This document shows, piece by piece, positions 1 through 9,573 of a DNA stretch of 9,573 bases. Each line of letters begins with the position of its first letter. Position 1 is the stretch's first letter. A program made the translations under genes and the position numbers. This DNA is from Deltaproteobacteria bacterium UBA3076. GTDB lineage: Bacteria > Desulfobacterota > Dissulfuribacteria > Dissulfuribacterales > UBA3076. The notes beneath the pieces were generated by a model that made no database searches, was not told the origin of the DNA, and was given only the letters and a program-made list of their open reading frames with translations. The stretch spans positions 1 through 9,573 of the forward strand of contig DFBQ01000168.1 in the NCBI GenBank assembly GCA_002367355.1. The letters are read 5' to 3'.

Positions 1-1
1 A

Positions 2-61
2 GGCATGATGGAATGGTTGCGAAGACGGAAAGACAATCGCGAACTCACGGACCGCTATTAG
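2..61 (+). other. Possible C-terminal tail of a gene entering from the left edge
   Basis: Frame 2 is open from the window edge and stops at TAG 59-61. It gives a short, very charged end (EWLRRRKDNRELTDRY) that reads like a natural protein C-terminus. It is too short to identify, and another + frame is also open here (to position 243), so the composition argument is weak. A true upstream gene can be confirmed only from sequence left of this window. Confidence 0.2.
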
Positions 62-67
62 TCCGCA

Positions 68-175
68 TCACATTTTCGCACGTAGCTGTAACCGTTCACA
101 CTCCTTGGCAGCCGGCAGAATTTTGCCGAGTTTCAACAGCGGGCCAAACGGCACTTCCTTGGAATATGCAATGGG
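68..175 (-). pseudogene. Degraded coding fragment of unknown family
   Basis: On the - strand the stretch between two stop codons reads as 35 plausible protein-like residues, including FGPLLKLGKILPAAKECERL and ending in LRAKM. There is no convincing start codon. A stop codon lies immediately upstream in this frame, while a different frame is open further upstream, as expected for a frameshifted remnant. I do not recognise the family. A transposase or other mobile-element scrap is possible, but that is a guess. The opposite strand is also open over the same bases, so the fragment could be chance. Confidence 0.2.
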
Positions 176-259
176 TTAGCTTTGAAACCCGAAAAAAGGC
201 GACCGATTCAAGGCAAATGTCGTGTAGTATGGTCATCTATTGAGCGCTCTCCTTAATAT

Positions 260-287
260 TTGCAATAGCCATCAATTTCAATATAAT
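260..287 (+). promoter_or_regulatory. Candidate sigma-70 promoter for xseA
   Basis: A perfect TATAAT -10 box lies at 282-287. It is preceded by a TTGCAA -35-like box (4 of 6 matches to TTGACA) at 260-265 with a 16-bp spacer. Transcription would start near 293-296, inside a 13-bp odd-centred palindrome (TGTAAT-G-ATTACA, 287-299) that could be an operator. The resulting leader before the preferred xseA start at 512 would be about 215 nt and would include the inverted repeat at 361-447. This is a motif match only. Confidence 0.5.
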
Positions 288-360
288 GTAATGATTACAC
301 TGCAAAAAGTCTTGAAATATGATTCCGCTCAAAATGCTCCAGATGCATCACTTTATAGAT

Positions 361-447
361 AATGCTGAATGCTGAATGCTGAATTGTGGAAGAAGATTTA
401 AAAGACATATACCTTAATTCAACATTCAACATTCAGCATTCAGCATT
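361..447. repeat. Inverted repeat with 7-bp-periodic arms upstream of xseA
   Basis: The left arm (361-388) is three exact AATGCTG units followed by AATTGTG. The right arm (420-447), read on the other strand, is two AATGCTG units followed by two AATGTTG units. The arms match at 25 of 28 positions across a 31-nt spacer (389-419). In RNA this would be a long hairpin in the xseA leader. An extra AATTGTG copy follows the right arm at 448-454. It is not a terminator in form, because the stem is AT-rich with no U tract. It resembles heptameric short tandem repeats known in some bacterial genomes, here arranged head-to-head. Confidence 0.8.
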
Positions 448-511
448 AATTGTGCGTCGCATGGGACAAGCCTTGCTTACTTCTTTCAGTCCACCTATAC
501 TCCAAATTACC

Positions 512-1969
512 ATGTCGGAAAATTCCATCAAAAACCTGTTTCCCCCTTCTGCCCTGGAAGGGGTTATCTTCCCCGATATTAACCAGGATATTCCTCCTTC
601 TGCCAGACATGTCTGGCAGGTCTCGGATCTTTTAGCCAAGGTCCAGGACAAATTGGAGCTTGATTTTGATATCCTGTGGGTGGAAGGAGAGATATCAAAC
701 CTTCGACAGCCTTCATCAGGCCATTACTACTTTACCTTGAAGGATAATCGGTCCCGGATCAAGGCCGTACTGTTCAAGTCCCAGGCTGCCCGCCTCCCTT
801 TTGATCCGGAGAATGGCCAGTACGTGATCTGTTTCGGAAGGCTGAATATCTATACCGGCAGGGGCGATCTCCAGTTGGTGGTGGAAACCGTTGAACCTAA
901 GGGAGAGGGGGCCCTTCAACTGGCCTTTGAACAGCTAAAGGCCCGCCTGGAAAAAGAGGGACTGTTTTCTTCTGAGCATAAACTGCCGCTACCACTACTT
1001 CCACAAAGGGTCTTTGTCATCACATCACCCACCGGCGCGGCAATCCATGACTTTATCCGGAATGCCAAGGAACGCTATCCGGGGGCAAGCATCGTACTCT
1101 GCCCGGCAAGTGTTCAAGGAGAGGGGGCTTCCGGAGAAATAATTGATTCCCTGAGAATTGCCCGGCATGTTGCCGAGAAAGGTGATATCATACTCCTCAC
1201 TCGAGGAGGTGGCTCGCTTGAGGATCTCTGGGCCTTCAACGATGAGACCCTGGCCCGTGAGATTTTCAATTGTACCATACCTGTTGTCACGGCAGTAGGC
1301 CATGAGGTCGATTTCACAATTTCAGACTTTGTGGCAGATCACAGGGCCGCCACCCCCACTGCAGCGGCACAGCTCATTTTTCCCCGCAGGGAAGAGCTGA
1401 TGGACAAGGTCGCAATCCTCACCAGGAGAATGATCCTTTCAAGTCACAACAGGTTAAAAATCAATCAACAGGCGGTTCAATTACTCCGTCATCAACTCAA
1501 GGATCCTATAAAAAAACTTGTGGAGCAGAGACTTCGTCAGGACGACCTTAATGCCGGGCTGTTGAGAGTCATGCAAGAAAAGATTGGTTTCTGGTCCCGG
1601 GGATACCTGAACCTGCGTGAAAGGCTCGTGGCACACGAACCGGGAAGACAGCTTGCCCTGGCCAAAGCCGAATCCTGCTCTCTGTCAAGGCGTTTGGTCC
1701 GGGCCGGATCGGTCTCTATTGAGAGAAAACGCCAATCCTTTGCCACATTGTCCGGAAAACTAAACGCAGTAAGCCCGCTTGCAGTCCTTGCCAGGGGCTA
1801 CAGCCTGGTTTATCGGATATCCGGAGGGAAACTTGTAAAACGTGCTGATCAGGTGGCAGAAGGTGAACGTCTCCTGATAAGACCTGAAAAGGGTGCTATA
1901 CTCTGCAAGGTATTGTCCACTGGAAAAAACCAGAACAAAGTACTATCTGAAACTGAATTAAGCGATTAG
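512..1969 (+). CDS. xseA: Exodeoxyribonuclease VII large subunit
   Basis: XseA is the catalytic subunit of exonuclease VII, which degrades single-stranded DNA in both directions to oligonucleotides in repair, in a cytoplasmic complex with several XseB subunits. From 512 the protein has 485 residues (the E. coli protein is about 456). An N-terminal OB-fold (about residues 32-129) contains WVEGEISNLRQPSSGHYYFTL. The nuclease domain carries ITSPTGAAIHD (170-180), RGGGSLEDLW (231-240) and GHEVDFTISDFVADHRAATP (263-282), all hallmarks of the family, followed by a helical region and a C-terminal GYSLV segment. The frame stays open upstream to a GTG at 386 and an ATG at 461, but the upstream part translates the inverted repeat and is unlike family N-termini, so ATG 512 is preferred. 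No clear Shine-Dalgarno sequence precedes any of the three. The stop codon lies inside the next repeat. xseB is not in the window. Confidence 0.96.
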   Translation: MSENSIKNLFPPSALEGVIFPDINQDIPPSARHVWQVSDLLAKVQDKLELDFDILWVEGEISNLRQPSSGHYYFTLKDNRSRIKAVLFKSQAARLPFDPENGQYVICFGRLNIYTGRGDLQLVVETVEPKGEGALQLAFEQLKARLEKEGLFSSEHKLPLPLLPQRVFVITSPTGAAIHDFIRNAKERYPGASIVLCPASVQGEGASGEIIDSLRIARHVAEKGDIILLTRGGGSLEDLWAFNDETLAREIFNCTIPVVTAVGHEVDFTISDFVADHRAATPTAAAQLIFPRREELMDKVAILTRRMILSSHNRLKINQQAVQLLRHQLKDPIKKLVEQRLRQDDLNAGLLRVMQEKIGFWSRGYLNLRERLVAHEPGRQLALAKAESCSLSRRLVRAGSVSIERKRQSFATLSGKLNAVSPLAVLARGYSLVYRISGGKLVKRADQVAEGERLLIRPEKGAILCKVLSTGKNQNKVLSETELSD

Positions 1970-2107
1970 CTGTTAGCCATTAGCGTTTGGCTTTGAAAAA
2001 ACAAGGCATTACATTAATTAAAAATAACACCCAACGAGTGAGGGTTTGTAATAGCAAAATATCCTGTAATCATTAAACTAATAGCTAACCGCTAAAGGCT
2101 AATCGCT
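1961..2107. repeat. Inverted repeat of TTAGCNN heptads spanning the xseA-M23 gap
   Basis: The left arm (1961-1989) starts with AGCGATTAGC and continues as TTAGC cores spaced every 7 bp. The right arm (2079-2107), read on the other strand, has the same AGCGATTAGC start and the same spacing. Of 29 aligned positions 22 match. Six of the seven mismatches fall in the two bases after each TTAGC core: left TG, CA, GT against right CT, GG, TA; the seventh is the last base. The spacer (1990-2078) is AT-rich and non-coding. The element contains the last three codons of xseA including its stop, and its right end lies 9 bp before the M23 start codon. Confidence 0.8.
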
Positions 2108-2116
2108 CAACTTACC

Positions 2117-3019
2117 ATGATATTAATAAAACAAAGATTTTTCTCATGCCTGCTCATGTTTTTTATGACGTGTTTTTTTTCCATCTGGAGCTGCAACCTG
2201 GAGGTAGAGGCTGGATCGTATCCGGTTTCGGTAAGTATGGAACCTGACAAGATCCCTCTGGGAGGCATCGCGCTGGCCACCATAAAAATAAATGACAAAA
2301 TAAAACTCCTTAATGTCCAGTTTCTTGGAAAAAAAATCCCATACCACCTTGATCCATCCAGCCGGGATTACTTTGTACTCATTGGAGCAGGTCTTGATTG
2401 TAAGCCAGGAACCCACATCCTGACTGTCAAATGGCAGGGGCCTGATGGCTCTGACCTTTATTCCCACGAAGTCCGGATAATGGCACGGACCTTCCCGGAA
2501 GAACGTCTTTCCGTACCGGAGCGCATGGTGGAATTTCCCCCGAAAATCCTGGAGCGAGTGCTAAACGATCAGAAGGCAGTAAAAGAAACATGTAACAAAA
2601 TTTCAAATAATCTTTACTGGAAAAGGCCTTTTATATGGCCTGTAAATTCCAAAATTCTCAGTCAATTTGGATTCAGGCGGATATTCAATAATAAGCCCAG
2701 AAGCCCTCACTCAGGAGTGGATTTAAGGGCCGCTGAAGGAACTCCTATCCTCGCCTCTAATTATGGAAAAGTGGCCATGGCCAGAGACTGTTATCTAAGC
2801 GGAAAGACAGTTGTCCTTGATCATGGCAAAGGCCTATACACCCTTTACGCGCACCTTGTCAGTTATAAAGTCAGCGAGGGGCAAGAAGTGGAACGAGGCC
2901 AGGTTGTTGGTCTTGCCGGGTCCACCGGACGGGCCACGGGGCCACATCTCCACTGGGGAGTGAGTCTCCTGGGCAAGAGACTTGATCCTGCAGAACTGAT
3001 GGCCTTGCTTGGCACCTGA
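2117..3019 (+). CDS. Secreted M23 family (LytM-type) metallopeptidase
   Basis: This is a 300-residue zinc endopeptidase of the M23/LytM group, expected to cut peptidoglycan cross-links in the periplasm or to act as a regulator of cell-wall hydrolysis. Residues 1-33 are a signal sequence (KQR, a hydrophobic run, then possible cleavage after VEA). A cysteine at 26 in IWSC is a poor lipobox because of the Trp. Residues about 35-125 form an all-beta N-terminal domain like that of other M23 proteins. The peptidase domain (about 173-295) retains all the metal and catalytic residues: H198 and D202 in SPHSGVD, H246 in LYAHL, and H277 and H279 in GPHLHWG, so it should be active. The start at 2117 has no clear Shine-Dalgarno sequence; the region just upstream is the arm of the preceding inverted repeat. 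It is co-directional with xseA, and the pair looks like an operon. Confidence 0.92.
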   Translation: MILIKQRFFSCLLMFFMTCFFSIWSCNLEVEAGSYPVSVSMEPDKIPLGGIALATIKINDKIKLLNVQFLGKKIPYHLDPSSRDYFVLIGAGLDCKPGTHILTVKWQGPDGSDLYSHEVRIMARTFPEERLSVPERMVEFPPKILERVLNDQKAVKETCNKISNNLYWKRPFIWPVNSKILSQFGFRRIFNNKPRSPHSGVDLRAAEGTPILASNYGKVAMARDCYLSGKTVVLDHGKGLYTLYAHLVSYKVSEGQEVERGQVVGLAGSTGRATGPHLHWGVSLLGKRLDPAELMALLGT

Positions 3020-3036
3020 ACTTGCCCTTTCCCGTC

Positions 3037-3052
3037 CCCTAAATCCCTAAAT
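3037..3052 (+). repeat. Two tandem copies of CCCTAAAT
   Basis: Two exact 8-bp copies lie just after the M23 stop codon. I found no inverted partner nearby. The repeat is minor, but it adds to the short-period repeats found at other gene boundaries in this window. Confidence 0.5.
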
Positions 3053-3062
3053 CCTCACAAAC

Positions 3063-3090
3063 TTACCGAAACAAGAACAGACAATATTTT
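3063..3090 (+). promoter_or_regulatory. Weak candidate promoter for the ATPase gene
   Basis: TTACCG (3063-3068), a 16-bp spacer and TATTTT (3085-3090) form a mediocre sigma-70-like pair. It would start transcription at about 3097, directly at the left edge of the 24-bp palindrome, which is the usual place for a repressor operator. An alternative -35-like box, TTGCCA (3105-3110), lies inside the palindrome. Both are motif guesses in AT-rich DNA. Confidence 0.25.
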
Positions 3091-3098
3091 ATATGTAC

Positions 3099-3122
3099 TT
3101 AAATTTGCCATGGCAAATTTAA
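3099..3122. promoter_or_regulatory. Perfect 24-bp palindrome, candidate operator of the ATPase gene
   Basis: The half-site TTAAATTTGCCA is followed at once by its exact reverse complement TGGCAAATTTAA, with no spacer and no mismatch. It sits 54 bp before the ATPase start codon and just after the M23 gene. Perfect dyads of this length are typical of dimeric regulator sites. A target or scar of a mobile element is the other reading. An ATG inside it (3110) opens an 11-codon frame (MANLKCYQKKP) that might be a leader peptide but has no visible ribosome binding site. Confidence 0.65.
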
Positions 3123-3176
3123 AGTGTTATCAAAAAAAGCCTTGATTTTTTCCTTGAAACAACATAAATTGTTTAA

Positions 3177-4397
3177 ATGATGATTAAACGACATATCAGC
3201 AAAATCGCCTTTTCCAGAGATTTCGGGCGGCAAATGCGTTTTATTATCGGCCCTCGGCAAACCGGAAAGACTACTGTTGCAAAGAAATTTCTCAAAGGAC
3301 AGAACTGCCTGAAGCTTTATTATAACTGGGATGACCGTAAAACAAGGGATCGGTATATAGCTGACTATCATTTTTTCGTTCGAGAATTATACAATGTAAA
3401 GCTATCAAATGGAAGGCGATGGCTATGTATGGATGAAATTCACAAGTATCCTGAATGGAAAAATGTCCTGAAAGATTTTTTTGATTCATTTGGAGAAGAA
3501 AACGGCTTTATAGTTACCGGATCTGCCAGGCTTGACATGATGCGTAAAAGCGGTGACAGTCTGGCAGGCAGATATTTTACCTTTCGTCTGAATCCTGTCA
3601 CCTTAAGAGAACTGACAGGCAAATCTTTTCTTGAGCCTCCGGCAGATGCAGACGACTGGATAATGCAAAAACTGGATCACCCAACATATAAAGAAAAAGA
3701 GCTTTCCGCATTGTTGCGGTTTAGCGGGTTCCCAGAACCCCTGCTTTCTACTTCCGTTCGTTTTTACAACAAGTGGCGAACCGATTATGTCGACAGACTT
3801 ATTCGCGAAGACATGAGGGATTTAACCAGAATTCAGGAGCTTGAAAATATTGCCACTCTCATGTATCTGCTTCCCTCAAAAATTGCTTCGCCTTTATCTA
3901 TAAATTCCTTGACTGCAAATATTAAATGCAGTTTTGCCACAGTCTCCAACTACCTGAAGGCTATGGAACTGGGATACTTGATATTCAGGATTTCGCCATA
4001 TTCTAAGAAAATTGTCCGATCCCTGACCAAGGAAAACAAAGTGTATTTTTTTGACTGGACAAGAATAAATGATCCTGCTGCACAATTTGAAAATTATATA
4101 GCGGTTGAGCTTAAAACGCTTTTGGAACTTTGGACAGATGCAGGAATTAGCAATTTCGACTTGCATTTCTTACGCGACCGTGACGGAAAGGAAACCGATT
4201 TCCTGATACTACGGAACAAGGAGCCATGGTTAATGGTTGAAGCTAAACTTTCCCGTTCAACCATAGATTATCATCATCGCAAGAACAGGAATACATTGGG
4301 AGGCATTTCTTTTGTTCAGGTTGTCAGACAGGAGAATATTGCCGAAAAAAGAGAGGACGGTCTTTACCAGATATCCGCTTCAAGATTTTTTGCATAA
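3177..4397 (+). CDS. AAA_14/DUF4143-type ATPase with PD-(D/E)XK-like C-terminus
   Basis: This 406-residue protein belongs to the COG1373-like ATPases found sporadically in bacteria and archaea, whose biological role is not settled. Walker A is GPRQTGKTT (25-33) and Walker B is WLCMDEIHK (82-90). A sensor-like VTGSARLDMM (113-122) and LAGRYFTFRLNP (129-140) follow, all typical of the AAA_14 domain. A middle winged-helix-like segment (about 225-285) contains CSFATVSNYLKAMELGYLIF. The C-terminal DUF4143 part shows a PD-(D/E)XK-type pattern: E305 in FENYIA, D341 in KETDF, and E355-x-K357 in VEAK. The usual catalytic positions are therefore present. The start ATG 3177 has no strong Shine-Dalgarno sequence; ATG 3180 is equally possible. 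It stands alone, with transposase debris after it and a perfect palindrome before it, which suits a gene acquired by transfer. Confidence 0.88.
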   Translation: MMIKRHISKIAFSRDFGRQMRFIIGPRQTGKTTVAKKFLKGQNCLKLYYNWDDRKTRDRYIADYHFFVRELYNVKLSNGRRWLCMDEIHKYPEWKNVLKDFFDSFGEENGFIVTGSARLDMMRKSGDSLAGRYFTFRLNPVTLRELTGKSFLEPPADADDWIMQKLDHPTYKEKELSALLRFSGFPEPLLSTSVRFYNKWRTDYVDRLIREDMRDLTRIQELENIATLMYLLPSKIASPLSINSLTANIKCSFATVSNYLKAMELGYLIFRISPYSKKIVRSLTKENKVYFFDWTRINDPAAQFENYIAVELKTLLELWTDAGISNFDLHFLRDRDGKETDFLILRNKEPWLMVEAKLSRSTIDYHHRKNRNTLGGISFVQVVRQENIAEKREDGLYQISASRFFA

Positions 4398-4435
4398 CCA
4401 TTTGCGCAAGCCCTGAAAAAGGAGAAGCCAACCGC

Positions 4436-4558
4436 AGCAAGTCGACCAAGAAAGTCATTCCGGTCGCAGTCGTCAAGAAAGACATCTTGGCGATTCAAAC
4501 CCCTGGTGATGACATGATGAATCGCACCGGGGATATTGAGTCGTCTGTGTCGAGGCAT
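4436..4558 (-). pseudogene. N-terminal stub of a REP-associated Y1 transposase
   Basis: On the - strand, MPRHRRLNIPGAIHHVITRG followed by LNRQDVFLDDCDRNDFLGRLA is the characteristic start of REP-associated tyrosine transposases (IS200/IS605-like Y1 fold). Similarity stops after about 41 residues. The frame then runs on without resemblance into the antisense of the ATPase 3' end (stop at 4364). The HUH histidine pair and the catalytic tyrosine that should follow are missing, so it cannot be active. The frame is also open upstream to 4681, but that part overlaps the 3' end of the 82-aa membrane gene and is not transposase-like. Intact members act on REP hairpins; no obvious REP unit lies next to this stub. 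Confidence 0.8.
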
Positions 4559-4589
4559 GTCACCATAATAGTAACTCGCCAAATCACCA

Positions 4590-4838
4590 TCAATTAAATT
4601 CTTTTTGAGAAATTCTTCCGGCTTTAAATAGCTTTCTCTGAGTTCGCTCTTTTTTATCATATATCGCACTGGCCTTTTCAAACTGCTTTAACTCATATTT
4701 AGTTACGCCGGTGTCGATTTTTCCGAGTATAGGAACATGCACCTTAATTGTAAAAAGAAAATAGTCGCATAATCCCCATCCTGCGCCCACTATTACAAAT
4801 AATAACAACACACCGGTTAATTTATTCTGCTTCTGCAT
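4590..4838 (-). CDS. Small membrane protein of unknown function (82 aa)
   Basis: I do not recognise this protein. It has one transmembrane helix (about residues 6-28, LTGVLLLFVIVGAGWGLCDY) and a soluble charged tail. The last 15-20 residues (QRKLFKAGRISQKEF) resemble a SHOCT-like motif, in which a short helical pair follows the pattern L-x-x-G-x-I-x-x-x-E-F. The start chosen is ATG 4838, because an AAAAAGGGA ribosome binding site lies about 7 nt upstream. A TTG at 4844 would sit on top of that site. It follows the four-helix gene by 34 bp and is the last gene of the minus-strand operon. Confidence 0.7.
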   Translation of the reverse strand: MQKQNKLTGVLLLFVIVGAGWGLCDYFLFTIKVHVPILGKIDTGVTKYELKQFEKASAIYDKKERTQRKLFKAGRISQKEFN

Positions 4839-4872
4839 TACCAATTCCCTTTTTAACGGACGATCATTTCAT

Positions 4873-5313
4873 TTATACACTTCTAGTATTGAAACTTACT
4901 GACTGATGAAACAAAGCAATGATTTGCCCAATTATGGTTGCAATGAATCCGATTTTATAACTACCACCCTCTAAAATTGGAAGTTCACCTATTTGGAGGG
5001 CGGCAACTACAAACAGCGCCACCCAGATCAGAATTGGTAATGACACACACGTTAAGCAAAGCTTTCTACTTCTACCAGAGACTATGGTAATGAGATTTAA
5101 GACGTGGAATACGATAGGGGATAAGGCAAAAAGTAAACCAAAGGTACCGATAATTATCCACTCATTACTCCAGCTCGACATGTCGAAGGCTTTCATTGAA
5201 TATGACACTATGTTAGGGCCAGTTAACCTGCCAACCCAAGGAAGAAAGAATGAGATGACAACACAAGAAGAGGCAAGCATTGTGATTAAGTCGTTACGTT
5301 TTTCGTACTTCAT
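4873..5313 (-). CDS. Four-helix membrane protein of unknown function (146 aa)
   Basis: This integral membrane protein has four predicted helices, at about residues 8-25, 49-71, 83-104 and 118-136. A longer loop follows helix 1 (FFLPWV, then GPNIVSYSMKAFDMSSW). The FLPWV-plus-loop layout is seen in many small unclassified four-helix membrane proteins of bacteria, but I cannot name the family with certainty. ATG 5313 is preferred because a strong AAGGAAGGAAGGA ribosome binding site lies just upstream, within the end of the preceding gene. A GTG/ATG further upstream (to 5358) would overlap that gene by more. The 20-bp overlap with the 78-aa gene suggests translational coupling. Confidence 0.78.
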   Translation of the reverse strand: MKYEKRNDLITMLASSCVVISFFLPWVGRLTGPNIVSYSMKAFDMSSWSNEWIIIGTFGLLFALSPIVFHVLNLITIVSGRSRKLCLTCVSLPILIWVALFVVAALQIGELPILEGGSYKIGFIATIIGQIIALFHQSVSFNTRSV

Positions 5314-5530
5314 TCGATCCTTCCTTCCTTTTAAATCGAGATATATTAACAATGGCATATACTAATAACGGTATTAGTCCTATTAGTACACCTACAGTCA
5401 GTCTGAATATCCAACCAGGGCTTTTCACTAGAAAATTGCCATCAGGTAAAATGACAGTTTCAAGTTCAATCCCCGCAAGAATCCCGATTATTGTAAAAAT
5501 TGAGAAAATTATTGATAATCCAGCCTTCAT
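5294..5530 (-). CDS. Small two-helix membrane protein of unknown function (78 aa)
   Basis: Two hydrophobic helices (about residues 4-22 and 44-63) are joined by a short polar loop (ELETVILPDGNFLVKSPG), and the tail is strongly basic (RFKRKEGSNEVRK). By the positive-inside rule both ends face the cytoplasm. The ATG overlaps the stop of the upstream 284-aa gene in an ATGA arrangement, with a GAGGAG ribosome binding site right before it. Its own 3' end overlaps the next gene by 20 bp. No family was recognised. The tight overlaps are the main evidence that it is real. Confidence 0.78.
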   Translation of the reverse strand: MKAGLSIIFSIFTIIGILAGIELETVILPDGNFLVKSPGWIFRLTVGVLIGLIPLLVYAIVNISRFKRKEGSNEVRKT

Positions 5531-6381
5531 AGCTCCTCGTACAAAGATCGCTTATAGAAACGTACAACAATTCCCCTTTTCGTTATCTCAAGCACCATGG
5601 GATCTCCAGCCGTTCTGGCACGCTTCTTAATGGCATGGTGCTCATATATGAATCCATGAGCAAAGAAGTTATATGGGACGACGACGTCTTCCAGTTCTGC
5701 AGGTCGCCTCAGAAAAGCCGGGTTGAGGAGGAGGATGTCCCTCACTGACATCTTCATTGGCTGATAGGTGAAGATGGCTCTTCCGTATGGATCGAGACTT
5801 TTCACCTTGACGTCAAAGTAGATTGCTTTGTCCCCCATCCTTATGTTTTCACTCATATTGAAAGGCGGATATCCGTCCACTTCTTCGAGTTCAAATTTTT
5901 TGTGGTCGCTTCTCACATAAGTCACCACATAGAAATTTTTGTCCAGCTTATCGATCCGGATTATCCGGGCGCTTTGCTTAAGCTTTTTCCATATTTTGTC
6001 CTCAATCTCGCTTATATTGCAGTCATACGACTCCCTGATCGGACCGCGGAAAACATAAAAGGAATAATGCGCCCAGGTCAGATTCTCGAAATCATGATAA
6101 TCAAAAGAATTGGTAAGGGTATAAGGCCCCCTTCCTTCCGCTGTTTTAAGAACACCAGGCTGCCTTCTCGTAACATGCCAGGAATTATACCAGGTCCATG
6201 TCTTACCTGGAGACTCGATCTTTTTGTCTGATTGATTGATGACGATGTGCTGTCCTTGTTCAAACAAACGGGGATCTGTTTCTGAATAGATTCTTTGATT
6301 GGAAGCTGAATACGACAGTTTCATGGAAAGACAAGTGATGAAAATAAATCCAAAGAGAACTCTAAATAAGAACCTGTTCAT
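5527..6381 (-). CDS. Exported protein of unknown function (284 aa)
   Basis: The N-terminus MNRFLFRVLFGFIFITCLSM plus KLSYSASN is a classical Sec signal peptide with likely cleavage after SYS-A (about residue 26), so the protein is periplasmic or outer-membrane associated. The mature part is rich in aromatic residues and beta-like, with short motifs such as GKTWTWYNSW and PYNFFAHGFIYEHH. There is a single cysteine after the signal peptide, in YDCNIS. I do not recognise a family. The start at 6381 is chosen for the signal peptide and a GAGGTAAGG ribosome binding site. An in-frame ATG at 6411 overlaps the stop of the upstream fragment (TGATG) but would add ten charged residues in front of the signal peptide. 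It is the first complete gene of the operon and overlaps the next gene by 4 bp. Confidence 0.8.
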   Translation of the reverse strand: MNRFLFRVLFGFIFITCLSMKLSYSASNQRIYSETDPRLFEQGQHIVINQSDKKIESPGKTWTWYNSWHVTRRQPGVLKTAEGRGPYTLTNSFDYHDFENLTWAHYSFYVFRGPIRESYDCNISEIEDKIWKKLKQSARIIRIDKLDKNFYVVTYVRSDHKKFELEEVDGYPPFNMSENIRMGDKAIYFDVKVKSLDPYGRAIFTYQPMKMSVRDILLLNPAFLRRPAELEDVVVPYNFFAHGFIYEHHAIKKRARTAGDPMVLEITKRGIVVRFYKRSLYEEL

Positions 6382-6410
6382 TGACCTTACCTCATGCTTT
6401 TCGATGGGCA

Positions 6411-6488
6411 TCAGAATTCTTCCATCAACCTATTGATTCGTTCTGTGCGCTCCTTGATTGCCGTATCCACTTCGCCAGCCTGGTAAGA
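6411..6488 (-). pseudogene. C-terminal remnant of an upstream operon gene
   Basis: Twenty-five protein-like residues end at TGA 6411-6413 (YQAGEVDTAIKERTERINRL, then MEEF), a charged, probably helical or coiled-coil tail. The stop overlaps an in-frame ATG of the exported-protein gene (TGATG), as expected for genes that were once translationally coupled. Just upstream the frame is closed by TAA, and the following DNA does not look coding, so the gene's body seems to have been removed by rearrangement near 6489. No family can be assigned from so short a piece. Confidence 0.45.
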
Positions 6489-6583
6489 TTAAATCTTTTC
6501 TTTGGTCTCTTATCCAACCTCAAAAGCAATTACACCCCCAAACGCTCTGACGGGGATTTTCGTCGCCCCCACGCAGGAAAATA

Positions 6584-6764
6584 ATTAGCCACCCGCTCGC
6601 TATGCTCACTCGACCCACACGGACACACACAGACAAAAAACCTTATCCGCTGGTGGACACACTAGCAGATAAATTGTCGGCGTCCCTCAGGCACGTACTG
6701 TTTTTGCCCTGCCATGTCGGCAGGATAAAATGTCTGTGTGGGTCTGTGTGGGTCTGTGGCTAAT
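6584..6764. repeat. Inverted-repeat element with 10-bp-periodic arms
   Basis: The outer 9-bp ends are perfect (ATTAGCCAC at 6584-6592, GTGGCTAAT at 6756-6764). The inner arms of 24 bp (6612-6635 and 6731-6754) match at 22 of 24 positions. The right arm is built from GTCTGTGTGG units repeated every 10 bp, and the left is its slightly diverged inverse. The left side has a 19-bp insertion between outer and inner arms that the right side lacks. Inside the 95-bp loop are a paired TTATCC/GGATAA and a small hairpin CTGCC-ATGTC-GGCAG (6709-6723). The size (about 181 bp), terminal symmetry and lack of coding capacity resemble a MITE or a structural repeat. No clear target-site duplication was seen. 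Confidence 0.75.
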
Positions 6765-6766
6765 AA

Positions 6767-6986
6767 ATGTATTTTCACGGTAAAAACCCATATTATTATT
6801 CAGCTTCCCAACCGGTGCTTCTTGAGCAAGATTTTTTCCCATAGCAATCCTATCTGCTGGTCTTGAGATTGAGATTTTCCATTTTCAAAGGTCTTGCAAA
6901 CAATAGACGGTATACTGATCGATTTATTCAAATATTTTTTTGGATAGAGATGTGGTGTTGGAATAGGCTGCTTATGGGAGGTATTC
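6767..6986. other. Non-coding stretch upstream of the IS91 remnant
   Basis: No convincing gene is present. A 62-codon frame on the - strand (6800-6988) starts on the complement of the transposase start codon and has no protein-like features that I can recognise. The right end carries GGGAGG (6976-6981), a good ribosome binding site for the + strand transposase start at 6987. This may be the 5' non-coding part of the old IS91 element, but neither element end could be placed. Confidence 0.4.
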
Positions 6987-7177
6987 ATGGTTTGGCCACG
7001 CCATGAGGTGGTGGACGTTTTCCGCCGCCCATGGAGGGAAGTTTCGGAAGCCCCATGCTGTCACCATTGAGCAGTGCAGGGTCATGCGTCATATCGAGAC
7101 TTGCAGGACTGCGGCCCTGGGTGGACATATAGAGGTCTGCGACACATACGGCGCGTAGCCAATTCTGACCAAGACCG
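6987..7177 (+). pseudogene. Decayed N-terminal fragment of an IS91-family transposase
   Basis: IS91-family transposases are rolling-circle HUH enzymes with an N-terminal zinc-binding domain. ATG 6987, after a GGGAGG ribosome binding site, opens MVWPRHEVVDVFRR, matching the usual EVADIFR-type start. The frame then shifts: with one extra C removed near 7028-7030 it continues as HGGKFRKPHAV, then RVMRHIETCRTAALGGHIEV and CDTYGA. CRTAALGGH-x-x-x-C-D is the family signature. A TAG at 7156-7158 ends this frame. Another frame resumes as RVANSDQDRY, a worn version of the expected RIAYNSCRNRHC zinc-finger segment. The similarity runs out at about 7177, next to the stop of the caspase gene. The catalytic HUH and tyrosine region is absent. 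Confidence 0.85.
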
Positions 7178-9573
7178 CTACTTAACTCGCCCTATGATCA
7201 CCTGTCCCTCGGCTTCGCCTTTTTTGACGGGATGTTGCGAGCCTCCGGTTGCCCTCGGCACCCACTTGTTCAAATAGAGGTAAATTTCGTTTACATCAAT
7301 GAGGCCATCCTCGCTCAGATCAGCCGCACCCTTCAAACCTTCCAGCAGGTAGTAAGTGAAGTAGCCGTGACGAAGCTTATCCGACTCCTGGCTCACCTCG
7401 TTGGCATTGCTTGAGGTAAGGATGATGCGGCCCTTTCCCGCCCGGGCGATCCGGTCCAGGAAGGAATCGGAGATGTTTGCACGCCACCCTGGGGCCAGAA
7501 TGGTCCTGCCCCCGCTTCCACCGCTATAACAACTGTCGGCAATAAAGATCACCCGTTGAGCCTTGATGCGGCTGAATATCCTGGCTATTTCGTTCATAGG
7601 AATGGCGGTGCTGTAAAGGTCCTCCGGATCAGAATTATAGGCGAGGATGTATTTGGTGATACCGTCTCTATCATCGCTTCCAGGGTCTTCCTCAGGTGCT
7701 CCGTGCCCGGCAAAGAATATTAGAACAGTATCTTCCGGCTTGTCCGCTTTTTTGCGGAGTTTGGTCCCGAGTAGAGATCTCATATTCAAAACAGTGGCTT
7801 CAGAATCATAGAGTTCAAAAAGGTGTTTCCGATCAAACCCCATGTTTTCCCTGAGATATTCAGCAAAGGCCCTGGCATCATTTCCTGCATAGTTCAGAGC
7901 AGGTATCTTGGAGCTTTGCCGGTAACGATTAATGCCGATTACAGCGGCCCACATCTCTCCCATTTCCGCTTCGCGATGGAGGGTAAGCGTCTTTGAACTT
8001 GACAGGTTTTCAATATCAAAGGCCGTAATGGTGATTTCATTCTTGCCCATACGAAGCGGTACCTTGTGATTGAATCTAAGCTCCCTCTGATCTCCGCTAT
8101 CTTTGCCAACTACTCCGATTCCCCTTGATGTGTCCAAACGGCGGCCGTTCACAAAAATGTCAATATCGGCAACACCCTTGTCGTCTGCAATGTTCCCGGA
8201 AAACCTCACAAATTCCGAGGCAACTTTATTGTTGTTCCTGGGCGATGCAATTGCAATGACCGGCGGAGCGTTATAAATCGGCGGCGGCGCAGAATAGACC
8301 TGTTTAGGTCTCTGACCTGCGACAGTTATGACTTCTGCCTGCTCCGGGACGATATTCAGGGCGAGGGAGAGATCTTTGTCTGAAAAATCCTTCTGTTTGA
8401 TGGTGAAATGAAGAGGAAGATTGCCTTCACTGGCCCTGTGCTGGACATTGATGGTGAATGTCTGAGATTCGCTCTCACTTCCTGAAGCAAGTCTGCCGAT
8501 CCTCACCGTCTTGTCGCCGAGGAGACGCACGCCCTCTTTTATGTCGCCATCGGGTCCGGCGCCAATATTGAGGACCACGTTGTCAGCATCAAGCCGTCCT
8601 GTGTTTCTTACCTTGACGATAAGGTCTACGGTTTCTCCCTGCTCAATTACCCCGTTATTGTTGCGGTCAAGGATCTGATGCGCAATCTCGAAATCGGGCA
8701 ATGTCAGTCTCACCGGTATGTTGATCCGGTCAGTGAGGCCTGGAAAATCCTGCTGGTCAAATTGAACACGGACATCCACGGAAGCATTCTGAAATGTCCT
8801 TGGGACTTTGAAGGCAAAGCGCAGGGGAGAATACTTGGAACCGGCCGGGATGTATTCTATTCTTGAATGCTTCTTGGAAAATACGAGTCCGTCGGACTGG
8901 AGAGAAACCCTGAGATTCCTTGCCTCCATCTTTCCTTTGTTGGCAGGAACGATTTCTATTTCTCCTTCCTCCCCGTTTTCGAGCACGTCATTTCCATTCC
9001 TATCTATAATTCTGTAAGTATAGGCAAGGACCGGCCGATGACTTTCCGTATTGATGGCGAAAACTTTCCTGGCTTCCGAGGCCCCACGGACATCCGAAGC
9101 CGTAAAATCAATCTCGATTTTCCCGCCCGAATACATGCGAGGGATGGAAAAGGCCAGATTTGCAGTCACTGTCTGGCCGGGCAGGATCTGGGGAATGGTG
9201 GCGCTTCTCCGGTTTACTTCAATACCCTGGTTGATGGATGCTATGGACAGTTTGACCTTCAGTGCCTTGCCGACACCATTGTTTCTGACGAACGGGATAA
9301 GCTCGATAGTTTCGCCGTTTTCAGGAATGCCGTTTCCGTTTCCCCTAGCAAGTCCTGTGTTTCCGTCATTGATCTTGTAACTGGCAATTGATAGGACTGG
9401 TTTTTCCAGGCTAACCGCAGGTACATTCAGGTTGTATTTCTTTGAGTCGTAACCGCGTTTCTCTTTGCAGACTATCCAGAAAGGCACAGTGCCGTCAGCC
9501 AGATCAAGATCGGATTTGATGTCGATTTTAACTTCCTTGGATTTACCGGGCTGGATGTCACCAACAGGGATAA
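7178..9573 (-). CDS. Multidomain caspase-like (C14) protein with calcium-type Ig repeats, 5'-truncated
   Basis: The frame stays open to the right edge, so the start lies outside; 798 codons plus the stop are visible. Residues are numbered from GTG 9487, which is only an internal codon. Three Ig-like repeats of about 110 residues each carry an Asx-rich loop, NGNGIPENGE (50-59), DRNGNDVLENGE (162-173) and DRNNNGVIEQGE (274-285), followed by N-x-G, as in CARDB-like surface modules. A proline-rich hinge (400-409) leads to a Big_7-like Ig domain (about 408-505). The C14 caspase domain (about 511-745) has the catalytic His595 in FFAGHG (codon 7703-7705) and Cys653 in IADSCYSGG (codon 7529-7531), so peptidase activity is likely. 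An EF-hand-type loop, DLSEDGLIDVNE (723-734), sits near its end. The protein is presumably exported, but the signal peptide is out of view. Bacterial members cut after basic residues in studied cases; its target is unknown. Confidence 0.93.
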   Translation of the reverse strand, partial: IPVGDIQPGKSKEVKIDIKSDLDLADGTVPFWIVCKEKRGYDSKKYNLNVPAVSLEKPVLSIASYKINDGNTGLARGNGNGIPENGETIELIPFVRNNGVGKALKVKLSIASINQGIEVNRRSATIPQILPGQTVTANLAFSIPRMYSGGKIEIDFTASDVRGASEARKVFAINTESHRPVLAYTYRIIDRNGNDVLENGEEGEIEIVPANKGKMEARNLRVSLQSDGLVFSKKHSRIEYIPAGSKYSPLRFAFKVPRTFQNASVDVRVQFDQQDFPGLTDRINIPVRLTLPDFEIAHQILDRNNNGVIEQGETVDLIVKVRNTGRLDADNVVLNIGAGPDGDIKEGVRLLGDKTVRIGRLASGSESESQTFTINVQHRASEGNLPLHFTIKQKDFSDKDLSLALNIVPEQAEVITVAGQRPKQVYSAPPPIYNAPPVIAIASPRNNNKVASEFVRFSGNIADDKGVADIDIFVNGRRLDTSRGIGVVGKDSGDQRELRFNHKVPLRMGKNEITITAFDIENLSSSKTLTLHREAEMGEMWAAVIGINRYRQSSKIPALNYAGNDARAFAEYLRENMGFDRKHLFELYDSEATVLNMRSLLGTKLRKKADKPEDTVLIFFAGHGAPEEDPGSDDRDGITKYILAYNSDPEDLYSTAIPMNEIARIFSRIKAQRVIFIADSCYSGGSGGRTILAPGWRANISDSFLDRIARAGKGRIILTSSNANEVSQESDKLRHGYFTYYLLEGLKGAADLSEDGLIDVNEIYLYLNKWVPRATGGSQHPVKKGEAEGQVIIGRVK

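Follow-up and report, generated by a model that had tools for sequence, protein, structure and literature searches.

The common view of MITEs is that they arise passively by deletion and retain no more than the transposase of their parent requires. Among those described in bacteria, MITEPye1 of the IS1182 family and the Tn3-derived TIMEs are small and non-coding, display the terminal repeats of an IS or transposon family and generate target duplications (PMC11578231, PMC4133298). The element analysed here shares these properties, whereas its parent family differs and the heptad arrays found in its arms are not mentioned for MITEPye1 or the TIMEs in the accessible parts of these sources. With the IS1380 family, of which IS1247 is listed with IR 16/13 and DR 5 (PMC3281130, Table 2), it has in common 16-bp ends starting with CCTA and 5-bp duplications; it differs by its size of 165 bp, the lack of a transposase and the heptad arrays within its ends, which the larger elements do not carry. 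Repeated short motifs bound by the transposase are also present in the ends of piggyBat and piggyBac, but these are eukaryotic transposons, the left-end motifs of piggyBat are 44 bp apart and the likeness is one by description; as far as the source is accessible, sites for the transposase recur in the piggyBat left end, where activity is suppressed by a subterminal site (PMC11707139). The TAACTGA heptamer repeats of marine Beggiatoaceae, Cyanobacteria and Bacteroidetes are likewise intergenic 7-bp units with a patchy distribution, yet the accessible text presents them as direct repeats of one heptamer, mostly located directly upstream of start codons (PMC4679880), while the units described here are arranged head-to-head, combine five constant with two variable bases and lie inside a transposon. 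In a literature search that covered few subscription journals and parts of the sources, with ISfinder outside its scope, neither this element nor any IS1380 MITE with heptad arms turned up.

The repeat lies between xseA and an M23-family peptidase gene in the window, i.e. the whole stretch of 9,573 bp that was analysed (contig DFBQ01000168.1 of Deltaproteobacteria bacterium UBA3076; coordinates in Table 1). A preliminary description of this DNA had reported an inverted repeat at 1961..2107 with a TTAGC core every 7 bp, the arms differing almost only at the two bases between the cores. This extent was too small, since the element aligns to the family consensus over 1952-2116, with the first base (A) and the last two (CC) probably being host sequence. 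Pairing between the two arms (1958-1993 and 2075-2110) extends to 27 of 36 positions. The nine mismatches (left-arm coordinates 1960, 1971, 1972, 1978, 1979, 1985, 1986, 1989 and 1991) bear out the 7-bp phase, in that the three 2-base linkers account for exactly six of them. It was also correctly described that the element supplies the xseA stop codon and occupies the whole intercistronic gap; the 9-bp distance given at that time is the one between the end of the arm (2107) and the M23 ATG. With about 165 bp and no ORF of at least 80 aa inside, the element is devoid of a transposase gene. Elsewhere in the window, a long protein with caspase-like (Peptidase_C14), CARDB and Ig-like domains is encoded at 7178-9571 on the minus strand.

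Table 1. Features of the element and its surroundings at the xseA-M23 locus (window coordinates).
Feature	Position	Strand	Remarks
Whole element (MITE copy)	1952..2116	+	Spans 165 columns in the alignment with the family consensus
Left 16-bp terminal inverted repeat	1952..1967	+	Consensus CCTAARTTGAGCGATT, here ACTGAATTAAGCGATT; IS1380-family elements terminate in a matching 16 bp
Left heptad cores TTAGC	1966, 1973, 1980, 1987 (span 1966..1991; last is TTGGC)	+	Linkers TG, CA, GT
xseA stop codon TAG	1967..1969	+	Within the first TTAGC core
Loop	1992..2077	+	Common to other copies; no ORF >=80 aa within
Leader-like stretch	2029..2049	+	Consensus ACCCAACGGGTGAAAGTTTGT; resembles DNA directly upstream of IS1380 transposase genes
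Right heptad cores GCTAA	2084, 2091, 2098 and degenerate ACTAA at 2077 (span 2077..2102)	-	Linkers TA, CC, AG
Right 16-bp terminal inverted repeat	2101..2116	-	Consensus AATCGCTCAATTTAGG, here AATCGCTCAACTTACC
Predicted left copy of the 5-bp duplication (TGAAA)	1948..1952	+	Deduced from the six relatives with an empty site
xseA, exodeoxyribonuclease VII large subunit	386..1969	+	C-terminus ETELSD-stop
M23-family peptidase gene	2117..3019	+	Starts directly after the element

In the host genome (2.6 Mb in 244 contigs), the pattern TTAGCNNTTAGCNNTTAGC is found 212 times and its backward reading not once, which places the heptad inverted repeat beyond chance. Further copies, for which the preliminary description had proposed a genome-wide search, are indeed numerous: a 191-bp query around the repeat yielded at least 58 BLAST matches in the host genome, partial and opposite-strand ones included (best 40 of 143 candidates scored), and the end sequence gave 143 matches at up to two mismatches, with none for the reversed control. 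Other near-full-length host copies display 73-93% identity; the 18 copies that we aligned have the loop as well as the arms in common, and their ends mostly read CCTAARTTGAGCGATTAGC...GCTAATCGCTCAATTTAGG. Patterns and BLAST together delivered 77 distinct paired elements from the host and other genomes, of which 29 are flanked by an exact 5-bp target duplication, compared to 1.4 expected from mismatched flank pairs; an exact flank match of 6-9 bp was found in none of the 77. The duplications are mostly TNNNA, 27 of the 29 starting with T and all 29 finishing with A. The copies, the terminal repeats, the 5-bp duplications and the empty sites presented below thus identify the repeat as a transposon, and it is almost certainly one copy of a dispersed non-coding mobile element of the MITE kind. 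This transposon nature, with terminal repeats, target duplications and empty sites, had been missed in the preliminary description.

A REP/REPIN-type palindrome moved by a Y1 (RAYT-like) transposase would agree with seven Y1 transposase matches in the host genome and with a peptide encoded at window positions ~4430-4560 (minus strand), an apparent gene remnant that by eye is like the N-terminus of a Y1/REP-associated transposase and has no Pfam match. To our knowledge, REP spread leaves no target duplication, and the exact 5-bp duplications, on which REP/RAYT mobilisation was ruled out, together with the 16-bp ends in common with IS1380 elements make this origin extremely unlikely.

The xseA-M23 gap was compared in close relatives, as the preliminary description had suggested. 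Among 13 relatives' loci, 12 carry both genes and the remaining one M23 only. Six genomes of the host genus (G002-G007) have the gap without the element, the xseA stop lying 9 bp before the M23 ATG in five of them and 18 bp in G002. The closest relative, G001, whose M23 protein is 96% identical, retains a left arm with an identical left junction, most of the remainder being deleted. Because G002-G007 are empty and G001 keeps one arm, the insertion probably dates to the ancestor of the host (G000) and G001. At the C-terminus of XseA, five empty-site relatives have ETD-, QTD- or EID-stop in place of the residues listed in Table 1. The right junction of the host copy lacks the terminal GG and a second TGAAA, so that no intact right duplication is present; it was probably lost through a deletion reaching the M23 start. 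The element would have inserted after TGAAA, replacing the xseA stop and widening the gap from 9 to 147 bp, and the wider gap is predicted to weaken the translational coupling of xseA and M23. In addition, an open frame of at least 100 codons stops inside the element, at offset 2 or 15, in 8 of the 26 own-genome elements (L038, L046, L048, L049, L050, L052, L059 and L067), and element ends may supply stop codons for several genes.

The CCTA end and the 5-bp duplication, which we take to be features of ISEcp1, pointed to the IS1380 family. The model NF033539 (IS1380 transposase) has matches in 17 of 60 relatives and none in the 95% complete host bin. One IS1380-type element, L156, starts with CCTAAAGTGAGCGATT, finishes with ATCGCTCAATTTAGG (15/16 bases) and is flanked by TGGTT on both sides; a search with an open piece of its transposase revealed relatives in 13 of 395 phylum genomes and no match in the host bin. 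At ~3070-4100 of L156, another element (IS1595-like by eye) is inserted in the right end and splits the terminal repeat. Inspection of 32 loci from the IS1380 searches led to seven distinct IS1380-type elements, from other genomes of the phylum, with the 16-bp end on both sides and 0-2 differences (L156, L185, L186, L197, L202, L204 and the short L200), the remaining loci having the end on one side or none. Exact 5-bp duplications flank three of the seven (L156 TGGTT, L185 TTTCA, L186 TATAA) and none of the other four. Beyond the 16 bp these elements diverge from the MITE, and 20 of the 21 end matches in IS1380 loci are without heptads. IS1380 matches are present in 10 of 22 element-bearing genomes and in two of six further ones, none of them with these ends, where a 13-of-16 end ~600 bp from an IS1380 fragment in L213 was left out of the count. 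A MITE can outlive its partner, and an autonomous partner is not a required feature.

The loop of the MITE was also compared with the leader just before the transposase start of the IS elements. The best match covers 18 of 21 bases, no direct parent being found, and the summed score was reached by 4 of 500 dinucleotide shuffles for the main family, 3 for L264, 1 for L244 and 20 for L070; the comparison with the IS right end gave no excess over shuffles. It is very likely that an IS1380-type driver moves the element. The element itself probably goes back to an IS1380 element that underwent internal deletion, its two ends and a portion of the transposase leader being retained.

With up to one mismatch, all eight host-genus members that were searched carry the end pattern, with 2 to 102 matches each. 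The 38 other genomes searched within this family and order lack it, it occurs in one of 14 genomes from more remote lineages, and the phylum sample contains it in 8 of 395 genomes, host included. Among the matches listed, the named genomes are mostly Deltaproteobacteria/Desulfobacterales bins (e.g. C00003106, SeepSRB2, Desulfaltia), single KSB1 and archaeal bins have copies, and some, e.g. L068 and L110, look like lone chance matches. This patchy presence fits horizontal transfer. The plasmid search returned just one 32-base arm-only match, and the phage search for the element returned none.

In each arm, a terminal TGAGC unit is followed by TTAGC-like heptads, which sit inside of the 16-bp end. 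The linkers are specific to the arm across copies, TG, CA and GT in one and, read inward, CT, GG and TA in the other. Because copies share the linkers of each arm, the arm mismatches are old differences between the arms and not local decay. The process imagined in the preliminary description, which would copy the core and not the linker, is at odds with this inheritance of the linkers with each arm. Arms range from 0 to 6 heptads, with four as the largest class (47/61 own-genome arms, 62/133 others). In a KSB1 element, the cores read TCAGC and the 7-bp spacing is retained, and the left arm of the diverged subfamily L264 shows core differences at 0 of 25 and linker differences at 4 of 8 positions.

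Related arrays were noticed in other places. On contig C58 of the host genome (6030-6076), seven TTAGC cores follow each other in one orientation, the usual number being four, and the linker TG is repeated, perhaps by a recent 7-bp expansion. On a Pseudanabaena plasmid (NZ_CP112875; L269, 1498-1605), head-to-head TTAGC heptads occur with CCTAA ends absent, and heptad arms may exist outside this element family. In the window itself, a heptad inverted repeat with a different core (AATGCTG units, 25-nt arms at 92%) is located at 360-448 near the xseA 5' end, and an inverted repeat of 10-bp units (GTCTGTGTGG; outer ATTAGCCAC/GTGGCTAAT) at 6587-6772 folds at -88 kcal/mol; neither has a second copy among the own-genome loci examined, which cover part of the genome with the window as positive control.

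In order to quantify the constraint on the cores, we used 89 distinct alignment rows, from which 11 opposite-strand or overlapping ones were left out (L040, L042, L073, L082, L114, L126, L153, L080, L244, L256 and L264). In the resulting 78 copies, divergence is 0.052 in the cores, 0.166 in the linkers and 0.149 in the loop (core below loop, p=6e-9, column test), so that the greater variability of the linkers, put forward from the two arms of a single copy, extends to the family. With one copy per genome group (22 groups, of which x127, x152 and x153 may belong to genomes already counted), the values are 0.032, 0.240 and 0.190, respectively, and the cores are below loop and linkers in 300 of 300 draws. 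In the true phase, linkers diverge 3.2 times as much as the rest, while the six other shifts give ratios of 0.28-1.74. Since the cores diverge less than linkers and loop between genome groups, the 7-bp phase reflects a real constraint, which fits selection on the cores, one of the options raised in the preliminary description. Own-genome loci from the core-pattern search were selected by the core pattern itself, while own-genome BLAST loci and the end-pattern loci of other genomes are free of selection bias for inner cores.

Within single genomes the picture varies. In the host genome alone, divergence is 0.024 in the cores versus 0.083 in the loop, with 0.064 in the linkers; the effect is clear in JAUWHV (core 0.018, loop 0.141) and JAFDDO (0.073, 0.173), and no core advantage over the loop is visible in MAXM (0.038, 0.043) and CSMAG_3040 (0.078, 0.062). 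Core singletons are not rarer than loop singletons in other genomes, in a blunt comparison which includes duplicate rows and in which variable columns hide private changes. When changes were mapped by parsimony on a tree built from the loop only, the ratio of internal to terminal changes was lowest in the cores (0.23), followed by the 16-bp ends (0.35), the linkers (0.42) and the loop (0.61); cores (p=0.0008) and ends (p=0.014) differ from the loop and linkers do not (p=0.13). With the full-length tree, cores, ends, linkers and loop give 0.39, 0.38, 0.42 and 0.50, and the first three do not differ from the loop (p=0.41, 0.26 and 0.55). The loop-only tree hints at selection that works chiefly on source copies as the element spreads, with decay of the resident ones, and this stays at the level of suggestion because the contrast vanishes on the full-length tree.

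These data also bear on the possibility that the heptads of an IS1380-type MITE are functionless, having arisen by 7-bp replication slippage by the end and looking conserved through re-copied cores or young copies. Arm deletions of 7 and 14 bp (L044, L047, L048) and the range of arm lengths speak for slippage, as do the two genomes without core constraint relative to the loop and the core singletons. In the accessible part of a survey, heptanucleotide repeats are the commonest class in most genomes, and polymerase slippage is proposed (PMC4679880). Slippage would, however, copy the linkers too, yet each arm keeps its own distinct ones; four heptads predominate, the diverged subfamily keeps the cores with other linkers and, between genome groups, the loop diverges ~6x more than the cores. 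We consider this explanation conceivable but rather doubtful.

A host-useful intergenic RNA hairpin (terminator, attenuator or processing site), with the cores kept to hold the stem, is quite unlikely. The transcript of the locus copy does fold into a stem at -41 kcal/mol, and long open frames end within the element in the 8 own-genome cases mentioned above. In contrast, core changes in the 78 copies are one-sided in 132 cases and two-sided in four, of which one is still paired; the number of heptads in one arm does not correlate with that in the other (Spearman -0.17, p=0.15, n=77), the consensus linkers form no Watson-Crick pair, the site is empty in six of eight genus members and there is no Rfam match anywhere in the window. 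As the core changes are uncompensated across the arms, the cores are not kept by pairing; on this ground and on the Rfam result, stem pairing was ruled out as an explanation for their conservation. The contact every 7 bp invoked in the preliminary description hence loses its RNA version, through the stem, while its other part is in line with core conservation in phase; contacts to double-stranded DNA in each arm would be a simpler reading than pairing. An avoidance of pairing by the linkers was also discarded, since the apparent deficit comes at least partly from opposite-strand duplicate rows.

Altogether, we regard it as probable that the repeat is a ~165-bp MITE with IS1380-type ends, likely moved by a transposase acting in trans, whose heptad cores are likely protein sites for its spread. 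In the proposed mechanism, an IS1380 element would have lost its interior, heptads would have been added inside the ends that it kept, and an IS1380-family transposase supplied in trans would move the product, with the TTAGC cores every 7 bp serving as DNA sites for a protein needed for spread. For the cores taken by themselves, a role as putative protein sites used in spread is slightly favoured from the comparison of copies. The larger IS elements are without heptads, thus their transposase does not need them and, should the protein turn out to be this enzyme, the array could be helpful but not essential; it is possible that a host protein instead of the transposase occupies the cores. More speculatively, and to be held as doubtful, the heptads may be an invention of the MITE, in which identical 5-bp protein sites at 7-bp spacing beside the 16-bp IS end would recruit the transposase better than the autonomous parent does, leading to dozens of copies, in distant bacteria and with no resident partner.

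The transposon is of an ordinary kind; the constrained heptad array inside its ends is the new part. The family carries a regularly spaced motif array that is absent in its larger relatives and is conserved between genomes as if it mattered for spread, and it offers an opportunity to test whether a MITE has evolved a cis-acting enhancer of its own. At this locus, it explains an odd intergenic inverted repeat and how a gene takes its stop codon from a transposon, and the element is a marker family for a group of Deltaproteobacteria bins.
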